NCBI RefSeq assembly: GCF_040546585.1
Contig: NZ_JBEPOC010000001.1
Coordinates: 3,720,001 to 3,784,000 of the forward strand
Reading direction: 5' to 3'
DNA from: Marmoricola sp. OAE513
GTDB lineage: Bacteria; Actinomycetota; Actinomycetes; Propionibacteriales; Nocardioidaceae
DNA: 64,000 nucleotides
Program-made: the position numbers and the translations under genes
Shown here: piece by piece, positions 1 through 64,000 of the stretch
Position numbering within the stretch: position 1 is the first letter of the stretch
Layout of the letters: each line of letters starts with the position of its first letter
The notes under the pieces: model-generated
Told to the model about the DNA's origin: nothing
What the model saw: only the letters and a program-made list of their open reading frames with translations
Database searches by the model: none

Positions 1-1
1 G

Positions 2-193
2 CTGACCAACGCGACCCTGCCGTACGCCGTCGCGCTGGCCGACAAGGGTTGGCACGGCGCCTGCAGCGCCGACCGCTCCTTGGCGCTGGGGCTGAACACC
101 CACGCCGGGACCCTGACCTGCCCGCCCGTCGGGGAAGCGCACGGCATCGCGTCCGTGGCTCCCGAGGACGCTCTTGCAGGAGCCTCGTCCTGA
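2..193 (+). CDS. ald: Alanine dehydrogenase, C-terminal end (partial)
   Basis: Only the last 63 codons lie in the window. They read [17 protein letters not shown], then a segment with [20 protein letters not shown], which is the typical C-terminus of alanine dehydrogenase. This enzyme interconverts L-alanine with pyruvate and ammonia using NAD. The dinucleotide-binding and catalytic parts are upstream and cannot be checked. The TGA stop overlaps the proposed CTG start of xerD, so the two genes are probably cotranscribed. Confidence 0.85.
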
Positions 194-1143
194 CCGAACC
201 AGACGCCGCAACCAGGCCCAGCCCGCTCGTCCGCGCGGTCCGCACCTACCTCGACCACCTCGGGGTCGAGCGCGGGCTCGCGGCGAACACGCTGTCCTCC
301 TACCGCCGCGACCTGCGCCGCTACCTGGGTTACCTGGACAGCGTCGGGATCGGCGACCTGGGCGCGATCTCCGAGCAGACCGTGCTCGGCTTCCTGACCG
401 CACTGCGCGAGGGGGACAGCGAGAACCCGCCGCTCAGCGCGACGTCCGCCGGACGCACCATCGTGGCGGTCCGCGGCTTCCACAAGTTCGCGGTCGCCGA
501 CGGTCTCGCCGAGCTCGACCCGTCGGTCGCGGTGCGCCCGCCGAAGCCCGCCAAGCGGCTGCCGAAGGCGATCCCGTTCGACGACGTGATGGCGATCTTC
601 GAGGCGGCCGGTGCTCCGGGCACCGTGCTGGCGCTGCGGGACCGCGCGCTGCTGGAGATGCTGTACGGCGCCGGGGCGCGCATCTCCGAGGTCGTCGGTC
701 TCGACATCGACGACGTCGACCTGGAGACGCAGACGGTGCTGCTCCGGGGCAAGGGCAGCAAGGAGCGGATCGTTCCGTTCGGCAGGTACGCCGCCGAGAC
801 GGTGGCGGCGTACCTGACCCGCGCCCGCCCGGAGCTGGTCTCCGCCGGGAAGGGCACCCCGGCCCTGTTCCTCAACGCCCGCGGCGGACGGCTGTCGCGG
901 CAGAGCGCCTGGACGGTGATCGTGAAGTCGGCCGAACGTGCGGGCATCACCGCCGAGGTCTCGCCCCACACCCTGCGGCACTCGTTCGCCACCCACGTGC
1001 TCGAGGGCGGTGCCGACATCCGGGTCGTCCAGGAGCTCCTCGGGCACGCGTCGGTGACCACCACCCAGGTCTACACGCTGGTGACCGTCGACGGTCTGCG
1101 CGAGGTCTACGCCGCTGCTCATCCGCGTGCGCTGAAGGCCTGA
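190..1143 (+). CDS. xerD: Tyrosine recombinase XerD, probable CTG start
   Basis: Site-specific tyrosine recombinase that, with XerC, resolves chromosome dimers at dif. From the proposed start it has 317 residues: an N-terminal SAM-like DNA-binding domain (about 12-105, [19 protein letters not shown]) and a catalytic domain with the full set R164, K188, H260, R263, H286 and nucleophile Y295. No ATG, GTG or TTG lies in frame between the ald stop and the conserved N-terminus. CTG at 190 overlaps the ald TGA and has AGGAG at 178-182, seven bases upstream. A longer frame opening at 49 would run through ald and is unlikely. The xerD-parA-scpAB order is typical of actinobacteria. Confidence 0.9.
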
Positions 1144-1148
1144 GAAAC

Positions 1149-1205
1149 GCACAGGTTTATGCACAGGCAGAGGGTCTCCTGTGCATCTGAGCGGGACTCT
1201 GTGCA
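1149..1205 (+). repeat. Cluster of GCACAGG / CTGTGCA inverted and direct repeats
   Basis: Just after xerD, GCACAGG occurs at 1149-1155 and 1161-1167, and its complement CTGTGCA at 1179-1185 and 1199-1205. The middle pair forms a perfect nine-base inverted repeat, ATGCACAGG (1159-1167) and CCTGTGCAT (1178-1186), with a ten-base spacer. No T-run follows, so it is not a standard terminator. It may be a protein-binding site controlling the parA-scpAB operon, or a transcript hairpin ending xerD. Confidence 0.5.
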
Positions 1206-1254
1206 CACTGTTTCCCCAGATTTCAGTTCGGGTCCATCAGACCTCCGGCTCGCC

Positions 1255-1284
1255 TTGTATGCCCTGACCCGGCGGGCCTAGAGT
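1255..1284 (+). promoter_or_regulatory. Candidate promoter of parA-scpAB operon
   Basis: TTGTAT at 1255-1260 and TAGAGT at 1279-1284 are separated by 18 bases, a fair match to a housekeeping sigma promoter. They lie about 70 bases before the parA ATG. This is a pattern match only. Confidence 0.4.
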
Positions 1285-1352
1285 CGCGCCCACTGCACGA
1301 CTTGTGGCCAAGTCGACAAAGCTGCAGTCGACTGAGACAGGGGAACCGGACC

Positions 1353-2381
1353 ATGAGCGGTGCCGACGGATTCGGCGGACACTCCACCAGCGCCTCCGAG
1401 GTGCCACCGATGGTTCACAACCCGGTCACCGCGCAGGAGCGGGAGCAGCAGGACGCGACGGTGCTGCCGTACAAGTCGGACCCTGCTGTCACCCTGGAGA
1501 CACCTGTCGTCCAGCCTGAGGAGAACACCGTGGACGCCGTGATCGGCGCGACCGGTCGGCCACTGCCCGACTTCCCGGAGCCCGGCCCCGTGGGGGCGCG
1601 CACGAAGGCGCGCGTCATCTCGATGTGCAACCAGAAGGGTGGCGTCGGCAAGACCACGACGACGATCAACCTGGGCGCCTCGCTGGCCGAGTACGGGCGC
1701 AAGGTCCTGCTCGTGGACTTCGACCCGCAGGGCTCGCTCTCGGTCGGCCTGGGTCTCAACCCGCACCAGATGGAGTACTCCATCTACAACCTGCTCATGG
1801 ACCGTGAGGTCGCGCTCGAGGAGGTCGTCGTGCCGAGCGGTGTGGCCGGCATGGACCTGCTGCCCTCGAACATCGACCTGTCCGCCGCCGAGGTGCAGCT
1901 GGTGCACGAGGTCGCCCGCGAGCAGACCCTGCAGCGCGTGCTCGCCCCGGCGCTGGAGAAGTACGACGTCATCCTCATCGACTGCCAGCCGTCCCTCGGC
2001 CTGCTGACGGTGAACGCGCTCACCGCCTCGGACGGCGTCATCGTTCCGCTGGAGTGCGAGTACTTCGCGCTGCGTGGCGTCGCGCTGCTCAAGACCACGA
2101 TCGACAAGGTCAAGGAGCGCCTCAACCCGCGTCTGGAGGTCGAGGGCATCCTCGGCACCATGTTCGACGGCCGGACGCTGCACAGCCGCGAGGTCATGGA
2201 GCGGCTCGTCGAGGCATGGGGGGACACCGTCTTCCACACCGTCATCCGGCGTACCGTGAAGTTCTCGGACGCCACCGTGGCCGGCGAGCCGATCACGGCG
2301 TACGCGTCCTCGTCCACCGGTGCCGACTCCTACCGGCAGCTGGCCAAGGAGGTGCTGGCTCGTTGGCAGCACGACGCGTGA
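1353..2381 (+). CDS. ParA/Soj-family ATPase of the scpAB cluster
   Basis: ParA-type P-loop ATPase, 342 residues. A disordered N-terminal stretch of about 85 residues precedes the deviant Walker A motif KGGVGKT (95-101). The A' motif DFDPQG (122-127) and Walker B ILIDCQPSLG (about 207-216) follow. The ATG is preceded by AGGGGAA at 1339-1345, seven bases away; upstream in-frame starts lack this. It is encoded with ScpA/ScpB, as in other actinobacteria, and is probably a second ParA homologue distinct from the origin-proximal ParA of a ParABS system. Its role in segregation is inferred from family and context. Confidence 0.85.
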   Translation: MSGADGFGGHSTSASEVPPMVHNPVTAQEREQQDATVLPYKSDPAVTLETPVVQPEENTVDAVIGATGRPLPDFPEPGPVGARTKARVISMCNQKGGVGKTTTTINLGASLAEYGRKVLLVDFDPQGSLSVGLGLNPHQMEYSIYNLLMDREVALEEVVVPSGVAGMDLLPSNIDLSAAEVQLVHEVAREQTLQRVLAPALEKYDVILIDCQPSLGLLTVNALTASDGVIVPLECEYFALRGVALLKTTIDKVKERLNPRLEVEGILGTMFDGRTLHSREVMERLVEAWGDTVFHTVIRRTVKFSDATVAGEPITAYASSSTGADSYRQLAKEVLARWQHDA

Positions 2382-2731
2382 GCCTGCCGACGGCTGACGA
2401 CCTGTTCCGGCCGACCAGCGAGGACGAGAACGGCGAGGACGCGCCGTCGGTCAAGGCTGTCCCGGACGCCAAGCCGGCGAAGAAGGCTGCGGCCAAGAAG
2501 GCGGCCGGACCGCGCCAGTCCAGCGGGCGGGTACGGCACGACGAGAAGATGACCGTCTACGTGACGGCTGACGAGCTCGTGGACATCGAGCACGCGCGCC
2601 TGGACCTGCGACGCCACCACGGCCTGGCCGTGGACCGCGGCCGGCTGGTGCGCGAAGCCCTGGCGATCGTCCTGGCCGATCTCGAGAAGCACGGCGACGA
2701 CAGCGAGCTCGTCCGCCGCTTGCTCGGGTGA
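2378..2731 (+). CDS. Small basic-linker protein, possible ribbon-helix-helix partner of ParA
   Basis: Protein of 117 residues whose GTG start overlaps the parA stop (GTGA), so it is translationally coupled. The first 30 residues are acidic. A Lys/Ala-rich linker (PAKKAAAKKAAG, about 33-44) follows. The C-terminal 60 residues run from a short strand (MTVYVTADEL) into two predicted helices ending RLLG, a layout resembling ribbon-helix-helix DNA-binding proteins. I do not recognise a named family. Given the coupling to parA and the absence of parB here, it could be a DNA-binding adaptor for the ATPase; that is inference. Confidence 0.75.
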   Translation: MSLPTADDLFRPTSEDENGEDAPSVKAVPDAKPAKKAAAKKAAGPRQSSGRVRHDEKMTVYVTADELVDIEHARLDLRRHHGLAVDRGRLVREALAIVLADLEKHGDDSELVRRLLG

Positions 2732-2738
2732 CCGCCGG

Positions 2739-3680
2739 ATGAGTACTGCCACCACGACCGCCCCGGACGACCTCGGCGCCGACGGGGTGGAGAGCGGCTT
2801 CGCCGTTCGTCTGGACAACTTCGAGGGTCCTTTCGACCTGCTGCTGAGCCTGATCAGCAAGCACAAGATGGACGTCACCGAGGTGGCCCTGTCGAAGGTC
2901 ACCGACGAGTTCATCGCGCACATCAAGGCGGCGGGCGACGTCTGGGACCTGGAGCAGACGACCTCGTTCCTGCTGATCGCCTCGACGCTGCTGGACCTCA
3001 AGGCTGCTCGGCTGCTGCCCTCCGGCGACGTCGAGGACGAGGAGGACCTCGCGCTGCTCGAGGCCCGCGACCTGCTGTTCGCGCGCCTGCTGCAGTACCG
3101 CGCCTTCAAGCAGGTGGCCGGGGTGCTGGAGACCCGGATCGACGCCGAGTCGCTGCGCTTCCCCCGGGCCGTCGGACTGGACGAGCGGTTCGCGACGCTG
3201 CTGCCCGACGTGCTGATCGGCCTGGGGCTCGAGGAGTTCGCCGGCCTCGCCGCGAAGGCGCTGGAGCCGAAGCCGGAGCCCGAGGGCATCTCGATCGCGC
3301 ACATCCACGCGCCCGCGGTCAGCGTCCGCGAGCAGGCGCACGTGGTCGTCGAGCGGCTGAAGGTGCACGGCACGCTGACCTTCCGCAAGCTCGCGGCGGA
3401 CGCGCCGGACACGATGACCCGGGTCGCCCGGTTCCTGGCGCTGCTGGAGCTGTTCCGCGAGGGCGTGCTGGCGTTCGACCAGATGACCCCGCTCGGGGAG
3501 CTGACCGTGCGCTGGACGGGCGGTGAGGACCAGGAGGTGGAGATCACCGACGAGTTCGACGGCACCCCGTTGCCGCTCGACGAGCCCCGTGCCGAGGTCA
3601 CCACCGAGACCGACGCCGACCCCGAGACCGACCCCGGGACCGAAGACCCCGAGACCGACGAACCAGAGGACCAGGAATGA
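2739..3680 (+). CDS. scpA: Segregation and condensation protein ScpA
   Basis: Kleisin subunit of the bacterial SMC condensin. The protein has 313 residues. The family N-terminus FAVRLDNFEGPFDLLLSLISK lies at about 21-41, and the C-terminal winged-helix segment with TFRKLAADAPDTMTRVARFLALLEL at about 215-245. The last 35 residues are an acidic low-complexity tail of repeated ETD/PETD units, longer than in many homologues. The ATG lies seven bases past the preceding stop, and the TGA overlaps the scpB ATG (ATGA). It should bridge the SMC heads together with ScpB. Confidence 0.93.
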   Translation: MSTATTTAPDDLGADGVESGFAVRLDNFEGPFDLLLSLISKHKMDVTEVALSKVTDEFIAHIKAAGDVWDLEQTTSFLLIASTLLDLKAARLLPSGDVEDEEDLALLEARDLLFARLLQYRAFKQVAGVLETRIDAESLRFPRAVGLDERFATLLPDVLIGLGLEEFAGLAAKALEPKPEPEGISIAHIHAPAVSVREQAHVVVERLKVHGTLTFRKLAADAPDTMTRVARFLALLELFREGVLAFDQMTPLGELTVRWTGGEDQEVEITDEFDGTPLPLDEPRAEVTTETDADPETDPGTEDPETDEPEDQE

Positions 3681-4378
3681 CCGAGACCAGCACCGAGGAG
3701 GCCGTCGCGGTGGAGGACCAGGTGGTGGAGGACGAGGTCGTGGAGTCCGAGGGGGAGACCCTCTCGATCCCGCTCGCCGCCCTGCGCCCTGCCCTCGAGG
3801 CCGTGCTGATGGTGGCCGACCAGCCGCTGGACGAGGTCAACCTCGCCACCGCGGTGGGCTACCCGGTCACCGCCGTGAACGAGGCGCTGGCCCAGCTCGC
3901 CGCCGAGTACGACGAGGCCGTGCGCGGCTTCGAGCTGCGCAACGTCGCGGGTGGCTGGCGCTACTACACCCGCGAGGAGTACGCGCCCGTCGTCGAGCGC
4001 TTCGTCCTCGAAGGACAGCAGGCACGTCTAACGAACGCCGCGCTCGAGACGCTCGCCGTGGTCGCCTACAAGCAGCCGGTCAGCCGCAGCCGGGTCTCGG
4101 CGATCCGTGGCGTGAACGTCGACGGCGTGATGCGCACGCTCCTGACCCGGGGCTTGGTCGAGGAGGCGGGTACCGACGTCGAGACCGGCGCGCACCTGTA
4201 CCGGACCACGACCTACTTCCTCGAGCGCATCGGCATCACCTCGCTGGACGAGCTGCCGGAGCTGGCTCCGTTCGTCCCGGACATGGACGAGTTCGACCTC
4301 GACGAGGAGTCGATCGCTCCGAGCGCGCCCGTCGCGAGCAGCGCCGCGGACGCGGACGAACCCGACGACGGTGAGTGA
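3677..4378 (+). CDS. scpB: Segregation and condensation protein ScpB
   Basis: Partner of ScpA in the SMC complex, 233 residues. After an acidic N-terminal tail (1-30), two winged-helix domains are visible: ALRPALEAVLMVADQPL (about 35-51), then TNAALETLAVVAYKQPVSRSRV (about 118-139) with GVNVDGVMRTLLTRGLVEEAG. The ATG overlaps the scpA stop and the end overlaps rluB by eight bases, so the whole run is one operon. The C-terminus is acidic. Confidence 0.93.
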   Translation: MTETSTEEAVAVEDQVVEDEVVESEGETLSIPLAALRPALEAVLMVADQPLDEVNLATAVGYPVTAVNEALAQLAAEYDEAVRGFELRNVAGGWRYYTREEYAPVVERFVLEGQQARLTNAALETLAVVAYKQPVSRSRVSAIRGVNVDGVMRTLLTRGLVEEAGTDVETGAHLYRTTTYFLERIGITSLDELPELAPFVPDMDEFDLDEESIAPSAPVASSAADADEPDDGE

Positions 4379-5135
4379 GGCACCCGGGGCCTTCCCCGGA
4401 CTCGATGACGACGGCTTGATCCGGCTGCAGAAGCTGCTGGCGACCTCGGGCGTCGCGAGCCGCCGCAAGTGCGAGGAGCTCATGCTCGCGGGCGAGGTCG
4501 AGGTCGACGGCGAGATCGTCACCCGTCTGGGCACGAAGGTGGATCCCGCGACCGCGGTGATCCGGGTCTCCGGGCAGCGGTTGCCCCCGATCAGCGCGCA
4601 CGTCTACCTGGTGCTCAACAAGCCGCGGGGTGTCGTGTCGACCATGGCGGACCCGGAGGGTCGCCCGACGTTGACCGACTACGTCGCCGACCGGCCGGAG
4701 CGGCTGTTCCACGTCGGTCGTCTCGACACCGACACCGACGGCCTGATCATGCTGACCAACGACGGGGACTTCGCCCAGCGACTGGCGCACCCGTCGTACG
4801 AGATGGAGAAGACCTACGTCGCCGAGGTCGAGGGTGCCGTGGACAAGGGCACGGTGAGGACCCTGCTCGACGGCGTCACCCTCGAGGACGGGCCGGTGGA
4901 GGTGCGTCGGGCGCGGGTGATCTCGACGACGAGCAACCGGGGCATCGTGGAGCTGGTGATCCACGAGGGTCGCAACCGGATCGTGCGGCGTCTCCTCGCG
5001 GAGATCGGGCACCCGGTCACCCACCTCACCCGGACGGCGATCGGGCCGGTGCAGATCGGCCGGCTCAAGAAGGGCAGCCTGCGCGAGCTCACCCCCGACG
5101 AGGTCGGATCGCTGCTCGACACCGCCGGACTATAA
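4371..5135 (+). CDS. rluB: 23S rRNA pseudouridine synthase, RsuA/RluB family
   Basis: Pseudouridine synthase of 254 residues. An N-terminal S4 RNA-binding domain (IRLQKLLATSGVASRRKCEEL, about 16-36) precedes the catalytic domain with GRLDTDTDGLIMLTNDG, where D119 is the expected nucleophile. The later segment IHEGRNRIVRRL is also typical. The GTG start overlaps scpB by eight bases. The scpB-rluB pairing is widespread. The exact target uridine (RluB-like position 2605 or an RsuA-like one) cannot be settled from sequence alone. Confidence 0.88.
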   Translation: MSEAPGAFPGLDDDGLIRLQKLLATSGVASRRKCEELMLAGEVEVDGEIVTRLGTKVDPATAVIRVSGQRLPPISAHVYLVLNKPRGVVSTMADPEGRPTLTDYVADRPERLFHVGRLDTDTDGLIMLTNDGDFAQRLAHPSYEMEKTYVAEVEGAVDKGTVRTLLDGVTLEDGPVEVRRARVISTTSNRGIVELVIHEGRNRIVRRLLAEIGHPVTHLTRTAIGPVQIGRLKKGSLRELTPDEVGSLLDTAGL

Positions 5136-5138
5136 GGT
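5133..5138 (+). promoter_or_regulatory. TANNNT -10 element for a leaderless aroH transcript
   Basis: TAAGGT lies over the rluB stop codon, seven bases before the aroH GTG at 5146. It fits the pattern repeated across this window in which transcription would start at or next to the start codon. It gives aroH-tyrA a possible internal promoter. Confidence 0.4.
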
Positions 5139-5145
5139 CGGTCCC

Positions 5146-5544
5146 GTGTCCGTACGTGCCATCCGTGGAGCCACCCAGCTGACCGCCGACACCCGGGAGC
5201 AGATGCTCGACCGGGTGGCCGAGATGGTCACCGAGGTGATGACCGCCAACGGGCTGGAGGTCGACGACTTCATCTCCGTCATCTTCACCGCGACCTCCGA
5301 CCTGGTCGCGGAGTTCCCGGCGTACGCGGCCCGTGGGCTGGGCTTCGGCGAGGTGCCCCTGATCTGCGCGCGTGAGCTGGAGATCGACGGCTCGATGCCG
5401 CGGGTCGTGCGGATGATGGCGCACGTCGAGACCGACCGGGCCCGCTCGGAGATCACCCACGTCTACCTGCACGGCGCGGCAGCACTGCGCTCGGACCTCA
5501 CCAAGGTCCGCTCGGTCCCGGACGAGCCCGGGAGCAGAGCCTGA
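5146..5544 (+). CDS. aroH: Chorismate mutase, AroH type
   Basis: Monofunctional AroH-class chorismate mutase of 132 residues, converting chorismate to prephenate for phenylalanine and tyrosine synthesis. It starts VRAIRGATQLTADT and contains FTATSDLVAEFPAYAARGLG, the family signature, followed by ELEIDGSMPRVVRMM with the active-site Glu and Arg, and a C-terminal HVYLHGAAALR. Length matches the Bacillus-type trimeric enzyme. It lies directly upstream of tyrA, the next pathway step, and their stop and start overlap by one base. Confidence 0.93.
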   Translation: MSVRAIRGATQLTADTREQMLDRVAEMVTEVMTANGLEVDDFISVIFTATSDLVAEFPAYAARGLGFGEVPLICARELEIDGSMPRVVRMMAHVETDRARSEITHVYLHGAAALRSDLTKVRSVPDEPGSRA

Positions 5545-6626
5545 TGGCCGCTGGCCTCACCGGACCGATCCACGTCATCGGCGCCGGCCTGCTGGGCACC
5601 TCGATCGGCCTGGCGGCGAGCCGTCAGGGTGTCACGGTCTGGCTCAGTGACCACAACCCCGAGCACGTCCGAACGGCGGTCGGCCTCGGGGCCGGGGTGG
5701 CGGTCCCGCCTGACGGGGTGCCGCAGCTGGTCGTCGTCGCGGTCCCCCCGGTGCACATCGCCGAGGTGGCGGTCGCCGCGCTGGAGACCGGCGCGGTCGT
5801 CACCGACATCGGGAGCGTCAAGGCGCAGCCGCTGGCCCAGATCAGCGACCACGTCGGCGAGGACCTGCTGACCCGGTACGTCGGCAGCCACCCGATGGCG
5901 GGCAACGAACGCTCGGGGCCGCTGGCTGCCAGTGCGTCCCTGTTCGACGGGCGCCCGTGGGCGGTCACCCCGCACGTGCACTCCGACCCCGGAGCGGTGC
6001 TGCTGGTCGAGGAGCTGATCGCGCTGTGCGGCGCCGTCGGTGTCCGGCTCTCGCCGGTCGAGCACGACCTGGCCGTGGCCCGGACCTCGCACGTCCCGCA
6101 CCTGCTGGCCGTGCTGGCGGCCGGGCAGCTCAACGACGCCGTCCCCGAGCACCTCAGCCTGTCCGGCCAGGGAGTTCGCGACGTGACCCGGGTGGCCGGC
6201 GGCGACCCCGAGCTCTACAGCCAGATCATCCGGGCCAACGCCGGTGTCGTCGGCGACCTGCTGCGCGGCGTCCGGGACCAGCTCGACGAGCTCATCGCGG
6301 CGGTGGACGACCCCACCGACGGCGCCTCCGGCGCGGACCTCGGCGAGATCCTGACCCGGGGCCGGGCCGGGACCCGGATCATCCCGGGCAAGCACGGCCG
6401 AGCCCCGCTGGCCACCGGTCCGCTGTTCGTCCTGGTGCCCGACCAGCCCGGTGAGCTCGCCCGGCTGTTCGCGGACATCGGGGAGATCGGCGTCAACGTC
6501 GAGGACCTGCGCATCGACCACGACCCCGGCCGCCCGGTCGGTCTGGTCGAGCTCCAGGTCGAGGCCGCGGCCGCCGAGAGGCTCCGCCAGGCGCTCGAAG
6601 CGAGGAACTGGACCTCTCACCGGTAG
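5544..6626 (+). CDS. tyrA: Prephenate dehydrogenase
   Basis: NAD-dependent oxidative decarboxylation of prephenate to 4-hydroxyphenylpyruvate in tyrosine synthesis. It has 360 residues with a Rossmann motif IGAGLLGTSIGLAAS (about 10-24), the catalytic segment YVGSHPMAGNERSGP (about 112-126) and ARTSHVPHLLA (about 180-190). A C-terminal ACT-like regulatory region (about 295-360, VLVPDQPGELARLFADIGEIG) could allow tyrosine feedback. The ATG overlaps the aroH stop by one base, so the two consecutive enzymes are coupled. Confidence 0.92.
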   Translation: MAAGLTGPIHVIGAGLLGTSIGLAASRQGVTVWLSDHNPEHVRTAVGLGAGVAVPPDGVPQLVVVAVPPVHIAEVAVAALETGAVVTDIGSVKAQPLAQISDHVGEDLLTRYVGSHPMAGNERSGPLAASASLFDGRPWAVTPHVHSDPGAVLLVEELIALCGAVGVRLSPVEHDLAVARTSHVPHLLAVLAAGQLNDAVPEHLSLSGQGVRDVTRVAGGDPELYSQIIRANAGVVGDLLRGVRDQLDELIAAVDDPTDGASGADLGEILTRGRAGTRIIPGKHGRAPLATGPLFVLVPDQPGELARLFADIGEIGVNVEDLRIDHDPGRPVGLVELQVEAAAAERLRQALEARNWTSHR

Positions 6627-6730
6627 ACTCTCGCCTGGCGCGATGCCGTGCGGGTCCCGATCAGGGCGCCCGAAACATGGTGAACGAGCGTGGACGAGGG
6701 GCATCAACCGTGGGGCAGGAGCAGTTTCCC

Positions 6731-7444
6731 GTGAGCAATTCCGTGAACGCAGCAGGTTCGACCGGCGTGGTCGTGGCGATGGACGGTCCGTCCGGGTCCG
6801 GCAAGTCGAGCACGTCGCGCGGCGTCGCCGACAAGCTCGGGCTGGCCTACCTCGACACGGGAGCCCAGTTCCGCGCGGTGACCTCCTGGATGCTCGAGCA
6901 CGGCGTCGACGTGCACGACGCCGAGGCCGTGGCAGCGCGCGCCGGGGAGCCCGTGCTGGTCTCCGGCACCGACCCGCTCGCGCCCACCATCACCGTGGAC
7001 GGCAAGGACGTCGCCGAGGCGATCCGTTCCGAGGCCGTCACCGCTGCCGTCAGCCCGGTCGCCACGGTGCCCCAGGTGCGTGTCCGGCTGCTGGAGCTGC
7101 AGCGCGGCATCATCGCCGCGGCGCTGCAGTCCGGCGGGATCGTCGTGGAGGGTCGCGACATCGGCTCGGTCGTGTGGCCTGACGCCGCCGTGAAGCTGTA
7201 CCTGACCGCGGACGCTGCGGCCCGCGCAGCCCGTCGTACGGCGGAGAACGGAAGTGGCTCGGTCGAGGCGACCGAGGCCGACCTGCTGCGACGCGACGCG
7301 ATCGACTCCTCGCGGGCCTCCGCGCCGCTCGTCGTGCCCGAGGGTGCCGTGCACCTCGACACCACGCCGTACGGGCTGGACGAGGTGATCGCCCTGGTCG
7401 TCGACATCGTCGAGCAGGCCACCGGGTCCCGGGCGGCACCGTGA
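6731..7444 (+). CDS. cmk: Cytidylate kinase
   Basis: (d)CMP kinase, phosphorylating CMP and dCMP with ATP. From the chosen GTG it has 237 residues: P-loop [19 protein letters not shown] near residues 16-33, GRDIGSVV near 143-150, and a lid region rich in Arg (AARRTAEN). The start is supported by AGGAG at 6717-6721, nine bases upstream; the frame is open to an ATG at 6677 without a good ribosome site. The end overlaps the next gene by a GTGA junction. The cmk-plsC-der order is conserved in actinobacteria. Confidence 0.92.
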
Positions 7445-8172
7445 CGACGACCCAGGACTCGACCCACCTCGAGCTGCCCCGCACGGTGGGGATCAAGCAC
7501 CCGCGCCGCGGCATGCTGCACCGGCTGCGGCCGACGTTCGCGTCGGTGATCCACCGGCGGTGGGACCTCGAGATGCGGGGGCTGGAGAACTTCCCGACCG
7601 AGGGCCCGGTGGTCGTCGCCTCGAACCACATCGGCTTCCTCGACGGCCCGCTGATGGCGATCGTCGGACCGCGTCCGGTGCACGCGCTGACCAAGCGGGA
7701 GCTCTTCGTCGGACCGCTGGGAACGTTCCTGCACGGATCGGGCCAGATCCCGATCTCCCGGGACGTACCGGACCCGCGCGCGCTGCGCACGGCGCTGCGG
7801 GTGCTGCGCGACGGCGGGGTGGCCGGGGTGTTCCCCGAGAGCACCCGGGGGAGCGGCGACATGGCCAAGGCCGCCGGGGGAGCGGCGTACCTGGCGCTCG
7901 TGACCGGGGCTCCCGTGGTGCCGATGTCGGTGCTGGGCACCCGGCTGCCGGGGTCGAGGTCGAGCTTCCCGCCCAGGGGCACCCGCTTCGCCCTCAGCTA
8001 CGGACCGGCCCTCACCGTCGACGCCCAGCCGTGGCCGCGGCGTACCGCCGACATCCAGGCGCTCACCGAGCGCATCCGGCTGGCGATCATCGCCACCGCC
8101 GACGAGGCCAGCCAGGCCACCGGCATGACCCTTCCGGGGCCACTCCCGGAAGCAGACAAGGACGAGCAGTGA
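7441..8172 (+). CDS. 1-acyl-sn-glycerol-3-phosphate acyltransferase family protein
   Basis: PlsC-family acyltransferase of 243 residues. The catalytic NHIGFLD (HX4D, about residues 61-67) and the acceptor-binding [10 protein letters not shown] (about 134-143) are present, plus a PVVPMSVLG segment. It probably acylates lysophosphatidate or a similar lipid at the membrane face; the precise acceptor is not shown by sequence. GTGA overlap with cmk and a similar overlap with der point to translational coupling. Confidence 0.85.
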
Positions 8173-9536
8173 CCGAGCAGGTCGAGCCCCAGGAGGGCTC
8201 CGAGAACGAGATCCGCACCCCCATCCTGGCCGTCGTGGGCCGCCCCAACGTGGGCAAGTCGACGCTGGTCAACAGGATCATCGGCCGCCGGGAGGCGGTC
8301 GTGGAGGACAAGCCGGGTGTCACCCGTGACCGGGTGCAGTACGACGCCAACTGGAACGGGCGCGCCTTCACCGTCGTCGACACCGGCGGGTGGGACCCGG
8401 ACGCCGAGGGTCTGGCCGAACGGATCTCGGCCCAGGCGGAGGTGGCGGTCAGCCTCGCGGACGCCGTGCTCTTCGTGGTCGACGCGACGGTCGGCATCAC
8501 CGACGCCGACGAGGCGGTGGTCAAGGTGCTGCGCAAGAGCGGACGTCCGGTGATCCTCGCGGCGAACAAGGTCGACGACCAGCGCGCCGAGGCTGAGGCG
8601 TTCGGACTGTGGAACCTCGGTCTCGGCGAGCCCTATCCGGTCTCCGCGCTGCACGGTCGCGGGTCCGGTGACATGCTCGATGCGATCCTCGAGGCGCTCC
8701 CGGAAACCCCCGAGGAGACGATCGGCACGGAGATCGGTGGCCCGCGGCGGATCGCGATCATCGGTCGTCCGAACGTCGGCAAGTCCTCGCTGCTCAACAA
8801 GCTGGCCAAGGAGGACCGGGTCGTCGTCGACGACGCCTCCGGGACCACCGTCGACCCCGTCGACGAGCTGGTCGAGATCGGCGGCAAGGTCTGGAAGTTC
8901 ATCGACACCGCCGGCATCCGGAAGCGGGTCAAGACCGCGTCGGGCCACGAGTACTACGCCTCGCTGCGCACGGCGACCGCGATGGAGCGCGCGGAGGTGG
9001 CCGTGCTGGTCATCGACGGCAGCCAGTCGATCTCCGAGCAGGACATGCGGATCATCCAGACGGTGCGCGACTCGGGGCGTGCGCTGGTCATCTGCTTCAA
9101 CAAGTGGGATCTCGTCGACGACGAGCGCCGGTACTACCTCGAGCGCGAGTACGAGCGCGAGCTGGTCCAGGTGCAGTGGGCTCCGCGGATCAACATCACC
9201 GCGCGTACCGGCTGGCACATCGACCGGCTGGTGCCGGCGCTCGAGGCAGCTCTCGAGGGCTGGGAGACCCGGGTGTCGACGGGCGCGCTGAACGCGTTCC
9301 TCGGTCGGCTCGTCGCCGAGCACCCGCACCCGGTGCGTAGCGGCAAGCAGCCGCGGGTCCTGTTCGGCACCCAGGCACAGACGGCTCCGCCGACGTTCGC
9401 GCTGTTCACCTCGGGCAAGCTCGACGCTGGTTACGAGCGGTACATCGAGCGGCGCCTGCGCGAGGAGTTCGGCTTCGTGGGGACCCCGATCCAGATCCAG
9501 GTCCGGGCTCGGGAGAAGCGCAAGCGCACGCGCTGA
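8169..9536 (+). CDS. der: Ribosome biogenesis GTPase Der (EngA)
   Basis: Essential GTPase with two tandem G domains and a KH-like C-terminal domain acting in 50S subunit assembly. The protein has 455 residues. The first G domain has [12 protein letters not shown] (about 21-32), VDTGGWD and AANKVDD. The second has [17 protein letters not shown] (about 197-213), IDTAGIRKR and [10 protein letters not shown]. The C-terminal 100 residues end in a basic KRKRTR. The GTG start overlaps the plsC stop. The frame is open far upstream inside plsC, but no conserved sequence lies there. Confidence 0.95.
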
Positions 9537-9587
9537 GCGACGCGGCCCAATCAGGACAAAAAGGTCAGGGCGTGGCACGATGAAGCG

Positions 9588-10520
9588 ATGCGACGCCTCC
9601 TCGTCCTCGTCCTGATCGCACCGCTCGCCGTCCTCGGCCTGTCCGCGGGGTCTCCGGTCAGCGCGATGGCTGTGAAGGGCACCAAGTGCCCGACGTTCCC
9701 GAAGAGCAACTACTGGCGCGCGGACGTCAGCAAGCTGCCGGTTCACCGGCTCAGCGGGACGTGGCTCTCGCACATGTCGACGGGCCGGAAGCTGCACCCG
9801 GACTTCGGGCCGTCGTACGGCGACGGACCGAACTACGGCATCCCGATCACGGTGGTGACCAAGAAGCACCCGAAGGTCGGTGTGAAGTTCGGGTACGCCG
9901 GCGAGAGCGACAAGGTGAGGTACCCGCTCGGCGCCGACACCAAGATCGAGGGCGGCCGCAACTCCTCGGGCGACAAGCACGCGGTGATCATCGACAAATC
10001 CTCCTGCCGGCTCTACGAGACCTGGAACACCCGCGTGGTGAAGGGGAAGTGGCACGCGGGCTCCGGGGCGACCTGGTCGCTGCGCAGCAACAAGCTGCGT
10101 CCCAACGGTTGGACGTCCGCGGACGCCGCGGGCCTGCCGATCCTTCCGGGACTGCTGCGCTGGAACGAGGTGAAGGCCGGCAAGGTCAACCACGCGATCC
10201 GGTTCACCACCGACGTCACCAGCAACCACCACCTGTGGCCGGCACGGCACCACGCCGGATCGACGAACAGTCTCAGCTACCCGCCGATGGGCGCGCGGTT
10301 CCGGCTGAAGGCGTCGTACAACGCGTCCAAGCTGGGCGCGAACGCCCGCGCGGTCGTGGCGGCGATGAAGAAGTACGGCCTGGTGCTCGCCGACAACGGA
10401 TCGCCCTGGTACTTCCAGGGGGAGCAGAACGCCAAGTGGCCCGAGAAGCTGATCGAGGACCTCAAGAAGATCCCAGCGTCCGCGTTCGTCGCAGTGGACA
10501 CGTCGTCGCTCAAGCGCTGA
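9588..10520 (+). CDS. Secreted conserved protein of unknown function
   Basis: Protein of 310 residues with a clear signal peptide (MRRLLVLVLIAPLAVLGLSA, likely cut near 25). The mature part contains EGGRNSSGDKHAVIID, LRPNGWTSADAAGLPILPGL, WPARHHAG and LVLADNGSPWYFQGE, segments I recognise from a family of large secreted actinobacterial and soil-bacterial proteins without assigned function. It stands alone after der and converges with the nuclease gene, overlapping its end by 11 bases. It may be extracellular or wall-associated; no catalytic motif of a known enzyme class is evident. Confidence 0.8.
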   Translation: MRRLLVLVLIAPLAVLGLSAGSPVSAMAVKGTKCPTFPKSNYWRADVSKLPVHRLSGTWLSHMSTGRKLHPDFGPSYGDGPNYGIPITVVTKKHPKVGVKFGYAGESDKVRYPLGADTKIEGGRNSSGDKHAVIIDKSSCRLYETWNTRVVKGKWHAGSGATWSLRSNKLRPNGWTSADAAGLPILPGLLRWNEVKAGKVNHAIRFTTDVTSNHHLWPARHHAGSTNSLSYPPMGARFRLKASYNASKLGANARAVVAAMKKYGLVLADNGSPWYFQGEQNAKWPEKLIEDLKKIPASAFVAVDTSSLKR

Positions 10521-11241
10521 ACCCCGATTGCTGAGAGACGAGATACTTCTCGTACTTGTTGAGGTTCAGCGCGCTCAGCCCGCCCACGGTGGAGATGGGG
10601 ATGGCGTAGTAGCGCAGGTCTCCGTCGATCACGAAGAACTCATCGATCTCGTCGGGGCTGTAGGTCGGCGTCGTCCTGCGCCCGCTCAGCAAGGAGACCT
10701 TCCAGCTGCCGCCCTCGCGAAGCCGTGTGGTCTTGACCTGGACGCGAACGAACCCTTCGGCGCGCTCCACCAGCAGGTCGAACGGGCGCGGCTCCAGCGG
10801 CCAGCTGACCGGGCATCCGCAGAGCTCGTAGTGAGCCGCTGCCAGCAGGGAGCCTGCCCGAGGAAGGTTCGCAGGATCCGGCCGGAGAGTCGTCGACCTG
10901 TGGGTGAAAGTCGATTGTGGCTCGAGGTGATCCGTGTCGATCCCGAGGCGTGTGGCGTGACCCCGAAGGGCGTGCACGCTCGCGTCGTCCGAGACTCCGA
11001 CAAGGTCGCCGACACCCCGCCACGTCGTCGACGCAGCAACGGCGTCGGCCAGCGTTCTTGGAGTCCAAGATCGGCCGCCGGTGAAGTGGTGGTAGTCGAG
11101 TGCGAGCCGATCCGCGTGCCGGCGCACCGATCTGATCGCCCCCGACGAGGTGGCCGAGAGGCCCAGCGAGCGCAGCACCATCCGCCAGGAGTTGGACGAG
11201 GACACGGCCCGCGTCAGCTGTTCGTCGTCGTAGGTCCGCAC
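10510..11241 (-). CDS. Putative nuclease: two HTH-like repeats plus PD-(D/E)XK domain
   Basis: Protein of about 243 residues. The N-terminal half has two similar units, LTRAVSSSNSWRMVLRSLGL and LADAVAASTTWRGVGDLVGV, each ending in RLALDYHHF or RLGIDTDHL. They resemble the DNA-binding repeats attached to homing-type endonucleases. The C-terminal half carries AGSLLAAAHYELCGCPVSWP, then FDLLVERAEGFVRVQVKTT, matching the E...D...QxK core of the I-Ssp6803I-like PD-(D/E)XK family. The start is uncertain: GTG at 11241 sits seven bases after TAACTT (minus strand), while an upstream ATG at 11373 would overlap the tRNA. The adjacent tRNA-Pro is intact and has no intron. Confidence 0.65.
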   Translation of the reverse strand: MRTYDDEQLTRAVSSSNSWRMVLRSLGLSATSSGAIRSVRRHADRLALDYHHFTGGRSWTPRTLADAVAASTTWRGVGDLVGVSDDASVHALRGHATRLGIDTDHLEPQSTFTHRSTTLRPDPANLPRAGSLLAAAHYELCGCPVSWPLEPRPFDLLVERAEGFVRVQVKTTRLREGGSWKVSLLSGRRTTPTYSPDEIDEFFVIDGDLRYYAIPISTVGGLSALNLNKYEKYLVSQQSGFSA

Positions 11242-11313
11242 CTGCACGAAGTTAGCCGTGGGGTGGGACAGGCGGACTGGCCTCCCGATTCCGTCTGAGC
11301 GGAGGTGCTGCGG

Positions 11314-11342
11314 TAGTGTTCGGGTCGCTCGTTCGGACGAGC
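11314..11342 (+). promoter_or_regulatory. tRNA-Pro promoter -10 and 5' leader hairpin
   Basis: TAGTGT at 11314-11319 follows TTCCGT at 11290-11295 with 18 bases between. A hairpin of GCTCGT, loop TCGG, ACGAGC (11327-11342) ends three bases before the mature 5' end of the tRNA. It would form in the precursor leader close to the RNase P cut. Confidence 0.4.
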
Positions 11343-11345
11343 ACT

Positions 11346-11419
11346 CGGGCTGTGGCGCAGCTTGGTAGCGCACCTGACTGGGGGTCAGGGGGTCGCAGGT
11401 TCAAATCCTGTCAGCCCGA
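11346..11419 (+). tRNA. tRNA-Pro (anticodon GGG)
   Basis: Full cloverleaf of 74 bases. The acceptor stem pairs CGGGCTG (11346-11352) with CAGCCCG (11412-11418), with discriminator A at 11419. The D-arm is GCGC/GCGC. The anticodon stem CCTGA/TCAGG has loop CTGGGGG, giving anticodon GGG (11380-11382). The T-arm is GCAGG-TTCAAAT-CCTGT. No CCA is encoded. No intron or insertion interrupts the gene. Confidence 0.95.
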
Positions 11420-11437
11420 CCGAGTAGCACGACGCGG

Positions 11438-11462
11438 AGGCGGTTCCCGCTGGGGACCGCCT
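11438..11462 (+). terminator. GC-rich hairpin terminator after tRNA-Pro
   Basis: AGGCGGTTCCC (11438-11448) pairs over 11 positions (one G-U) with GGGGACCGCCT (11452-11462) around a three-base loop, followed by TTCGGTC. It lacks a long T-run, as is common in actinobacteria. It could also serve the convergent gene ending at 11483. Confidence 0.55.
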
Positions 11463-11482
11463 TCGGTCGTCCCCAGCGCTGG

Positions 11483-12166
11483 TCAGGGCCGCAGCCTGTC
11501 CAGGATGAGCCGGAAAACCGGCCCGCCGGCGTCCTTCTTCAAGATCGCCTGCGCGTGCGACCGCCCGGGCAGGATCTTCAGCTCGTTGTCGCCGGGGGAG
11601 TCGGCGGCGAGCGTGCGGGCCACGTCCACGTTGCGCTCGTCCGCGCTCGCGACGAACAGCTTCGGCTGGGACCCGAGGCCGTCGACGACCACGTTCGGCG
11701 ACAGCAGCACCAGCCGGTCGGCGAGGTCCGGCTCCTGCGCGCACAGCGTGAGGATGGCGTCGGCCCCGGCGCTCCCGCCCACCAGCGCGACCCGGGAGAT
11801 GCCGTCGGCCTGCAGCTTGTCGACCGCGTCCTTGATCGCACCCGGCTCGATGCTCTCGACCGCGATCACGGTCGCCCCCTGGGCGGCGATCGCCGGGGCC
11901 TGGGCCGCCCAGCTCGCCGCGTCGTACGAGCGGCCGTGCGCGAGCACGACGCCGTAGCGGCCGTCGCCCCACACGAGCGCCTCGTTGCTGCCGATCGCGA
12001 TCCTGTCACCGTCGGGCGCTGTGCCCGGAGAGTCCGCGGTGCTCGGAGTGGCCGAGCCGGCCGAGGTCGCGGGAGCGTCGGCGGCGGGCCCGGCGTTGTC
12101 GTCCGAACCGCACCCCGCGAGAGCAGTCAGGGCGAGCACGGCGAAGGCGAGGAAGAGACGGCGCAC
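11483..12166 (-). CDS. Lipoprotein with alpha/beta-hydrolase fold
   Basis: Protein of 227 residues beginning VRRLFLAFAVLALTALAGCGSDD, a lipoprotein signal with lipobox LAGC (Cys near 19) followed by an Ala/Ser/Thr/Pro-rich spacer. The rest is a small alpha/beta hydrolase: VVLAHGRSYDAASW, nucleophile elbow VALVGGSAGADA, and a late PGRSHAQAIL that could supply the catalytic His. Substrate unknown. The GTG at 12166 has TACGGT six bases upstream, suggesting a leaderless transcript. A longer ATG start at 12190 is possible. It faces divergently from the secreted propeller gene. Confidence 0.75.
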   Translation of the reverse strand: MRRLFLAFAVLALTALAGCGSDDNAGPAADAPATSAGSATPSTADSPGTAPDGDRIAIGSNEALVWGDGRYGVVLAHGRSYDAASWAAQAPAIAAQGATVIAVESIEPGAIKDAVDKLQADGISRVALVGGSAGADAILTLCAQEPDLADRLVLLSPNVVVDGLGSQPKLFVASADERNVDVARTLAADSPGDNELKILPGRSHAQAILKKDAGGPVFRLILDRLRP

Positions 12167-12287
12167 CCCACCACCGTACGGGGCGGTCATGATCTGCCCG
12201 GGAAGTCGGGACATCGGGCTCATGCGGCCGGGACGCCGGTCGCAGCACGCTTCCATGACAACACCCGAGAACGAGAGAGGTTTTCCG

Positions 12288-13433
12288 ATGTCCCGCACCG
12301 CGCGCCCCGTGCGCACCCCCGCCCGTCCCGTCGGCCGAGCCGGCGTCGCCGCGCTGGCGGCCCTCACCCTGGCCGGCTCCGCCGTCGCCACCGGTACGGC
12401 GAACGCCGCCGACCCGACGCCCAAGCCGCGTCCCGGCCACGTCCTCGCCAGCGGTCTTTTCAGCCCGCTGAGCATCGAGGTCGCCGCCGACGGCACCCGC
12501 TACTACTCCCAGAACTTCGCCGGCTCACTGCACCGGCAGAAGCCCGGCAAGAAGGCCAAGGTCGTCTACCGGAGCACCGGCGGCGTCGAGGTCGGTGCCG
12601 TGTCCGTGCGCCGCGGCACCGTCCGGTTCGCGCTCAGCGGCGAGGGCACCACCACGCTGATGGAGCTGCGCAAGGGTGGGAAGGCGAAGAAGATCGCCGA
12701 CCTGGCGGCGTACGAGAAGACCCGCAACCCGGACCGCGGCGTGCACTACGGCTTCACCGGTCTCCCCGCCGAGTGCGCGGCGCAGTTCCCGGCCGAGGGC
12801 ATGCCCCCGTCCTACACCGGGATCGTCGAGGCGCACCCGTACGCCACCGCCCAGGTCGCCGGCGGGACGACGTACGTCGCCGACGCGGCCGCGAACGCGA
12901 TCCTGGCCGTCAAGCCGTCGGGCAAGGTCCGGACCGTGGCAGTGCTCCCGCCCTCGACGCTCAAGATCACCGCCGACTTCGCCGAGCGCTCGGAGTGGCC
13001 GGCCTGCTCGGTCGGGCGGACCTACCGTTTCGAGGCCGTCCCGACCGACGTCGAGGTCGGTCCGCGGGGTCGTCTCTACGTGAGCACCCTGCCGGGCGGT
13101 CCGGAGGACGGCAGCCTCGGCGCCGCCGCGTCGGTCTACCGGATCAACCCGAAGACCGGTGCCGTGCGCAAGGTCGTCGGCGGCCTGGTCAGCGCGACCG
13201 GTCTGGCGGTGAGTCCCCGCGGGAACGTCTACGTGGCCGAGCTCTTCGGCAACCGCGTCGTCCGGATCCTCCGTGGATCCTCGACCCCGACGACCTTCGT
13301 CCGCACCCCGATGCCCGGTGACGTCGCCTGGCACGACGGACGCCTGCTCGTCACCAACCAGGTCCTCACCGGGCTGTCCGGTCAGCCCGGGGACGAGCCG
13401 GCCGGTCAGGTGGTCCGGTACCGCACGCACTGA
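12288..13433 (+). CDS. Secreted ScyD/ScyE-like beta-propeller protein
   Basis: Protein of 381 residues. An Arg-rich N-terminus and hydrophobic segment (GRAGVAALAALTLAGSAVA) end in ANAADP, a likely signal peptide of about 42 residues. The mature part has NHL/propeller-like repeats: VLASGLFSPLSIEVAADGT, TGLAVSPRGNVYVAELFGNRVVRI and similar, as in ScyD/ScyE-family proteins. Probably extracellular; ligand or enzyme role unknown. The ATG is preceded by GAGAGAGG. A strong hairpin terminator follows. Confidence 0.75.
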   Translation: MSRTARPVRTPARPVGRAGVAALAALTLAGSAVATGTANAADPTPKPRPGHVLASGLFSPLSIEVAADGTRYYSQNFAGSLHRQKPGKKAKVVYRSTGGVEVGAVSVRRGTVRFALSGEGTTTLMELRKGGKAKKIADLAAYEKTRNPDRGVHYGFTGLPAECAAQFPAEGMPPSYTGIVEAHPYATAQVAGGTTYVADAAANAILAVKPSGKVRTVAVLPPSTLKITADFAERSEWPACSVGRTYRFEAVPTDVEVGPRGRLYVSTLPGGPEDGSLGAAASVYRINPKTGAVRKVVGGLVSATGLAVSPRGNVYVAELFGNRVVRILRGSSTPTTFVRTPMPGDVAWHDGRLLVTNQVLTGLSGQPGDEPAGQVVRYRTH

Positions 13434-13449
13434 CCGCACGCGTCCAGAT

Positions 13450-13485
13450 CTCGACCCCGGCTGCCTCCGCGCAGCCGGGGTCGAG
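13450..13485 (+). terminator. 15-bp hairpin terminator after the propeller gene
   Basis: CTCGACCCCGGCTGC (13450-13464) is perfectly complementary to GCAGCCGGGGTCGAG (13471-13485) around a six-base loop. It is very stable, with no T-run downstream (CACACTTCAG), and separates the propeller gene from the MaoC gene that starts at 13499. Confidence 0.75.
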
Positions 13486-13498
13486 CACACTTCAGCCC

Positions 13499-14533
13499 AT
13501 GAGCAAGACGAACCCGGGCAACTTCTTCGAGGACTTCACCGTCGGCCAGGTGATCCGGCACGCGACCCCGCGCACGGTCACCGAGGGTGACCGGGCCCTG
13601 TACGGCGCCCTGTACCCGACCCGGTTCGCGCTGCCGTCCTCGGCCGCCTTCGCCGAGTCCGTCGGTCTGACCCCGGCGCCCGTCGAGGACCTGGTCGCCT
13701 TCCACATCGCCTTCGGCAAGACCGTTCCGGACGTCTCCCTGAACGCCGTCGCCAACCTCGGGTACGCCGAGCTCCGCTTCCACCGCCCCGTGGTCACCGG
13801 CGACACCCTGTCGACGAGCTCCGAGGTGATCGGCCTCAAGGAGAACTCGAACGGGAAGACCGGCGTGGTCTACGTGCGCTCGACCGCCGTGAACCAGCGC
13901 GGCGAGGTGGCCCTGGACTGGGTCCGCTGGGTGATGGTGCACAAGCGCGACCAGGACGCTCCCGCCCCGGAGACCGTCGTCCCGACCGTGGCCGACGCCG
14001 TCGCCGTCGAGGACCTCCTGATCCCCGACGGGCTCGACTTCTCCTCCTACGACTTCGACGCCGCGGGGGAGTCCCACCGCTGGGGCGACTACGCGGTCGG
14101 CGAGAAGATCGACCACGTCGACGGGATCACCCTCACCGATGCCGAGCACATGCTCGCGACCCGGCTCTGGCAGAACACCGCGAAGGTGCACTTCAACACC
14201 GAGGCGCGCCCCGACGGCAAGCGCCTGGTGTACGGCGGCCACATCATCTCGCTGGCGCGTGCCCTGTCGTTCAACGGTCTCGCGAACGCGCAGCTGATCT
14301 CGGCGATCAACGCCGGTGCGCACGCCGCACCGGCCTTCGCCGGCGACACCATCTACGCGTGGTCGGAGGTGCTCGACGTCGCCGACACCCCGGCGCCGGG
14401 GGTCGGCGCGATCCGGCTCCGGCTGGTGGCCACCCGGGGGCGCGACACGACCACCACGCTGCGCGGCGAGGACGGCAAGTACGCCGAGGGCGTGCTGCTC
14501 GACCTGGACTACTGGGCACTGATCCCGCAGTAG
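13499..14533 (+). CDS. MaoC-family double hot-dog dehydratase, mesaconyl-CoA hydratase-like
   Basis: Protein of 344 residues with two tandem MaoC/hot-dog domains. The N-terminal half closely follows my memory of mesaconyl-CoA hydratase (Mch): GNFFEDFTVGQVIRHATPRT, AFHIAFGKTVPDVSLNAVANLGYAE and GDTLSTSSEVIGLKENSNGK. Such enzymes hydrate mesaconyl-CoA or dehydrate beta-methylmalyl-CoA. No other ethylmalonyl-CoA or 3-hydroxypropionate pathway gene lies next to it, so the true substrate may differ, for example in dicarboxylate or methylaspartate metabolism. Confidence 0.75.
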   Translation: MSKTNPGNFFEDFTVGQVIRHATPRTVTEGDRALYGALYPTRFALPSSAAFAESVGLTPAPVEDLVAFHIAFGKTVPDVSLNAVANLGYAELRFHRPVVTGDTLSTSSEVIGLKENSNGKTGVVYVRSTAVNQRGEVALDWVRWVMVHKRDQDAPAPETVVPTVADAVAVEDLLIPDGLDFSSYDFDAAGESHRWGDYAVGEKIDHVDGITLTDAEHMLATRLWQNTAKVHFNTEARPDGKRLVYGGHIISLARALSFNGLANAQLISAINAGAHAAPAFAGDTIYAWSEVLDVADTPAPGVGAIRLRLVATRGRDTTTTLRGEDGKYAEGVLLDLDYWALIPQ

Positions 14534-14570
14534 GACGTTTCCTGTCGGTGGGCGGTGGAACGCTCCCGGC

Positions 14571-14969
14571 ATGGACATCTCACGCTTGCAACCGGCCGGG
14601 CTCGTCCGCAGCCCGGCGTTCAGCCACGTCGCCGTGGTCCCCGCCGGCGCCACCACGATCTACGTCGGCGGTCAGGACGGTGTCGACGACGCCGGCACGG
14701 TGGTCTCGTCCGACGTGGCCGAGCAGTCCGTCCGGGCCGTCGACAACGCCGAGATCGCCCTCGCCGCTGCCGGAGCCACCCTCGCGGACGTCGTGCAGTG
14801 GACGGTCCTGATCGACGAGGACGCGGACCTGGGAGCCGCCTACGGCGCGATCGCTCCCCGGCTGGCGACAGGGGGAGCGCCGCCCCTGGTGACGGCAGCG
14901 AAGGTGGCCGGTCTCGGCGTTCCCGGCGCGCTCATCGAGATCAGCGCGATCGCCGCGGTGGTCCGATAG
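14571..14969 (+). CDS. RidA (YjgF/YER057c/UK114) family protein
   Basis: Small trimeric RidA-type protein of 132 residues, the family of 2-iminobutanoate/2-iminopropanoate deaminases. It shows IYVGGQDGVDDAGTVV, SVRAVDNAEIALAAAGATLADVVQWTVLID and a late VPGALIEISAIAAV. In canonical RidA a conserved Arg near residue 105 binds the substrate carboxylate; the equivalent segment here reads GVPGALIEI, without an evident Arg, so it may belong to a non-RidA subgroup. It lies 37 bases after the MaoC gene. Confidence 0.8.
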   Translation: MDISRLQPAGLVRSPAFSHVAVVPAGATTIYVGGQDGVDDAGTVVSSDVAEQSVRAVDNAEIALAAAGATLADVVQWTVLIDEDADLGAAYGAIAPRLATGGAPPLVTAAKVAGLGVPGALIEISAIAAVVR

Positions 14970-14993
14970 CGACAGGTACGGTTTGATGCTCCG

Positions 14994-15770
14994 GTGAACG
15001 ATCGCGAACTCCCGACCTCGACCACCTTCGCCGGACGCAGCATCCTGGTCACCGGCGCTTCCTCCGGCCTCGGTGCCGCGACGGTGCGCCGCTTCGCCGC
15101 CGGTGGCGGTCAGGTCTACGCCGCCTCCCGGGACCAGGCGAAGCTGGCCGAGGTCGCCGCATCCTGCGCGGAGCTGCCCGGCGAGGTGCGGTTCGGCCCG
15201 CTGGACGTCGCCTCGCCCGAGCAGTGCCGTGCCGCCGTCGCAGCGACGGTCGAGGCCTACGGACGGCTCGACGTCCTGGTCAACAACGCCGGTCGGCACG
15301 ACTTCCGAATCACCACCGAGGTCACCGACGACCAGTGGGTCGGCGACGTGGCGCTGAACCTGAACGGTGCCTTCTTCCTGTCCCAGGCCGCCATTCCGCA
15401 CCTGCTGGAGGTCGGCGGCAACATCGTCAACGTCGCCTCGGTGGCGGGCCAGATGGGCGAGGCCTACTCCGCCGCGTACACCGCCTCCAAGCACGGCATC
15501 GTCGGCCTCACCAAGGCCCTGGCGATCGAGTACCTTAAGACCCCGCTCCGGGTGAACTGCGTCTGTCCCGGCGGGATGGACACCGCCCAGGTGACCACCA
15601 TCGAGGTCCCCGAGGGAGCGGACTGGGAGCTGATCATGCGGGTCGCCGCCAAGCGCGGTCTGATGACCGCCGACAGCGTCGCAGCCGTCATCGCGTTCCT
15701 CGCCTCCGACGACGCGGTGGCGGTGCACGGCAGCATCCAGATGGTCGACCAGGGACACCTGGCGGGCTGA
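14994..15770 (+). CDS. Short-chain dehydrogenase/reductase
   Basis: Classical SDR of 258 residues: cofactor motif VTGASSGLGAATV (about 19-31), LVNNAG (about 95-100), catalytic Ser in VNVASVAGQM and YTASK (Tyr/Lys, about 159-163), then NCVCPGGMDTAQ. NAD(P)-dependent oxidoreductase with unknown substrate. GTG start; the downstream acyltransferase GTG follows the stop directly, so both are coupled. Confidence 0.85.
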   Translation: MNDRELPTSTTFAGRSILVTGASSGLGAATVRRFAAGGGQVYAASRDQAKLAEVAASCAELPGEVRFGPLDVASPEQCRAAVAATVEAYGRLDVLVNNAGRHDFRITTEVTDDQWVGDVALNLNGAFFLSQAAIPHLLEVGGNIVNVASVAGQMGEAYSAAYTASKHGIVGLTKALAIEYLKTPLRVNCVCPGGMDTAQVTTIEVPEGADWELIMRVAAKRGLMTADSVAAVIAFLASDDAVAVHGSIQMVDQGHLAG

Positions 15771-16460
15771 GTGAACCCCTACGAACGTCTCTGCAACCGC
15801 GTGGTCCTGGCGGTCAACCGCTGGCTCCACCACCACGGCGCCGTCCGTCCCGGGACCAGGCACGGTGACACCTTCGGCCGCCTCGGCGAGGGCACCTGGA
15901 TCAGCCACCCGATCGGGACCCAGTACGGACTCGGCTCGGTCTTCGTCGGCGAGGACTGCCTGATCGGGCAGTACACCGTGCTCGCCGTCGGCTACGGTCC
16001 GCAGGACGACAACCGTCCGGCCAAGGGCCTCGAGATCGGTGACCGCTGCGTGATCGGCGCCCGCAGCATCCTGACCGCCCACAGCTCGATCACGATCGGT
16101 GACGACGTCTGGTTCGGGCAGAACGTCTTCGTCTCCGACGCCAGCCACGGCTACCAGGACCCGGAGACCCCGATCGGCGACCAGCTCGGCGACCACCAGC
16201 CGGTCTCGATCGGCTCGGGAAGCTGGATCGGCCACGGTGCGGTGATCCTGCCGGGAACCACCATCGGCCGTCAGGTGGTCATCGGCGCAGGGTCGGTGGT
16301 CCGCGGCACGATCCCGGACCACAGCGTCGCGGCCGGTGTGCCGGCCAAGGTGGTGCGTCGCCTGGAGCCCGGCACCGGCTGGGTCGCGACCAACGGATCG
16401 GATGTGAAACCGGCGTGGACCGCCGCCGAGGTCGCTGCCCGGATGGCCGGCGAGGCCTGA
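15771..16460 (+). CDS. Acyltransferase with left-handed beta-helix (hexapeptide repeats)
   Basis: Protein of 229 residues with hexapeptide repeats typical of the left-handed beta-helix: IGQYTVLAVG, IGDRCVIGARSILTAHSSITIGDDVWFGQNVFV, then IGSGSWIGHGAVILPGTTIGRQVVIGAGSVV, ending VPAKVVRR. The His in SDASHGY is a candidate catalytic base of xenobiotic or sugar O-acetyltransferases. Its substrate is unknown. The GTG follows the SDR stop without a gap. Confidence 0.8.
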   Translation: MNPYERLCNRVVLAVNRWLHHHGAVRPGTRHGDTFGRLGEGTWISHPIGTQYGLGSVFVGEDCLIGQYTVLAVGYGPQDDNRPAKGLEIGDRCVIGARSILTAHSSITIGDDVWFGQNVFVSDASHGYQDPETPIGDQLGDHQPVSIGSGSWIGHGAVILPGTTIGRQVVIGAGSVVRGTIPDHSVAAGVPAKVVRRLEPGTGWVATNGSDVKPAWTAAEVAARMAGEA

Positions 16461-16461
16461 C

Positions 16462-16875
16462 GTGCCCGTGTCGGACCAGCTGCCGTACCTCGACACGCAC
16501 ACCGTCACGGTCGCGCACGGCCCGCAGCCCGTGTGGGACGCCGTGCTGCGGTTCGCTGCCGACGTCGGCTTCGGTCCTCGGAACCCGTTCGCCCTGCTGC
16601 TCGGCACCGAACCTCGCTCCGGCTTCACGGCGGAGGTGGAGGTCCCCGGCCGGGTGCTCGCGCTCACCGGGCGGCACCGGCTCGCGCGGTACCGCCTCGT
16701 CCTCGAGGTGGAGCCGCGCACCGAGCAGCGCACCACCCTCCTGCACGCGCACTCGTACGCCGAGTTCCCCGGGGTGCCGGGACGCGCCTACCGTGCGCTG
16801 GTGGTGGGAACCGGGCTGCACGTGCTGGCGACGCGCGGCGTGATCCGCGCCATTGCGAGCACGCGGGAGAAGTGA
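16462..16875 (+). CDS. SRPBCC-like hypothetical protein
   Basis: Protein of 137 residues. The start HTVTVAHGPQPVWDAVLRFA and the regular strand pattern (GFTAEVEVPGRVLALTG, YRLVLEVEPRTEQRTTLLHAHSYAEFPG) fit a START/SRPBCC helix-grip fold binding a hydrophobic ligand. Family assignment is weak. GTG start one base after the acyltransferase stop. It precedes another SRPBCC gene, so the two may act together. Confidence 0.7.
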   Translation: MPVSDQLPYLDTHTVTVAHGPQPVWDAVLRFAADVGFGPRNPFALLLGTEPRSGFTAEVEVPGRVLALTGRHRLARYRLVLEVEPRTEQRTTLLHAHSYAEFPGVPGRAYRALVVGTGLHVLATRGVIRAIASTREK

Positions 16876-16887
16876 CACGGTTCGGCC

Positions 16888-17310
16888 ATGTCGACGACCA
16901 CCGCCACCGCCACCGTTCCCCGCAGCGCCAGCCACGTCTGGGACGTGCTCGTCGACCACGAAGGCATGTCCTCGTGGGGACCCGGAATCACGGTCACGTT
17001 GCAGACAGAGGGAGCCCCCGACCGCAACGGCCTCGGAGCGGTTCGGCGCATCACCGCGCCCGGTCCGGCCCCGGCGATCGTCGAGGAGGTCGTCGCCTTC
17101 GAGCCGACCCGCACCTTCGGGTACCGAGCGCTGGGCGGCGTCCCGTTCAAGAACTACGGCGGCACGGTCACGCTGACGCCCCAGGGGGCCTCCACCCGGA
17201 TCGACTACGCGATCTCGCTGGACGAGCGCGTCCCGGTGGTGGAGAAGGTGGCGGCCGCGGTCGTGGCCCGGGTCCTGCTCACGGCATTGGTGCGCGCCAG
17301 CAAGCGCTGA
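16888..17310 (+). CDS. SRPBCC family protein
   Basis: Protein of 140 residues with the polyketide-cyclase/START pattern: TATATVPRSASHVWDVLVDHEGMSSWGPGI at the N-terminus, then VRRITAPGPAPAIVEEVVAFEPTRTFGYRAL, and a C-terminal amphipathic helix (VVEKVAAAVVARVLLTAL). It probably binds or transfers a lipid-like ligand. Its stop shares one base with the rlmC ATG. Confidence 0.8.
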   Translation: MSTTTATATVPRSASHVWDVLVDHEGMSSWGPGITVTLQTEGAPDRNGLGAVRRITAPGPAPAIVEEVVAFEPTRTFGYRALGGVPFKNYGGTVTLTPQGASTRIDYAISLDERVPVVEKVAAAVVARVLLTALVRASKR

Positions 17311-18446
17311 TGGACTGCCGCCACTTCGAAGCCTCCACCTGCCGTTCGTGCAGCTGGCTGCCGACGCCGTACGCCGACCAGGTCACCGCGAAGCAGCGGC
17401 GGTGCGCCGAGGCGTTGGCGGCTCACCCCGGCGTGGTGTGGGCGGCTCCGTTCACGGGGCAGGAGAGCGGTTTCCGGAACAAGGCGAAGATGGTGGTGTC
17501 CGGCACCGTCGAGGCACCGGTCCTCGGCATCACCGGCCCGGACGGGGGAGTGGACCTGGTCGACTGCGGCCTGCACGTCACCGCGGTCGCGTCAGCGCTG
17601 CCGGTGCTCGCGGAGTTCGTCACCCGCGCGCGGCTGGAGCCGTACGACGTGCGGTCCCGCCGCGGTGAGCTCAAGTACCTGCTCGTGACAGGGGCGCCGG
17701 ACGGCGCCCTGATGGTGCGGTTCGTGTGCCGGTCGCAGGAACCCGTCACCCGGCTCCGCAAGCACCTGCCCTGGCTGACCGATGCGCTGCCGTCGCTGCG
17801 CGTCGCGAGCGTGAACCTGCAGCCCGAGCCCAAGGCGGTCCTCGAGGGCGACGTCGAGATCGTGCTGACCGAGCACGACGAGCTGACGATGACGCTCAAC
17901 GACGTCGAGCTCGCCCTGCGTCCGCAGAGCTTCTTCCAGACCAACACCGAGGTGGCCGCCGCGCTGTACCGCGAGGCTCGTTCCTGGGTCGAGGACTCCG
18001 GGGCCAGCACCGTGTGGGATCTCTACAGCGGGGTCGGTGGCTTCGCGCTGCACCTCGCGCGGCAGGACCGCGACGTCGTCGGGATCGAGGTCTCTGCCGA
18101 GGCCGTCCTCAGCGCGCAGGAGACTGCCCGCCGTACGGGCGCACGGGCGCGCTTCGAGGTCGGCGACGCCGCGTCGTACGCCGCCCGGTCCGGCGCCGTG
18201 CCCGACCTGGTCGTGGTCAACCCGCCGCGGCGGGGGATCGGTGGCGATCTCGCCGGCTGGTTGGAGAACAGCAGCGTCGCCCTGGTCCTGTACTCCAGCT
18301 GCAACCCCGAGAGCCTGTCGGCCGACCTGGCTGCGATGCCGAGCCTCCGCCCGGTGCGCGGCAGGTTGTTCGACATGTTCCCGCAGACCGCGCACGCCGA
18401 GGTCCTCGTGCTTCTCGAACGTGCACCGGCCACGGCAGCCCGATAG
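17310..18446 (+). CDS. rlmC: 23S rRNA (uracil-C5)-methyltransferase RlmC
   Basis: Class I SAM-dependent m5U methyltransferase of 378 residues, modifying U747 of 23S rRNA in the model family. The iron-sulfur cluster cysteines are C3, C11, C14 and C86. The SAM motif VWDLYSGVGGFALHLA lies near 231-246. The C-terminal catalytic segment is VNPPRRGIG followed by LYSSCNPESLSADL, whose Cys is the nucleophile. Start at ATG 17310 matches the short N-terminus of RlmC (MDC...CRSCSWL) and overlaps the upstream stop by one base. Confidence 0.88.
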   Translation: MDCRHFEASTCRSCSWLPTPYADQVTAKQRRCAEALAAHPGVVWAAPFTGQESGFRNKAKMVVSGTVEAPVLGITGPDGGVDLVDCGLHVTAVASALPVLAEFVTRARLEPYDVRSRRGELKYLLVTGAPDGALMVRFVCRSQEPVTRLRKHLPWLTDALPSLRVASVNLQPEPKAVLEGDVEIVLTEHDELTMTLNDVELALRPQSFFQTNTEVAAALYREARSWVEDSGASTVWDLYSGVGGFALHLARQDRDVVGIEVSAEAVLSAQETARRTGARARFEVGDAASYAARSGAVPDLVVVNPPRRGIGGDLAGWLENSSVALVLYSSCNPESLSADLAAMPSLRPVRGRLFDMFPQTAHAEVLVLLERAPATAAR

Positions 18447-18455
18447 CCTGCGCGG

Positions 18456-19499
18456 GTGACCGAACGCCTGCACCCCCGCGCTCTGGCCGTGCTCGTCGGC
18501 ATGGCCGCCCTGGTGATCGCACTCGCGGGGTTGCGCAGCATCGGCGACATCATCGGGCCGGCCTTCCTGGCGGTCGTGCTGATCATCACCGTCTACCCGA
18601 TCCGCAGCTGGATGGTCCGCAAGCGCGTCCCCGCGGGCGTCGCCGCGCTGGTGCTGCTGCTGTCGGTCTACCTGCTGCTGGTGCTGCTGACGTTCGCGCT
18701 GGTGCTCTCGGTCGCACGGCTGGCCGAGCTGGTACCGGAGTACAGCGACCAGTTCAACGGCTACATCAACGACATCGCCGGGTGGCTGGAGAACCGCGGG
18801 GTCGGCGCCGACCAGGTCCGCACCATCACCAACGAGTTCGACTACGGCAGCCTGGTGGGCGCCGCGACGGACATCCTGCAGAGCATCCTGGGGATCCTGT
18901 CCGACCTCGTCTTTATCCTGATCCTGCTGCTGTTCCTGGCCTTCGACGCGGCTCCGACCACCCACGTGGTCGCGACGCTGAAGAACAGCAAACCCGATTT
19001 CGTCGAGGCGCTCGCCTCGTTCGCCTCCGGCGTCCGCCGGTACATGGCGGTCTCGGCCGGCTTCGGTCTGGTCTGTGCCGTCCTGGACTCGGTCGCGCTG
19101 GTGATCATGGGCATCCCGGGTGCGTTCGTGTGGGGCGTGCTCTCCTTCGTCACCAACTTCATCCCCAACATCGGCTTCGTCGTCGGCGTGGTGCCTCCTG
19201 CACTCATCGGGCTGCTCGAGGGCGGCCCCGGGATGATGATCGCGGTGATCGTCGTCTACGTGGTGATCAACTTCGTCGTCCAGTCGGTCGTCCAGCCGCG
19301 TATCATCGGTGACGCGGTCGGCCTCTCGGCGACGTTGACGTTCCTGTCGTTGATCTTCTGGGCCGCGATGATCGGCCCGCTCGGCGCGCTGCTCGCAGTC
19401 CCGCTCAGCCTGTTGTTCAAGGCGCTGCTCGTCGAGGCCGATCCCGAGGCTCGGTGGCTGCTCCCGCTGATCTCTGGCAAGGCCGAGGCCAAGACCTAG
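18456..19499 (+). CDS. AI-2E family transporter (PerM-like permease)
   Basis: Membrane protein of 347 residues. Hydrophobic segments begin at ALAVLVGMAALVIALAG and FLAVVLIITVYPI (first 50 residues), with VLLLSVYLLLVLLTFALVL, a mid cluster LSDLVFILILLLFLAF, and C-terminal helices through FWAAMIGPLGALLAVPLSLLF. The layout matches the AI-2E/PerM superfamily, whose members export varied solutes; quorum-signal transport should not be assumed. The GTG follows TAGCCT (18444-18449) by six bases, consistent with leaderless transcription. Confidence 0.85.
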   Translation: MTERLHPRALAVLVGMAALVIALAGLRSIGDIIGPAFLAVVLIITVYPIRSWMVRKRVPAGVAALVLLLSVYLLLVLLTFALVLSVARLAELVPEYSDQFNGYINDIAGWLENRGVGADQVRTITNEFDYGSLVGAATDILQSILGILSDLVFILILLLFLAFDAAPTTHVVATLKNSKPDFVEALASFASGVRRYMAVSAGFGLVCAVLDSVALVIMGIPGAFVWGVLSFVTNFIPNIGFVVGVVPPALIGLLEGGPGMMIAVIVVYVVINFVVQSVVQPRIIGDAVGLSATLTFLSLIFWAAMIGPLGALLAVPLSLLFKALLVEADPEARWLLPLISGKAEAKT

Positions 19500-19557
19500 A
19501 ACTCCTCAACTCCGCCGTCACGCTGCCGTTCTTACCTGCAGACGCGAGGAGGCGGCG

Positions 19558-19677
19558 ATGACGGACGACAACGGAGCAGCGGCGGGACCTGCGGTGTGCG
19601 GGTGCGGCCAGGACCTGGACGACACCCGGCTGTCCTCCTGCCCGCGGTGCGGCTGCCAGACGGCGCGGGTGGCGTAG
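19558..19677 (+). CDS. 39-residue zinc-knuckle-like small protein
   Basis: A short ORF between the AI-2E permease and the phosphotransferase. It has a strong ribosome site GAGGAGG (19546-19552) five bases before ATG. The product has 39 residues with CGCG near 14-17 and CPRCGC near 28-33, two metal-knuckle pairs with spacing fit for a minimal zinc ribbon. No homologue comes to mind. The ribosome site and paired cysteines make it likely real, but the length leaves room for doubt. Confidence 0.55.
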   Translation: MTDDNGAAAGPAVCGCGQDLDDTRLSSCPRCGCQTARVA

Positions 19678-19727
19678 GCCGGGTCGCACGTCCTGCAGGG
19701 GTCCTGCAGGGCTAGGGTGGCCCCGAC

Positions 19728-20378
19728 ATGAGCAGCGCCCCGAACGACCACCACCTCCGCGACGGAGCCCCCCAGACCTCCCTCATCTGGACGCTTCCGA
19801 ACGCGATCAGCTTCGCGCGCCTGCTCGGCGTCCCGCTGTTCCTGTGGCTCGTCCTGGGTCCCGAGGAGGACGTGTGGGCGCTCATCGTGCTGATGGCGTC
19901 CGGTTTCACCGACTGGCTGGACGGCTACCTCGCGCGCAGGCTCCACCAGACCTCCAAGCTGGGGGAGATCCTGGACCCGGTCGCCGACCGGCTCTACATC
20001 CTCGCCGTCGTGGTCGGGCTCGCGTTCCGCGAGATCATCCCGTGGTGGATCGCGATCATCCTGCCTGCGCGGGATGCGTTCCTCTGGTTGCTCGTGCCGT
20101 TCCTGCGCACCCGGGGCTACAGCGCCCTGCCGGTGCACTTCCTCGGCAAGGCCGCAACGGCCAACCTGCTCTACGCCTTCCCGCTCCTCTTCGTCGGTGA
20201 CGGCACCAGCACCTTCGAGACCCTTGCCAAGGTCTTCGGCTGGGCGTTCGCGATCTGGGGGATGGGCCTCTACTGGTGGGCCGGACTGCTCTACGCCTGG
20301 CAGGTGCGCAAGCTGCTCGCGGATCGTGACCGTCGGGCCCCCGAGCTGCCGCTGAACCGGGCTCCGGGATCGGACTGA
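19728..20378 (+). CDS. CDP-alcohol phosphatidyltransferase family protein
   Basis: Integral membrane enzyme of 216 residues moving a phosphatidyl group from CDP-diacylglycerol to an alcohol. The signature DG(X)2AR(X)8G(X)3D(X)3D is complete: DGYLAR, G, D and D in WLDGYLARRLHQTSKLGEIL and DPVADR (about 65-90). The N-terminal TLPNAISFARL is typical of PgsA-like members. Either phosphatidylglycerol-phosphate synthase or a cardiolipin-type activity is possible. The ATG follows TAGGGT by nine bases. It opens the block leading to gcvH and garA. Confidence 0.85.
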   Translation: MSSAPNDHHLRDGAPQTSLIWTLPNAISFARLLGVPLFLWLVLGPEEDVWALIVLMASGFTDWLDGYLARRLHQTSKLGEILDPVADRLYILAVVVGLAFREIIPWWIAIILPARDAFLWLLVPFLRTRGYSALPVHFLGKAATANLLYAFPLLFVGDGTSTFETLAKVFGWAFAIWGMGLYWWAGLLYAWQVRKLLADRDRRAPELPLNRAPGSD

Positions 20379-20381
20379 GCC

Positions 20382-21230
20382 GTGGCGGAGCAGCAGCTGC
20401 CCGAGCGGGTGACGATGGGCTTGCTGCCCTACATCAACGCGCACGCGCTCGACGAGGACTACGCCGCCGCGGCCGAGCAGCGGGAACGGACGGCGACGGG
20501 CCAGCGGCGCAAGGTCGGCGTGCGGGGCGCTGCCGTGCTCGCGATCTTCGCGGTCCTCGCGGTCGTGGCCGGCCTGCAGACCTCTCGCAACAGCAGCTCC
20601 GCGGAACGCGAGCGTCGGGAGCTGATCAGCCAGGTCAAGAGTCAGCGCGCCGCGGTCACCGAGCAGCGCCGCACGATCGAGGCGCTGCAGGGCCTCAACC
20701 GCCGCCTGGAGGACCAGCTCTTCGCCAACTCGGGCAGCTCGAACGGTCTGCTCGAGCAGGTCGCCCTGCTCGGTCTGCGCAGCGGCATCGCCCCCGCCAA
20801 GGGCCCCGGTGTCCTCATCGTCGCCGACGACGCCCCCGATGCCGAGAGTGACCGCAACCGGGTGCTCGACAGCGACCTGCAGAAGCTCGTCAACGGCCTG
20901 TGGCAGGCAGGTGCCGAAGCCATCTCCATCAACGGGGAGCGCCTGACCGCACTGTCCGCGATCCGGCACGCCGGTACGGCGATCACCGTCAACTTCACCT
21001 CGCTCGGGCGGCCGTACCGGATCTCGGCGATCGGGAACCCCGACCAGCTGCCCGCACGGTTCGCGGAGACGACGAGCGGGCAGGCATGGTTGGATCTGCA
21101 ACGCGAGGTCGGTTTGCGGTACTCGCTCAAGACGCAGTCCTCCCTGCGGCTCCCCGGAGCCGACGTCCCGCAGCTGCGGTACATCGAGGACGAGAACGGC
21201 AAGAACAAATTCGGGAGGGACGAGGAATGA
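20382..21230 (+). CDS. DUF881 family membrane-anchored protein (first copy)
   Basis: Protein of 282 residues. A basic cytoplasmic stretch precedes one transmembrane helix (GAAVLAIFAVLAVVAGLQTS, about 49-68) and a coiled coil rich in Glu, Arg and Gln (about 70-115). The extracytoplasmic DUF881 domain has GPGVLIVADDAP and LVNGLWQAGAEAISINGERL. Function is not established; the DUF881-sbp-DUF881 trio is conserved in actinobacteria and may serve envelope or division processes. GTG start; ATGA overlap with sbp. Confidence 0.82.
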   Translation: MAEQQLPERVTMGLLPYINAHALDEDYAAAAEQRERTATGQRRKVGVRGAAVLAIFAVLAVVAGLQTSRNSSSAERERRELISQVKSQRAAVTEQRRTIEALQGLNRRLEDQLFANSGSSNGLLEQVALLGLRSGIAPAKGPGVLIVADDAPDAESDRNRVLDSDLQKLVNGLWQAGAEAISINGERLTALSAIRHAGTAITVNFTSLGRPYRISAIGNPDQLPARFAETTSGQAWLDLQREVGLRYSLKTQSSLRLPGADVPQLRYIEDENGKNKFGRDEE

Positions 21231-21559
21231 TCGCGATCATCGGGTTGGTCGTCGGCGTCGTCATCGGTCTGGTCGTCAAACCGGACGTCCCGCTCGGGCT
21301 CGAGCCCTACCTGCCGATCGCGGTGGTCGCCGCCCTGGACGCCGTGTTCGGCGCCCTGCGGGCCTTCCTCGACGGGCTGTTCGACGACAAGGTCTTCGTC
21401 GTCTCGTTCATCAGCAACGTGTTCATCGCCGCGCTGATCGTCTTCCTCGGCGACAAGCTCGGCGTCGGTGCCCAGCTCTCGACCGGCGTGATCGTCGTCC
21501 TCGGGATCCGCATCTTCGCCAACGTCGCCGCCATCCGCCGGCACATCTTCCACGCATGA
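21227..21559 (+). CDS. sbp: Small basic protein Sbp (DUF1290)
   Basis: Membrane protein of 110 residues, almost all hydrophobic, with three predicted helices: MIAIIGLVVGVVIGLVV, LPIAVVAALDAVFGALRAFLDG and FISNVFIAALIVFLGDKLG, plus a fourth weaker segment. This matches the DUF1290 small basic protein encoded between DUF881 genes. The start overlaps the first DUF881 stop and the end overlaps the second DUF881 start. Confidence 0.85.
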   Translation: MIAIIGLVVGVVIGLVVKPDVPLGLEPYLPIAVVAALDAVFGALRAFLDGLFDDKVFVVSFISNVFIAALIVFLGDKLGVGAQLSTGVIVVLGIRIFANVAAIRRHIFHA

Positions 21560-22308
21560 GCGACGAGAACCCCGAGGAGGCCACCGGGCCCACCGCACGG
21601 GAGCGCCTGGTGCGGGCGCTGCTCCACCCGGGTCGTGGCCAGGTGACGGCCGCCGTCCTGCTTGCCGTACTCGGCACCGCCGGCGTCACCCAGGTGCGGA
21701 TCGCGGGCACCGACGACGACCTGTCCGGCCTGCGCCAGGCCGACCTGATCCAGGCGCTCAACGGACTGCAGGCGGCCTCGCAGCGCAACGACCAGGACAT
21801 CCGCGACCTGCAGAAGACCCGGGACTCGTTGCGCGACAACAACGCGCGCACGTCGACCGCGCTGAAGCAGGCGAAAGCGGAGCTCGGGGCGCTCGGGATC
21901 CTGGCGGGCACTCTGCCGGCGACCGGTCAGGGCATCCGGATCACGGTGAAGGTTCCCGACTCCGGCATCAGCCTCAACTACCTGCTCGACGGTATCGAGG
22001 AGCTCCGTGACGCCGGTGCCGAGGCGATGGAGATCAACGACAAGGTCCGGGTGGTCGCGCAGACGTCGTTCGAGGCTGCTGACGGCGGCGTCGACATCGA
22101 CGGGCAGGTTCTCACCTCGCCGTTCGTGATCGACGCCATCGGTGACCCCGACGGACTGACCGCAGCCCTCCGCTTCCCCGGCGGCTTCGTCGACGACCTG
22201 GCCCTGGACGAGGGCACGGTGTCGATCAAGAAGCTCGACAAGGTGAAGATCACCGTCCTGCGCAAGGCCGTCGAGCCGCGCTACGCGGAGTCGACGCCAC
22301 CGCGGTGA
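21556..22308 (+). CDS. DUF881 family membrane-anchored protein (second copy)
   Basis: Protein of 250 residues with one membrane helix (VTAAVLLAVLGTAGVTQVR, about 32-50), a coiled coil (ALNGLQAASQRNDQDIRDLQ and following, to about 115) and a DUF881 domain (GQGIRITVKVPDSGISLNYL, ELRDAGAEAMEINDKVRV). It is a divergent paralogue of the protein at 20382-21230, both single-pass with the same topology. ATG start overlaps the sbp stop. Confidence 0.82.
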   Translation: MSDENPEEATGPTARERLVRALLHPGRGQVTAAVLLAVLGTAGVTQVRIAGTDDDLSGLRQADLIQALNGLQAASQRNDQDIRDLQKTRDSLRDNNARTSTALKQAKAELGALGILAGTLPATGQGIRITVKVPDSGISLNYLLDGIEELRDAGAEAMEINDKVRVVAQTSFEAADGGVDIDGQVLTSPFVIDAIGDPDGLTAALRFPGGFVDDLALDEGTVSIKKLDKVKITVLRKAVEPRYAESTPPR

Positions 22309-22372
22309 ACGCGGACGATAGGTTTGCCCCAGCAGCACCCGACCCGAACGGCCCAGCACCGAGGAGAGCACC

Positions 22373-22759
22373 GTGTTTCCCGACGACCTGAAGTACACCG
22401 CCGAGCACGAGTGGGTCCGCACCCCGGGCGAGACCGCGGGTTCGGTCCGGATCGGCATCACCGACTACGCCCAGGAAGCCCTCGGCGACATCGTGTACGT
22501 GCAGCTGCCCGAGCTCGGTGACGCTGTCACCGCGGGTGCGTCCGTCGGTGAGCTGGAGTCCACGAAGTCGGTCTCCGACGTCTACTCGCCCGTCACCGGC
22601 GAGGTCGTCGCTCGCAACGAGGCGCTCGACGCGACGCCCGAGCTCGTCAACAGCGACCCCTACGGAGCAGGTTGGCTCTTCGAGGTGGCTGTCGCCGAGG
22701 GGGCCGACACCTCCGAGCTGATGGACGCCGCGACGTACGAGTCCACCGTCGCCTCCTGA
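22373..22759 (+). CDS. gcvH: Glycine cleavage system H protein
   Basis: Lipoyl carrier of the glycine cleavage system, shuttling the aminomethyl group between GcvP, GcvT and the lipoamide dehydrogenase. The product has 128 residues with YTAEHEWVR near the start and the lipoylation motif GELESTKSVSDVYSP, with K65 the modified lysine. GTG start with GAGGAG seven bases upstream. gcvP lies 3 kb downstream in the same orientation; gcvT is not in the window. Confidence 0.95.
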   Translation: MFPDDLKYTAEHEWVRTPGETAGSVRIGITDYAQEALGDIVYVQLPELGDAVTAGASVGELESTKSVSDVYSPVTGEVVARNEALDATPELVNSDPYGAGWLFEVAVAEGADTSELMDAATYESTVAS

Positions 22760-22802
22760 ACCGGGCTCCGCGATCCGCCCACCCCGTTGCGCTGCACTGA
22801 TA

Positions 22803-22844
22803 GGTTGAGATCACGAAGGGTGAACCTCCACTAATGGTTGAAGG
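22803..22844 (+). promoter_or_regulatory. GGTTGA-containing region upstream of garA
   Basis: GGTTGAGAT (22803-22811) and ATGGTTGAAGG (22834-22844) flank GGTGAACCTCC. The nine-base GGTTGAGAT also occurs at 24825-24833 before the second MerR gene, and the related CTCAACC lies inside the inverted repeat there. These are candidate half-sites for one of the two MerR-type regulators of this cluster. Confidence 0.4.
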
Positions 22845-22882
22845 TTCCGTCGAGGCAGGTCATCTCAGGAGAGGCGCAGGGC

Positions 22883-23395
22883 ATGCAGACGTGTTCGCAG
22901 TGCGGGAGCCAGAACGTCGACGGTAGTCGGTTCTGCTCCCATTGTGGTCATGCTCTGGAGACGTCCGATGTCCCCGCTGAGACCACCGCGACGATCACGT
23001 TCGGCTCGACGCAGGCCCGTCCGGTCGACCCGGAGGACGGCTCGGGACTGAACGAGGCGGACGCCGCTGCGGCGGACGCCCTCCCGCCGGGCAACGCCCT
23101 GCTGATCGTGCAGCGGGGTCCGGGAGCGGGCAGCCGCTACCTGCTCGACACCGACCTGGTCAGCGCCGGTCGGCACCCCGAGAGCGACATCTTCCTCGAC
23201 GACATCACGGTCTCGCGCCGGCACGTCGAGCTGCGCCGTGAGGGCGGTACCTTCCGCGTCTCCGACGTGGGCAGCCTCAACGGCACCTACGTCAACCGTG
23301 ACCGGATCGACGACGCGTTGCTCCAGAACGGTGACGAGGTCCGGATCGGCAAGTTCCGGCTGGTCTTCTTCGCCAGCGCCGCGACGGGGGACTGA
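22883..23395 (+). CDS. garA: FHA-domain protein GarA/OdhI-type with zinc ribbon
   Basis: Phosphorylation-dependent regulator of 170 residues. An N-terminal zinc ribbon (C4, C7, C18, C21) is followed by ETTATITF (33-40), the position of the phospho-threonine motif that Ser/Thr kinases modify in GarA/OdhI. The FHA domain (about 78-165) has SAGRHPESDIFLDDITVSRRHVEL and SLNGTYVNRDRID. In the known family it controls 2-oxoglutarate dehydrogenase and glutamate enzymes. ATG 22883 has AGGAGAGG eight bases upstream; a longer start at 22838 lacks support. Confidence 0.9.
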   Translation: MQTCSQCGSQNVDGSRFCSHCGHALETSDVPAETTATITFGSTQARPVDPEDGSGLNEADAAAADALPPGNALLIVQRGPGAGSRYLLDTDLVSAGRHPESDIFLDDITVSRRHVELRREGGTFRVSDVGSLNGTYVNRDRIDDALLQNGDEVRIGKFRLVFFASAATGD

Positions 23396-23398
23396 GAC

Positions 23399-24127
23399 GT
23401 GCGGCAGTCCGCCCGCAAGAGCATCGGGCAGGCGCTCGCCGACCTGTCGGCGGAGTTCCCCGAGGAGGACATCAAGGAGTCCAAGCTCCGGTTCCTGGAG
23501 TCCGAGGGTCTGCTGGAGCCCGAGCGCACGCCGTCGGGCTACCGCAAGTACTCCGAGCAGGACATGGAGCGGCTGCGCTACATCATCCGCGCCCAGCAGC
23601 ACTACCTGCCGCTGAAGGTGATCCGCGAGCACCTCGACGCGATCGACCGTGGCTTGGAGCCAGCTCCGTTCGGAGCGTCCCCGCAGGTGCCGGGCGGCTC
23701 GCTCCCCGGTGCGCTGGGGGATCCCGGCGTCAACGAGCTGCTGCGCGCCGACCGGGCCGACGTGCGGGTCTCCCGACGTGAGCTCCTGAAGACCGCGGAG
23801 ATCACCGAGGAGTTCCTCGAGCAGCTCGAGGGCTTCGGCATGGTGCGGACCCGGGCCGGCTCCAAGCACTTCGACGCCGACGCGGTCGTGATCGCGAAGG
23901 TCGCCGCCGAGCTCGCGGCGTTCGGCATCGAGCCGCGTCACCTGCGGTCCTTCAAGGCGGCCGCCGACCGCGAGGTCGGCCTGGTCGAGCAGGTCGTCGC
24001 ACCGATCCGCCGCAGCCGTGAGGACGGCGCCGAGGGCCGTGCCGCCCAGGCCATCGAGGACATCGCCGCACTGTCGCTGCGTCTGCACGCCACGCTGGTG
24101 CGCACCGGTCTCCGCTCGATGCGCTGA
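23399..24127 (+). CDS. ftsR: MerR-family regulator, FtsR-type
   Basis: Regulator of 242 residues located directly after garA, as for Mycobacterium Rv1828 and Corynebacterium FtsR. The N-terminal winged helix has KLRFLESEGLLEPERTPSGYRKYSEQDMERLRYI (split motif about 28-62), followed by a Gly/Pro-rich linker and a C-terminal domain (VSRRELLKTAEITEEFLEQLEGFG). It probably controls its own cluster and, by homology, cell-division genes such as ftsZ. GTG start four bases after the garA stop. Confidence 0.85.
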   Translation: MRQSARKSIGQALADLSAEFPEEDIKESKLRFLESEGLLEPERTPSGYRKYSEQDMERLRYIIRAQQHYLPLKVIREHLDAIDRGLEPAPFGASPQVPGGSLPGALGDPGVNELLRADRADVRVSRRELLKTAEITEEFLEQLEGFGMVRTRAGSKHFDADAVVIAKVAAELAAFGIEPRHLRSFKAAADREVGLVEQVVAPIRRSREDGAEGRAAQAIEDIAALSLRLHATLVRTGLRSMR

Positions 24128-24137
24128 CATGCTCCGA

Positions 24138-24232
24138 GTAGGCTCGAAGCGTGATCGTCGCTTGCGCTCCTCAACGCTTCTTCGTCTACTCGGCCTCGAG
24201 CAAGCTCGGGCACTCGGTAGGCTCGAAGCGTG
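24138..24232 (+). repeat. Duplicated 16-base promoter/start module
   Basis: GTAGGCTCGAAGCGTG occurs exactly at 24138-24153 and 24217-24232, 79 bases apart. Each copy contains TAGGCT followed, after six bases, by a GTG. The second GTG (24230) starts the DUF151 gene. The first (24151) starts a 28-codon ORF. Confidence 0.7.
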
Positions 24233-24237
24233 CGTGA
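24151..24237 (+). CDS. Possible 28-residue leader ORF before DUF151 gene
   Basis: Reading from the GTG in the first copy of the duplicated module gives 28 residues (VIVACAPQRFFVYSASSKLG, then HSVGSKRA) and a TGA at 24235-24237. It overlaps the GTG of the next gene in another frame. TAGGCT lies six bases before its start, as for other leaderless genes here. It could be a translated leader or just a by-product of the duplication. Confidence 0.25.
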   Translation: MIVACAPQRFFVYSASSKLGHSVGSKRA

Positions 24238-24703
24238 GGTCGAAGTAGTCGGAGTCCGGGTGGAGATGCCCTCCAACCAGCCGCTCGTCCTGCTCCGCGA
24301 GACCGACGGCGAGCGCTACCTGCCGATCTGGATCGCCGGCAGCGAGGCGACGGCCATCGCGTTCGCCCAGCAGGGTGTCGTCCCGCCACGCCCCCTGACC
24401 CACGACCTGATGAAGGACGTGCTCGAGGCCAACGGCGCCGTCCTGGACGAGGTCCGGATCACCGCGATGAACGACGGTGTCTTCTTCGCCGTCCTCGCCT
24501 TCGAGAGCGGGGTCGAGGTGGACGCGCGCCCGTCGGACTCGATCGCCCTGGCGCTGCGGACCGGGTCCCGGATCGTGTGCTCCGAGGAGCTGCTCGACGA
24601 GATCGGCATCGCTGTCCCGGACGAGCGGGAGGAGGAGGTCGAGAAGTTCCGGGAGTTCCTCGACCACGTCTCTCCCGAGGACTTCGAGAGCCCCCAGGAG
24701 TAG
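24230..24703 (+). CDS. Bifunctional nuclease family protein (DUF151)
   Basis: Protein of 157 residues with the DUF151 pattern: VRVEMPSNQPLVLLRETDGERYLPIWIAGSEATAIAFA, DLMKDVLEANGAVLDEVRI and VEVDARPSDSIALALRTG. Homologues have been described as dual-specificity nucleases, but the role in actinobacteria is not settled. It sits between two MerR genes exactly as Rv1829 does in mycobacteria. GTG start with TAGGCT six bases before it. Confidence 0.85.
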   Translation: MREVEVVGVRVEMPSNQPLVLLRETDGERYLPIWIAGSEATAIAFAQQGVVPPRPLTHDLMKDVLEANGAVLDEVRITAMNDGVFFAVLAFESGVEVDARPSDSIALALRTGSRIVCSEELLDEIGIAVPDEREEEVEKFREFLDHVSPEDFESPQE

Positions 24704-24770
24704 CGGCCCGACCGCGCCCAAAGCCTCAAGTTCGACTTCAGAGTTTCGCGACACGCCGGTGAGCGTCTTT

Positions 24771-24796
24771 GGTAAACCCTCAACCTGAGGTTTACC
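24771..24796 (+). promoter_or_regulatory. Nested inverted repeat, candidate MerR operator
   Basis: GGTAAACC (24771-24778) and GGTTTACC (24789-24796) form a perfect eight-base inverted repeat with a ten-base spacer. Inside lies a second inverted repeat CCTCA-ACC-TGAGG (24777-24789 region). It precedes the MerR gene at 24904 by about 110 bases. MerR proteins bind such dyads in stretched promoters, so it is a likely autoregulatory or cross-regulatory operator. Confidence 0.6.
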
Positions 24797-24903
24797 TTTC
24801 TCTGGAACTTCGCTGTAACTCCATGGTTGAGATTTCTGCTCGGCAGGCGCTCGACCACCCTTCCCCAGGGGTTACGCTCAGTGGAGGAGACTTGGAGGTC
24901 GTA

Positions 24904-25530
24904 GTGGGCATCAACAGTGGAGACGGCAAGTCCGTAGCCGAGATCGACGCGCAGGCGGAGCTTGCCGCAGCGAAGGCTGCCGAGTCCGCCGACCAGCAGG
25001 GACTGCTGTTCAGCGAGGACGTCTCGACCCTTCCGGCTGACCTGGGTTACCGCGGTCCGACCGCGTGCAACGCCGCCGGGATCACCTACCGCCAGCTCGA
25101 CTACTGGGCCCGCACGGGTCTGGTCGAGCCCACCGTCCGCAGCGCGACCGGGTCCGGCACCCAGCGCCTGTACGGCTTCCGCGACATCCTCCTGCTCAAG
25201 GTCATCAAGCGCCTGCTCGACGCCGGCGTCTCGCTGCAGCAGATCCGTACCGCCGTGGCCCACCTGCGTGCCCGCGGGACCGACGACCTCACCCGCGTGA
25301 CGCTGATGAGCGACGGCGCCTCGGTCTACGAGTGCACCAGCAACGACGAGGTCATCGACCTGCTCCAGGGTGGCCAGGGTGTCTTCGGCATCGCGATCGG
25401 CGGCGTGTGGCGCGAGATCGAGGGTTCGCTCGCCGAGCTGCCCTCCGAGCGCACCGCCGAGGAGGCGGACGCGACCGCGGACGCCAACGACGAGCTGGCG
25501 GCCCGCCGCCAGGCGCGGATGTCGGGCTGA
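24904..25530 (+). CDS. MerR-family transcriptional regulator (Rv1830-like)
   Basis: Regulator of 208 residues. After a 45-residue acidic start, the MerR helix-turn-helix reads GPTACNAAGITYRQLDYWARTGLVEPTVRSATGSGTQRLYGFRDILLLKVIKRLLDAGVSLQQIRTAV (about 48-117). The C-terminal part is a likely effector or partner domain ending in an acidic/Ala tail. GTG 24904 has GGAGG (24894-24898) five bases upstream. Gene order matches the mycobacterial garA-merR-DUF151-merR-gcvP locus. A strong terminator follows. Confidence 0.85.
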   Translation: MGINSGDGKSVAEIDAQAELAAAKAAESADQQGLLFSEDVSTLPADLGYRGPTACNAAGITYRQLDYWARTGLVEPTVRSATGSGTQRLYGFRDILLLKVIKRLLDAGVSLQQIRTAVAHLRARGTDDLTRVTLMSDGASVYECTSNDEVIDLLQGGQGVFGIAIGGVWREIEGSLAELPSERTAEEADATADANDELAARRQARMSG

Positions 25531-25571
25531 TCCAGCCCGGTTCGCAGCACCAGCAACAAACTCCAGTCTCA

Positions 25572-25616
25572 ACCAGCCCCGTTCCGGTCCTCGACCGGGA
25601 CGGGGCTGGTACTTTT
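25572..25616 (+). terminator. Strong intrinsic terminator between merR and gcvP
   Basis: ACCAGCCCCGT (25572-25582) pairs with ACGGGGCTGGT (25600-25610), and the stem continues through CCGGTC/GACCGG to a three-base loop, giving about 17 base pairs. It is followed by ACTTTT. It is the clearest intrinsic terminator in the window and isolates the riboswitch-controlled gcvP from the regulator gene. Confidence 0.85.
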
Positions 25617-25638
25617 GGTCCCTGCTGGACATCCCGCG

Positions 25639-25760
25639 CGGGAGAGTCTCCGGCGGTACGACGAGGTACCGAACCGGAGCGCCGAAGGGGCAACTCCTCC
25701 CCGGAACCTCTCAGGCGCACGGACTGCGCGGGACAGGCAACTCTGAAGGACATCGTGTCC
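25639..25760 (+). promoter_or_regulatory. Glycine riboswitch (single aptamer) upstream of gcvP
   Basis: The leader has the conserved glycine aptamer elements in order: GGAGAGTCTCCGG (from 25641), GCGCCGAAGGGGCAACTCC (from 25679), AACCTCTCAGGC, and GGACAGGCAACTCTGAAG (25730-25748). AGAGT (25643-25647) pairs with ACTCT (25740-25744) to close P1. A hairpin GGACA-TCG-TGTCC (25748-25760) follows directly. No terminator lies between aptamer and gcvP, so control is probably through access to the GGGAG at 25793-25797. Glycine binding should switch on glycine decarboxylase. Confidence 0.9.
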
Positions 25761-25801
25761 GACAGAGGGGGAGGTGACCCGACCTTGCTTTTGGGAGCCT
25801 C

Positions 25802-28614
<2,813 letters not shown>

Positions 28615-28618
<4 letters not shown>

Positions 28619-29871
28619 CGGTTCGCCAGCAGGCGGTCCTCGACCGGGCCCAGGCCGAGGGACGGCTGCCCTCGGTCGTGGGCGGTACCGTCCAGGACGG
28701 CCGGTTGACGTGGACCGGGATCGCCGGGGACGGGGGCGCGGTCGACGCCCAGTACCGGATCGGGTCGATCACGAAGACGATGACGGCGGTGCTGGTGATG
28801 CAGTGCCGTGACGACGGCCTGCTCGGCCTGGACGACGAGCTCGGACGGTTCCTGCCCGGCACCGGGTACGCCGCGCACACGGTGCGCGACCTGCTCCGGC
28901 ACTCCTCGGGGATGCAGGCCGAACCGGTCGGCCCCTGGTGGGAGCGGTCACCCGGCGTCGACGTGGAGACCCTCGTGGCGGCCAACGACGGCAGCGGCCA
29001 GGTGCTCGCGCCGGGGACGACCTTCCACTACAGCAACCTCGGGTACGCACTGCTGGGGGAGACGGTCGCCCGACTGCGCGGCGAGATCTGGTGGGACCTC
29101 GTGGCGGAGCGGTTGCTGGCACCGCTGGGCATGACCCGGACGACGTACCTGCACACGGGTGAGCACGCGCAGGGCTACAGCGTCGGGCACTTCGACGGCA
29201 CCCTGACCCGTGAGCCGCACGCCGACACCGGAGCGATGGCGCCGGCCGGACAGGTCTGGAGCACGCTGGCGGACCTCGCCCGCTGGGTCGACTTCCTGGC
29301 GACGGGTCACCCCGAGATCCTCGCGGCCACGACCCTGGAGGAGATGAGCGCACCAGCCCCGCACGGCGAGTACGGCCTGGGCCTGCGCCGGATGGTGGAC
29401 GGCGACAGGGTCCTGGTCGGTCACACCGGTTCGATGCCCGGGTTCCAGGCCTGCGCTTTCGTCGACCGGAGGACCCGGACCGGGGCGGTGGCCCTGAGCA
29501 ACGCGACCACGGGCCTGGCGACCGACGTGCTCGCCCCCGCCCTGCTCGACGGTGCTGAGGAGTACGCCGGCGAGCGCTGGAGTCCGTCGGTGGCTCCGGA
29601 GGAACGGGTCGCCGAGCTTCTCGGCGTCTGGTTCTGGGGCAACACCGCCCACGAGCTGCGCTGGTCCAACCAGCTGCTCGAGCTGCGGACGCTCCAGGAC
29701 GCCCGGCTCTCCGACAGGTTCGAGGTCGGCCCGGACCGGATCCGCGGGGTCGAGGGCTACCTGCTCGGGGAGACCCTCGAGGTCGTGCAGCGGGACGCCG
29801 AGGGCCGTCCGGAGGCCCTCGAGTGCGCGACGTTCCGCTACACGCGAGTGCCCTACCCGGACGGCCCCTAG
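28615..29871 (+). CDS. Serine hydrolase, class C beta-lactamase/DD-peptidase fold
   Basis: Protein of 418 residues whose GTG overlaps the gcvP stop. It has the active-site triad of the penicillin-binding/beta-lactamase fold: SITK (SXXK, about residues 48-51), YSN (about 138-140) and HTG (about 273-275), plus LLRHSSGM. No signal peptide is evident, so it is probably a cytoplasmic esterase or peptidase, not a beta-lactamase. The C-terminal 100 residues form an extra domain seen in such proteins. Confidence 0.85.
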
Positions 29872-29896
29872 TTTCGGCAGGCTCAACCGACGGTGC

Positions 29897-31117
29897 CTAC
29901 TGCAGCGTCATGTTGGGCTCACCGTTGCCGTTGAGGCCGTTGGACCCCCGCACGCAGGTGCCGCTCTTCGGCGCACCGCCGTTGTAGGCCTGGCGCACGC
30001 AGTTGCGCAGCGCCTTCTGACCCCAGTAGTTCGGGTGCAGCGATTCCTGGATGTAGTAGTTGCCCGTCGCCGTGGCGGTGCGGATGGTGTTGATCCACTC
30101 CGTCTTGTCGACGGCGCCGGCCGTGGTCCAGCTCGGCAGACCCTTCTCCTCGAGAAGACCGACGGTGTTCTCGCACAGCCGACGGCCGTTGAACGCGTTG
30201 GCGACGTTGATCGTCTTCACGTTGGTCAGTCCCGACGCGGTGATCGCCTCACTGATCGTCTGGTTGATCTTCGGCAGCAGGGTGCTGTTCGCGTAGTCGG
30301 CGTCGGCGTTCCAGAAGCCGCAGCCGCCGGTGCTCTGCCGGGTGTAGCCGGACTCGGAGTACCGGATGCCGGATCCGTTGGGCAGGGGGGACATGTAGTT
30401 GGAGACCAGCAGCGTCCAGGAGCCGTCGGCGTACCCGGCGTTGCGCATCGCGGTGCGCACGTTCTGGAACGCCCCAGCGATCTCGGCGCGACGGGAGCTC
30501 ACCGCCGAGGTCGACAGGTTGTTGACCACGATGCTGTCGTCCTTGCAGTAGTCCTTCCACCACGTCGGCGATCCGAGGAAGTCGACGACGCACTGGGTCA
30601 CGATGCCCGCGAAGTCGAAGTTGTTGCCGCCGATGCTGATCTGCACCATCTTCACGTTGTGCGTGGCGGCGAAGTTCTGCAGCATCAGTGCCTGGCCCTG
30701 GTTGCCGCCGGAGCTGTAGAAGTCGATGCCGGGCTTGAAGTTCGACCCGTCGGTGTAGGTCCCGGTCTTGGCCCCGGAGCACGCCAGGTTGAGCGAGCTG
30801 ATCCCGCCGCCGATGGCGATCTCCGCCGACTTGCTGCGGTGGCACCGGTTGATCGTCTCGGCGTTGTTCGCGGCGTTGTCGAAGTACGCGGTGCCGCCGA
30901 GCGCGTCGTGGAGGGACTCGCCGTTGTTGGTGTTGCCCGCCCAGCGGCCGGCCTCGCCGGAGATGTAGGAGTCGCCGACGGACACGACGTACGGCGTCCC
31001 GACCCCCGGGCCGTCGGCGTGGGCCGGATCGGCGAAGGTGACCGCGCTGAGGCCGACGGTCGCGAGCGACAGGGCGGTCAGGATGGTGAGACGGCGACGC
31101 AAGGGGAGGGATGACAC
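29897..31117 (-). CDS. Secreted SGNH/GDSL hydrolase
   Basis: Secreted esterase-like protein of 406 residues. The GTG at 31117 has a perfect AGGAGG seven bases upstream. The signal peptide (LRRRLTILTALSLATVGLSA, cut near 30-35) precedes the mature enzyme. SGNH blocks: VSVGDSYISGEAG (nucleophile Ser), a Gly in the NLACSGAKTG region, SIGGNNFDF (Asn) and ESLHPNYWGQKAL (catalytic His with acidic partner). Several Cys suggest disulfides. Substrate unknown, perhaps a lipid or polysaccharide ester. Confidence 0.85.
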   Translation of the reverse strand: MSSLPLRRRLTILTALSLATVGLSAVTFADPAHADGPGVGTPYVVSVGDSYISGEAGRWAGNTNNGESLHDALGGTAYFDNAANNAETINRCHRSKSAEIAIGGGISSLNLACSGAKTGTYTDGSNFKPGIDFYSSGGNQGQALMLQNFAATHNVKMVQISIGGNNFDFAGIVTQCVVDFLGSPTWWKDYCKDDSIVVNNLSTSAVSSRRAEIAGAFQNVRTAMRNAGYADGSWTLLVSNYMSPLPNGSGIRYSESGYTRQSTGGCGFWNADADYANSTLLPKINQTISEAITASGLTNVKTINVANAFNGRRLCENTVGLLEEKGLPSWTTAGAVDKTEWINTIRTATATGNYYIQESLHPNYWGQKALRNCVRQAYNGGAPKSGTCVRGSNGLNGNGEPNMTLQ

Positions 31118-31140
31118 CGGATTGCCTCCTGGCTGGGTGA

Positions 31141-31158
31141 GGAGCCCGAGCGGGCTCC
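31141..31158 (-). repeat. Perfect inverted repeat in the SGNH gene leader
   Basis: GGAGCCCG and CGGGCTCC form an eight-base inverted repeat with a two-base centre, about 25 bases upstream of the SGNH start codon. It would fold in the 5' leader or act as a binding site. Confidence 0.35.
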
Positions 31159-31208
31159 CCCGCAACGTAGTGGCCCCGGTCACACCTCCGGCAGTCTTGT
31201 ACTCAATC

Positions 31209-31230
31209 GCGGTTACTGGTAGGTAACCGC
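31209..31230 (-). terminator. Hairpin downstream of tldE
   Basis: GCGGTTAC and GTAACCGC pair over eight bases around a six-base loop, eight bases past the end of the tldE-like gene on the minus strand. No T-run follows. It could end the tldD-tldE transcript or act as an operator for the SGNH gene. Confidence 0.4.
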
Positions 31231-31237
31231 CGGGCCC

Positions 31238-32616
31238 TCAGAGCGCCTGGGAGACCGAGCTCATGTTGAAGTCGGGGATCCGCAGCGCCGGGGTCGCGGT
31301 CCGGGAGAAGTAGTCGTCGCCCCACTCGCGGCCGAAGCTCGGCACCGTGGCCGACGCCGCGGTGAACCGCTTGAGCAGGTCGACGGGGGACTCGTTGAAC
31401 CGGAAGTTGTTGACCGCGCCGACGATCTCGCCGCCCTCGACCTTGTAGACGCCGTCACGGGTGAGCCCGGTCAGCAGGAGCGTCTGCGGGTCGACCTCGC
31501 GGATGTACCAGAGACAGGTGAGCAGCAGGCCGTCCTCGAGCCCTGTCACCAGGTCGCCCTCGGAGCCCGAGCCACCGGCGACGTCGAGCACGAGGTTGTC
31601 GATGCCGGGGGTCGTCGCCAGTCCGGTGAGCCCTGCCGAGTGCCGTGTCTGCAGCAGCGAGGTCAGCACGCCGTCAGTGATCCAGGACGTCGGACCGAGC
31701 GGAAGACCGTTGTCGTAGACGCTGCTGTCGTTGCCCGAACCGCTCGCGATCACGAACGGCGCGGCGCCGAGGCCCGGGTAGCCGGGGTCCGAGTGCAGGG
31801 TGACCCGCGGGTCGACGATCTGCTCGCCGACGCGGGTGCCTCCGCCGGACTTCGAGTACACCGTCTGACCGTCGTGGGCCACCCGCGCGCCGGCGCTCCA
31901 GTACGCGTCGATCATGAGGTCGGCCACGGCTCCGGGGGGCAGCACGGTGTCGTAGCGTCCGGCCGGCAGGTCGATGCGCCGAGCGCCCCAACCGATCCGG
32001 GTGGCGACGTCGGCAGCCATCCTCGCTGCGGAGACGTCGGAGAAGTCGCGGGTGGCACCTCCCACCCACGCGCTGGTCGAGAGATCGGTCGGCTTGCCGG
32101 TGCAGCCGTAGTGGCCGGTCGGCTGGACGTGCCGCAGCCTCAGGCCGGTGCTGGACCCGAGGTAGGTGGTGGTGACCTCGTGGTTCACGAAGCCGTAGAG
32201 GATCCGGTCCTCGGCCTCGGCGCGCTCGAACTCGCGCCCGAGCTCGGTGGCGAAGTCGCGGTAGACCTCGATCGAGGTGGTCTCGGCCGGGTCGTCCCAG
32301 TCTGCGGCGGCGCCCTCGGTGAGCAGGTCGGCGCGGTCCTCAGCAGGCTGCGCCAGCAGAGCCGCGGCGTCGGCCTGGGCAACGAGGTCGGCGACCTGCT
32401 CGGGGGAGGCGGCCGTGCCGCTCACCGACGCGTTGCCGTCGCCGGCGAAGGCGATCACCGTGACGCCGATGCTGTGCATGACCCCGTTGGTGGTCAGGGT
32501 GTTGTTCGCCCACCGCAGGTTCGCGCTGCTGGAGTCCTGGACGATGACGATGCACGCCGGTGAGGTCGAGGCGTCGAGCGCGTGCTCGACCAGGTGCTGG
32601 GGCTTGACGAGCGCCA

Positions 32617-32617
<1 letters not shown>
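31238..32617 (-). CDS. TldE/PmbA-type metalloprotease-family protein
   Basis: Protein of 459 residues, inactive-type partner of TldD. It starts MALVKPQHLVEHALDASTSPACIVIVQ and contains the family segments GFVNHEVTTTYLGSSTGLRLRHVQPTGHYG, RYDTVLPPGAVADLMI and GLTRDGVYKVEGGEIVGAVNNFRFNESPVDLL. It lacks HEXXXH, as expected for TldE. The TldD/TldE heterodimer is a zinc protease that degrades unfolded peptides and matures some modified peptides. Its ATG overlaps the tldD stop by one base. Confidence 0.85.
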
Positions 32618-34155
<1,538 letters not shown>

Positions 34156-34179
34156 GCGACGACCCTACCGAGGGCACCG

Positions 34180-37170
34180 TCACCCTCCGGACAGCACCGC
34201 GCGCAGTGTCGAGCCCGAGCGGCCCTTGCTGACCTCGAGCTGGGTCGCGATCCGGCTGCGCAGCTCCGGCACGTGGCTGACCAGGCCGACCACACGTCCG
34301 CCGTCCCGCAGCCGGTCGAGGGTGTCCATGACGTCCTCGAGGGTGTCGGCATCGAGAGACCCGAAGCCCTCGTCGATGAACAGGGTGTCGATGTCGGTCC
34401 CGCCCGCCTCGTGCGCGACGGTGTCGGCCAGGCCGAGTGCCAGCGCGAGGGACACGACGAAGGTCTCGCCGCCGGACAGCGTCGCGGGATCGCGGTGCAC
34501 GCCGTTCCAGTCGTCGCGCACCCGCAGGCTGAGCCCGCCGCGCTGCTCGCCGTAACCCCGGTCGTCGGTGTGCTCGAGCGCGTACCGCTGGTCCGACATC
34601 GCAGCGAGGCGCTCGTTGGCCGCGTCCACGACCTGCCGCAACCGCTCGGCGAGCACGTACGCCGCCAGCCTCATCCGCTGCGGGTTGTCCACGCTCTTGC
34701 CCTCGACCAGGGCGGCCAGTGCGGCCACGGTGCGGTGGTCTGCCCGCAGGGGAGCCCACGCCTCGAGTCTGGTGCCGAGCTGGGAAGCGAGCGCCGTCAG
34801 CCGCTCGCAGCGCGCCGTCGCCGCGGAGTAGGCCGACGCCGCCGCTCGCGCCACGGCCGCTGCGGACTCCACGGCCGCCTCCAGATCGGGCAGCGCCAGA
34901 GGCAGCTGCTCCAGCGCGTCGAGCACGTCCGGGTCAGCGAGCGTCGCGCGCGCGGCGTGCACGGCCAGGTCCGCCTCGGCGAGCAGGTCCTCCGCCTGCC
35001 GGAGATCCTCGGGGGCGAGCAGCGAGGCCACCGCGGCCGCGGGGTCCTCGAAGCCTGCGTCGGCAGCAGCGCGCCCCAGCTGCTCGAACAGCTGGTCGGC
35101 CTGGTGCTGCGACTCCTGCGCACGCTGGAGGTCGGTGGCGGCCCTCTCGAGGTCGCTCACCCGGCGGGCCCGGAGACCGATGATCTCCGCCAGGGGCATG
35201 GTGGACGTCTCGGCGTCTGCGGACCCGGACGCGGCGAGCACGGACTCCCACTCGGTAGCGATCGCCTCGTCGAGCTCGGCGATACCCGCGAGCTCGGTCT
35301 GCAGAGCCGTGCGCTCGAGCAGCGCCGAGGCGAGGTCGGCGCGCGCACGCTCGAGCCGGTCACGGCACGTGGCCTCGTGCGCAGTCAGCACGTCGAGTGC
35401 GGCCGCCAGCGGCTCGAGCCGCTCGGCCTCGTCCCGGGCGGACGCGAGCTGATCGGCGAGACGCTCGCGGTCCAGCCCGGCCAACCGGAGCTCCAGCCCG
35501 CTCAGCTCACCCTCGAGTGAGGCTACCTGGACCTGGCGAGCCTGGAGCTCGAACTCGGCGTCCTCGAGCTCTTTGCGGGCCTGGTCCTCCTCGGCACGGC
35601 CGACGCCGTTGCTCTGGCTGCGCGCCGGAGCCGGGTGGGACGCGCTCCCGCAGACCGGGCACGAGCACCCGCTGGCCAGCTGGCCGGCGAGCTCGCCGGC
35701 CATGTTGTTGATCCGTGCCTCGCGCAGGTCGAGGTAGTGCTCGCGGGCCCGCTGCGCCGTGCTGGTGGCGCTGAGCACGTCGGTCCGGGCCGCGGTCAGC
35801 TCGAGTCCGAGCAGCTCCGCCCGGCGTGCCTCGCCGAGCGAGGTCTCCAGGGCGTCCACGCGCGCCAGCGCCAGGGGGTGCCTTGCCGCGGCGGCTCGAG
35901 CCTCGTCGGTGGCAGCAGCTGCCTCCGCGATGACCGCGGGCTGATCCGCGATCACGAGCTCGAGCTCCGCGACCCCTGACTCGACCGCCCGCAACGTCGA
36001 GCGCACCTCGTCGGCGCGGGCACGGGCCTCGAGCCGGGCGGTCTCCCGAGGGGTGAAGGCGACAGCGGTCGCGTGCGCCGCGCGGGCCCGACCGAGCGCG
36101 TCGTCCAGGCTTTCCGCGGGGAGGGTCCACGCCGACCAGGTGGTGCGTGCGGCGGACGCTGCGCGCTCGGCCGCGTCGTGGCTGCGGGCGAGCGCGGTCA
36201 GGGGTGCAGCACGATGGTGGTCGAGCGTGCGAGACCGGAGCTCCTCGAGCTCGTCGGCGCGTGCTGCCCACTCCGCGACAGCAGCTTCTGCCCGGGCGCC
36301 TCGTGCACGGAGCTCGCGGAGCCGCTGCGCCTCCTCGAGGCGGGTCGTCGCCCGGAGAAGATCCGCATCGGCCACCTGCGAACGGGCCGCGCTCGTGGCC
36401 TTCTGCCCGGTGGCCGCGGCGGTGCCGGCAGCGACCCAGCGCTCGAGGTCGCCGTTCTCGAACGCGGTACCCAGGTCGGCGAACCACTCCTCCTCGACCT
36501 CGGACCCGCTCGCCTCCCGCAGACGGTTCACCGTCTCCAGCACGCTCTCGCCGGCTGCTTCGCTGGCGCGACGGGCACGGGTACGGCGCTCGACCAACCA
36601 GTGCTCGATGCGTTCGTAGCGATCGGTGCGGAACAGCTGCTGGAGGACGGCGTGCCGTTCAGCCGACGTGGCCCGGAGGAACGCCTGGAAACGGCCCTGG
36701 GGAAGCAGGGCGACCTGGTTGAACTGCGCGCAGGTCATGCCGAGGAGATCGCTGACCAGCAGACCGGCGTCGTCCAGCCGGTTGGTCAGCACGGTCCAGG
36801 AACCGTCGCGCAGCTCCTCGACCAGGACGTGCGCCTGCACCTTCGTCTCGCCGGTGCCGCGCAGCTTGGGACGCATCCAGGCGGGGGAGCGGGTGAAGAG
36901 AAGCTCGCGCTCACCGATGCTGAGCCGCAGCCTGACCTCCGGAGCCACCTGGGGGGCGGCGTGGTCGCTGCGCAGGTGCTTGGCGCCGGCGCGGTCGCCG
37001 GGCACCTGCCCGTAGAGCGCGAAGCAGACGGCGTCCAGCACGCTGGTCTTGCCCGCTCCGGTCGCTCCGGTGAGCAGGAAGAGGCCCGCGGACGAGAGCT
37101 CGTCGAAGTCGACCTCGACGGTGCCGGCGAAGGGGCCGAACGCGGTGACCGACAGGTGGTGGAGGCGCAT
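34180..37170 (-). CDS. sbcC: DNA repair exonuclease SbcC (Rad50-like ATPase)
   Basis: SMC-like ATPase of 996 residues partnering with SbcD to cut hairpins and DNA ends. It begins MRLHHLSVTAFGPFAGTVEV, with Walker A TGATGAGKTSVLD (about 34-46). Long coiled-coil arms rich in Ala, Arg, Glu and Leu fill about 200-880. The zinc hook SGCSCPVCGSASH is near the middle (about 505-517). The ABC signature LSGGETFVVSLALALGLAD and Walker B LFIDEGFGSLD lie near the C-terminus. ATG overlaps the sbcD stop by one base. Confidence 0.93.
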   Translation of the reverse strand: MRLHHLSVTAFGPFAGTVEVDFDELSSAGLFLLTGATGAGKTSVLDAVCFALYGQVPGDRAGAKHLRSDHAAPQVAPEVRLRLSIGERELLFTRSPAWMRPKLRGTGETKVQAHVLVEELRDGSWTVLTNRLDDAGLLVSDLLGMTCAQFNQVALLPQGRFQAFLRATSAERHAVLQQLFRTDRYERIEHWLVERRTRARRASEAAGESVLETVNRLREASGSEVEEEWFADLGTAFENGDLERWVAAGTAAATGQKATSAARSQVADADLLRATTRLEEAQRLRELRARGARAEAAVAEWAARADELEELRSRTLDHHRAAPLTALARSHDAAERAASAARTTWSAWTLPAESLDDALGRARAAHATAVAFTPRETARLEARARADEVRSTLRAVESGVAELELVIADQPAVIAEAAAATDEARAAAARHPLALARVDALETSLGEARRAELLGLELTAARTDVLSATSTAQRAREHYLDLREARINNMAGELAGQLASGCSCPVCGSASHPAPARSQSNGVGRAEEDQARKELEDAEFELQARQVQVASLEGELSGLELRLAGLDRERLADQLASARDEAERLEPLAAALDVLTAHEATCRDRLERARADLASALLERTALQTELAGIAELDEAIATEWESVLAASGSADAETSTMPLAEIIGLRARRVSDLERAATDLQRAQESQHQADQLFEQLGRAAADAGFEDPAAAVASLLAPEDLRQAEDLLAEADLAVHAARATLADPDVLDALEQLPLALPDLEAAVESAAAVARAAASAYSAATARCERLTALASQLGTRLEAWAPLRADHRTVAALAALVEGKSVDNPQRMRLAAYVLAERLRQVVDAANERLAAMSDQRYALEHTDDRGYGEQRGGLSLRVRDDWNGVHRDPATLSGGETFVVSLALALGLADTVAHEAGGTDIDTLFIDEGFGSLDADTLEDVMDTLDRLRDGGRVVGLVSHVPELRSRIATQLEVSKGRSGSTLRAVLSGG

Positions 37171-38324
37171 CAGGCTCGCACCCGCACGTCACCGTCGGGA
37201 TCGAGCGCGCACGCCTCGCAGGCGTCACGCAGCAGGTCGGACTCGGCCGCGCTGGCCGGCTCGCCCCGGACGTCGGAGACGAAGGCCAGGGCGATCTCGT
37301 GGTCGCTGCGCCCGGTCACGACCCGGCGGCGGGAAGCGCCGGCCGTGGTCGGCGGGGCGAATTGGAGCGCGACCACGTGCTCGAAGCGGGCCTGCAACCG
37401 GGCCATGGCCTGGGCTGGACGGACGGGGTCGGTGATCGTCGCCTGGACCCAGGAGTGCTCGTCGGCGTCGTACCGGGTGCTGGTGAGCAGCTCGTCGATG
37501 GTCCCGGAGATCCGGGCGAGCGGCCGCGGCACCGGCGCGGCGACGAACTCGGTCGCTGCGAGTCCCTCAGCGCCCAGATCGACCAGCCAGGTGCCCTTGA
37601 GGTGATCGGCCTCGGAGAACGAGTAGGCCAGTGGGGAGCCCGAGTACCGTACCGACTCGGTCAGGGTGTGCCGCCCGTGCAGGTGGCCGAGCGCGACGTA
37701 GTCGATGCCGTCGAAGAGAGCGGTCGGGACGGCGGAGACCCCGCCCACGGCGATGTCGCGCTCGCTGTCGCTGGTGGTGCCGCCCATGACGAAGGCGTGC
37801 GCCAGGACGACGGAACGGACCGGTCCCCGCGCGGCGAGGTCGGCGTTGATCCGCCTCATCGCCTCGCCCAGAGCGGCCTGGTGGGACCTGGTCGAGAGGT
37901 CCCAGTGCCGCTTGGCGTGGTCGGGTTCGAGGTAGGGGATCCCGTACACGGCCACCTCGCCGTGCTCGTCCGGCACGAGCACCGGTTCCGCCACCCGGTC
38001 GAGGTGCGTCCGGAGGTGGAACCCGGCCGCGTCGGCCAGCCGGGAGTTGAACCCTAGACGCTGGGCGGAGTCGTGGTTGCCACTGGTCACGACGACGCGG
38101 GCGCGCGACGCCGCGAGCCGCGCGAAGGCGTCGTCGGCCAGCGCGACGGCGTCCACCGGAGGCAGCGCGCGGTCGTAGATGTCGCCGGCGACCACCACCA
38201 GGTCGATCTCGCGGTCCTCGATCAGGCCGAGCAGGTGGTCGACGTACGCCGCCTGGTGGGTGAGCATCGACTGACCGTGGAACTGGCGCCCGAGGTGCCA
38301 GTCTGAGGTGTGGAGGATGCGCAC
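37170..38324 (-). CDS. sbcD: Exonuclease SbcD (Mre11-like)
   Basis: Calcineurin-like phosphoesterase subunit of the SbcCD nuclease, 384 residues. Metal-binding blocks appear in order: ILHTSDWHLGRQFHG (residues 3-17), VVVAGDIYDRALPP (about 45-58), VVTSGNHDSAQRLG (about 77-90), VVLAHAFVMGG and ALGHLHGRHT. The GTG at 38324 has TACGGT six bases before it, so it is probably leaderless. The frame is open further upstream into the fdhD side, without conserved sequence. Confidence 0.92.
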   Translation of the reverse strand: MRILHTSDWHLGRQFHGQSMLTHQAAYVDHLLGLIEDREIDLVVVAGDIYDRALPPVDAVALADDAFARLAASRARVVVTSGNHDSAQRLGFNSRLADAAGFHLRTHLDRVAEPVLVPDEHGEVAVYGIPYLEPDHAKRHWDLSTRSHQAALGEAMRRINADLAARGPVRSVVLAHAFVMGGTTSDSERDIAVGGVSAVPTALFDGIDYVALGHLHGRHTLTESVRYSGSPLAYSFSEADHLKGTWLVDLGAEGLAATEFVAAPVPRPLARISGTIDELLTSTRYDADEHSWVQATITDPVRPAQAMARLQARFEHVVALQFAPPTTAGASRRRVVTGRSDHEIALAFVSDVRGEPASAAESDLLRDACEACALDPDGDVRVRA

Positions 38325-38361
38325 GTCCTCACCGTAGGAGAGGGCCCCGACAAACGTCGGT

Positions 38362-39210
38362 TCACACGCCGAACCGGGCGCCTCCGGCATAGACGACGAA
38401 CCGGTCCGGGCGGGTGAAACCGACCAGACCGACCCCGGCCTCGGACGCCAGGCGCACCGCCAGCGAGCTGGGTGCGCCGACGGCGACCACCGCGCCGATG
38501 CCGGACACGACCGCCTTCTGCACCAGCTCGAAGCCGACCCGGCCGCTGAGCACCAGGACACCGGGGACGCTCGCTCCGGCGAGGATCCTGCTGCCGACGA
38601 CCTTGTCGACCGCGTTGTGACGCCCGACGTCCTCGCGCACGACGACGAGCTCGCCGCCCTCGGTGAACAGCCCCGCGGCGTGCAGACCGCCGGTGCGCTC
38701 GAAGACGCCCTGGTGCTCGCGCAGCGCCTGCGGGAGCGCGCCGACGACCGCGGCGCCGATCACCGGCCCGGGCTGCCCGGGCTGCCCAGCCTGCCCGGCC
38801 GGCACGTCGCGCAGCACGTCCGCGATCGACTCACTGCCGCAGACGCCGCAGGCCGAGCTCACCAGGCGGCTCTCGGGCAACCGCAGCGGCGCTCGGTCGC
38901 TCTCGACGGTGACCACGTTGAACTCCTCGAGGTCGCTGAGGTCGGCGTCGGTGCAGTAGCGCACGGCGGAGACGGCGTCGCGCGCGAGGACCTGCTCGTG
39001 CACGAGCCACCCGACGGCCAGCTCGAAGTCGTGTCCGGGAGTGCGCATGGTCACCCCCGCGCGCCGAGCCGGGGCGCCGGGCCAGGCCAGCCTGATCTCG
39101 AGGGGCTCCTCGGTCGCGAGCCGGTCCTCGTGGTGGGTGGTGAGGTCGGGACGGACCTCGGTCACCCGGGTGCGGACGGTCGGGCCGGGGCGACGTTCGC
39201 GTGCTGTCAC
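38362..39210 (-). CDS. fdhD: Formate dehydrogenase accessory sulfurtransferase FdhD
   Basis: Sulfur carrier from a cysteine desulfurase to the molybdenum cofactor of formate dehydrogenase. It has 282 residues with EEPLEIRLAWPG, PGHDFELAVGWLVHEQVL, the redox Cys motif SSACGVCGSESI and EDVGRHNAVDKVVGSRIL. A short repeat AGQPGQPGP follows the Cys motif. GTG start overlaps the preceding minus-strand stop (GTGA). No formate dehydrogenase gene lies in the window, so its client is elsewhere. Confidence 0.93.
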   Translation of the reverse strand: MTARERRPGPTVRTRVTEVRPDLTTHHEDRLATEEPLEIRLAWPGAPARRAGVTMRTPGHDFELAVGWLVHEQVLARDAVSAVRYCTDADLSDLEEFNVVTVESDRAPLRLPESRLVSSACGVCGSESIADVLRDVPAGQAGQPGQPGPVIGAAVVGALPQALREHQGVFERTGGLHAAGLFTEGGELVVVREDVGRHNAVDKVVGSRILAGASVPGVLVLSGRVGFELVQKAVVSGIGAVVAVGAPSSLAVRLASEAGVGLVGFTRPDRFVVYAGGARFGV

Positions 39211-41676
39211 GCGTACCGCTCCCGCGCGCGCAGGCGGCACCGGACCTCGTCCCCGGCATCGATCAGGACGCGCCGGATGCTCGGGTTGAGGTCGGGATCG
39301 CCCAGCAGCGCCTCGGTCCGCGCGAGTGTGGCGTCGTCGTCCTGCGTGATGGGGTAGAAGAACAGGGCGCCGTCGGCGAGTCCCCAGCCGGTGCGCACCG
39401 CCGTGGTGGCGGCGACCTCGTCGAAGAAGCGTTCGGCGTACGGAGCGACCACGGCGTCCTGGCCGCGTCCCCAGAACCCGGTGCCGATGGCCTCGACCTC
39501 GTAGTTCGATGCCGCTGCCTCGCCGGTGAACCGTTGCCAGGCCCACGCCTTCGCGTCGGCATCCGCGAGGCGGGCGTGGCACCAGGCGTGCGCGACCTGG
39601 GACTTGGCGTCGTTGGCCGCGGCGAGCTCGCGGTCCAGGTCGTCGGAGTCCGCGAGGCCGAGAGTGGTGCGCCGCTTGAGGACCCGCCAGCGGAGGTCGG
39701 CATCCGGAACCAGCCCGCCGGGTCCGGCGCCTGCCAGCACCTCCTCGAGGTACTCGTCCGAGGACGCCGTGGAGATGGACGCGCGGACCGCCGCGAGCTG
39801 CAGGTCCGACCCGCGCTCGGCGGAACCCGCGCGCTGCAGGAAGGCCGCGTGCAGGCGTTCCCGCGCAGCCTGCGGATCGCGGACGACGGCGAGCAGCTTC
39901 TCGTGCACGACGCCGCGGGTGCCCTCGCCGTCGTCGCCGACCCAGGTGCCGATCGCCCCGATGGCGACGTCCTGGTCCTCGGTCGGGATCCCGGCACACA
40001 GCAGGTCGACAGCGGCGTCCGGGTCGAGACGCGCGTGGTGGACGCCGTTGCGCAGCGTGATCCACACGGACGCCCGCAGGAGCGGGTCGGTGATGCGGGG
40101 GAGGAGGGCGGGCAGCTCGGCGGCGCTGACGGGGTCGATGGTGAGATCGGCCCAGGCCTCCACCTCGGGATCAAGGATCACCGGCGCACCGCCGGGCAGC
40201 TCGAGGGGGGTGTGGTCCTGGGAGACGGTGACCTCGGAACGTTCCCAGGTCGACCCGGGTCCAGGTGGCGACACCGAGCACGTGGGTCCGGTCGACGGGC
40301 TGACCCCCCGGCGGGGTGCGGCGCAGCGAACCCGTGGCCCGGTCCAGCTCGATCCGATCCAGGCCGGCGGTGCGCAGCCACGCCCCCGTCCACGCCGTCA
40401 GGTCGCCGGCGCCTGCCCGCTCCCAGGAGTCGAACAGGTCGCGCATCGTGGCGTTCCCGAAGCGGTGCCGCTCGAAGTGGTCCCGCACGCCGCCGAAGAA
40501 GACGTCGTCGCCGACCTGGTTCGCCAGCTGGGTGAGGACGGCATGACCCTTGGAGTAGGAGATGCCGTCGAAGTCCTGCAGGGCCGCGTCCGCGTCGAGC
40601 GCCCCGTTGCCCGCGACCGGATGGGTGGACGGGCGCGAGTCCGCGGTGAGACCCCAGTTGCGGCGGTCCGTCGCCGCCCACACGAGCGCGTCGTCGAACT
40701 CGGTGACCTCGCCGGCGACCCGGTTGCCCATGTACTCGGCAAAAGCCTCGTTGAGCCACAGGTCGTCCCACCACCGCGGGGTGACCAGGTTGCCGAACCA
40801 CTGGTGCGCCATCTCGTGGGAGACCGTCGTCGCCCGCTGGATCCGGGTGCTGCGGGGCACCCGCGAGCTGAACAGCAGCGGGTCGCGGAACGTCACGCAC
40901 CCGGGGTTCTCCATCGCGCCGGCGTTGAACTCAGGCACGAACGCCTGGTCGTACTTCCCGAACGCGTAGCGGATCCCGAACAACCGGTGGAACTCGTCGA
41001 AGCACTGCTTGGTGATGGTGAACAGCTCGTCGGCGTCGGCGTCCAGCGCCGGCGCCAGGGAGACGCGGCTCAGCAGCCCCAGCGCGATGCCGTCGTGCTC
41101 GTCGTGCAGGCGGTGGTACGGGCCGGCGACGAGGCTGACGAAGTACGTCGAGAGCGGTTCGCTCCGATCGAACTCCCAGCGCCCCGGCTCGACCTCGCGG
41201 CCGGCCGCGTTCGCGGTCACGTTCCAGTCCTCGGGGGCGGACACGTGCAGCGTGTACGGCGCTTTCAGGTCGGGCTGGTCGAAGCACGCGAAGACCGACG
41301 GGGCCGCGCTCATGAAGCTCATCTGGTAGACGTACGTCCGGCCGTCGGCCGGGTCGAGGGAGCGGTGCAGGCCCTCGCCGTCGTTGCGGAACCCCATCGT
41401 GGCCTCGACCACGAGCTCGTGGGCACCCGGCGCCAGCGACAGCGGGTAGCGCCCGTCGTCCAGGGCGTCGACCGGCAGCGAGGCACCGTCCAGGACGATC
41501 GACTCCAGCGAGACCGGCTTGAGGTCCAGGAAGGTCTCCCCGCCCTGGGACGTCACCCCGATGACGGTGCGGCTGGCGAAGGTGCTCTCGTCGCGCAGGT
41601 CGAGCGTCACGTCGTACGACGTCACCTCGAGCAGGTCGAACCGGTCCCGGGACTCACTCAGCTGCAGACTGCGCAC
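39207..41676 (-). pseudogene. pepN: Membrane alanyl aminopeptidase PepN, split by a frameshift
   Basis: M1-family zinc aminopeptidase in two overlapping frames. The N-terminal frame (41676 to stop at 40171) has EFNAGAMENPGC and the zinc site HEMAHQWFGNLVTPRWWD with downstream NEAF, so the catalytic domain is complete. The C-terminal ERAP1-like domain continues in another frame, open from GTG 40274 to 39207, reading WERSEVTVSQDHTPLELPGG onward. A one-base insertion (a +1 shift) near 40245-40275 would explain it. Joined, the product would be about 820 residues, the normal length. GTG 41676 follows TAGGCT by seven bases. Sequencing error, true pseudogene, or two polypeptides that reassociate are all possible. 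Confidence 0.85.
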
Positions 41677-41680
41677 GTCG

Positions 41681-41707
41681 GCCAGCCTAGCCACGTGGCA
41701 GGCTGGC
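41681..41707. promoter_or_regulatory. Nested palindrome between divergent pepN and osmC
   Basis: GCCAGCCT (41681-41688) and AGGCTGGC (41700-41707) form an eight-base inverted repeat enclosing the perfect ten-base palindrome GCCACGTGGC (41690-41699). It fills almost all the 34 bases between the two start codons and includes the pepN -10-like TAGGCT. It is a good candidate for a shared operator. Confidence 0.55.
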
Positions 41708-41710
41708 CCC

Positions 41711-42172
41711 ATGACTGAGGACCGCCCCGATCCCCGCCCCGACCTCCGGACCGTCGAGCTCACCCGGATCGGCGAGAGCCGCTACAAGGCCACCAACGTG
41801 CGCGGGGGAGTGCTCCCGATCGGGCGGGGCCAGGATCCCGACTTCACCCCGGTCGAGCTGCTCCTCGCGGCGATCGCCGGGTGCAGCGCCATCGACGTCG
41901 ACCTGATCACCGGCAAGCGTGCGCAGCCGACGGACTTCGACGTGCACGTCGAGGGGGACAAGGTCCGTGACGAGAACGGCAACCACCTGACCAACCTCAA
42001 GGTGACCTTCGACATCACCTTCCCCGAGGGCGAGGCCGGCGACGCCGCGCGGTCGGTCGTCCAGCGGTCCATCGAGCAGTCCCGCGACCGGCTGTGCACG
42101 GTCAGCCGCACGGTCGCCCTGCCCACCCCGGTCGAGATGGTCCAGGGGGGAGCGGCTACTTCACCGACGTGA
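41711..42172 (+). CDS. OsmC family protein
   Basis: Protein of 153 residues of the OsmC/Ohr superfamily. The two redox cysteines are in LAAIAGCSAIDVDLI and QSRDRLCTVSRTV, both at the expected places. ADDITIONAL support comes from FTPVELLLAAIAGC at the N-terminal helix. Members reduce organic hydroperoxides with thiol donors. ATG start 34 bases from the divergent pepN. Its last 17 bases overlap the convergent cyclophilin gene. Confidence 0.88.
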   Translation: MTEDRPDPRPDLRTVELTRIGESRYKATNVRGGVLPIGRGQDPDFTPVELLLAAIAGCSAIDVDLITGKRAQPTDFDVHVEGDKVRDENGNHLTNLKVTFDITFPEGEAGDAARSVVQRSIEQSRDRLCTVSRTVALPTPVEMVQGGAATSPT

Positions 42173-42854
42173 TCTTCACCGGGGTCTTCGGGGCGCCGTC
42201 CGGAGCGCCGTCGGCGGTTCCCGCGGCTCCGATCGCCTTGAGGACCTTGAGGCCGGCTGCGTCGGTCTTGCCGAACACCGTGTACTCCGGGGGCAGCGGC
42301 GAGTCCGCGTAGATCAGGAAGAACTGCGAGCCGCCGGAGTCGGGCGCCGGGGTCTTCGCCATCGCGACCAGACCGTTGGAGTAGGTGCACGCTCCGGTTG
42401 CGTCGCACGGCTGCAGGCGTGGGTCGTCGGGCACCAGCTCGTCCGCGATGGTGTACCCCGGACCCCCGGTTCCGGTACCGGTCGGGTCGCCGCACTGGAG
42501 CACGTAGATGCCGCTGGTGGTGAGCCGGTGGCAGGTGGTGCCGTCGAAGTAGCCCTGCTTGGCCAGCGAGAGGAACGAGTGCACCGTGCACGGTGCCTGC
42601 TCCACGTCGAACGTGATCGGGATGGCTCCCGCACTCGTGGTGATCGTCGTCCGGGTCGCTGCGCTGGGGTCGCTGAGCTTGGCGGGGAGCTGAACGGGCT
42701 TGCTGGCCTCGCCGTCCTTCGGGTAGCTGCAGGAGACCCCGCCGTTCCCGTCGGCCTTCGGCTCGCTGGAGGAGGACTTGCCGTCGGAACCGCAGCCGGC
42801 GGCGAGGGCGAGCGGGACAAGGGCGAGGAGCGTCAGGGCGCGCAGTCGGGACAT
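42156..42854 (-). CDS. Cyclophilin-type peptidyl-prolyl isomerase lipoprotein
   Basis: Exported lipoprotein of 232 residues. The signal LTLLALVPLALAAGC gives a lipobox Cys near 21, followed by a Ser/Gly-rich linker. The cyclophilin domain (about 65-230) has TFDVEQAPCTVHSFLSLAKQGYFDG, TCHRL, and SNGLVAMAKTPAPDSGGSQFFL, so the family core including the Gln-Phe of SQFF is kept. It probably assists folding of secreted proteins at the outer face of the membrane. TACCAT lies six bases before the ATG. Confidence 0.9.
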   Translation of the reverse strand: MSRLRALTLLALVPLALAAGCGSDGKSSSSEPKADGNGGVSCSYPKDGEASKPVQLPAKLSDPSAATRTTITTSAGAIPITFDVEQAPCTVHSFLSLAKQGYFDGTTCHRLTTSGIYVLQCGDPTGTGTGGPGYTIADELVPDDPRLQPCDATGACTYSNGLVAMAKTPAPDSGGSQFFLIYADSPLPPEYTVFGKTDAAGLKVLKAIGAAGTADGAPDGAPKTPVKITSVK

Positions 42855-42880
42855 GCGCTGATGGTAGCCAGGGAAGCACG

Positions 42881-42910
42881 AAGGGCCGCGGACACCGGTC
42901 CGCGGCCCTT
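42881..42910 (-). terminator. 13-bp GC-rich hairpin after the aldo-keto reductase gene
   Basis: AAGGGCCGCGGAC (42881-42893) and GTCCGCGGCCCTT (42898-42910) pair perfectly around a four-base loop, 13 bases past the end of the minus-strand gene that stops at 42924. There is no T-run. It also insulates the cyclophilin promoter on its other side. Confidence 0.7.
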
Positions 42911-42923
42911 CGAAAGAGCTGGG

Positions 42924-43760
42924 CTACATCTCGTAGTGCTCGTTCGGGTCGCCGTCGAACCAACGACCGTCCTCGCGACCGAGCGAGGAGATCGCGTCGA
43001 CCTCGTCGTCGCTGAGCTCGAACTCGAAGATGTCACCGTTGGCCAGCTGGTTCTCCGGCTTGGTGGACAGCGGGATCGGAACGGACCCGAGCTGGAAGTG
43101 CCAGCGCAGGACGACCTGGGCCTCGCTCACGCCGTGCGCCTCCGCTGCGTTGCGGATGACGTCCTCCTCGAAGAGGCCCTTGGTGCGTGCCAGCGGGCTC
43201 CAGGCGACCGTGCGGATGCCGAGCGAGTCGTGCACCGCGCGGAGCTCCTCCTGCGGGAAGTACGGGTGCATCTCGATCTGGTTGACCGCGGGGACGACGC
43301 CGCTGGTGTCCATGATCCGGTCGAGGTGCTCGGCGGTGAAGTTCGAGACGCCGATCGTGGTGACCAGACCGTCGCGCTGCAGGTCGACCAGCGCGCGCCA
43401 GGCCTCGCTGTACTCGTCACGCTTCGGGTTCGGCCAGTGGATCAGGTGCAGGTCGATGTGCTCGAGGCCGAGACGACCGAGCGACTCGTGCGTGGAGACG
43501 ATCGCGTCGTCGTACGCGTGGTGCCGACCGGGCAGCTTGCTGGTCACGCGGAACTCGGGGCGGGGGACACCCGAGCGGCGGATGGCTTCGCCGACGGTCA
43601 TCTCGTTGCCGTAGTTCACGGCCGTGTCGATCAGGCGGTAGCCGGCCTCGACGGCCGACAGGATCGCGTCCAGGCCGTCCGCTCCCTGGAGCCCGGTCGT
43701 GCCGAAGCCCACTGCCGGGAGCTCGGTGCCGTCGTTGAGGTCATAAATCGGGATATCCAT
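42924..43760 (-). CDS. Aldo/keto reductase
   Basis: NADPH-dependent oxidoreductase with the (beta/alpha)8 AKR fold, 278 residues. Catalytic residues are present: Asp and Tyr in YRLIDTAVNYGNE, Lys in VTSKLPG and His in LHLIHWPNP. Also GVSNFTAEHLDRI and a late SVPIPLSTKPENQLANGDI for cofactor binding. ATG 43760 has GAGAAG about eight bases upstream; a longer start 12 residues upstream is possible. Resembles 2,5-diketo-gluconate reductase-type AKRs; substrate not known. Confidence 0.9.
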   Translation of the reverse strand: MDIPIYDLNDGTELPAVGFGTTGLQGADGLDAILSAVEAGYRLIDTAVNYGNEMTVGEAIRRSGVPRPEFRVTSKLPGRHHAYDDAIVSTHESLGRLGLEHIDLHLIHWPNPKRDEYSEAWRALVDLQRDGLVTTIGVSNFTAEHLDRIMDTSGVVPAVNQIEMHPYFPQEELRAVHDSLGIRTVAWSPLARTKGLFEEDVIRNAAEAHGVSEAQVVLRWHFQLGSVPIPLSTKPENQLANGDIFEFELSDDEVDAISSLGREDGRWFDGDPNEHYEM

Positions 43761-43930
43761 CAAACTTCTCACGTTTCTGCTCGCGGGCTTCAACACGGAT
43801 CACTCAGCCACGTCGTCGTGCGTTCTCTCCCCAGCGGCCGGGTTCAGGGCAACCCTAGCGAGGTTGGGCGTCCGTGTAACGCATTCAGGCCGGTAGATTT
43901 CGGACTACTGCGACAAAATGAACGGCGGAG

Positions 43931-44878
43931 TTACCCGGAGTTCCGCGTCGTTCGGGTCGGATTGGGCAGGATTTCAGGTGATTCCCGCGGCGGCGCCAGG
44001 TGCAGCAGAAGGGCTCCGACGACGACGTTCAGCGTGCTGCGTGCTCCCGCGGGGCCGGCTTCGAGGAAGTAGTGGTCGGCGCCGCGCACCACGTGGTGCA
44101 AGGTCTCGACCCCGTGCTCGCGCAGCCGTACGGCGTACCGGTCGCCCTCGGCGCGCAGGAGGTCGTTCTCGGCGGTGATCACGATCGCCGGCGCCAGACC
44201 CGTGAGGTCGAGGGCACGGACGGGGGAGGCGTACGGGGACTGCCGGGCCTCGACGTCACGGAAGTAGGTCTGCCGGACCAGGTGCAGCAGGCCGGCGGTG
44301 ATCATCGGGTGCTCGATCGTCGCCTTCTTGGACACGATCGGCTCGGCGACGTCCAACGAGGGCACGGCGAGCAGCTGGCACGCGGGGGAGAAGGAGCCGA
44401 GGTCCCGGGCCTGGAGCGCGGCTGAGGCAGCCAGGTTGCCCCCGGCGCTGAAACCTCCGATGGCGACCCTGCTCTCGTCGATCCCGAGCTCCTCGCCGTG
44501 GGTGGCGACCCAGGCAGCGACGTCGTGGCACTGCTCCTGGGCGACCGGGAAACGGACCTGCGGCGCGACGTCGTAGTCGACGTTGACCACCAGGGCGCCG
44601 GTCTCGGCCGCGACGATCCGGGCGAAGAAGTCGTCCATCTGGGGGTAGCGCATCAGGAACGCGCCGCCGTGGAAGTGCACGTACGCCGGCCGCAGGGACG
44701 TGGTGGCGACGGACGGTCGGTACACGTCGCACCGCACCAGGCCGTGCCGCGTCGGGACCTGGATCGAGGTCGGGGCGGGCAGGTCGGTCCCGCTGTAGCG
44801 ATGGTTCTCGCCGTAGCTGACGGTGCGGGGCGCCGACTTCTGGATCAGCCAGGCGCGCGCGTCGTGCAGGAGACCCAT
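43931..44878 (-). CDS. Alpha/beta hydrolase, hormone-sensitive lipase-type esterase
   Basis: Protein of 315 residues of the HSL family. Oxyanion motif VHFHGGAFLM (about 68-77), nucleophile GFSAGGNLA (about 142-150), catalytic Asp in ITAENDLLRAEGD and His in VRGADHYFLEAG. No signal peptide. Probably a carboxylesterase acting on short acyl esters. ATG with GGGAAGG a few bases upstream. Confidence 0.87.
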   Translation of the reverse strand: MGLLHDARAWLIQKSAPRTVSYGENHRYSGTDLPAPTSIQVPTRHGLVRCDVYRPSVATTSLRPAYVHFHGGAFLMRYPQMDDFFARIVAAETGALVVNVDYDVAPQVRFPVAQEQCHDVAAWVATHGEELGIDESRVAIGGFSAGGNLAASAALQARDLGSFSPACQLLAVPSLDVAEPIVSKKATIEHPMITAGLLHLVRQTYFRDVEARQSPYASPVRALDLTGLAPAIVITAENDLLRAEGDRYAVRLREHGVETLHHVVRGADHYFLEAGPAGARSTLNVVVGALLLHLAPPRESPEILPNPTRTTRNSG

Positions 44879-45019
44879 GACCTTCCCTTCGTTGCTGCGC
44901 GCCGATCGGATGGAAGCAGCGCCTACCTGAGATGACGACGGGAACGCCTTGATCCAACGTCACCCGCAGGAGGGCGTGCGCGGACGACTAGACCGCTGCG
45001 TCGCCGGCAAGGGGAGAGC

Positions 45020-45544
45020 TCAGAGTGCGTCGCGGTCGTGCAGCAGCAGCTGGAACAGCACGTGGTCCTGCCACCTGCCGGCGATGTTGAGGAAGCCCGG
45101 AGCCAGCCCGTACCGGACGAAGCCGAGCTTCTCCAGGACGCGCTGGGAGCCGGTGTTGTGCACGAGCGTTCCGGCCTCGAGCCGGTGCAGACCGAGCTCG
45201 TCGCGGGCGTGGTTGACCGCTGCGGCTGCGGCGCGCGTCGTCAGGCCGGTGCCCTGGCGCTCGTGGTCGATCCAGTAGCCGAGATTCGCGCTCTGCAAAG
45301 GGCCCCGAACGACGTTGGAGATGGTCACCCGGCCGACGATCGCGCCGTCCTGCTCGATGACGAACGGGTACTCCGTGCCGGCCCGGAGGCTGGCGACCTG
45401 GCGTGCGATGACGTCGCGCTGGCCTTCGAGGGTGAAGTAGGAGTCGGGACGCACCGGATCCCAGGGCGCGAGGTGCTCCCGGTTGGCCCGGAGGAGCGCT
45501 GCCATCGCCTCGGCGTCCTCGGGTCTCACCAGGCGGATCGTCAC
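45020..45544 (-). CDS. GNAT N-acetyltransferase, RimJ/RimL-like
   Basis: Acetyltransferase of 174 residues. IRLVRPEDAEAMAALLRANREHL at the start, then GRVTISNVV, NLGYWIDHERQGTGLTTRAAAAAVNHA with an acetyl-CoA binding Q/RxxGxG-like loop (RQGTGL), and NTGSQRVLEKLGFVRYG. This matches RimJ/RimL-type enzymes acting on protein N-termini or small amines. GTG overlaps the stop of the zinc-ribbon gene, so the three minus-strand genes from 46130 to 45020 form one operon. Confidence 0.88.
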   Translation of the reverse strand: MTIRLVRPEDAEAMAALLRANREHLAPWDPVRPDSYFTLEGQRDVIARQVASLRAGTEYPFVIEQDGAIVGRVTISNVVRGPLQSANLGYWIDHERQGTGLTTRAAAAAVNHARDELGLHRLEAGTLVHNTGSQRVLEKLGFVRYGLAPGFLNIAGRWQDHVLFQLLLHDRDAL

Positions 45545-45774
45545 GGGGCCGGCTCCCGGACGACGTCGACCATCCCGGAGCGGCCGCACCCGGGGCAGGT
45601 GCTCCGGATCTTCTTGCCGGTGGAGGAGGCCTTCCAGCGGACTCCGCCGAGGTCCCAGTAGCTGGTGCGCACGCCGCAGGACGGGCAGTGGACGACCCAG
45701 GAGCGCGATTCCCGCTCGATCTCCGCGGCGCGGTTCCCGGCGAAACGCAGCACGAGGCGCTGGGTGAGGCTCAT
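45541..45774 (-). CDS. Small zinc-ribbon protein
   Basis: Protein of 77 residues with two metal knuckles, CPSCG (about 30-34) and CPGCG (about 60-64), flanking the segment VRTSYWDLGGVRWKASSTGKK. The spacing fits a single treble-clef or zinc-ribbon fold. I know no function. It lies between a cupin gene and a GNAT gene with one-base and four-base overlaps, so it is probably made in fixed proportion with them. Confidence 0.75.
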   Translation of the reverse strand: MSLTQRLVLRFAGNRAAEIERESRSWVVHCPSCGVRTSYWDLGGVRWKASSTGKKIRSTCPGCGRSGMVDVVREPAP

Positions 45775-46130
45775 CAGAGAGCCTCGACGACTGCTGTCAG
45801 GGGCCCACCGGCGCTGCCCGTGTTGACGACGCCACGCGGCTCGATGAGAACCGCGTGCACCTCGTCCTGGGCGACCGGGCAGTGCTCGACACCCCGGGGC
45901 ACGACGTAGAGCTGGCCAGGTCCCAGGACGACGTCGCCGTCACGCAGCTGGATCGTGAGAGTTCCGGACAGCACCAGGAACAGCTCGTCGGTGTCGTCGT
46001 GCGTGTGCCAGACGAACTCACCCTGGATCTTCACGACCTTGATCTCGTAGTCGTTCAGCGTGGCGACGCGCTTGGGCGACCAGTGCTGGGTGAACAGGCT
46101 CAGCTTGTCGGCCAGGTCGACGACGTCCAT
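45774..46130 (-). CDS. Cupin domain protein
   Basis: Single-domain cupin of 118 residues. Motif 1 reads EFVWHTHDDTDELFLVLSG with the metal-binding His-X-His and Glu, and motif 2 GQLYVVPRGVEHCPVAQDEV with the third His. Such proteins act as small dioxygenases, isomerases or sensors. ATG 46130 was taken as the first Met before the conserved MDVVDLADKLSLF. First gene of a three-gene operon with the zinc ribbon and GNAT genes. Confidence 0.85.
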   Translation of the reverse strand: MDVVDLADKLSLFTQHWSPKRVATLNDYEIKVVKIQGEFVWHTHDDTDELFLVLSGTLTIQLRDGDVVLGPGQLYVVPRGVEHCPVAQDEVHAVLIEPRGVVNTGSAGGPLTAVVEAL

Positions 46131-46177
46131 GAGGACAGCATGCCAGGACTGGTAGGAGGGATGCCGATCGGTGCATG

Positions 46178-46190
46178 TTGACATAATGTC
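46178..46190. promoter_or_regulatory. GACATAATGTC palindrome upstream of the cupin operon
   Basis: An 11-base palindrome GACAT-A-ATGTC at 46180-46190 lies 50 bases before the cupin ATG on the minus strand. The overlapping TTGACA (46178-46183) is a plus-strand -35 look-alike. AT-rich for this genome, it is a candidate operator. Confidence 0.4.
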
Positions 46191-46292
46191 CCTTATCGGC
46201 GACCTATCTACGCGCAGGAACCCCTTCTGGAACGTGTTCTGACCTGGTTGGCCCTGAGAACGAGTCCTGCTGCACCTACGGCATGCAACCAC

Positions 46293-46334
46293 GTACCTGC
46301 GACGGATCCGTGCGCCGCGCGTGGTTCCTAGCGT
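46293..46334 (+). promoter_or_regulatory. Promoter of VanY-like gene, shared layout with VanZ-like gene
   Basis: GTACCTG (46293-46299) and TTCCTAGCGTCGAGG (46326-46340 region, with TAGCGT at 46329-46334) precede the ATG at 46342. The same two blocks with the same 29-base interval occur upstream of the VanZ-like gene at 51676. Confidence 0.5.
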
Positions 46335-46341
46335 CGAGGTC

Positions 46342-46857
46342 ATGAAGTTCTTCCTCCTGCTGGCCGCGGGCGCACTCGTCGCCGGCTGCACCGTCCCCAT
46401 GACCATCCAGACCGTTCCGGAACCTTCCTCCGATACTGAAATGGCTCCTCCGGTACCGAAGAAGCACACGGCGCACCGCAAGGGCCTGGACCCCGAGCTG
46501 CGCCGGGCTGTCCAGCAGGCCACCAGAGCCGCCGCGGCCGACGGCATCCAGATGAAGGTCACCAGCGGATGGCGCAGCAAGGCTCACCAGAGACGCCTGC
46601 TCGACGAGGCGGTCGCTCGCTACGGCAGCCTGGAGGAAGCGCTCAGGTTCGTCTCCACTCCGGACAATTCGGCTCACGTCACCGGGGACGCTGTGGACAT
46701 CGGCCCGACCGAGGCCGATGTGTGGCTCGAGCAGCACGGCGCCACCTGGGGCCTGTGCCGGATGTTCGCGAACGAGATGTGGCACTTCGAGCTCGCCACG
46801 ACGCCCGGAGGGACGTGCCCGGAGATGTTGCCGGACAGCAGCTACCGGAATCGTTGA
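46342..46857 (+). CDS. Lipoprotein D,D-carboxypeptidase, M15/VanY-like
   Basis: Exported lipoprotein of 171 residues. MKFFLLLAAGALVAGC gives lipobox LVAGC with Cys16. The M15 peptidase domain has TSGWRSKAHQRRLLDEAV, then SAHVTGDAVDIGPT (zinc His and Asp, about 111-124) and MWHFEL (zinc His and catalytic Glu, about 147-152). It should trim the terminal D-Ala of peptidoglycan stem peptides. ATG 46342 follows TAGCGT by seven bases. No vanHAX genes are near, so vancomycin resistance cannot be inferred. Confidence 0.87.
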   Translation: MKFFLLLAAGALVAGCTVPMTIQTVPEPSSDTEMAPPVPKKHTAHRKGLDPELRRAVQQATRAAAADGIQMKVTSGWRSKAHQRRLLDEAVARYGSLEEALRFVSTPDNSAHVTGDAVDIGPTEADVWLEQHGATWGLCRMFANEMWHFELATTPGGTCPEMLPDSSYRNR

Positions 46858-46936
46858 TCGCCGGCTCGCGTAAGCAGATCCACTCCGCCCGGGTCTCAGT
46901 TGGGTGGACCCGCCGGGTCCGATCTGGGAGCAAACG

Positions 46937-47260
46937 ATGAAACTGCGCTACCTCGTAGGTGCTGGCGCCGTCCTGTCCACGGTCGCCGTCGGCATCAGTA
47001 CGCCGCCCGCCCAGGCGGTCGACTGGTGCAGCGGAGGCCTCGTCTTCGCGACGCCCAACTATGGCGTCGCGTCCTGCGACCCTGAGGCGAAAGGCACGTA
47101 CGTCCGCGTCTCGCTGCAGTGCTACCACGTGACGCCCACGGGAACACGCGACCACTACGCCCGGTACGGCCCGTGGGTTCTGCAGAAGCGCGGCTACTCC
47201 AGCCGCGCGAACTGCGCCACCGGGGACCGCGGTGAAGGCTGGGGCATCCAGGTCAAGTAG
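46937..47260 (+). CDS. Small secreted Cys-rich hypothetical protein
   Basis: Protein of 107 residues with a signal peptide (MKLRYLVGAGAVLSTVAVGI, cut after PPAQA near 28). The mature 80 residues have four Cys (VDWCSGG, VASCDPE, SLQCYHV, ANCATG), likely two disulfides. I do not recognise the family. ATG has GGGAG six bases upstream. Its end overlaps the convergent UvrA-like gene by eight bases. Confidence 0.7.
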   Translation: MKLRYLVGAGAVLSTVAVGISTPPAQAVDWCSGGLVFATPNYGVASCDPEAKGTYVRVSLQCYHVTPTGTRDHYARYGPWVLQKRGYSSRANCATGDRGEGWGIQVK

Positions 47261-49619
47261 CACCGACGTACGCCGCCAGGTGCTCGCCGGTCAGCGTCTT
47301 CTTCTTCGCCGCCACCAGCTCCGCCGGCGTCCCGGTGAAGACGACCGTGCCGCCGTCGTGGCCGGCGCCGGGTCCCAGGTCGATGATCCAGTCGGCGTGC
47401 GCCATGACGGCCTGGTGGTGCTCGATGACGATCACCGACCTGCCGGACTCGACCAGGCGGTCCAGCAACCCCAGCAGGTTCTCGACGTCAGCCAGGTGCA
47501 GGCCGGTGGTCGGCTCGTCCAGGACGTAGATGTCGCCCTTCTCGGCCATCTGAGTCGCCAGCTTGAGCCGCTGGCGCTCCCCTCCCGACAGGGTGGTCAA
47601 CGGCTGGCCGAGGTTGACATAACCCAAACCCACGTCCTCGAGCCGTTCAAGGATCTTCTGGGCTGCCGGCGTCGCGGCGTCGCCGTCGCTGAAGAACGCC
47701 AGCGCCTCGCTGACCGGCATCGCCAGCACCTCGGCGATGTTCTTTCCGCCGAAGGTGTACTCCAGGACGGCGGCCTGGAACCGCTTCCCCTCGCACTCCT
47801 CGCAGGTCGACTCCACGGTGGCCATCACGCCGAGTTCGGTGAAGATGACGCCGGCGCCGTTGCAGCCCGGGCACGCGCCCTCGGAGTTCGCGCTGAACAG
47901 CGCGGGCTTCACGCCGTTCGCCTTGGCGAACGCCTTCCTGATCGGCTCCAGGAGCCCCGTGTACGTCGCCGGGTTGCTCCGCCGTGAGCCCTTGATGGCG
48001 CTCTGGTCGATGACGACGACGCCCTCCCGGTCGGCGACCGAGCCGTGGATGAGTGAGCTCTTGCCGGAGCCGGCTACCCCGGTGACGACGCACAGGACGC
48101 CCAACGGGATGTCGACGTCGACGTCCTGGAGGTTGTGGGTCGATGCCTTGCAGATCTCCAGCGATCCGGTCGACGACCGGACCTCGTCCTTCAGGGCAGC
48201 CCGGTCGTCGAGGTGCTTGCCGGTGACCGTCTTGCTCTTGCGGAGCCCGGCGACGGTGCCCTCGAAGCAGATCGTGCCGCCGCCGGTACCCGCGCCGGGT
48301 CCGAGGTCGACGACGTGGTCGGCGATCGCGATCGTCTCGGGCTTGTGCTCGACGACGAGCACCGTGTTGCCCTTGTCGCGCAGCTGCAGCAGGAGCTCGT
48401 TCATCCGCTGGATGTCGTGCGGGTGCAGCCCGACGGTCGGCTCGTCGAAGACGTAGGTGACGTCGGTCAGCGACGATCCCAGGTGTCGGATCATCTTGGT
48501 GCGCTGCGCCTCGCCGCCCGAGAGCGTGCCCGCCGGCCGGTCCAGACTCAGGTAGCCCAGGCCGATGTCGGCGAACGCGTCGAGCAGCGCCTGCAGCCCG
48601 GTGAGCAACGGCGCTACCGACGGCTCCTTGAGCTTGCGCAACCAGTCGGCCAGGTCGGTGATCTGCATCGCGCACAGCTCGGCGATGTTCTTGCCGGCGA
48701 TCTTCACCGAACGTGCCTCGGCCGAGAGGCGGGTGCCGTCGCACTCCGGACAGGTCTGGAAGGTGACAGCCCGCTCGACGAACGCTCGGATGTGCGGCTG
48801 CATCGCCTCGACGTCCTTGGAGAGCATCGACTTCTGCATCTGCGGGATCAGCCCGAGGTAGGTGAGGTTGATGCCCTCGACCTTGATCTTGGTGGCCTCC
48901 TTGTAGAGGAGGTCGTTGAGCTCCTTCTTGGTGAACTTCTTCAGCGGCTTGTCGGGATCGAACCAGCCGCAGCCGCGGAAGATGCGTCCGTACCAACCCT
49001 CCATCGAGTAGCCGGGGATCTTGATGGCGCTCTCGTTGAGCGACTTCTCCGCGTCGTAGAGGGCGGTCAGGTCGATGTCGCTGACGTTGCCCAAGCCCTC
49101 GCAGCGCGCACACATACCGCCCAGGTAGACGGCCTCCTTGACGACGTTCTTCTCGACGCGGCCGCCGGCCTTCTCGGTGCTCATCACGCCGCTGGCCTTG
49201 CGGGTCGGCACGTTGAAGGAGAACGCCGTGGGTGAGCCGATGCGCGGCTCCCCCAACCGGCTGAACAGGATCCGGAGCATCGCGTTGGCGTCCGTCGCGG
49301 TGCCGACCGTCGAGCGCGGGTTCGCGCCCATCCGTTCCTGGTCGACGATGATCGCCGTGGTCAGGCCGTCGAGCAGGTCGACCTCAGGGCGAGCGAGCGT
49401 CGGCATGAACCCCTGCACGAACGAGCTGTAGGTCTCGTTGATCATCCGCTGGGACTCGGCGGCGATCGTGCCGAAGACCAGCGAGCTCTTGCCGGATCCC
49501 GAGACCCCCGTGAAGACGGTGAGGCGGCGCTTCGGCAGCTCGACGCTGACGTCCTTCAGGTTGTTCTCCCGGGCTCCGGCGACCCTGATCAGGTCGTGGG
49601 TGTCGGCGGGGTGGGTCAT
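47253..49619 (-). CDS. UvrA-like ABC ATPase lacking the UvrB-binding insertion
   Basis: UvrA paralogue of 788 residues, shorter than the roughly 950 of true UvrA. First ATPase: FTGVSGSGKSSLVFGTIAAES (Walker A near 36-43), zinc module GGMCARCEGLG, CPECDGTRLS, signature GTLSGGEAQRTKMIRHLGS. Second: VTGVAGSGKSSLIHG, CPGCNGAG, CEECEGKRF, TTLSGGERQRLKLATQM. The spacing after the first Walker A indicates that the UvrB-interaction region is missing. Such class II UvrA proteins often protect against DNA-binding drugs. SD GGGAG upstream of ATG 49619. Confidence 0.88.
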   Translation of the reverse strand: MTHPADTHDLIRVAGARENNLKDVSVELPKRRLTVFTGVSGSGKSSLVFGTIAAESQRMINETYSSFVQGFMPTLARPEVDLLDGLTTAIIVDQERMGANPRSTVGTATDANAMLRILFSRLGEPRIGSPTAFSFNVPTRKASGVMSTEKAGGRVEKNVVKEAVYLGGMCARCEGLGNVSDIDLTALYDAEKSLNESAIKIPGYSMEGWYGRIFRGCGWFDPDKPLKKFTKKELNDLLYKEATKIKVEGINLTYLGLIPQMQKSMLSKDVEAMQPHIRAFVERAVTFQTCPECDGTRLSAEARSVKIAGKNIAELCAMQITDLADWLRKLKEPSVAPLLTGLQALLDAFADIGLGYLSLDRPAGTLSGGEAQRTKMIRHLGSSLTDVTYVFDEPTVGLHPHDIQRMNELLLQLRDKGNTVLVVEHKPETIAIADHVVDLGPGAGTGGGTICFEGTVAGLRKSKTVTGKHLDDRAALKDEVRSSTGSLEICKASTHNLQDVDVDIPLGVLCVVTGVAGSGKSSLIHGSVADREGVVVIDQSAIKGSRRSNPATYTGLLEPIRKAFAKANGVKPALFSANSEGACPGCNGAGVIFTELGVMATVESTCEECEGKRFQAAVLEYTFGGKNIAEVLAMPVSEALAFFSDGDAATPAAQKILERLEDVGLGYVNLGQPLTTLSGGERQRLKLATQMAEKGDIYVLDEPTTGLHLADVENLLGLLDRLVESGRSVIVIEHHQAVMAHADWIIDLGPGAGHDGGTVVFTGTPAELVAAKKKTLTGEHLAAYVGAT

Positions 49620-49668
49620 GGCGCTCCCTCAGTAGTCCTACGGCGGTGCAGCAAGGTTCGAACGATGG

Positions 49669-50118
49669 TCAGGCCAGCCAAGTTCCCCCACGCATGAGGG
49701 TGCGGTCGGCGATCTCGTTGACCTCCCGCCAGGCCTGCACCTGGACCGGGCGGAGCACCAGGAACACCGCTCCCCCTCCCCTGCGTGGGTCCCAGTCGGC
49801 CTGGGCGACGTACGCCGCGTGCAGCGCGTCGTCGTGCTCCACGGGAACGACCCGGTCGAGGACCGCGTCGATCATCACCACGTCGCGGGTCGGTCCGACG
49901 GCGAGCCGGCCACCCCCGGAGGTCATCAGGTTCTGCGCGGTCACCGACTCCGGGCTGGTCGCGAGCACCACCAGCCCGCCGGTCCAGCACAGCGAGAGCG
50001 GCACCAGGTGGGCAGTGCCGTCACGCGAGGAGCTGGCGACCCAGACGTCGATCGCGGGCGTCGCCAGCAAGGACTCGGTGTCGCGGCGCCGCGTGGCCGC
50101 GTCGCGGGGCTCGATCAC
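49669..50118 (-). CDS. Pyridoxamine 5'-phosphate oxidase-like (PPOX) flavin protein
   Basis: Protein of 149 residues with the split-barrel flavin fold: DVWVASSSRDGTAHLVPLSLCWTGGLVVLATSP and RLAVGPTRDVVMIDAVLDRV. The actinobacterial subgroup commonly uses F420. GTG start overlaps the stop of the upstream VOC gene, forming the third gene of an operon from 51136. Confidence 0.78.
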   Translation of the reverse strand: MIEPRDAATRRRDTESLLATPAIDVWVASSSRDGTAHLVPLSLCWTGGLVVLATSPESVTAQNLMTSGGGRLAVGPTRDVVMIDAVLDRVVPVEHDDALHAAYVAQADWDPRRGGGAVFLVLRPVQVQAWREVNEIADRTLMRGGTWLA

Positions 50119-50726
50119 GCGGTCTCCCAGACGAAGCCGTCGGGGTCGGTGAACCCGCCGAGCCCGTTGCGCACCGCGACCCGGTGCGAGCCGGACCCCT
50201 CGACCGGTACGCCGGCGTCCTTGGCCGCAGCCTTGCGGGGGTAGAGCGCCACGGTGACACCGGACGTCTCCAGCTCGGCGTACTTGACCCCGAAGCTCTT
50301 GGCTGTCCCGACGCCCTGGTCGGCGTAGAACTTCCGGCTGGCCTTGACGTCGGCGACGCCGAGCAGGAGCACGAGGTCCTCGAACGACGTCGCCGCCGGA
50401 CCGGTGTTCTTCTTCGAGGACGCCGCGAGCTTCCAGACGGTCCCGTCCGGAGCCTGCACGACGGCGCCGTACCCCCAGAAGCTCTTGGTCGCCGCCTTGA
50501 GCACCGACGCCCCGGCACCGGTGGCGGCCTCGACGAGAGCGTCGACGTCAGCGGGTTGGCTGCAGACGAGCGAGAGCGTGAAGCCGCGGAAGCCCGAGCT
50601 CTCGCCGGCGGTCGCGCGAGCACCGACCAGCCCGGTCGCACCCAGCGCGGACACGAAGGCCTCGGTCCCCGCCACGTCGCCGGACTCCAGCACCACGGTG
50701 GTCGCCACCGAGACCGCGGTGCTCAT
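50115..50726 (-). CDS. VOC family protein (two-domain glyoxalase-like)
   Basis: Protein of 203 residues with two vicinal-oxygen-chelate repeats: VATTVVLESGDVAGTEAFVSALG with GYGAVVQAPDGTVWKLA, and LVLLLGVADVKASRKFYADQG with GLGGFTDPDGFVWETA. Similar to glyoxalase/bleomycin-resistance dioxygenase family. It overlaps both neighbours by four bases (ATGA and GTGA). Confidence 0.83.
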   Translation of the reverse strand: MSTAVSVATTVVLESGDVAGTEAFVSALGATGLVGARATAGESSGFRGFTLSLVCSQPADVDALVEAATGAGASVLKAATKSFWGYGAVVQAPDGTVWKLAASSKKNTGPAATSFEDLVLLLGVADVKASRKFYADQGVGTAKSFGVKYAELETSGVTVALYPRKAAAKDAGVPVEGSGSHRVAVRNGLGGFTDPDGFVWETA

Positions 50727-51136
50727 GCCGGCACCTGGTTGATCCGGATCAGGTTCCCGAACGGGTCGCGGACCGCGCAGTCGCGGATGCCGTACGGCTG
50801 GTCGATCGGCTCCTGAACGATGTCGACGTCAGCGGCCTGCAGCTTCTCGAAGGTGGCATCGAGGTCGGCGGTCGCCATCGTGAGGATCGCGTAGGTGCCC
50901 TTGGCCATCATCTCGGTGATCACCCGCCGCTCGTCCTCGGTGACCCCGGGGTCCGCGGCCGGCGGCGTGAGCACCAGGTTGGTGGACGGCTGGTCCGGGT
51001 GGCCGACGGTGAGCCAGTGCATCCCGTTGTAGCCGACGTCGTTGCGCAGCTCGAGCCCGAGCTTGTCGCAGTAGAAGTCGACCGCGGCGTCGCGGTCGGT
51101 GTGCGGGAGGAACGCGGAGTGAATGCTGATGTCCAT
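50723..51136 (-). CDS. VOC family protein (single domain)
   Basis: Glyoxalase/extradiol-dioxygenase-fold protein of 137 residues: IHSAFLPHTDRDAAVDFYCDKLGLELRND, MHWLTVGHPDQP and YGIRDCAVRDPFGNLIRI. Metal ligands are plausible His and Glu/Asp at the usual places but substrate is unknown. TAGCGT sits seven bases before the ATG. First gene of the VOC-VOC-PPOX operon, next to the AraC regulator. Confidence 0.85.
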   Translation of the reverse strand: MDISIHSAFLPHTDRDAAVDFYCDKLGLELRNDVGYNGMHWLTVGHPDQPSTNLVLTPPAADPGVTEDERRVITEMMAKGTYAILTMATADLDATFEKLQAADVDIVQEPIDQPYGIRDCAVRDPFGNLIRINQVPA

Positions 51137-51146
51137 GGCCGCAACG

Positions 51147-51584
51147 CTAGGGGGCGCTGGCTGTGGGCGCTTCTCGATTCCTGATCGGTCTGGTGACCTG
51201 CTTGGAGACGCACGAGGGGATGCCCGAGGACTCGGCCGCCTGCTCGCGGTAGACGCTTGGCGGTACGCCGACGAGCTCGCTGAACCGCGTGCTGAACGTG
51301 CCCAGGGACGAGCAACCGACCTCGAAGCAGATGTCGGTCACGCTGAGGTCGCCGCGACGCAGCAGCGCCATCGCACGCTCGATCCGCCGGGTCATCAGGT
51401 AGGCGTACGGCGACTCGCCGTAGGCGAGCTTGAACTGCCGGCTCAGGTGCCCTGCCGACATGTGCACCCCGCGCGCGAGTGCTTCCACGTCCAACGGCTG
51501 CGCGTACTCGCGGTCCATCCGGTCACGCACCCGGCGCAGCAGCGCGAGGTCGCGCAGGCGGGCGTCGGTGGCGGGGTCGGGCAC
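51147..51584 (-). CDS. AraC-family transcriptional regulator (DNA-binding domain only)
   Basis: Protein of 145 residues consisting almost only of the AraC double helix-turn-helix: LDVEALARGVHMSAGHLSRQFKLAYGESPYAYLMTRRIERAMALL and SVTDICFEVGCSSLGTFSTRFSELVGVPPSVYRE. It has no sensor domain, as in MarA/SoxS-like members. GTG start. Its 3' end abuts the VOC operon promoter, so it probably controls that operon, and its own promoter lies in the region shared with the VanZ-like gene. Confidence 0.87.
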   Translation of the reverse strand: MPDPATDARLRDLALLRRVRDRMDREYAQPLDVEALARGVHMSAGHLSRQFKLAYGESPYAYLMTRRIERAMALLRRGDLSVTDICFEVGCSSLGTFSTRFSELVGVPPSVYREQAAESSGIPSCVSKQVTRPIRNREAPTASAP

Positions 51585-51610
51585 TCCCGGAGTCTGTCAC
51601 GCCGGGTACC

Positions 51611-51668
51611 CAGGTGCCGGCGATCGGTACCTGAGACCGAGCGCTCCGGCCCGGCTGCTTCCTAGCGT
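51611..51668. promoter_or_regulatory. Operator/promoter between araC-type and VanZ-like genes
   Basis: CAGGTGCC (51611-51618) and GGTACCTG (51626-51633) form an inverted repeat with one mismatch and a seven-base spacer. TAGCGT at 51663-51668 is the VanZ -10 element, seven bases before ATG. GTACCTG to TAGCGT spacing equals that upstream of the VanY-like gene. Confidence 0.5.
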
Positions 51669-51675
51669 CGAGGAC

Positions 51676-52146
51676 ATGCACCGCACCGTTGCCGCCGTCC
51701 TGCTCGCCGCGTACGCCGTGGTCGTCGCCCGGCTCACCCTGGCCGATCCGTCGGCGGGATCCTGGGCATTCACTGCAGCCGACCGCTTCGCGACCGCCGC
51801 AACGGACGGCCGGCTGACCTGGGAGCGCACCGAGGTGCTTGCGAACGTGGCGCTGTTCGTCCCCGCGGCGTTCCTGCTGACCCTGGTGACCCAGCGGGCC
51901 TGGCTGAGCGCGTTGCTCTGTCTCGCCGCCTCTGCCGGCATCGAGTACGTCCAGCTGGCCTACCTGCCGACGCGGGTGTCCTCGGGTGCCGACGTGCTGC
52001 ACAACGCGTACGGCGCGCTGCTCGGCGCCGTGCTCGCCTGGCCGATCGCCGCGCTAGCGCGGAACCGGAGTCGTCGCGCTGCTGGTCGGGTCGATCAGGA
52101 TCTTGGCGTGCGTCTCGGGGTCCTTCAGGGCGTCGAACGCCCCTGA
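51676..52146 (+). CDS. VanZ family membrane protein
   Basis: Protein of 156 residues with four likely transmembrane segments: VAAVLLAAYAVVVARLTLA, EVLANVALFVPAAFLLTLV, WLSALLCLAASAGIEYVQL and VLHNAYGALLGAVLAWPIAAL. The NVALFVP and SSGADVLHNAYGALLG motifs are typical of VanZ-like proteins, whose role in teicoplanin tolerance is known for some members only. Its tail overlaps the convergent alcohol dehydrogenase gene by 93 bases, so the last 30 residues may not be conserved. Confidence 0.82.
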   Translation: MHRTVAAVLLAAYAVVVARLTLADPSAGSWAFTAADRFATAATDGRLTWERTEVLANVALFVPAAFLLTLVTQRAWLSALLCLAASAGIEYVQLAYLPTRVSSGADVLHNAYGALLGAVLAWPIAALARNRSRRAAGRVDQDLGVRLGVLQGVERP

Positions 52147-53217
52147 GACGCCCTCGAGGCCGACGACACCGGTGATGATCGGCTCGGCGTTGACCTTGCC
52201 GTCGGCGAGCAGGTGCAGCGCGTCGTGGAACTCCAGCGGCGTGTAGCCGAGGACGAACCGCAGGTCGATCTCCTTGTTGATCGCCATCGACGGCCGGAAC
52301 CGGTCCGGCTCCATGCAGACGCCGACCACGACGACGCGTGATGCGAGCGGCGCGGTGCTGATGATCTCCTCGATGACGCCGGGGACGCCGACGCACTCGA
52401 AGATCACCGGGTGCTTGGGGGTCGCCGCGCCGAGCTTGTCGGCCGCGCGCCAGACCAGGGGCCACGGCACCGGCAGCTTGCCCAGCTTCTCCACGGTGGA
52501 GACGCCGAGCTCGAACATCTCCGGCCCACCGACGATGTGCCCGTGCGACGCGGCCGAGGAGTACGGCGACTCCGTGGCCGGGTCGACCACGACGTCGGCC
52601 CCGCACGTGGTGGCGAGCGCGCGCCGGCCGGCGGAGAAGTCGCTGGCGATGACCGTCCTCACCCCCTGGGCCTTGAGCATCATGATCACCGCGAGCCCGA
52701 CCGGCCCGCAGCCGATGACGATCGCCACCTGACCCTTGCCGACCTCGCCCCGACGTACGGCGTGCAGACCGACGGCGAGCGGCTCGGTCAGCGCTGCCAC
52801 GTCGGTGGCGAGCCCGTTCGGGATCGCGATGCTCAGGGCGTCCTGCACCAGCACCTGCTCGGCGTACCCGCCGGGCGCGTGCACCGAGAGGCCGGTGGTG
52901 TGCACCTCGCTGCCCTTGCGGAGCAGCGGGAACGAGACGACGGGCGTACCTTCCTTGAGCCGGCTGCCCCTGCCGACCGCGGAGACGATGCCGGAGAACT
53001 CGTGCCCCAGCACCACCGACTCGTTCGGGCGCATGAAGCCGGTGTAGCCGATCTCCGCCGCGATGTCGGCGACCGCGTCGGCGTGGTGGCGGGCGTGCAG
53101 GTCAGACCCGCAGATGCCGCACCGGACGACGTCGAGAACGAGCTGACCGTTGCCGGGCGTCGGTGCAGCCACGTCGGAGACGTTGAGCTCGGACTTGCTG
53201 ACGGTCACTGCTCTCAT
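52054..53217 (-). CDS. Zinc-dependent alcohol dehydrogenase family protein
   Basis: Medium-chain dehydrogenase of 387 residues. Catalytic zinc region VRCGICGSDLHARHH and VLGHEFSGIV; cofactor motif IVIGCGPVGLAVIMM. The four-Cys structural zinc loop is absent. An insertion (VSTVEKLGKLPVPWPLVWRAADKLG) lies within the nucleotide-binding half. Reminiscent of polyol or threonine-type dehydrogenases. TAAGGT lies eight bases before the ATG. Confidence 0.87.
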   Translation of the reverse strand: MRAVTVSKSELNVSDVAAPTPGNGQLVLDVVRCGICGSDLHARHHADAVADIAAEIGYTGFMRPNESVVLGHEFSGIVSAVGRGSRLKEGTPVVSFPLLRKGSEVHTTGLSVHAPGGYAEQVLVQDALSIAIPNGLATDVAALTEPLAVGLHAVRRGEVGKGQVAIVIGCGPVGLAVIMMLKAQGVRTVIASDFSAGRRALATTCGADVVVDPATESPYSSAASHGHIVGGPEMFELGVSTVEKLGKLPVPWPLVWRAADKLGAATPKHPVIFECVGVPGVIEEIISTAPLASRVVVVGVCMEPDRFRPSMAINKEIDLRFVLGYTPLEFHDALHLLADGKVNAEPIITGVVGLEGVSGAFDALKDPETHAKILIDPTSSATTPVPR

Positions 53218-53245
53218 GCGGGTGCACCTTACTCCCGGCAGATCT

Positions 53246-53698
53246 TCAACGGGGTCGCCAGCGCTTCCAGACAGCCGTGCCGGTGGCGCGCGGCTTGCCG
53301 TCCCACTCGAGCCGGACCTCGGCCTGCATCTCGTCCTCGGAAGCGGTCGTCACGACGCCGACGAGGTGGACGGTCTCCGTCAGGGGTGTCGGCCGGAGGT
53401 AGCGGACGTCGAGCCCGGCGGTCACGTAGGGCAACGCCGCTCCGGGCAACGGGGGCCACCCGCGCTCGTACGCCTCGTGCGTGACCACGGCCGCACTGTG
53501 GCAGTCCAGGACGGTGGCGATGATGCCGCCGTTGAGGTAGCCCAGACCGTTGTCGTGCTGCGGCCACGGGGTGAAGGCGGCCACGACCTCGTCGCCGTCC
53601 AGGTGGCTCTTGAGACGGAGGCCCTCGGCATTCGCCGGCCCGCAGCCGAAGCACGGCAGGTCCGGGAAGTAGCGGTCCTGCAGGCTCGTCTCAGACAT
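53246..53698 (-). CDS. PaaI-type hot-dog thioesterase
   Basis: Acyl-CoA thioesterase-like protein of 150 residues. CFGCGPANAEGLRLKS at the start, the conserved GGIIATVLDCHSAAVV (GG..ATL.D pattern with catalytic Asp) and DVRYLRPTPLTETVHLVG. Usually tetrameric and cytosolic. Overlaps the receiver gene end by eight bases, so the pair is cotranscribed. Confidence 0.85.
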   Translation of the reverse strand: MSETSLQDRYFPDLPCFGCGPANAEGLRLKSHLDGDEVVAAFTPWPQHDNGLGYLNGGIIATVLDCHSAAVVTHEAYERGWPPLPGAALPYVTAGLDVRYLRPTPLTETVHLVGVVTTASEDEMQAEVRLEWDGKPRATGTAVWKRWRPR

Positions 53699-54083
53699 GC
53701 AGCACGTCGTCGATCACGTTCATCAGGTCCCGCATCCGGCCGCCCTTGACGACGTACCGGTCCGCTCCGGCGGCCATCGCCTGGTCCTCCAGCGCCCCGG
53801 GTTGGAACACCGTCAGCACGATCACCCGTGCTCCGGGTGCCGCGTCCCGGAGGAGCGGTAGCGCCTCCAGCCCGTCCATCCCGGGCATCGCCATGTCGAG
53901 GATGATCAGCTCGGGCTGCAGCACGCGCGCCTGGCGCACCGCCTCGAGCCCGTCGGCCGCCTCGCCCACGACCTGGTACAGGCCGTTGACGCCCAGCTTG
54001 ATCCGCAGCAGCGCTCGCGCGTCGTCGGTGTCATCCACGATGAGCACCCGCGGTGTCCTGGTGATCGTCTCCGTGATCGTCAT
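53691..54083 (-). CDS. Stand-alone response-regulator receiver protein
   Basis: CheY-like receiver of 130 residues: RVLIVDDTDDARALLR (acidic pair), LIILDMAMPGMDGLEALP (phospho-acceptor Asp near 62), VIVLTVF and YVVKGG (Lys near 113). No output domain follows and no histidine kinase is nearby. ATG 54083 is preceded by GGGGAGG five bases away. Partner and output unknown. Confidence 0.88.
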   Translation of the reverse strand: MTITETITRTPRVLIVDDTDDARALLRIKLGVNGLYQVVGEAADGLEAVRQARVLQPELIILDMAMPGMDGLEALPLLRDAAPGARVIVLTVFQPGALEDQAMAAGADRYVVKGGRMRDLMNVIDDVLHV

Positions 54084-54140
54084 GTCCACCTCCCCTGCCG
54101 TCCATCGTAGGTCGATCCTGCGTGCGCCACCGGGCCGGAG

Positions 54141-54156
54141 TAGACCGGTCTAACCT
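54141..54156 (+). promoter_or_regulatory. TAGACCGGTCTA palindrome overlapping a -10 element
   Basis: The perfect 12-base palindrome TAGACCGGTCTA (54141-54152) overlaps TAACCT (54151-54156), which lies seven bases before the ATG at 54164. It sits between divergent genes. A repressor here would block the leaderless promoter of the NTF2-fold gene. Confidence 0.5.
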
Positions 54157-54163
54157 GTCCTCC

Positions 54164-54556
54164 ATGACTGCTGAGGCGCTGGTCGTCGAGACCTTCCTGG
54201 ACCTGCTCGAAGCCGGGCGCGCCGAGGACGCGATCGCGCTCCTGGCGCCCGACGTGGAGTGGCGCAACACGGGGATGCCGACCTTCCGCGGGAAGAAGGT
54301 CGTGGGCATGCTGCACGACATGGAGCGCCGTGGCATCGGCTTCCGCGTCGACATGAAGCACATCGCCGGGAACGGCAGGATCGTGCTCACCGACCGCACC
54401 GACTACCTGTCGTACAAGCGCTGGGAGTCGGCGTTCTGGGTGTGCGGCACCTTCGAGGTCGTCGACGGTCAGATCACGCTGTGGGACGACCACTTCGCGA
54501 TGGGCAACTTCGTCGCCGCCTCGATCCGGGGCCTGATCGGTACCGTCCGGCGCTGA
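54164..54556 (+). CDS. Limonene-1,2-epoxide hydrolase/NTF2-fold protein
   Basis: Protein of 130 residues with the LEH-type cone fold: LVVETFLDLLEAGRAEDAIALLAPDVEWRNTGMPTFRGK, IVLTDRTDYLSYKRW and ITLWDDHFAMGNF. The Asp-Arg-Asp arrangement of limonene epoxide hydrolase can be matched to DRTDYL and LWDDHF, so an epoxide hydrolase is plausible. TAACCT seven bases before the ATG. Confidence 0.78.
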   Translation: MTAEALVVETFLDLLEAGRAEDAIALLAPDVEWRNTGMPTFRGKKVVGMLHDMERRGIGFRVDMKHIAGNGRIVLTDRTDYLSYKRWESAFWVCGTFEVVDGQITLWDDHFAMGNFVAASIRGLIGTVRR

Positions 54557-54557
54557 C

Positions 54558-55319
54558 CTACTTCCAGCGTGCGAGCCACTCGCCGGAGACAGCCGCCAGG
54601 TTCATCTGCCAGATCGGCCCGAAGCTGATCCGGCCCGCGCCGGCGCGCGCGTACATCGCCAGGTCGCCGTCGACCGGGTTGGCGATCGCGTTCACGGGCA
54701 GCGGAAGCGCGCTGGTCAGGCGCTTCAGCGTCTCCTCGTCGTGGAAGCCGACCGGGTAGAGCGAGTCCGCGCCGGCCTCGGCGCACGCGAGCATCCGCTC
54801 GATGGCGATGTCGACGCGGGCCTCGTCCGAACCGACCTTGTTCTTGAACGTGTCGGTGCGGGCGTTGATGACGACGTGGACGCCTGCCGCGTCGGCCGCG
54901 GCGCGCAGGTCCGTGATCACCTGGGCGTGCTCCTCCTCGGTCCGCATCCGGCCGTCCTCGGAGTGCACGGTGTCCTCGATGTTGAGCCCGACCGCGCCGG
55001 CGTCGAGGAGCCCCTGGATCAGCTTCGAGGCCGACAGCCCGTACCCGGACTCGATGTCCACCGACACCGGCACGTCGACCGACCCCGTGATCTGGGCGAC
55101 GCGGTCGGTGAGCTCGGTGAAGCTCATCCCCTCCCCGTCGGGGCGGCCGACGGAGTCGGCGACGGGGTGGCTGCCGACGGTGATCGCGGCGAAGCCGGCG
55201 TTCACGGCCACGTTCGCCGACCAGGCGTCCCAGGCGGTCGGCAGGACCACCGGGTTCCCGGGCTGGTGCAGCGCGAGCAGGTCGTCGGCCAGTCCGGCCA
55301 GGCGGGCGGTGTCGGTCAT
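54558..55319 (-). CDS. Isocitrate lyase/PEP mutase superfamily protein
   Basis: TIM-barrel C-C bond enzyme of 253 residues: PVVLPTAWDAWSANVAVNAGFAAITVGSHPVADSVG, PVSVDIESGYG (metal-binding Asp), GLNIEDTVHSEDGRM and VINARTDTF. The loop with the lyase Cys (KKCGH) is missing, so a carboxyvinyl-phosphonate or oxaloacetate-type activity is as likely as lyase. ATG with AAGGAG upstream. It sits 28 bases downstream of the alcohol dehydrogenase gene on the same strand. Confidence 0.83.
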   Translation of the reverse strand: MTDTARLAGLADDLLALHQPGNPVVLPTAWDAWSANVAVNAGFAAITVGSHPVADSVGRPDGEGMSFTELTDRVAQITGSVDVPVSVDIESGYGLSASKLIQGLLDAGAVGLNIEDTVHSEDGRMRTEEEHAQVITDLRAAADAAGVHVVINARTDTFKNKVGSDEARVDIAIERMLACAEAGADSLYPVGFHDEETLKRLTSALPLPVNAIANPVDGDLAMYARAGAGRISFGPIWQMNLAAVSGEWLARWK

Positions 55320-55346
55320 CGGTGACTCCTTCGTCGGCGTTTCAGC

Positions 55347-56363
55347 TCAGGGTTGCAGCAGGACCTTGATGGCCCGTCGTTCGTCCATCGCTCGATAGCC
55401 CTCGGCGACATCCGCCAGGGGCATCACCGAGTCGAACACCAAGCCGGGGTCGACTGTTCCGCTGGTGACCAGGTCGAGCAGCTCGGGCAGGTACTTGCGC
55501 ACCGGGGCGACGCCGCCCGCGAGGCCGACGTTCTTCGAGAACATCTGGCGCACCGGCAGCACGACGCCGTGCGGTACGCCGACGAACCCGACCATCGCTC
55601 CGGGCCGCGCGACCTCGAAGGCCGTCTTCATCGCCTCGTCGGTGCCCACGCACTCGAGCACGGCGTCCGCCCCCACCCCGTCGGTGATCTCCCGGATGCG
55701 CTCGATGCCCTCGGTGCCGCGCTCGGCGACGACGTGGGTGGCACCGAACGCCCGTGCCACCTCCTGGCGGGAGGCGTGCCGGGACATGGCGACGACCTTC
55801 TCCGCCCCCAGCTGGACCGCGGCCAGCACGCCGCACAGCCCTACCGCGCCGTCACCGACGACGACCACCGTGTCGCCCTTCTTCACCCGCGCCGAGACGG
55901 CGCAGTGCCATCCCGTGGGGAACACGTCGGACAGGGTGAGCAGCGAGGCGACCATCGACGGGTCGGGCATGCCGTCGGTCTTGACCAGGCTGCCCTCGGC
56001 CTGGCCGACCAGCCCGTACTCGCCCTGTCCCCCGGTGGTGAAACCGCCGTGGACGCAGGCCGACTGGGCGCCGTTGAGGCAGTGCGGGCAGGTGTTGTCG
56101 CAGGTGCAGAAGGGCACCACCACGAAGTCGCCCGGCTTGAAGGACCGCACCGCCGAGCCGACCTCCTCGATCACCCCGACCATCTCGTGGCCGATCGTCG
56201 ACCCTGGCGTGATCGGGTTCTCGCCGCGGTACGGCCACAGGTCGGAACCGCAGATGCAGCCGGCGGTGATCTTGATGACAGCGTCGGTCGGTGCCGTGAG
56301 GGCGGGCTCCGGTCGCTCCTCGAGGCGGATGTCCCCGGCGGCGTGGATCGTGGTGACGCGCAT
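55347..56363 (-). CDS. Zinc-dependent alcohol dehydrogenase with structural zinc
   Basis: Medium-chain dehydrogenase of 338 residues. Catalytic zinc in GCICGSDLWPYRG and GHEMVGVI; structural zinc cluster CTCDNTCPHC with a later Cys (about 87-107). Cofactor motif VVVGDGAVGLCGVLAA. Resembles the glutathione-independent or threonine-type subgroup. ATG start with a G-rich site upstream. Divergent from the XRE-MurA gene, 63 bases between starts. Confidence 0.88.
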   Translation of the reverse strand: MRVTTIHAAGDIRLEERPEPALTAPTDAVIKITAGCICGSDLWPYRGENPITPGSTIGHEMVGVIEEVGSAVRSFKPGDFVVVPFCTCDNTCPHCLNGAQSACVHGGFTTGGQGEYGLVGQAEGSLVKTDGMPDPSMVASLLTLSDVFPTGWHCAVSARVKKGDTVVVVGDGAVGLCGVLAAVQLGAEKVVAMSRHASRQEVARAFGATHVVAERGTEGIERIREITDGVGADAVLECVGTDEAMKTAFEVARPGAMVGFVGVPHGVVLPVRQMFSKNVGLAGGVAPVRKYLPELLDLVTSGTVDPGLVFDSVMPLADVAEGYRAMDERRAIKVLLQP

Positions 56364-56398
56364 CCCCCGATCCTGCCAGTGCGCGCCACGTTGGCTTC

Positions 56399-56419
56399 AT
56401 CTCATATCTGAGATAACGT
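56399..56419 (+). promoter_or_regulatory. Inverted-repeat operator over the promoter of the XRE-MurA gene
   Basis: ATCTCA (56399-56404) and TGAGAT (56409-56414) form a perfect inverted repeat around TATC. TAACGT (56414-56419) begins on its last base and is seven bases before the GTG at 56427, the leaderless arrangement seen elsewhere. The repeat would let a bound repressor cover the -10 region. The fused helix-turn-helix of the gene product is the obvious candidate. Confidence 0.6.
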
Positions 56420-56426
56420 CCGCCGG

Positions 56427-57956
56427 GTGACTGCCGACTACCTCACCCAGATCGGCACCCTCATCAGGAGTGCCCGCCACCACCGCGGGTGGACCCAGCA
56501 GCAGCTGGCCGACGCTCTCTCGACCAGTCAGAGTGCCGTCAACCGGATCGAGCGTGGCCACCAGAACGTCTCCCTGGAGATGCTCGCGCGCATCGGCGAG
56601 GCCCTGGACGAGCAGATCGTGAGCATCGGCGCCGGACCGGTGCACCTCCGCGTCACCGGCCCGACCACGCTCTCGGGCAGCATCGACGTCAAGACCTCGA
56701 AGAACGCCGGTGTCGCCCTGCTCTGCGCCGCCCTGCTGAACAACGGTCGCACCACCCTGCGCAAGGTCGCCCGGATCGAGGAGGTCAACCGGCTCCTCGA
56801 GGTGCTCACCAGCATCGGCGTGCGGGCCCGCTGGCTCAACGACCAGAACGACCTCGAGATCGTCCCGCCGGCCCGGTTCGACCTGGCGGCGATCGACGAC
56901 GAGGCCGCCCGCCGTACCCGCTCCATCATCATGTTCCTCGGCCCGCTGCTGCACCGCAGCGACGACTTCGAGCTCCCGTACGCCGGCGGCTGCGACCTCG
57001 GGACCCGCACGGTCGAGCCTCACCTCGCCGCCCTGCGACACTTCGGCCTGGAGGTGAAGGCCACCGAGGGCAGCTACCACGCCACGGTGGCCGACGGCAC
57101 GGTGCCGCTGCGGCCCATCGTGCTCACCGAGCGCGGCGACACGGTCACCGAGAACGCGTTGATGGCCGCTGCCATGTCGCCGGGCACGACCGTCATCCGC
57201 AACGCCAGCCCCAACTACATGGTCCAGGACCTGTGCTTCTTCCTCGTCGAGCTCGGCGTGCAGATCGAGGGCATCGGGACGACGACGCTGACCGTCACCG
57301 GCCGGACCGAGATCGACGTCGACGTCGAGTACTCGCCGAGCGAGGACCCGATCGAGGCGATGTCCCTGCTGGCGGCCGCGATCGTCACCGGCTCGGAGAT
57401 CACCATCCGACGCGTCCCGATCGAGTTCCTCGAGATCGAGCTGGCGCTGCTGGAGGAGATGGGCTTCCGCTACGAGCGCTCCGAGGAGTACCGGGCGGCG
57501 AACGGGCAGACCCGGCTGGTCGACCTGACCACGGCCGTCTCCCCGCTGCACTCCCCCATCGACAAGATCCACCCGATGCCGTTCCCCGGGCTGAACATCG
57601 ACAACCTGCCGTTCTTCGCGATCATCGCCGCCGTCGCCCAGGGCCAGACGATGCTGCACGACTGGGTCTACGAGAACCGGGCCATCTACCTCACCGAGCT
57701 CGGCAAGCTCGGCGGCAAGGTGACGCTGCTGGACCCGCACCGGGTGATGATCGACGGTCCTACGCACTGGTCCGGCGCTGAGATCGTCTGTCCGCCGGCA
57801 CTGCGTCCGGCGGTGGTGATCCTGCTGGCGATGCTCGCCTCCAAGGGCACCTCGGTGCTCCGCTCGGTCTACGTGATCAACCGCGGCTACGAGGACCTCG
57901 CCGAGCGGCTCAACCTGCTCGGAGCACGCATCGAGACCTTCTCGGACCTGCGCTGA
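56427..57956 (+). CDS. XRE helix-turn-helix fused to MurA-type enolpyruvyl transferase
   Basis: Protein of 509 residues. Residues 6-64 form an XRE helix-turn-helix (TLIRSARHHRGWTQQQLADA, STSQSAVNRIERG). Residues 72-509 match UDP-N-acetylglucosamine 1-carboxyvinyltransferase. Key MurA residues are present: K92-N93 (E. coli K22-N23), R165 (R91), the Cys loop YAGGCDLGTRTVEPH with C189 (C115) and R194 (R120), D392 (D305) and the Arg in INRGYE (R397). It may make the first committed peptidoglycan precursor or a related product, and also bind DNA. GTG start; the frame has no earlier conserved sequence. A housekeeping murA probably exists elsewhere. Confidence 0.88.
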   Translation: MTADYLTQIGTLIRSARHHRGWTQQQLADALSTSQSAVNRIERGHQNVSLEMLARIGEALDEQIVSIGAGPVHLRVTGPTTLSGSIDVKTSKNAGVALLCAALLNNGRTTLRKVARIEEVNRLLEVLTSIGVRARWLNDQNDLEIVPPARFDLAAIDDEAARRTRSIIMFLGPLLHRSDDFELPYAGGCDLGTRTVEPHLAALRHFGLEVKATEGSYHATVADGTVPLRPIVLTERGDTVTENALMAAAMSPGTTVIRNASPNYMVQDLCFFLVELGVQIEGIGTTTLTVTGRTEIDVDVEYSPSEDPIEAMSLLAAAIVTGSEITIRRVPIEFLEIELALLEEMGFRYERSEEYRAANGQTRLVDLTTAVSPLHSPIDKIHPMPFPGLNIDNLPFFAIIAAVAQGQTMLHDWVYENRAIYLTELGKLGGKVTLLDPHRVMIDGPTHWSGAEIVCPPALRPAVVILLAMLASKGTSVLRSVYVINRGYEDLAERLNLLGARIETFSDLR

Positions 57957-57968
57957 GGCCGGGGACCG

Positions 57969-58226
57969 TCAACCCTTGAACAGCGTCTCGACGTAGGCGC
58001 GACTGCGCTCGACGGGGCCCGGCGGCGGCATCGAGGACGAGATCCGCGGGAGCGCGGCGGTGTTCGCGGACTGGTGCGCGTGCCAGTCGTTCTCGGCCTC
58101 GACGAGGCCACCGAGGTCCGCGCGGGCCAGGAACACGCCCCCGCACCCGTCGCACCGGTGCGTCGTCACGTGGCCGAGGGTGCGCTCGGCCATCACGCCT
58201 TGGCATTGCGGGCAGGTCAGCTCCAT
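57969..58226 (-). CDS. Zinc-ribbon (TFIIB-type) small protein
   Basis: Protein of 85 residues with CPQCQ (about 5-9) and CDGCGG (about 25-30) forming a zf-TFIIB-type ribbon: MELTCPQCQGVMAERTLGH then HRCDGCGGVFLARADLGGLVE. The rest is a short polar tail. Often found as a small regulator or assembly protein; role unknown. Convergent with the XRE-MurA gene. Confidence 0.8.
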   Translation of the reverse strand: MELTCPQCQGVMAERTLGHVTTHRCDGCGGVFLARADLGGLVEAENDWHAHQSANTAALPRISSSMPPPGPVERSRAYVETLFKG

Positions 58227-58330
58227 GGATCGACGTTACCGCCGCGGGATCCGTCGTGCGGAGTGCCACGCGGGTGCCCGACTTGCACCGAATTCCGACC
58301 TCGGGGTGAATACTGGTCCCAGGGAGCGGG

Positions 58331-59140
58331 GTGAGGACGATGGCGCGGGTCCGGACGGGTTTCGCCTACCTCGACGACGTCCCCGACGGCACGGTCCTCG
58401 CGATGGCCCACCGCGGCGGTGCGGACCACCCGGACCTGCGCGGCCTGGAGAACACCCGGCACGCCTTCGAGCACGCCGCCGCGCTCGGCTACCGCTACCT
58501 GGAGACCGACGTGCACGCGAGCTCCGACGGCGTCCTGCTGGCCTTCCACGACGACGTGCTCGACAGGGTCACCGACGTCTCCGGGGAGCTCGCCGGGATG
58601 AGGGCCACCGACATCGCGGTGGCCAGGATCGGTGGCGCGCACGCCGTACCGACGATGGCGGAGCTGTTCGAGTCGTTCCCCGAAGCGCGGTTCAACATCG
58701 ATCTCAAGGCCGACGCGGCCGCACGCCCGCTCGCCGACCTGCTGGCGCGCACGGCGTCCGAGGCACGCGTCTGCGTCGGGTCGTTCTCGCTGCCGCGACT
58801 CCGGGAGTTCCGGGCGCTGACGCGAGGACGGGTGGCCACCTCGGCGGCGCCCGCCGAGGTCGGGGCGTTCCTGCTTCCCGGTGCGCCGGCACGCGCCCTG
58901 ACCCGGGGCAGGGTGGCTGCGCTGCAGGTCCCCCGACGGCGGGGTCGGGTGCCGATCGTCACCGCGGGCCTCGTACGCCGGGCGCACGCCGCCGGTGCGC
59001 ACGTGCACGTCTGGACCGTCGACGACCCGGCGGAGATGAACGAGCTGATCGACCTCGGTGTCGACGGGCTGATCACGGACCGGACCGACCTGCTCAAGGA
59101 CGTCCTGGTCGCACGAGGACAGTGGGGGGACCACGGATGA
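58331..59140 (+). CDS. Glycerophosphodiester phosphodiesterase
   Basis: GDPD-family enzyme of 269 residues hydrolysing glycerophosphodiesters to glycerol-3-phosphate and an alcohol. Catalytic motifs: AHRGG (HR, about 20-24), ENTRHAFEHAAALGYRYLETDVHASSDGVLLAFHDD (Glu-X-Asp and His), ARFNIDLKAD and HVWTVDDPAEMNELIDLGVDGLITD. No signal peptide. GTG 58331 or ATG 58340 are both possible; AGGGAG lies four bases before the GTG. The end overlaps the transporter start (ATGA). Confidence 0.9.
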   Translation: MRTMARVRTGFAYLDDVPDGTVLAMAHRGGADHPDLRGLENTRHAFEHAAALGYRYLETDVHASSDGVLLAFHDDVLDRVTDVSGELAGMRATDIAVARIGGAHAVPTMAELFESFPEARFNIDLKADAAARPLADLLARTASEARVCVGSFSLPRLREFRALTRGRVATSAAPAEVGAFLLPGAPARALTRGRVAALQVPRRRGRVPIVTAGLVRRAHAAGAHVHVWTVDDPAEMNELIDLGVDGLITDRTDLLKDVLVARGQWGDHG

Positions 59141-60495
59141 CCGCAGCGGACCGGCTCGCGCAGCAGAAGGCCTGGAACTGGTACGACTGGGCCAACTCGG
59201 CGTTCTTCACCACCGTGCTCTCGGTGATGTTCGCGCCGTACATGATCACGGTGGCCGGCAAGGCCGCCGGCTGCGTCGACGCCGACGAGACCTGCTCGAA
59301 GACGGTCGAGCTGCTCGGTCTGCACCTCGCGGCCGGGTCCCTGCCGAGCTACCTGACCAGCTTTGCCACGATCGCGAGCGCGTTCCTGCTCCCCGTCGTG
59401 GGGGCGTTCGTGGACCGGTCGCACCACAAGAAGCGGCACATGGCCGGGTACGCCTGGGCCGGCGCGGCCTTCGGGTCGCTGCTCTTCTTCCTCGAGGGCG
59501 ACAACTGGCAGCTCGGCGCGGTCGCGGTGGTCTGCGCGAGCATCCTGGCCGGGTGCTCGTTGGTCAGCTACTACGCGATCCTGGTCGACATCTCGACCGA
59601 GGAGGAACGCGACCGCGCGTCCTCGCGCGGCTGGGCGTGGGGCTACCTGGGCGGCGGTGTCCTGCTCGCGGTGAACCTGGTGATGTTCCTGGCTCACGAC
59701 ACCTTCGGGCTCTCCGAGGGGCTTGCCGTCCGCCTCTCGCTGCTCAGTGCGGCGGTCTGGTGGGCCGCCTTCACGATCATCCCGTTCGTGAAGCTGCGCG
59801 ACTACGCCCCCCGCAACCAGGTCGGGGTCGGGGGCAGCGTCTGGACCTCGAGCTTCGGCCAGCTCCTGCGCACGCTCAAGGACCTGCGCAACTACCCCAT
59901 GACGCTCACCTTCCTGGTGGCGTACCTCTTCTACAACGACGGCATCCAGACGGTGATCTACGCCGCGGCGACGTACGGCGAGAAGCAGCTGAAGTTCGGC
60001 ACGTCGGTCCTCATCGGCACGATCCTGCTGATCCAGTTCGTCGCGTTCGGCGGTGCGCTCCTCTTCGGCAGGCTCGCGGCACGGCACGGCGCCTACCGCC
60101 TGATCAAGGCGGGCACCTTCGCCTGGATGGTCATCGTCGTCGTCGCGCTGGCGCTGCCCGAGAAGAACGTCGCCCTGTTCCTGCTGGTCGCCGTGGCCAT
60201 CGGCGTCGTGATGGGCGGCACCCAGGCGCTCTCGCGCTCGTTCTTCAGCCTGCTCATCCCGCGTGGCCGGGAGGGCGAGTACTTCGCGCTGTACGGCGCG
60301 GCCGAGCGCGGGACCTCCTGGTTCGGCACCCTCGTCTTCGGGCTCACCTTCCAGATCACCGGGTCCTACCGCCCCGCGATCCTGGCGCTGATCGTGTTCT
60401 TCGTGCTCGGTGCCGTGTTCCTCGCCCGGCTGGACCCGGTACGGGGCATCCGCGAGGCCGGGAACGCCGTGCCGGAGCCCGTTGCCGGGGTGTGA
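59137..60495 (+). CDS. UMF1-family MFS transporter
   Basis: Integral membrane protein of 452 residues with about 12 predicted helices. The N-terminus QKAWNWYDWANSAFFTTVLSVMFAPYMI is diagnostic of the UMF1 (Atg22-like) family. Further helices include FLLPVVGAFVDRSHHKKR and a late LFLLVAVAIGVVMGGTQALSRSFFSLLIP. Transport substrate unknown, perhaps amino acids or a product of lipid turnover given the coupled GDPD gene. Confidence 0.88.
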   Translation: MTAADRLAQQKAWNWYDWANSAFFTTVLSVMFAPYMITVAGKAAGCVDADETCSKTVELLGLHLAAGSLPSYLTSFATIASAFLLPVVGAFVDRSHHKKRHMAGYAWAGAAFGSLLFFLEGDNWQLGAVAVVCASILAGCSLVSYYAILVDISTEEERDRASSRGWAWGYLGGGVLLAVNLVMFLAHDTFGLSEGLAVRLSLLSAAVWWAAFTIIPFVKLRDYAPRNQVGVGGSVWTSSFGQLLRTLKDLRNYPMTLTFLVAYLFYNDGIQTVIYAAATYGEKQLKFGTSVLIGTILLIQFVAFGGALLFGRLAARHGAYRLIKAGTFAWMVIVVVALALPEKNVALFLLVAVAIGVVMGGTQALSRSFFSLLIPRGREGEYFALYGAAERGTSWFGTLVFGLTFQITGSYRPAILALIVFFVLGAVFLARLDPVRGIREAGNAVPEPVAGV

Positions 60496-60521
60496 GACCC
60501 GTCTCGCGCTCGCGCTGGGCG

Positions 60522-60547
60522 GGAATCCTCAAGGTGCGCGGGTCGTT
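60522..60547 (+). promoter_or_regulatory. SigR-type promoter of rbpA
   Basis: GGAAT (60522-60526, in GGGAAT) and GTT (60545-60547) are separated by exactly 18 bases. This equals the consensus of the Streptomyces thiol-stress sigma factor SigR (GGAAT-N18-GTT), whose known regulon includes rbpA. It lies 150 bases before the rbpA ATG, leaving a leader of about 140 bases. A second possible element (TTGAAT at 60630 region) is weaker. Confidence 0.6.
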
Positions 60548-60696
60548 GTCGATCTGTCATGGTGGAACGTGGCCCGCAGCGGGCCGCACCGCGCCGACGG
60601 GTGCTCCGGCGTCACGAACGACTTGAATGCCCGTCCCTGAGGTAGTACGCATGAGTGGGACCACGATCTGGCCCCACAAGACTTTTGGAGGATTTC

Positions 60697-61089
60697 ATGG
60701 GAGACCGCACCCTGCGAGGCGCACGCCTCGGCGGCCAGAGCTTCGAGGACGAGCGCGGCATCGAGTTCGCCGCCCGTCAGCAGGTCGGCTACCAGTGCAC
60801 CCGCGGACACCTGTTCGAGATCACCATGTCCGTCGAGGCCGAGGTCCCGGCCACCTGGGAGTGCCCGCGCTGCGGCGCCGAGGGCCTGAGCACCGCCGGC
60901 ATCCTGCCCGAGGAGAAGGTCGAGAAGCCGGCCCGCACGCACTGGGACATGCTGCTGGAGCGTCGCTCGATCAAGGAGCTCGAGGACATCCTCACCGAGC
61001 GTCTCGAGCTGCTGCGCGGCGGCGAGATCGGTCCGGCGCACCTGCACCGCCCGGTCAAGAAGTCCGCGAAGAAGAAGGCCAACGCCTAG
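60697..61089 (+). CDS. rbpA: RNA polymerase-binding protein RbpA
   Basis: Actinobacterial transcription factor of 130 residues that stabilises the RNA polymerase-sigma A holoenzyme and open complex. It has LGGQSFEDERGIEFAARQQV, a core with Cys (QCTRGH ... ECPRCG) and a C-terminal sigma-interaction region ending RPVKKSAKKKANA. ATG 60697 has GGAGG five bases upstream. It is preceded by a SigR-like promoter. The basic tail is typical. Confidence 0.95.
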   Translation: MGDRTLRGARLGGQSFEDERGIEFAARQQVGYQCTRGHLFEITMSVEAEVPATWECPRCGAEGLSTAGILPEEKVEKPARTHWDMLLERRSIKELEDILTERLELLRGGEIGPAHLHRPVKKSAKKKANA

Positions 61090-61098
61090 GAACCGCGT

Positions 61099-61572
61099 CT
61101 ACTCCGGATCCACCACGTCGCCCTGGACCACGTCACCGTGGGGTCCGGGGCGATGCTGCTTCCCGGGTCCACGTCCGGGTCCGCTTCCGGGGACGACCAC
61201 CAGGCGCCGGCTGATGAAGCCGGTCAGCACCTTCCGCCCCAGAGGACGCGTCAACGGCAGGATCGCCAGCATGCCGAAGACGTCGGTGACGAAGCCCGGG
61301 CTGATCATCAGCGTGCCGCCGACCACGATGAGGATGCCGTCGGCGAGCTCGCGGGTCGGCATCCGACCTTCCTGGAGCGCAGACTGCAGGGCCCGCCAGG
61401 CACGGCCACCCTCGCGCCGCAGCAGCCAGGATCCGAACACGCTGTCGGCGATGAGCAGCACGATCGTCCACCAGGCTCCGATCACCTGGCCGACCTGGAT
61501 GATCACGTAGATCTCCAGGATCGGCAGCGCGATGAAGGCGAGCAGGACCAGGCCCCAGCGGAAGCGCCTCAT
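61099..61572 (-). CDS. fxsA: FxsA family membrane protein
   Basis: Protein of 157 residues with two or three membrane helices: WGLVLLAFIALPILEIYVII, WWTIVLLIADSVFGSWLLRREGG and ILIVVGGTLMISPGFVTDVFGML. This matches FxsA, a small inner-membrane protein first linked to phage exclusion in E. coli. Pro/Gly/His-rich C-terminal tail. The start overlaps the DinB gene stop (ATGA). Confidence 0.85.
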   Translation of the reverse strand: MRRFRWGLVLLAFIALPILEIYVIIQVGQVIGAWWTIVLLIADSVFGSWLLRREGGRAWRALQSALQEGRMPTRELADGILIVVGGTLMISPGFVTDVFGMLAILPLTRPLGRKVLTGFISRRLVVVPGSGPGRGPGKQHRPGPHGDVVQGDVVDPE

Positions 61573-62099
61573 TCGCCGACGCTCCCGTCGACGGCCTCGC
61601 GCAGCAGGTCCGCGTGCCCGTTGTGCCGCGCGTACTCCTCGACCATGTGGAGCAGGATCCAGCGCAGGCTGAACTTGCCCTCGCCGGTACGGCGGCTGGT
61701 CCGCACCGAAACCGTGTCCAGGCCGCCGCCGTCGAGGGCCGCTGCGATGCAGGCGTCGGTGCGCTGCACGGTCTCGTCGTACGCCGCGAGCAGGCTCTCG
61801 AGGTCCTGGCCCGCAGCGACGTGCCAGTCCCAGTCGTTGTCGGCGTCCCAGTCCACGGTGTCCCACGGCGGTGCGCTGTCGTTGCCGGCCAGGACGACCG
61901 AGAACCAGTTGTCCTCGACGAGCGTCAGGTGCGAGACGAGCCCACCGAGGGTCATCGTGGAGGGAGGGACGGGGCGGTCGAGCGCCGCGACGTCGAGTCC
62001 CGCGACCTTCCCCCGGAGGGTGGCCCGGTGGTAGTCGAGGAAGGCGAGCAGGGTCTCGGCCTCGCCGGCCCGGAGCGGAGGATCGACGCGTTCAGCCAT
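61569..62099 (-). CDS. DinB/DUF664 family protein
   Basis: Helical-bundle protein of 176 residues with three His typical of the metal site: SHLTLVEDNW, and HMVEEYARHNGHADLLRE. Related to mycothiol- or bacillithiol-dependent S-transferases and maleylpyruvate isomerase-like proteins in actinobacteria. ATG 62099 follows TAGCGT by seven bases. Upstream gene of fxsA on this strand. Confidence 0.83.
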   Translation of the reverse strand: MAERVDPPLRAGEAETLLAFLDYHRATLRGKVAGLDVAALDRPVPPSTMTLGGLVSHLTLVEDNWFSVVLAGNDSAPPWDTVDWDADNDWDWHVAAGQDLESLLAAYDETVQRTDACIAAALDGGGLDTVSVRTSRRTGEGKFSLRWILLHMVEEYARHNGHADLLREAVDGSVGE

Positions 62100-62112
62100 G
62101 CTGCCCACGCTA

Positions 62113-62506
62113 GCCGGTGGTGAGAAGGGCGGCGGGGGGAGGAACGAAACCTTCGGACCGCCCGCACGGTGACTGGCTGTCATCGCACGACCGTTGTCTA
62201 CTGGCGCCGCACTCCCCCCGTGTTCTCCCGTCCTGGTCGCGGCGTCCCGACTCGTCGAAGGGATTCACCCGCACCGTGGAGGTCGGTGAGGATCTTCCCC
62301 TCATGTCCGGACCCGCAAGCAGGACGATCTGCCTGGAGGAACGAGGCAACACAACCGATCCCGGTGCGTCCTGTCAACCGCCCCCTGACCTGCGTGAACG
62401 CGCAAAACTGCAGGTCAGGAGAGTGACCTGTGCGCCAACAATTCATGAAAGAAATTCAGCCGCGCGGCGTGTCACCGACGACACGCTTGAAGTGCACGTT
62501 GAGGGT
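62113..62506. other. Intergenic region with one strong hairpin, no convincing gene
   Basis: About 390 bases between the DinB start and the exonuclease end. CCTGACCTGC (62384-62393) and GCAGGTCAGG (62410-62419) form a perfect ten-base stem with a 16-base loop, followed by a further GACCTG. Open frames here lack ribosome sites and family features. It could hold a small RNA or terminator for the minus-strand exonuclease gene; nothing more can be supported. Confidence 0.4.
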
Positions 62507-63430
62507 TCAGCGCGCGTCGGTGATCGTCGAGACCAGGCGCGCTATCGGCGACTCCAGGCCCCACCGCTCGGCGAGCTCGGTCAGGGCCCCGGGATCGACC
62601 GGTGTCGCCGGCAGCAGCACCTCGAGGTCACCCAGGTCGATGTCGCGCGCAACGGCCACCACCTGAGGGGCGACGTCGAGGTACGGCGCTGCGTCGAGGA
62701 TCTTGCGTCGGGGTCCGGGCGCAAGATCGCTGGACTCGTCGAACGCTGCTGCGCGGATGCCGTCGAGCGACCCGTACCTGTTCAGCAACGTGGCTGCGGT
62801 CTTCTCCCCCACCCCGGCGACGCCGGGCAGGCCGTCGGAGGAATCACCGCGCAGCGTGGCGAAATCGGCGTACTGGTCGGCCTCGACGTCGTACTTCTCG
62901 CGCACGACGCTGTTGGTGATCCGCTCGTGCTTGCCGACACCGCGCGCGGTGTAGAGCACGCGCACCCCGAGGCTGTCGTCGACCAGCTGGAACAGGTCGC
63001 GATCCCCGGTGACGATCTCGACGGGCATGCCGGCATCCGTGGCCAGGGTTCCGATGACGTCGTCGGCCTCGTACCCGTCCGCGCCGACCACAGCGATCCC
63101 GAACGCCGCGAGCACGTCGATCATGATCGGGATCTGCACCTGCAGCGGGTCCGGCACCTCCTCGATGTCCGAACCGCCCGGGACCTCCTGCTCGACCCGG
63201 TGCGCCTTGTACGACGGGATCAGGTCGACGCGCCACTGCGGGCGCCAGTCGTTGTCCCAGCAGCAGACCAGGTGCGTCGGTCGGTACTCCTCGACCAGCC
63301 GGGAGATGAAGTCCAGCAGGCCGCGGACCGCGTTGACCGGGGTGCCGTCCGGGGCGCGCATCGAGTCCGGGACGCCGTAGAACGCGCGGAAGTAGAGCGA
63401 GGCGGTGTCCAGCAGCATCAGGGAGCTCAC
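62507..63430 (-). CDS. 5'-3' exonuclease (FEN-like, Pol I N-terminal-type)
   Basis: Stand-alone homologue of the 5' nuclease domain of DNA polymerase I, 307 residues. LLDTASLYFRAFYG (first acidic residue), AVRGLLDFISRLVE, LIPSYKAHRVEQE, VVGADGYEADDVIGTLA (acidic cluster), VTGDRDLFQLVDD and DGLPGVAGVGEKTAATLL (helix-hairpin-helix). It removes flaps or RNA primers. GTG 63430 with TACGCT seven bases upstream. Confidence 0.92.
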   Translation of the reverse strand: MSSLMLLDTASLYFRAFYGVPDSMRAPDGTPVNAVRGLLDFISRLVEEYRPTHLVCCWDNDWRPQWRVDLIPSYKAHRVEQEVPGGSDIEEVPDPLQVQIPIMIDVLAAFGIAVVGADGYEADDVIGTLATDAGMPVEIVTGDRDLFQLVDDSLGVRVLYTARGVGKHERITNSVVREKYDVEADQYADFATLRGDSSDGLPGVAGVGEKTAATLLNRYGSLDGIRAAAFDESSDLAPGPRRKILDAAPYLDVAPQVVAVARDIDLGDLEVLLPATPVDPGALTELAERWGLESPIARLVSTITDAR

Positions 63431-63455
63431 GGGCGCCAGCGTAGGCCGTGCACGA

Positions 63456-63534
63456 GGAGTTAACGCGGCACGCTCCTGCGAAACACGGAGTTAACTCCAT
63501 TTGGTAATACCTCGAAACACACGGTCCCTAGGTT
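63456..63534 (+). promoter_or_regulatory. Palindromic operator region upstream of the binding-protein gene
   Basis: GGAGTTAAC occurs at 63456-63464 and again, 31 bases later, within the perfect 12-base palindrome GGAGTTAACTCC (63487-63498). TAGGTT (63529-63534) is a possible -10 element. The AT-rich dyads resemble a regulator site; the nitrogen regulator GlnR is one guess, as its half-sites also contain AC pairs, but the spacing is not a clear match. Confidence 0.5.
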
Positions 63535-63601
63535 CAGCGACACCGAACGGCACAACGACGTGCCGCCCTTGAACGGCATCAGAGAACCGAGAGGTACCCC
63601 A

Positions 63602-64000
63602 GTGTTGAACTCACGCACACGTTTGACGGCTGCCGCCGCAGTCGTCCTGGTCGCTGCGGCGACCCTCAGCGCCTGTGGCGGTGCCAAGGCCGGTGACAAG
63701 CCGGCAGCAGCCGGCAAGTCCTGCGTCGACACCTCCGGCGACACAGTGAAGCTCGGCTTCATCAACTCGCTGACCGGCGCCATGGCCATCTCGGAGAAGA
63801 CCGTCTCGAAGGTGCTCGACATGGCCGCCGACGAGATCAACGCGTCCGGCGGCATCATGGGCAAGAAGATCGAGCCGATCCAGGAGGACGGCGCGACCGA
63901 CTGGCCCACCTTCGCGGAGAAGACCGAGAAGCTGCTGACCGACGACTGCGTCGCCGCCATCTTCGGTGGCTGGACCTCGTCCTCGCGCAAGGCCATGAAG
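63602..64000 (+). CDS. urtA: Urea/branched-chain amino acid ABC transporter substrate-binding lipoprotein (partial)
   Basis: Start of a gene that runs past the window edge; 133 codons visible. GTG 63602 has GAGAGG seven bases upstream. Signal with lipobox: [17 protein letters not shown], Cys near 23. The mature domain matches Urt[61 protein letters not shown] and [12 protein letters not shown]. It would bind urea or a short amide for import. The other transporter genes are probably downstream. Confidence 0.85.

Follow-up and report, generated by a model that had tools for sequence, protein, structure and literature searches.

A MurA-Type Enolpyruvyl Transferase Fused to an XRE Domain Probably Sets Its Own Level in Many Soil Actinobacteria

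Introduction

The gene analyzed here encodes a helix-turn-helix domain of the XRE family joined in one chain to a MurA-type domain, and its product is most likely an enzyme and a regulator at once: a UDP-GlcNAc enolpyruvyl transferase (MurA) repressing its own gene through a conserved operator lying on the promoter. In many soil actinobacteria the fused MurA thus probably sets its own level. The analysis started from a 64,000-nucleotide stretch of the genome of Marmoricola sp. OAE513, referred to below as the window, and it is from comparison of sequences that we infer dimerization, DNA binding, repression, and MurA activity of the fused protein.

MurA is the first enzyme of peptidoglycan synthesis, the gate to the cell wall, and a drug target. 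To our knowledge, the control of its expression is little understood in most bacterial groups. A whole clade appears to solve the problem of MurA level inside one protein, usually with one operator per genome.

Computational Details

The 178 orthologue loci were reduced to 168 distinct upstream regions, with L001-L003, L034-L063, and L280-L290 left out. A script assigned the start codon of each orthologue, taking whichever ATG, GTG, or TTG was closest to the aligned first residue. An operator was called where at least 12 of 16 consensus bases were present, and dinucleotide-preserving shuffles of the regions served as the control. Active-site residues were compared in 28 fused and 41 ordinary sequences with E. 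coli MurA as the alignment reference; for L149 and L152, which have two MurAs per stretch, the better-scoring MurA alone entered the residue alignment and the tree. To count genomes with the fused protein as the sole MurA, TIGR01072 was applied with a threshold of E 1e-50 to the 394 genomes of the class-wide sample. The counts 105/114, 15/280, and 40/114 given below were tallied by hand from the result tables.

Results and Discussion

Architecture of the Fused Protein

The features of the locus are collected in Table 1. An earlier note on this DNA had described the protein as a full XRE domain joined to a MurA-like domain, and this architecture is borne out when the N-terminal part and the rest of the chain are checked separately, each yielding its own profile. 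The first 71 residues match Pfam HTH_3 with E 6e-14, above the gathering score, and HTH_31 is likewise above its cut-off, as expected for a Cro/CI-type helix-turn-helix, while residues 76-495 match EPSP_synthase (PF00275) above its gathering score with E 5e-47 (161 bits, cut-off 22.8). The best NCBIfam model is the MurA subfamily PRK09369, with 320 bits against a cut-off of 297. The cut-off of the TIGR01072 murA equivalog is missed (302.1 vs 392.7 bits), and the protein is therefore filed in the wider MurA subfamily, outside the equivalog. In the AlphaFold model, which has a mean pLDDT of 87, residues 71-508 superpose on solved MurA structures in VIA-align with Z up to 46.5, the matches spanning residues 70-508, i.e., the MurA part without the helix-turn-helix. 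Both the MurA and the helix-turn-helix models are matched at E <=1e-5 by all 40 orthologues in the alignment.

Table 1. Features of the Fused Gene and Its Upstream Region in the Window
Feature	Position	Strand	Remarks
Possible -35 element TTGGCT	56391..56396	+	17-nt spacer; TTG start at the same spacing in 18/167, not conserved
Operator CATCTCATATCTGAGATA	56398..56415	.	One base off the family consensus TATCTCAYATVTGAGATA; single place in own genome
-10-like box TAACGT (TANNNT)	56414..56419	+	Two-base overlap with operator
XRE-MurA fusion gene	56427..57956	+	GTG start, stop included, 509 aa; orthologues fused in relatives
XRE helix-turn-helix part, residues ~7-62	56445..56612	+	Pfam HTH_3 and HTH_31; AlphaFold helices
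Short linker, residues ~63-70	56613..56636	+	pLDDT <50 at 64-70
MurA-fold domain, residues 71-508	56637..57950	+	Pfam EPSP_synthase; VIA-align Z 46.5 vs solved MurA

A Conserved Operator on the Promoter

The inverted repeat ATCTCA-TATC-TGAGAT that the earlier note had placed at 56399-56414, with TAACGT starting on its last base at 56414-56419, is found exactly there, and it forms the core of an 18-bp palindromic operator. In the window this 18-mer is the only place with at most three mismatches (seen on both strands; chance 0.03), and in the genome the only place with at most two. The autoregulation suggested from the window would have been refuted by loss of the repeat from relatives with the fused gene, and the comparison speaks strongly in its favor, since the operator TATCTCAYATVTGAGATA is kept in 167 of the 168 distinct orthologue upstream regions, from Nocardioides to Streptomyces, as compared with 7 of 3360 shuffles. 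The sole region of the 168 without a recognizable operator is that of L192 (G326), where the fused gene is the only MurA found.

The flanks of the operator are little conserved across the orthologues. Its right end reads TA in 167/167 cases, a TANNNT box is present there in 159/167, and the gap between the operator and the start codon is 10-12 nt in 150/167 of the regions. TANNNT is the actinobacterial form of the -10 element. We retain the earlier assignment of TAACGT as a -10 element because TANNNT is conserved; against the assignment stand a scan for consensus sigma-70 sites, which found no promoter at the window's operator, and the match of TAACGT to TATAAT at just 3 of 6 bases. No terminator was found by the scan either. 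With transcription starting about 7 bases past the -10 box, the mRNA of the fused gene would be leaderless or nearly so. In two loci (L134 and L135) the start codon is 39 nt away from the operator, which is still on promoter-like sequence. There, a purine-rich, ribosome-site-like stretch precedes the start codon, and the operator seems to be tied to the promoter rather than to the start codon.

The operator also accompanies the gene from genome to genome. Allowing two mismatches, the motif is present in 45 of the 58 relatives, all of them among the 54 carriers, and in none of the four genomes where no gene was detected (two of these assemblies are less than 90% complete); in 42 of these 45 relatives it occurs at one genomic place only. 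In the class-wide sample it is present in 105 of 114 carriers vs 15 of 280 non-carriers, shared ancestry inflating such co-occurrence counts, and the reversed pattern used as a control is found in 0/58 relatives and 1/394 class-sample genomes. The motif is absent at two mismatches from 9 of the 114 class-sample carriers, and the misses among carriers are in part sites with at least three mismatches at the same place. The simplest role for a regulator that is retained along with one site on its own -10 box is that of an autorepressor, and the sequences point to a fused protein dedicated to this function.

A multi-gene regulon was also considered and rejected, extra operator places among the 58 relatives being confined to G026, G043, and G052. 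In the class sample, among the matches listed, they occur in G357 and G265.

Neighboring Genes

The alcohol dehydrogenase gene at 55347-56363 is divergent from the fused gene, with its start codon 34 nt from the operator, and the earlier note had suggested that it is perhaps repressed together with the fused gene. Of the 80 named loci, 31 have a divergent homologue no more than 400 nt away, and in 6 of the set the upstream flank is short; the set comprises the 80 best among 588 confirmed stretches and is thus no measure of spread. As the operator persists in loci without a divergent dehydrogenase, and so is independent of it, the dehydrogenase is not a general partner; where present, it could be co-controlled. 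In the Streptomyces and Actinacidiphila loci an aconitase is divergent in the upstream flank in 12 of 14 cases, within 410 nt in 6. Downstream in the window, at 58331-61089, there are two genes with homologues in the flanks of 52/80 and 48/80 named loci, which from their sequences we take to be GDPD-like and small RbpA-like, respectively.

Carriers and the Role of MurA in the Cell

The genome of the window is a single contig of 3.89 Mb with three PF00275 genes: an AroA above the TIGR01356 cut-off, an ordinary MurA in a 470-aa frame that is 32.5% identical to the fused MurA, and the fused gene. Among the 58 relatives the fusion is found in 54, as 53 full-length copies and one fragment at a contig end. 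In the class-wide sample the gene is present in 114 of 394 genomes and 25 of 137 genera, and 111 of the 114 copies run through both domains without a break, those of G137, G265, and G353 being broken or cut short. Named carriers include Nocardioides, Marmoricola, Aeromicrobium, Kribbella, Brachybacterium, Pedococcus, Nonomuraea, Allokutzneria, and Streptomyces. A sample of 296 genomes of the phylum gave 12 fused matches, all inside the class. The other 33 matches of that sample, none of which begins before residue 52 (most begin at 72-77), have 31-36% identity and correspond to ordinary MurA, so that a presence outside the class was rejected there. Viral contigs were also searched for the fused gene, and no carrier was found among them.

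Some individual cases may be mentioned here. Against a confinement to the class, the fused gene turns up, with 76% identity, in a metagenome bin labelled Acidimicrobiia (L278), one of the 80 named loci, perhaps through wrong binning or through transfer. In L290 (G137:C1:1261840-1263365) a frameshift splits the fused gene, which may be due to a sequencing error or to a recent break, and no other MurA was found in that genome. At G265:C24:76055-78824 two pieces of the gene are present, and two operator-like sites lie about 1.2 kb from each other. Three related drafts (G022, G023, and G031) have one PF00275 gene each, an AroA, and neither MurA type was found in them, the drafts being incomplete or the absence real.

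The fused protein is the sole MurA found in 40 of the 114 class-sample carriers, a count that includes the frameshifted G137. These sole MurA genes score about 1e-88 to 1e-94 with TIGR01072 (2e-61 for G137), and ordinary MurAs mostly score 1e-122 or below. Among the closer relatives, 14 of the 54 carriers have no more than two PF00275 genes, and in 14/14 the other gene is AroA, passing the TIGR01356 cut-off; four of these genomes (G030, G037, G045, and G053) are single-contig assemblies. The earlier proposal of a second enolpyruvyl transfer pathway is at odds with these counts. MurB uses the product of MurA. Of the 51 genomes known here to have the fused protein as their only MurA, 27 were tested for murB and all 27 have it, 26 of them over the curated cut-off. 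With murB present and no further MurA found in many carriers, the fused protein, by elimination, must be able to fill the MurA role in the cell. As a separate observation, L151 and L076 (G017:C1:160834-162066) have an extra AroA-like gene that is just 31% identical to their own AroA.

Phylogeny

The fused proteins make up a single group (100/100) when 70 MurA domains are placed in a maximum-likelihood tree; the stem of this group is very long, at 3.28 changes per site, and the group does not fall among the ordinary MurAs of the class to which the fused proteins belong. Closest to it in the unrooted tree stand eight ordinary MurAs that come from other classes of the phylum (99/98), but the long stem makes this position unsure. 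The fused MurA is about 30% identical to housekeeping MurA. Conservation within the fused group is good: members from two other families of the order are about 73-79% identical to the fused protein of the window, the corresponding identity of the Asp-type ordinary MurA being about 60-62%.

The family that holds Actinopolymorpha has a further, diverged Cys-type MurA beside the ordinary Asp-type MurA (L149 = G042:C1:6055400-6058300, L152, L108/L109, and L110/L111), with the motif GGCRIGDR in L109 and L110, so that fused, ordinary, and diverged proteins make three MurA types per genome. The diverged and ordinary genes are arranged tail to tail in G039, G042, G047, and G057, the diverged one lying on a very long branch.

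Active-Site Residues

The catalytic Cys, Lys, Asp, and Arg residues that the earlier note had read from the window are confirmed by alignment, Lys92, Cys189, and Asp392 of the fused protein corresponding to K22, C115, and D305 of E. coli MurA, and five Arg residues to R91, R120, R331, R371, and R397. In the E. coli numbering, K22, N23, R91, C115, R120, H125, T166, D305, R331, R371, and R397 are kept in 28/28 fused proteins.

Other positions set the clade apart. S162 and E188, invariant in 41/41 ordinary MurAs, are replaced by G in 26 of 28 fused proteins (S in the other two) and by N in 28/28, respectively; V163, found in 39/41 ordinary MurAs, is D in 28/28; and at D369, found in 40/41, a Pro is aligned in the fused proteins. 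The fused clade accordingly does not have the usual UDP-site pair of S162 and V163. Since we take S162-V163 of E. coli MurA to contact the UDP part of the substrate, the nucleotide site of the fused MurA seems to be rebuilt, with the PEP and catalytic side intact, and the alteration in the clade of residues that are near-invariant in ordinary MurA (S162, V163, and E188) indicates that its binding of the UDP-sugar probably differs.

At position 115, Asp is found in 35 of the 41 ordinary MurAs, which all come from the same phylum, and Cys in 28/28 fused proteins. The ordinary MurA of the window's own genus (L002; G000:C1:690196-691443) likewise has Asp at the position of E. coli Cys115 (GGDAIG), where the fused MurA has Cys. 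The ordinary Asp-type and the fused Cys-type enzymes may differ in fosfomycin sensitivity.

Proposed Mechanism and Alternatives

In the mechanism that we propose, the XRE domains of two copies of the protein would bind the 18-bp palindrome, the half-sites of which are about one helical turn apart, and the bound pair would cover the -10 box, thereby keeping RNA polymerase off the leaderless or nearly leaderless promoter. Rising MurA would then lead to falling murA transcription, which would set the flux into peptidoglycan. Repression is chosen as the sign of the effect because of the position of the operator alone. In the most speculative step, the MurA domain, opening and closing in response to its ligands, would alter DNA binding through the short linker, the contrasted states being the one with UDP-GlcNAc and PEP and the product-side UDP-MurNAc complex, so that repression would report the occupancy of the enzyme as well as its amount. 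According to the excerpt of PMC9346081, the binding of UDP-GlcNAc initiates loop closure in MurA, and solved MurA structures (e.g., 3swd) have, by their titles, UDP-MurNAc together with a PEP adduct on the Cys. Taken together, these suggest that differently shaped ligand states may exist for the helix-turn-helix to report, and sensing of UDP-GlcNAc or PEP by the fused protein is plausible. That active-site occupancy of the fused MurA gates its binding to one conserved operator of its own gene in many actinomycetes is a reading we put forward tentatively, as something close to an even call; the gating states may be the one with UDP-GlcNAc and PEP, the UDP-MurNAc-bound one, or a fosfomycin adduct on the retained Cys.

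In its simplest version, the proposed explanation dispenses with the ligand, the fused protein repressing by its amount and the fusion coupling the repressor to the enzyme level. This version accounts for the usually single target and for the constancy of the fusion, and linker residues 64-70, having low confidence in the model, may be flexible. Full uncoupling from a ligand-binding domain that changes shape would, however, be somewhat surprising, and we regard repression by amount as a serious possibility while leaning against it. The MurA domain might instead be mainly a sensor, acting on another acceptor or with little catalysis, with the ordinary MurA doing the work. Such a division of labor would fit the replaced UDP-site residues, the stem branch of 3.28 changes per site, and the ordinary MurA in the window's own genome, but it is made decidedly improbable by the catalytic residues retained in 28/28 and by the 40/114 carriers in which the fused protein is the only MurA found, together with murB in 27/27 such genomes tested.

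The remaining alternatives concern what binds the operator and to what effect. Another regulator could bind the palindrome, the fused helix-turn-helix acting elsewhere or having lost DNA binding; other regulators do act in this region, since the BldM-WhiI heterodimer binds the murA2 promoter region of Streptomyces venezuelae (excerpt of PMC4125116). Its site as given in that excerpt, TGnnCCGnnCGGGTGA, is however a sequence unlike the operator, which moreover co-occurs with the fused gene (105/114 vs 15/280) and is absent from 4/4 relatives without a detected gene (two less than 90% complete), and a regulator having further targets would leave more sites, so that only a very slim chance is left to this explanation. 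It is likewise unlikely, if less markedly so, that the operator serves in activation or that the divergent alcohol dehydrogenase is under its control as well. The 34 nt between the dehydrogenase start codon and the operator in the window, and the divergent homologue in 31/80 named loci, would speak for such a role, but the site overlaps the murA -10-like box in 159/167 regions, which is a repressing position, and it stays where the dehydrogenase is absent. Autorepression by the fused MurA is therefore the part of the earlier interpretation that the comparison supports; the second pathway and the dehydrogenase as a general partner are given up.

If true, ligand gating would make the fused MurA a one-protein feedback sensor of cell-wall precursor supply. 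Control of MurA level inside one protein would also supply a reporter, already in place, for ligands and inhibitors of MurA, and it would offer a new reading of Streptomyces murA2.

Comparison with Known Systems

Streptomyces coelicolor SCO5998 (MurA2) is probably an orthologue of the fused protein, because the Streptomyces loci carry the fused gene with the aconitase divergent, as at SCO5998-SCO5999. In the excerpts of the respective papers, murA2 (SCO5998) is one of two Streptomyces MurAs, with a predicted DmdR1 site between murA2 and aconitase (PMC12161575), its promoter is SigB-dependent (PMC8346170), it is under BldM-WhiI control in development (PMC4125116), and its overexpression did not reproduce the effect of whiI overexpression on exploration (PMC11005364). 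The excerpts of these four accounts mention neither a helix-turn-helix domain nor a self-operator, and in the open-licence PMC literature, among the matches listed, no title or opening of an abstract names an XRE-MurA fusion or its operator.

XRE autorepressors bind as dimers to a palindrome at their own promoter, according to the excerpt of PMC12565409; the fused gene has such a palindrome at its own promoter in 167/168 distinct upstream regions, as expected of a regulator of the XRE family, and its product would presumably read it as a dimer. The main text of that large 2025 survey of XRE palindromes does not contain TGAGA, TCTCA, or carboxyvinyltransferase, with "mura" occurring there solely as part of an author's name, and the motif may be in its Table S1.

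With ordinary MurA (E. coli murA; PF00275, PRK09369) the fused protein shares the fold (Z up to 46.5) and the PEP and catalytic residues K22, R91, C115, R120, D305, R331, R371, and R397. It differs in the added N-terminal XRE domain and in the replacement of S162, V163, and E188 in nearly all or all members.

BirA is the repressor of the biotin operon, and its enzyme fold is unrelated to that of MurA. As in the fused protein, an N-terminal helix-turn-helix and an enzyme are combined in one chain (excerpts of PMC6978683 and PMC4016012). The excerpt of PMC6978683 presents PutA and BirA as established enzyme-repressors. The trifunctional PutA joins a ribbon-helix-helix to proline oxidation (excerpts of PMC5293562 and PMC6978683), whereas the fused protein joins an XRE domain to MurA. 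With enzyme and putative repressor in one chain and the operator on its own promoter, the fused MurA has the makings of an autogenous enzyme-repressor, that is, of a PutA-like trigger enzyme.
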